A stretch of DNA of 6,154 nt from T1SED10-198M sp003554345 [NCBI: Candidatus Sumerlaeota bacterium] (lineage in GTDB: Bacteria; Sumerlaeota; T1SED10-198M). The notes beneath the pieces are model-generated. The model did not search any database, was not told the DNA's origin, and saw only the letters and a list, made by a program, of their open reading frames with translations. This document shows, in pieces, positions 1 through 6,154 of the stretch; position 1 is the first letter of the stretch, and every line of letters begins with the position of its first letter. The position numbers and the translations under genes were made by a program. The DNA lies in contig PWGE01000203.1 of NCBI GenBank assembly GCA_003554345.1, positions 1 through 6,154 on the forward strand, written 5' to 3'.

Positions 1-2
1 AT

Positions 3-710
3 AACGAAAATTTTCAATATATAGATTGCTCAGTAGTACGAACTTCTAATTATTACTACCGGGAACATCTGGATAAAGAGACAATTCTCGTTTTTGATGA
101 AAAAGACAGGTGTCGGGGATACGGCATTTTCTGGGATACCTACGAACAGGGTTTTATTCTCAAAGAAGCGGGTGTAAGAGATTATGAAGCTTTTAAAGCC
201 ATTATTTCCTATTGCTACAGGCGCTTACAGGAAACCAACCACAAAGTAATGATCGTCCAGATGCCACCACAGTCGCCATTTATTGAATACCTTAAAGATC
301 TTCATTATAACATTGAATGGGCATTTCCCCGTGAAAAAGAAGGAGGGAAAATGGGTCGTTTTATCAAATTCCTCCCTCTTTTTGAACAGTTACAGGATTA
401 TTTTGAAGAAAGAATTCAATGTTCTTCCTGGCAGGATAAGGATTTTTCCTTTTTACTGGAAACCGACCTGGGGAACATTGTTTTTCATTACAGGAACAGC
501 CAGCTCAACATTTCTGACTCATCAGATGAACGACCTGATTATTCCCTTTCAATCCGGGCAGACTTTTTATTTCGGTTCTTTACCGGCTACTGGAATGTGA
601 GGAGATACGAAGCCAGAACAAATACAACCCTTGAAACAGAGGTTGCACATCTTATGCAGACTCTTTTTCCTGAAAAAGTCAGCTTTTTTTCGGCAGTGGA
701 TTATTTTTAA
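3..710 (+). CDS. GNAT acetyltransferase with C-terminal SCP2-like domain (5'-truncated)
   Basis: The reading frame is open from base 3 of the window to the TAA at 708-710, giving 235 visible residues. The true start lies upstream; the ATG at 249 is an internal methionine in the middle of the first domain. Visible residues 1 to about 115 look like the second half of a GNAT fold: a strand (ILVFDE) turning into RGYGIF, a long helix, then a strand before PPQSPF and a later GGKMGRFIKFLP segment. Residues from about 130 onward resemble a small SCP2-like domain, with LETDLGNIVFHYRNSQLNIS and a late LFRFFTGYWNV segment. This order recalls Eis-type acetyltransferases (GNAT followed by an SCP2-like C-terminus). 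The substrate cannot be inferred, and the N-terminal half with much of the acetyl-CoA site is outside the window. The stop codon shares a base with the trmB start, implying co-translation. Assignment is by fold-like pattern only, so confidence is moderate. Confidence 0.6.
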   Translation, partial: NENFQYIDCSVVRTSNYYYREHLDKETILVFDEKDRCRGYGIFWDTYEQGFILKEAGVRDYEAFKAIISYCYRRLQETNHKVMIVQMPPQSPFIEYLKDLHYNIEWAFPREKEGGKMGRFIKFLPLFEQLQDYFEERIQCSSWQDKDFSFLLETDLGNIVFHYRNSQLNISDSSDERPDYSLSIRADFLFRFFTGYWNVRRYEARTNTTLETEVAHLMQTLFPEKVSFFSAVDYF

Positions 711-1330
711 TGGGTCTTAAGTCATACATCTCTTCTCCCTATATCAAGCATCAATACGAATGGGATGAAATTATTACTTCCTATCGGATTTTTGAGAATG
801 ATAAGCCTCTAAACATAGAAATTGGACCTGGTAAAGGGAAGTCTCTTCTTAACCTGGGAGACCGTTTTCCTGAGAAAAACTTTGTAGGGATGGAAAAAAC
901 ACCCCGTTGTCTGAAGGAATTTCGTCGTAAAGCAGAGAAGAAAAGATTATCCAATATTTTTGTTTTTCATTGTTTTATCGAAAAGATGTTGGAGGCAAAC
1001 GTGACCGATAATTCTATTGAGAACTTTATCGTTTTCTTTCCAGATCCCTGGCCCAAGAAAAAACATCGTAAAAGAAGATTTTTACGCAAAAAGGGACTTT
1101 CTTTACTTGAAACCAAACTCAAGAAAAACGGAAAAATTTTTATAAAAACCGATTTTATGGACTACTGGGTAGAAATCCTGGGAACAATAAGAGAACTTCG
1201 AGGCTTATTCCTGGAATCATTTGGAAAGGTTAAAAGCTGGCAGTCTCCTTTTAATGTTCCCACCAACTACGAGCAAAAGTACTATCGAATGGGAAAAGAA
1301 CCTTTCTATCTGGTTGTACAGAAAATTTAG
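710..1330 (+). CDS. trmB: tRNA (guanine-N7-)-methyltransferase TrmB
   Basis: This cytoplasmic enzyme uses S-adenosylmethionine to methylate N7 of G46 in the variable loop of tRNAs. The 206-residue protein is a single Rossmann-fold methyltransferase domain. The SAM-binding motif I is IEIGPGKGKS (residues 36-45), and E62 in VGMEK ends the next strand, where SAM ribose is usually held. The family signature FFPDPWPKKKHRKRRF is at 109-124, IKTDF at 145-149, and the conserved C-terminal substrate motif TNYEQKYY at 185-192. It is slightly short for the family (about 210-240 residues), at the N-terminus only. The ATG overlaps the preceding TAA as TAATG. No good Shine-Dalgarno site precedes it, so translation probably depends on ribosomes finishing the upstream gene. 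The next gene begins 19 bases after the stop. Nothing in the motifs suggests loss of activity. Confidence 0.96.
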   Translation: MGLKSYISSPYIKHQYEWDEIITSYRIFENDKPLNIEIGPGKGKSLLNLGDRFPEKNFVGMEKTPRCLKEFRRKAEKKRLSNIFVFHCFIEKMLEANVTDNSIENFIVFFPDPWPKKKHRKRRFLRKKGLSLLETKLKKNGKIFIKTDFMDYWVEILGTIRELRGLFLESFGKVKSWQSPFNVPTNYEQKYYRMGKEPFYLVVQKI

Positions 1331-1336
1331 AGTCAT

Positions 1337-1342
1337 GGAGAG
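1337..1342 (+). promoter_or_regulatory. Ribosome binding site of apgM
   Basis: GGAGAG lies seven bases before the ATG at 1350, in the 19-base gap after trmB. It supports that start and independent initiation for this gene. Confidence 0.7.
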
Positions 1343-1349
1343 ATAGATA

Positions 1350-2543
1350 ATGAAACGAAAGAAGCATCTGGTCATCATTCCTGATGGGCTGGCCGACTAT
1401 CCCCTGGCTGATTATGGAAATAAAACTATTATGGAAATTGCCTCCACGCCGTACCTGGATCGCCTGGCTGCACAGGGGTTGATGGGTACTGTGCAGACCA
1501 TACCAGATGATTTTCCTCCCGGAAGCGATGTCGCCAATATGAATATCATGGGATACGATCCCCGTCATTATTATACCGGGAGAGCTTCCATCGAAGCCCT
1601 GAGCCTCGGTATCAGGATGCAGCCCAATCAACTTGCTTTCCGGATGAACCTGGTAGATATAGAAAACGGTATTATGAAAGATTATAGCGGTCACCATATT
1701 TCTACAGAAGATGCTGGAGCATATATCGAACTACTTCAGAAAAAACTTCAAAATGAGAGGTATTCTTTCTATAAAGGGACGTCGTACCGGCACATTTTTC
1801 TTCTGACAACCGACGAAGAAAAGGCTGGCACCGAGGGTATTGACACCACGCCACCTCATGATATTTCCGGAAAGGAGACTGTTTCCTGTCTTCCGAAAGG
1901 TAAGTATGCCAGGGAACTTAACGAAGTGATAGAAAAAAGCGGCACTCTTTTTGCGGAACATCGGCAGGAGCTGCCGGGAAATATTACACATGGATGGGTT
2001 TGGGGAGAAGGAGTCACTCCCAAATTCACCTCTTTTTGCCAGAATACCGGCTTGAAAGGGGGTATAGTTACAGCGGTCGACCTCTTAAAAGGCATTGCAG
2101 TGGGAGCCGATATGGAAATATTAGATGTGCCCGGTATAACTGGTTTTATTGATACAAACTATAAAGGGAAAATTGAAAAAGCCCTGCAGGCTCTGAATGG
2201 TTCCCTGGATTACGTATATTTACATGTCGAAGCACCTGACGAATCCGGTCATGTTGGCAATGTTCAGTATAAAATACAGAGCCTGGAAGATATAGACCGT
2301 CATATTTTCAAAAAAGTGGTTGAAGAATTGGAAGATAATAAAGACTTTAATGTCCTTATCATGCCGGACCATTTTACACCTGTTGCTCTACGTACTCATA
2401 CCAGAGATCCCGTCCCCTTTCTTATGTTAAAAAACTTTAATAAAATGAAATCTACCAATAAAAGATTTACTGAATTGAACGCTCAGAAAAGTAATATGTA
2501 TTTTGAAACCTGCAGTAAATTGTTGCAGGAATTTTATTCATAA
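1350..2543 (+). CDS. apgM: Archaeal-type cofactor-independent phosphoglycerate mutase family protein (possible homoserine kinase)
   Basis: A 397-residue member of the alkaline-phosphatase superfamily, aPGAM branch (COG3635), full length for the family. By family annotation it interconverts 3- and 2-phosphoglycerate through a phosphoserine intermediate with two metal ions. Every residue expected from the better-studied iPGM enzymes can be matched: D12 in IIPDG, nucleophile S59 in PPGSDVANMNIMGYDP, D297 and H301 in EAPDESGH, D340-H341 in MPDH, and H350 in RTHTRDPVP. Other family blocks are WVWGEGVTPKF (216-226), TAVDLLKGIAVGAD (241-254), and VPGITGFIDTNYKGK (260-274). It lies 13 bases upstream of lysC. 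Members of this family that cluster with aspartate-pathway genes have been proposed to act as homoserine kinases, so either role, or both, is possible here. The family call is secure; the reaction is not, because motifs alone do not separate the two activities. Confidence 0.93.
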   Translation: MKRKKHLVIIPDGLADYPLADYGNKTIMEIASTPYLDRLAAQGLMGTVQTIPDDFPPGSDVANMNIMGYDPRHYYTGRASIEALSLGIRMQPNQLAFRMNLVDIENGIMKDYSGHHISTEDAGAYIELLQKKLQNERYSFYKGTSYRHIFLLTTDEEKAGTEGIDTTPPHDISGKETVSCLPKGKYARELNEVIEKSGTLFAEHRQELPGNITHGWVWGEGVTPKFTSFCQNTGLKGGIVTAVDLLKGIAVGADMEILDVPGITGFIDTNYKGKIEKALQALNGSLDYVYLHVEAPDESGHVGNVQYKIQSLEDIDRHIFKKVVEELEDNKDFNVLIMPDHFTPVALRTHTRDPVPFLMLKNFNKMKSTNKRFTELNAQKSNMYFETCSKLLQEFYS

Positions 2544-2548
2544 AGGAG
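2542..2548 (+). promoter_or_regulatory. Ribosome binding site of lysC
   Basis: AAAGGAG overlaps the TAA stop of apgM (2541-2543) and ends eight bases before the GTG at 2557. This decides the lysC start: an in-frame ATG at 2503 lies inside apgM and lacks such a site, and another in-frame GTG at 2548 overlaps the site itself. The overlap with the stop suggests translational coupling to apgM. Confidence 0.85.
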
Positions 2549-2556
2549 TGCAAAGC

Positions 2557-3807
2557 GTGGATATTATCGTTCAGAAGTTTGGGGGGAGCTCTGTAGCCAA
2601 CCCTGAGCTTATCACTAAGGCTGCTAAGAAAGCTATAAAAGCAAAAGAAGATGGTTACGGAGTAGTTGTAGTAGTAAGCGCCATGGGTAAAACAACCGAT
2701 AATCTGCTGGAACTCACCTCACAGATTTCTTCCTCGCCACCGCCTCGTGAGATGGACATGTTGCTGGCTACCGGCGAACAGGTTACTATCTCTCTCTACG
2801 CCATAGCAGTTCATGCATCAGGACATGAAGCCATCTCTTTTACCGGTCCCCAGGTTAATATTGTGACTGACAACAGGCATGGACGGGCAAAAATAAAAAG
2901 TATCTGCAAAGAACGCATATTCGAAGAATTGCAAAAGGGAAAAATAGTGGTGGTGGCAGGCTTCCAGGGTATAACCGAAAACAATGATATCACTACCTTA
3001 GGTCGGGGTGGTTCAGATACCACTGCTGTTGCTCTTGCTGTTTCGCTGGATGCTAAAGAGTGCGACATTTATACCGACGTAGACGGTGTCTATACGGCAG
3101 ATCCCCGTATTGTTCATAATGCCCGAAAATTAAAGACTATTTCATATGATGAGATGCTGGAACTGGCAAGCGTGGGTGCCAAAGTGCTTCACTCACGGGC
3201 AGTAGAATTTGCCAAGAAGTTTGATATGCCTCTGCATGTCCGCTCCAGCTTTCTCGATACCACTGGAACATATGTTACAAAGGAGGAAAAATCCATGGAA
3301 AAAGTATTAGTGTCCGGCATAGCCTGTGAAAAGAACGAAGCAAAAGTATCCATTCTTGAGGTACCTGACCGTCCCGGAATTGCGGCGGCCCTTTTCCAGA
3401 ACCTGGCTTCAAAACAGATTGTGGTGGATATGATTATTAAGAACGTATCAGAGGGCGGCAGAAACGACATATCCTTTACGGTAGTGGACGAGGACCTTGA
3501 AGCAGCTCTTAATATCGCGAAAGAATTTCAGGGAAAATATGATGCTAAAAACGTCATATGGGATAAATCAGTGGCAAAGATTTCAGTAGTGGGGGTAGGA
3601 ATGAAAAGCCACAGCGGCGTAGCAGCTATGATGTTTCAGGCCCTGGCAAATAAAGGTATCAATATTGATATGATCAGTACTTCAGAAATTAAAATTTCCT
3701 GTATTATACCTCTGTCAGATGCTGATAAGGCTGTGAAGTCCATACACGAAACATTTCATCTTGCCGATAATATTGAATTTATGGGTGATATTGAAAAAAA
3801 CAGCTGA
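2557..3807 (+). CDS. lysC: Aspartate kinase (aspartokinase), ACT-domain, alpha subunit
   Basis: This enzyme phosphorylates L-aspartate with ATP, the committed step to lysine, threonine, methionine and diaminopimelate. With the GTG start it has 416 residues and begins MDIIVQKFGGSSV, as family members do; the longer frame from 2503 would add 18 unrelated residues. The amino-acid kinase domain spans about 1-245: KFGGSS at 7-12, LATGEQVTISLYA in the middle, GRGGSDTTA at 149-157, YTDVDGVYTADPR at 172-184, and SVGAKVLHS at 205-213. Two ACT domains follow, the first with VPDRPGIAAALF and the second from about 339 with GMKSHSGVAAMMF and NIDMISTSEIKIS. These normally bind the feedback inhibitor. Size and layout match the Bacillus subtilis aspartokinase II (monofunctional, alpha/beta) type, not the fusion with homoserine dehydrogenase. 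Which end product inhibits it cannot be read from the sequence. An internal start probably yields a second product. Confidence 0.97.
   Translation: MDIIVQKFGGSSVANPELITKAAKKAIKAKEDGYGVVVVVSAMGKTTDNLLELTSQISSSPPPREMDMLLATGEQVTISLYAIAVHASGHEAISFTGPQVNIVTDNRHGRAKIKSICKERIFEELQKGKIVVVAGFQGITENNDITTLGRGGSDTTAVALAVSLDAKECDIYTDVDGVYTADPRIVHNARKLKTISYDEMLELASVGAKVLHSRAVEFAKKFDMPLHVRSSFLDTTGTYVTKEEKSMEKVLVSGIACEKNEAKVSILEVPDRPGIAAALFQNLASKQIVVDMIIKNVSEGGRNDISFTVVDEDLEAALNIAKEFQGKYDAKNVIWDKSVAKISVVGVGMKSHSGVAAMMFQALANKGINIDMISTSEIKISCIIPLSDADKAVKSIHETFHLADNIEFMGDIEKNS
3279..3286 (+). promoter_or_regulatory. Internal ribosome binding site within lysC
   Basis: AAAGGAGG, a nearly complete anti-Shine-Dalgarno match, lies eight bases before the in-frame ATG at 3295. 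It is the strongest such site I see in the window, stronger than those of the annotated genes. It is built from Lys-Glu-Glu codons written AAG GAG GAA, with AAG and GAG used in a gene that often prefers AAA and GAA. Confidence 0.72.
3295..3807 (+). CDS. lysC: Aspartokinase beta (regulatory) subunit, in-frame internal start of lysC
   Basis: Initiation at the internal ATG would give a 170-residue protein identical to lysC residues 247-416, starting MEKVLVSGIACEKNEAK and holding only the two ACT domains. Bacillus subtilis aspartokinase II and several relatives are known to be alpha2/beta2 complexes in which beta is translated in this way from within lysC, at nearly the same codon. The supporting sequence evidence is the internal Shine-Dalgarno site at ideal spacing and the position of the ATG exactly in the kinase/ACT linker. 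The product would bind feedback inhibitor and pair with ACT domains of the alpha chain. This is inference from sequence plus family precedent: a methionine occurs here in many homologues, so the ribosome binding site, not the ATG, carries the argument. Confidence 0.62.
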   Translation: MEKVLVSGIACEKNEAKVSILEVPDRPGIAAALFQNLASKQIVVDMIIKNVSEGGRNDISFTVVDEDLEAALNIAKEFQGKYDAKNVIWDKSVAKISVVGVGMKSHSGVAAMMFQALANKGINIDMISTSEIKISCIIPLSDADKAVKSIHETFHLADNIEFMGDIEKNS

Positions 3808-3811
3808 AAGG
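3807..3811 (+). promoter_or_regulatory. Weak ribosome binding site of the helicase gene
   Basis: AAAGG begins at the last base of the lysC TGA and ends 12 bases before the ATG at 3824, rather far. GAAGA at 3816-3820 is closer but a poor match. Initiation may lean on coupling to lysC. Confidence 0.35.
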
Positions 3812-3823
3812 TACTGAAGAACA

Positions 3824-6016
3824 ATGGATAAGGGTTCTCCGAATTCTTCGTCACTCCCTCTTAATCCATCTCAAAAAGAGGCAGTGGAACATACCGAAGG
3901 AGCTGTTCTTGTTCTTGCCGGTGCCGGCAGCGGTAAAACCCGGGTAATTACTTCCAAAATTATCTCCCTGCTGGAAAAAAAGCTCTGTCATGCCGGCGAA
4001 ATTATGGCTATCACCTTTACCAATAAAGCAGCTGATGAAATGAAAAGCCGTATCCATTCTACTTCAGGTGTGTCGCCATACTGGGTCTGTACGTTTCATC
4101 GTATGGGATCTGCCCTGTTGAGAAGGACTCCTGCTTTTTTGTCCCGCATTCAGCGAGATGACTCCTTTACCATTCTTGATAATAACGCGCAACTTCGCAT
4201 AATACGAAACCTGTTGAAAAGTTTAAGGTTAGACAGTAAAAAGTGTCCTCCTCCCTACGTGCGGAGTATGATACGTGCCATCAAGAGTACTCCCCACCTT
4301 CCTGAGGACCTTGAACATTATCTGGAAGAATACCTGCAAAATGAAACGGAAACGCTTCAGAAAAATTACCGTCAACTATTCCACAGGTACCAGCAGCTGC
4401 TGAAAGAAAATAACTCCTTCGATTTTGATGATCTCCTGCTTATTCCCTATCAGCTTTTTGCCTCCCACCCTGAGATATGTGACCGCTGGAGCAGTGTTTT
4501 CCATTACATGATGGTTGATGAGTTCCAGGATACCAATACCCTGCAATATGAGTTGATACGAATGCTTGGCAAAAAAATGAGAGGGATAACAGTAGTAGGG
4601 GATGATGATCAGACTATATACAGCTGGCGGGGTGCAGTAATAGAAAATTTTGTACGCTTCCAGACTGATTTTTCTCCCTGCCATATTGTCAAGTTAGAAG
4701 AAAATTATCGATCCCATGAAAAAATACTTCGGGTGGCCAACAGTATCACGGAAAGTATAGAGGAAAGATATTCGAAAGTATTATATACTTCTCGTAAAGA
4801 AGGGGTAGAACCAGTAGCTGTTCACCTCTTTGATGAAAGGGAGGAAGGTAAGTTCGTAGCTGAAAGAATCCTGGCTTTGCAAGAAGAAAAAGGCTTTTCA
4901 CCTGATGAGTTTGCTGTTTTCTGTCGTACAAACTGGCAGTTCCGTACCATTGAAGATTATCTGCGACAGTATAAAATTCCTTACCAGGTCATAGGAAACA
5001 TAAAGTTCTACGAACGTAAAGAAATACGTATTCTACTTGACTACCTTCAGTTTATTGTCAATCCGGAAAACCGTCTTATTCTGCGTCAAATAATCAACAC
5101 TCCTTCAAGATTCATAGGAGAACGCACCTGGCAGCGTTTTGCTGAACACCTGGAAGATAAGGCCATATCCATAACAGATTTTTGGTCAGAAGAACAGCCA
5201 AAAAATGATAAGCTGAAAAAAGTGTATACATTTTTACGGAAGATGAAAGAATTACATGAAATGAGCCTGAAGCACCCACCCTCTCAGGTCATTGAGGAAC
5301 TTCTTCATTTCCTGAACTACTATGAGTTTATTACCGCTCAAATTGCTCAAAGTCCCATGGATTCGGAAAACAGGCAGGAAAATGTAAAGACATTTAAGGA
5401 CGGTATTGAGGCCAGAGAGAAAGATGATCCGGACATATCCCTTAAGGACTATATCGAAGAACTGTCACTCCTTTCTGATGCTGATGAAATTGAAGAAAAC
5501 AGCAAGGTACATCTTATGACCATGCACTGTGCCAAGGGACTGGAGTACAGTGTTGTCTTAATAACCGGGCTGGAAGAAGGCATTTTACCTCATCATCGCT
5601 CAATGGATGAACCCGCCGCTCATGAAGAGGAAAAACGTCTTTTTTATGTAGCAGTTACCAGGGCTAAAGAGCTTTTATATATAACTTCTGTAAAACAAAG
5701 ACAACTTTTTGGCAACTTCACCATGATGTTGCCATCAGGCTTTTTAAATGTTTTGCCCCGTGAAGAAATGGAGGTTTTCTCCAATTTTGCCAGCTTTCAA
5801 CGGGAGCACAGTTCCACCCTGGACAGGGAAAGAGAAACCGAATCTCCCAACAGGCATGATGAGTTGGAAGTAGGGGAAGAAGTCCTGCATCCACAATATG
5901 GCAGGGGGTTGATTGTAGACAGAAAAGCCCATACCGTCAAAGTACGTTTCGACGACGAACAGGTACGGACTATTTTCCCGGATATGGTGGCATTAAGATC
6001 TTTAAGACGAAACTGA
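3824..6016 (+). CDS. uvrD: UvrD/Rep/PcrA family superfamily 1A DNA helicase
   Basis: A 730-residue ATP-dependent 3'-5' DNA helicase, close in length to E. coli UvrD and Geobacillus PcrA (about 720). Seen in order: Q-motif glutamine Q17; Walker A AGAGSGKT (32-39); motif Ia TNKAADEM (66-73); Walker B MMVDEFQDT (229-237); motif III VVGDDDQTIYSWRGA (257-271); motif IV LEENYRS (291-297); motif V MTMHCAKGLEY (565-575); and motif VI EEEKRLFYVAVTRAK (601-615) with arginine finger R613. A charged linker leads to a Tudor-like C-terminal domain, VLHPQYGRG to FPDMVALRSL. That tail is typical of UvrD/PcrA, whereas DDDQ-YSWRGA and the 2B-domain loop TPSRFIGERT (426-435) resemble Rep, so the subtype is ambiguous. 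Expected roles are nucleotide excision repair, removal of bound proteins, or restart of replication. It lies 16 bases after lysC with no evident functional link. Complete, with no frameshift. Confidence 0.95.
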   Translation: MDKGSPNSSSLPLNPSQKEAVEHTEGAVLVLAGAGSGKTRVITSKIISLLEKKLCHAGEIMAITFTNKAADEMKSRIHSTSGVSPYWVCTFHRMGSALLRRTPAFLSRIQRDDSFTILDNNAQLRIIRNLLKSLRLDSKKCPPPYVRSMIRAIKSTPHLPEDLEHYLEEYLQNETETLQKNYRQLFHRYQQLLKENNSFDFDDLLLIPYQLFASHPEICDRWSSVFHYMMVDEFQDTNTLQYELIRMLGKKMRGITVVGDDDQTIYSWRGAVIENFVRFQTDFSPCHIVKLEENYRSHEKILRVANSITESIEERYSKVLYTSRKEGVEPVAVHLFDEREEGKFVAERILALQEEKGFSPDEFAVFCRTNWQFRTIEDYLRQYKIPYQVIGNIKFYERKEIRILLDYLQFIVNPENRLILRQIINTPSRFIGERTWQRFAEHLEDKAISITDFWSEEQPKNDKLKKVYTFLRKMKELHEMSLKHPPSQVIEELLHFLNYYEFITAQIAQSPMDSENRQENVKTFKDGIEAREKDDPDISLKDYIEELSLLSDADEIEENSKVHLMTMHCAKGLEYSVVLITGLEEGILPHHRSMDEPAAHEEEKRLFYVAVTRAKELLYITSVKQRQLFGNFTMMLPSGFLNVLPREEMEVFSNFASFQREHSSTLDRERETESPNRHDELEVGEEVLHPQYGRGLIVDRKAHTVKVRFDDEQVRTIFPDMVALRSLRRN

Positions 6017-6019
6017 ATC

Positions 6020-6154
6020 ATGGCTAAAAAAGACATATTACTGGTAGATGACAATATTCATATTCTGGAAATTCTGGAAATTTCTCTGGGACTGCGATAT
6101 AATACGTATCGTGCCACAAATGGCCTGGAAGCTCTGGATATATTGAAAGAAAAA
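6020..6154 (+). CDS. Response regulator receiver domain protein (3'-truncated)
   Basis: The first 45 codons of a gene running off the window. The N-terminus is a typical CheY-like receiver: strand DILLVDDN with the acidic pair D10-D11 that helps bind Mg2+, a first helix of NIHILEILEIS, a second strand with YNTYRATNG, then LEALDILKEK as the second helix. The phosphoacceptor aspartate, expected near residue 53, and any output domain lie outside, so it could be a stand-alone CheY/Spo0F-like protein or the start of a larger regulator. The ATG comes three bases after the helicase stop, and no clear Shine-Dalgarno site precedes it, suggesting coupled translation. The chosen start places the DD pair at the usual distance from the N-terminus. 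Confidence 0.9.
   Translation, partial: MAKKDILLVDDNIHILEILEISLGLRYNTYRATNGLEALDILKEK

Follow-up and report, generated by a model that had tools for sequence, protein, structure and literature searches.

The lysC gene described here very likely yields two proteins, both read in a single frame of a single mRNA, with a beta subunit translated from an internal start. As shown by comparison of LysC-type genes across the phylum, selection acts on this putative start as a site of initiation, and it very probably makes the regulatory half of the enzyme as a separate protein. The arrangement itself is already known, with alpha2beta2 enzymes formed as in B. subtilis aspartokinase II and C. glutamicum LysC; what makes the case interesting is how broadly a free beta subunit is selected for. 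The window, that is, the whole stretch of DNA analysed, comprises 6,154 nucleotides of contig PWGE01000203.1 from assembly GCA_003554345.1 (Candidatus Sumerlaeota bacterium).

The putative internal start site of lysC

On the plus strand, the window contains, in order, the end of a gene that matched no family, the trmB-like (methyltransferase) and apgM-like genes, lysC, a gene for a UvrD/PcrA-like helicase and the start of a last frame. The lysC product scored above the cut-offs of NF005155 (585.7 bits, cut-off 346) and TIGR00656 (449 bits, cut-off 402.25), and it has the architecture of a monofunctional aspartokinase, an amino-acid kinase domain and two ACT domains. Because the kinase match (PF00696) covers residues 3-230 and the ACT matches begin only at residue 267, codon 247 lies in the interdomain linker.

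2557..3807, + strand: lysC, alpha subunit (aspartate kinase), 416 aa; GTG start, Shine-Dalgarno AAAGGAG
3279..3286, + strand: internal Shine-Dalgarno AAAGGAGG, overlapping Thr-Lys-Glu-Glu codons; −11.6 kcal/mol
3295..3297, + strand: internal ATG, lysC codon 247 of 416, predicted beta-subunit start; ATG in 33/33 phylum LysC genes; aligns with residue 1 of PDB 2dtj_A, 3ab4_B and 5yei_D
3298..3300, + strand: GAA, second codon of the nested frame; GAA in 32/33 genes, ~15 expected given the codon usage of each gene
3295..3807 (stop included), + strand: predicted nested beta-subunit frame, 170 aa, 18.35 kDa, two ACT domains; 2dtj_A E = 5.6e-38, 5yei_D E = 7.5e-38

The lysC frame opens with GTG at 2557, and its stop codon ends at 3807. 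An 8-nt spacer (3287-3294) separates AAAGGAGG from the ATG at 3295, which is in frame with lysC, and the product predicted to start there has the N-terminus MEKVLVSGIACEK. Pairing energies were calculated with an assumed anti-Shine-Dalgarno sequence, as a search of the assembly for a 16S gene gave none. The internal site pairs at −11.6 kcal/mol, compared with −8.2 for lysC's own GTG, −6.4 for the apgM-like gene, −3.9 for the UvrD/PcrA-like gene, −3.1 for the trmB-like gene and −1.4 for the last open reading frame. The predicted nested product begins where the solved beta chains begin.

A preliminary description of this DNA had placed a Shine-Dalgarno sequence eight bases 5' of an in-frame ATG, between the kinase and ACT domains and after 246 codons, had ranked it above the starts of the surrounding full-length genes, and had proposed an ACT-only beta subunit nested within lysC. 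The position and the codon count are confirmed, the ranking holds against all five starts compared (−8.2 to −1.4 kcal/mol), and the nested subunit is supported by the ATG in 33 of 33 phylum genes and by its alignment with residue 1 of the C. glutamicum beta subunit.

The window gene was also considered as a DapG-type aspartokinase I. This assignment was ruled out, as its product scored 375.4 bits against NF006068 (PRK08210), which we take to be the DapG-type model (dapG), below the cut-off of 474. The apgM-like gene preceding lysC (1350-2543) exceeded the cut-offs set for TIGR02535, a model of proposed homoserine kinases, and for the apgM models; given its TIGR02535 score, it may act in the threonine branch of the pathway to which lysC belongs.

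The 2.55-Mb assembly contains 146 matches to the pattern AAGGAGG-N5-10-ATG, compared with 34 to a reversed-pattern control. Among the matches listed, 99 distinct sites besides that in lysC were inspected: 75 resemble ordinary gene starts, 19 have a downstream frame of fewer than 60 codons, one is intermediate and four lie deep within a frame. The pattern therefore mostly marks starts in this genome, and deep in-frame copies are rare; based on the listed counts, we estimate the chance of such a site inside one given 416-codon gene at ~0.003. Conservation is stronger proof of the site than these genome-wide chance counts.

Selection on the site within the phylum

A LysC-type gene was found in 33 of 40 phylum genomes, namely the window's and those of 32 relatives (52–66% identity; 13 families); one of these genes (L048, residues 91-402) is partial. 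Genomes with only remote or partial matches (G007, G025, G037 and G038) or with no match (G009, G010 and G039) were left out. Because the window genome is alone in its family, order and class, synonymous drift was assessed at phylum distance and in six same-genus pairs elsewhere in the phylum. For 57 Lys/Glu/Gln columns, the expected number of G-ending codons was derived from each gene's own codon usage.

All 33 genes have ATG at codon 247, and the neighbouring linker columns are variable. A GGAG or GAGG core lies 6-12 bases 5' of this ATG in every gene. Inside the Shine-Dalgarno sequence, E243 is encoded by GAG in 33 of 33 genes against 17.6 expected (z = +5.7, the highest of the 57 columns), and K242 by AAG in 17 of 18 (9.7 expected; z = 3.6, the second highest, followed by columns at 3.3, 3.1 and 3.1). 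Right after the ATG, GAG encodes E248 in only one of 33 genes, again with 17.6 expected (z = −6.1, the lowest of the 57 columns). The spacer codons K245 and E246 also avoid G (z = −3.7 and −2.6), and among the Lys and Glu codons at 245-246, three codons on from K242 and E243, 32 of 40 are AAA or GAA. The z values spread more widely over the 57 columns than theory predicts (s.d. 1.93); therefore, only E243 and E248, together with K7 near the 5' end of lysC (z = −4.6), are clearly outside the spread, and K242 is little above other columns. The bias at K7 may reflect a corresponding effect of the initiation region at the alpha start, and the opposite synonymous choices at E243 and E248 are both as would be expected of an initiation site.

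When each of the 13 families was represented by one value, from its least favourable gene, the probability was 0.00029 for GAG throughout at E243 and 6.4e-5 for GAA throughout at E248. The sole GAG at E248 occurs in L040, and other members of its family have GAA. The same-genus pairs lend modest support, with 2 of 18 codons changed at positions 242, 243 and 248 compared with 825 of 2191 elsewhere (Fisher p = 0.025). A synonymous shuffle of single genes, which is underpowered, was significant in none of the 33 (p = 0.07–0.51), the signal residing in the set. The AAG and GAG codons had been taken in the preliminary description as a hint of selection for ribosome binding; the counts at K242 and E243 bear this out, and the synonymous drift that would have spoken against it was not seen in the Shine-Dalgarno codons of the 33 LysC genes at phylum distance.

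Measures of site strength were also obtained for the phylum genes. ATG 247 is the strongest in-frame ATG of its gene in 31 of 33, with ~4 expected for the whole stretch 236-250. When GTG and TTG were counted as starts, position 247 was uniquely strongest in 28 of 33 genes, with a better start elsewhere in L027, L029, L030 and L047 and a tie in L032. Local RNA structure at the site is below the gene's median strength in 32 of 33 genes, which A-rich codons may partly explain. The internal start outscores the alpha start in 22 of 28 genes (5 of the 33 being unscored), a rough comparison because alpha starts were chosen by the best Shine-Dalgarno sequence within a short stretch. In one phylum family (L033, L035, L041 and L047), the LysC open frames are 498–580 codons long and open well ahead of the kinase, representing either an N-terminal extension or a chance open frame.

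The site outside the phylum and in other aspartokinases

Outside the phylum, the strongest in-frame ATG falls within 236-250 in 12 of 14 LysC-like genes (1.5 expected); ten of these ATGs pair at −8 kcal/mol or better, and eight are located at 247. The ATG is shifted to 239 in L043, to 245 in L052 and to 241 in L055, in each case with its own Shine-Dalgarno sequence. In L055, Leu occupies position 247; the site of L056, at 241, is weak; and L050 retains the Shine-Dalgarno sequence over different residues, Pro-Glu-Gly-Gly. A junction start is absent in L057 and L058 (2 of the 14). That a start codon and a Shine-Dalgarno sequence are kept, rather than particular residues, is what selection for initiation would predict.

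These sites bear on whether constraint on the protein alone could account for the pattern, with Lys-Glu-x-x-x-Met-Glu kept for linker structure and the Shine-Dalgarno sequence arising as a by-product. We consider this very unlikely. The residues E243, M247 and E248 are invariant in the phylum and the per-gene shuffles were not significant, as such a constraint would allow; however, the synonymous choices at E243 and E248 are extreme and run in opposite directions, and outside the phylum the Shine-Dalgarno sequence is kept with other residues (L050) or with a start elsewhere in the linker (L043, L052 and L055). Together, the synonymous bias and the outside-phylum sites appear largely to refute it.

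Among 14 further loci, a junction start with a Shine-Dalgarno sequence was found in four: Subdoligranulum (GTG at 247, −12.4), Listeria (ATG, −12.2), Tsukamurella (GTG at 247, −9.3) and, weakly, Azospirillum (L148; GTG at 247, −5.9). In nine of the 14, no junction start was found among the strongest listed, namely in Embleya, the dapG genes of Cytobacillus and Pontibacillus, E. coli thrA and five remote paralogues. Embleya (L151) is a class-mate close to Tsukamurella with the same best NCBIfam model. Sinorhizobium (L150) was left out of judgement, its match being split into two frames. The annotated Tsukamurella record, the one examined among those with a junction start, lists only the full-length gene.

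As controls, 11 kinase-ACT paralogue loci were examined, which represent another aspartokinase type; NF006068 was the best model, above its cut-off, in 4 of 4 scanned (L002, L006, L009 and L012). The strongest ATG lay at the junction in 0 of 11, a count that is weak alone because only 0.3 was expected by chance. In L012, a weakly paired GTG (−5.2) occupies position 247. The junction of L004, a DapG-type control, carries GAGGAG (−8.9, ranking second among 400 positions), and no usual start codon follows it.

The case of L004, together with the location of the site at a domain boundary, would suit a Shine-Dalgarno-like stretch that pauses ribosomes between the kinase and ACT domains and aids folding without initiation. 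Such a pause would need neither a start codon at a fixed distance, nor GAA as the second codon, nor the exchange of ATG for GTG, and kinase-ACT paralogues with the same boundary mostly do without the site, including, among the strongest starts listed, 8 of 8 dapG, thrA or remote-paralogue loci. It is thus scarcely credible as the explanation, and selection for initiation remains the reading that we follow below.

B. subtilis aspartokinase II (lysC) is reportedly the subject of Chen, Hu and Paulus (1987) and Chen and Paulus (1988), and its beta start presumably sits at the corresponding linker position. The 600-residue aspartokinase of PDB 3l76, which we take to be cyanobacterial, has a LysC-type kinase with the same ACT pair as the window lysC; it differs in a second ACT pair fused in cis (second match 434-592) and in a Leu aligned to Met-247. 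A 2009 review is said to treat aspartokinase evolution; a literature search, with most subscription journals outside its reach, turned up no publication dealing with conservation of the internal lysC start across a phylum or with its hopping. PMC11005335, PMC13009471 and PMC13245402 mention neither lysC nor aspartokinase, and where PMC8144410 names aspartokinase the context is unrelated.

PMC1805508 describes two in-frame starts in the single B. subtilis lysC gene, giving two proteins and an alpha2/beta2 enzyme. Subdoligranulum and Listeria, whose LysC genes are the nearest to B. subtilis among the Bacillota compared, both have the site. The beta subunit of C. glutamicum LysC (PDB 2dtj, 3aaw, 3ab2 and 3ab4) is, like the nested product, a two-ACT protein (2dtj_A, E = 5.6e-38), and an alpha2beta2 structure is described for this aspartokinase in PMC10464499. 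The C. glutamicum alpha chain has Val at the position of Met-247, and the actinomycete Tsukamurella uses GTG where the window lysC has ATG. For C. jejuni lysC, PMC11955535 reports a putative internal start with a retapamulin internal-start signal, which its authors consider consistent with the short isoform of B. subtilis; the C. jejuni start is experimental, whereas the window site is comparative.

A model of two products from one frame

In the proposed mechanism, ribosomes initiating at GTG 2557 would produce the catalytic alpha subunit, consisting of the kinase and the ACT pair. Other ribosomes would bind AAAGGAGG directly and initiate at ATG 3295, releasing a free ACT-pair beta subunit whose sequence is the C-terminus of alpha. 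If the LysC enzymes of B. subtilis and C. glutamicum are a guide, beta would pair with the ACT part of alpha to give an alpha2beta2 enzyme with effector sites at the ACT interface. We infer that the internal site is used in the window organism, that an alpha2beta2 enzyme assembles and that lysine, threonine or both may inhibit it by feedback. An extension of the model, which we regard as doubtful, is suggested by the strong ATG site and the weaker GTG alpha start of the window: beta might be made in excess of alpha, serve also as a stand-alone amino-acid-sensing ACT dimer and be selected in its own right in many lineages, the start hopping about the linker with no loss of the product.

A conserved site could also be weakly used, or now silent in the window's lineage. 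The window genome is the sole one of its class in the data, which leaves its recent history without a close-relative test, and Lys-295 replaces the Gln of all 32 other phylum genes, so that LysC is possibly changing. Against this, lysC in the window retains an intact site that exceeds in strength all five other window starts compared, and we judge silence or weak use highly improbable. An active internal start, making beta beside alpha, remains our preferred reading.

The sequences alone show selection for separate production of the beta subunit across the phylum, with the same signature in genomes beyond it, so that it is no curiosity of Bacillus and Corynebacterium. Annotation with one start per gene would miss such nested products, and a lysC recoded with synonymous codons could lose one unnoticed. 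The opposite synonymous biases flanking the internal ATG offer an inexpensive way to search for further nested subunits.

The Lys-295 codon is AAG (window 3439-3441). Gln also occupies this position in 10 of 10 further LysC genes checked, and Q298 of C. glutamicum aligns with it; a table in PMC10464499 appears to link Q298G to a loss of inhibition by lysine. Lys-295 could mean that feedback is altered, or it could be an error of sequencing or assembly.

Two further loci were noted during the assembly search. L090 (G000:C57) encodes an acidic CDC48-like AAA ATPase that looks haloarchaeal by eye within a bacterial assembly, and its contig is perhaps a contaminant; the assembly's stated contamination is 4.32%. 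L061 (G000:C2, 399-1844) is a phage XkdF-like protease frame (PF14550) with AAGGAGG and an in-frame internal ATG at 1518, 109 codons ahead of the frame end. Its nested product is charged, with only weak coiled-coil-like family matches, and may be a nested capsid scaffold.
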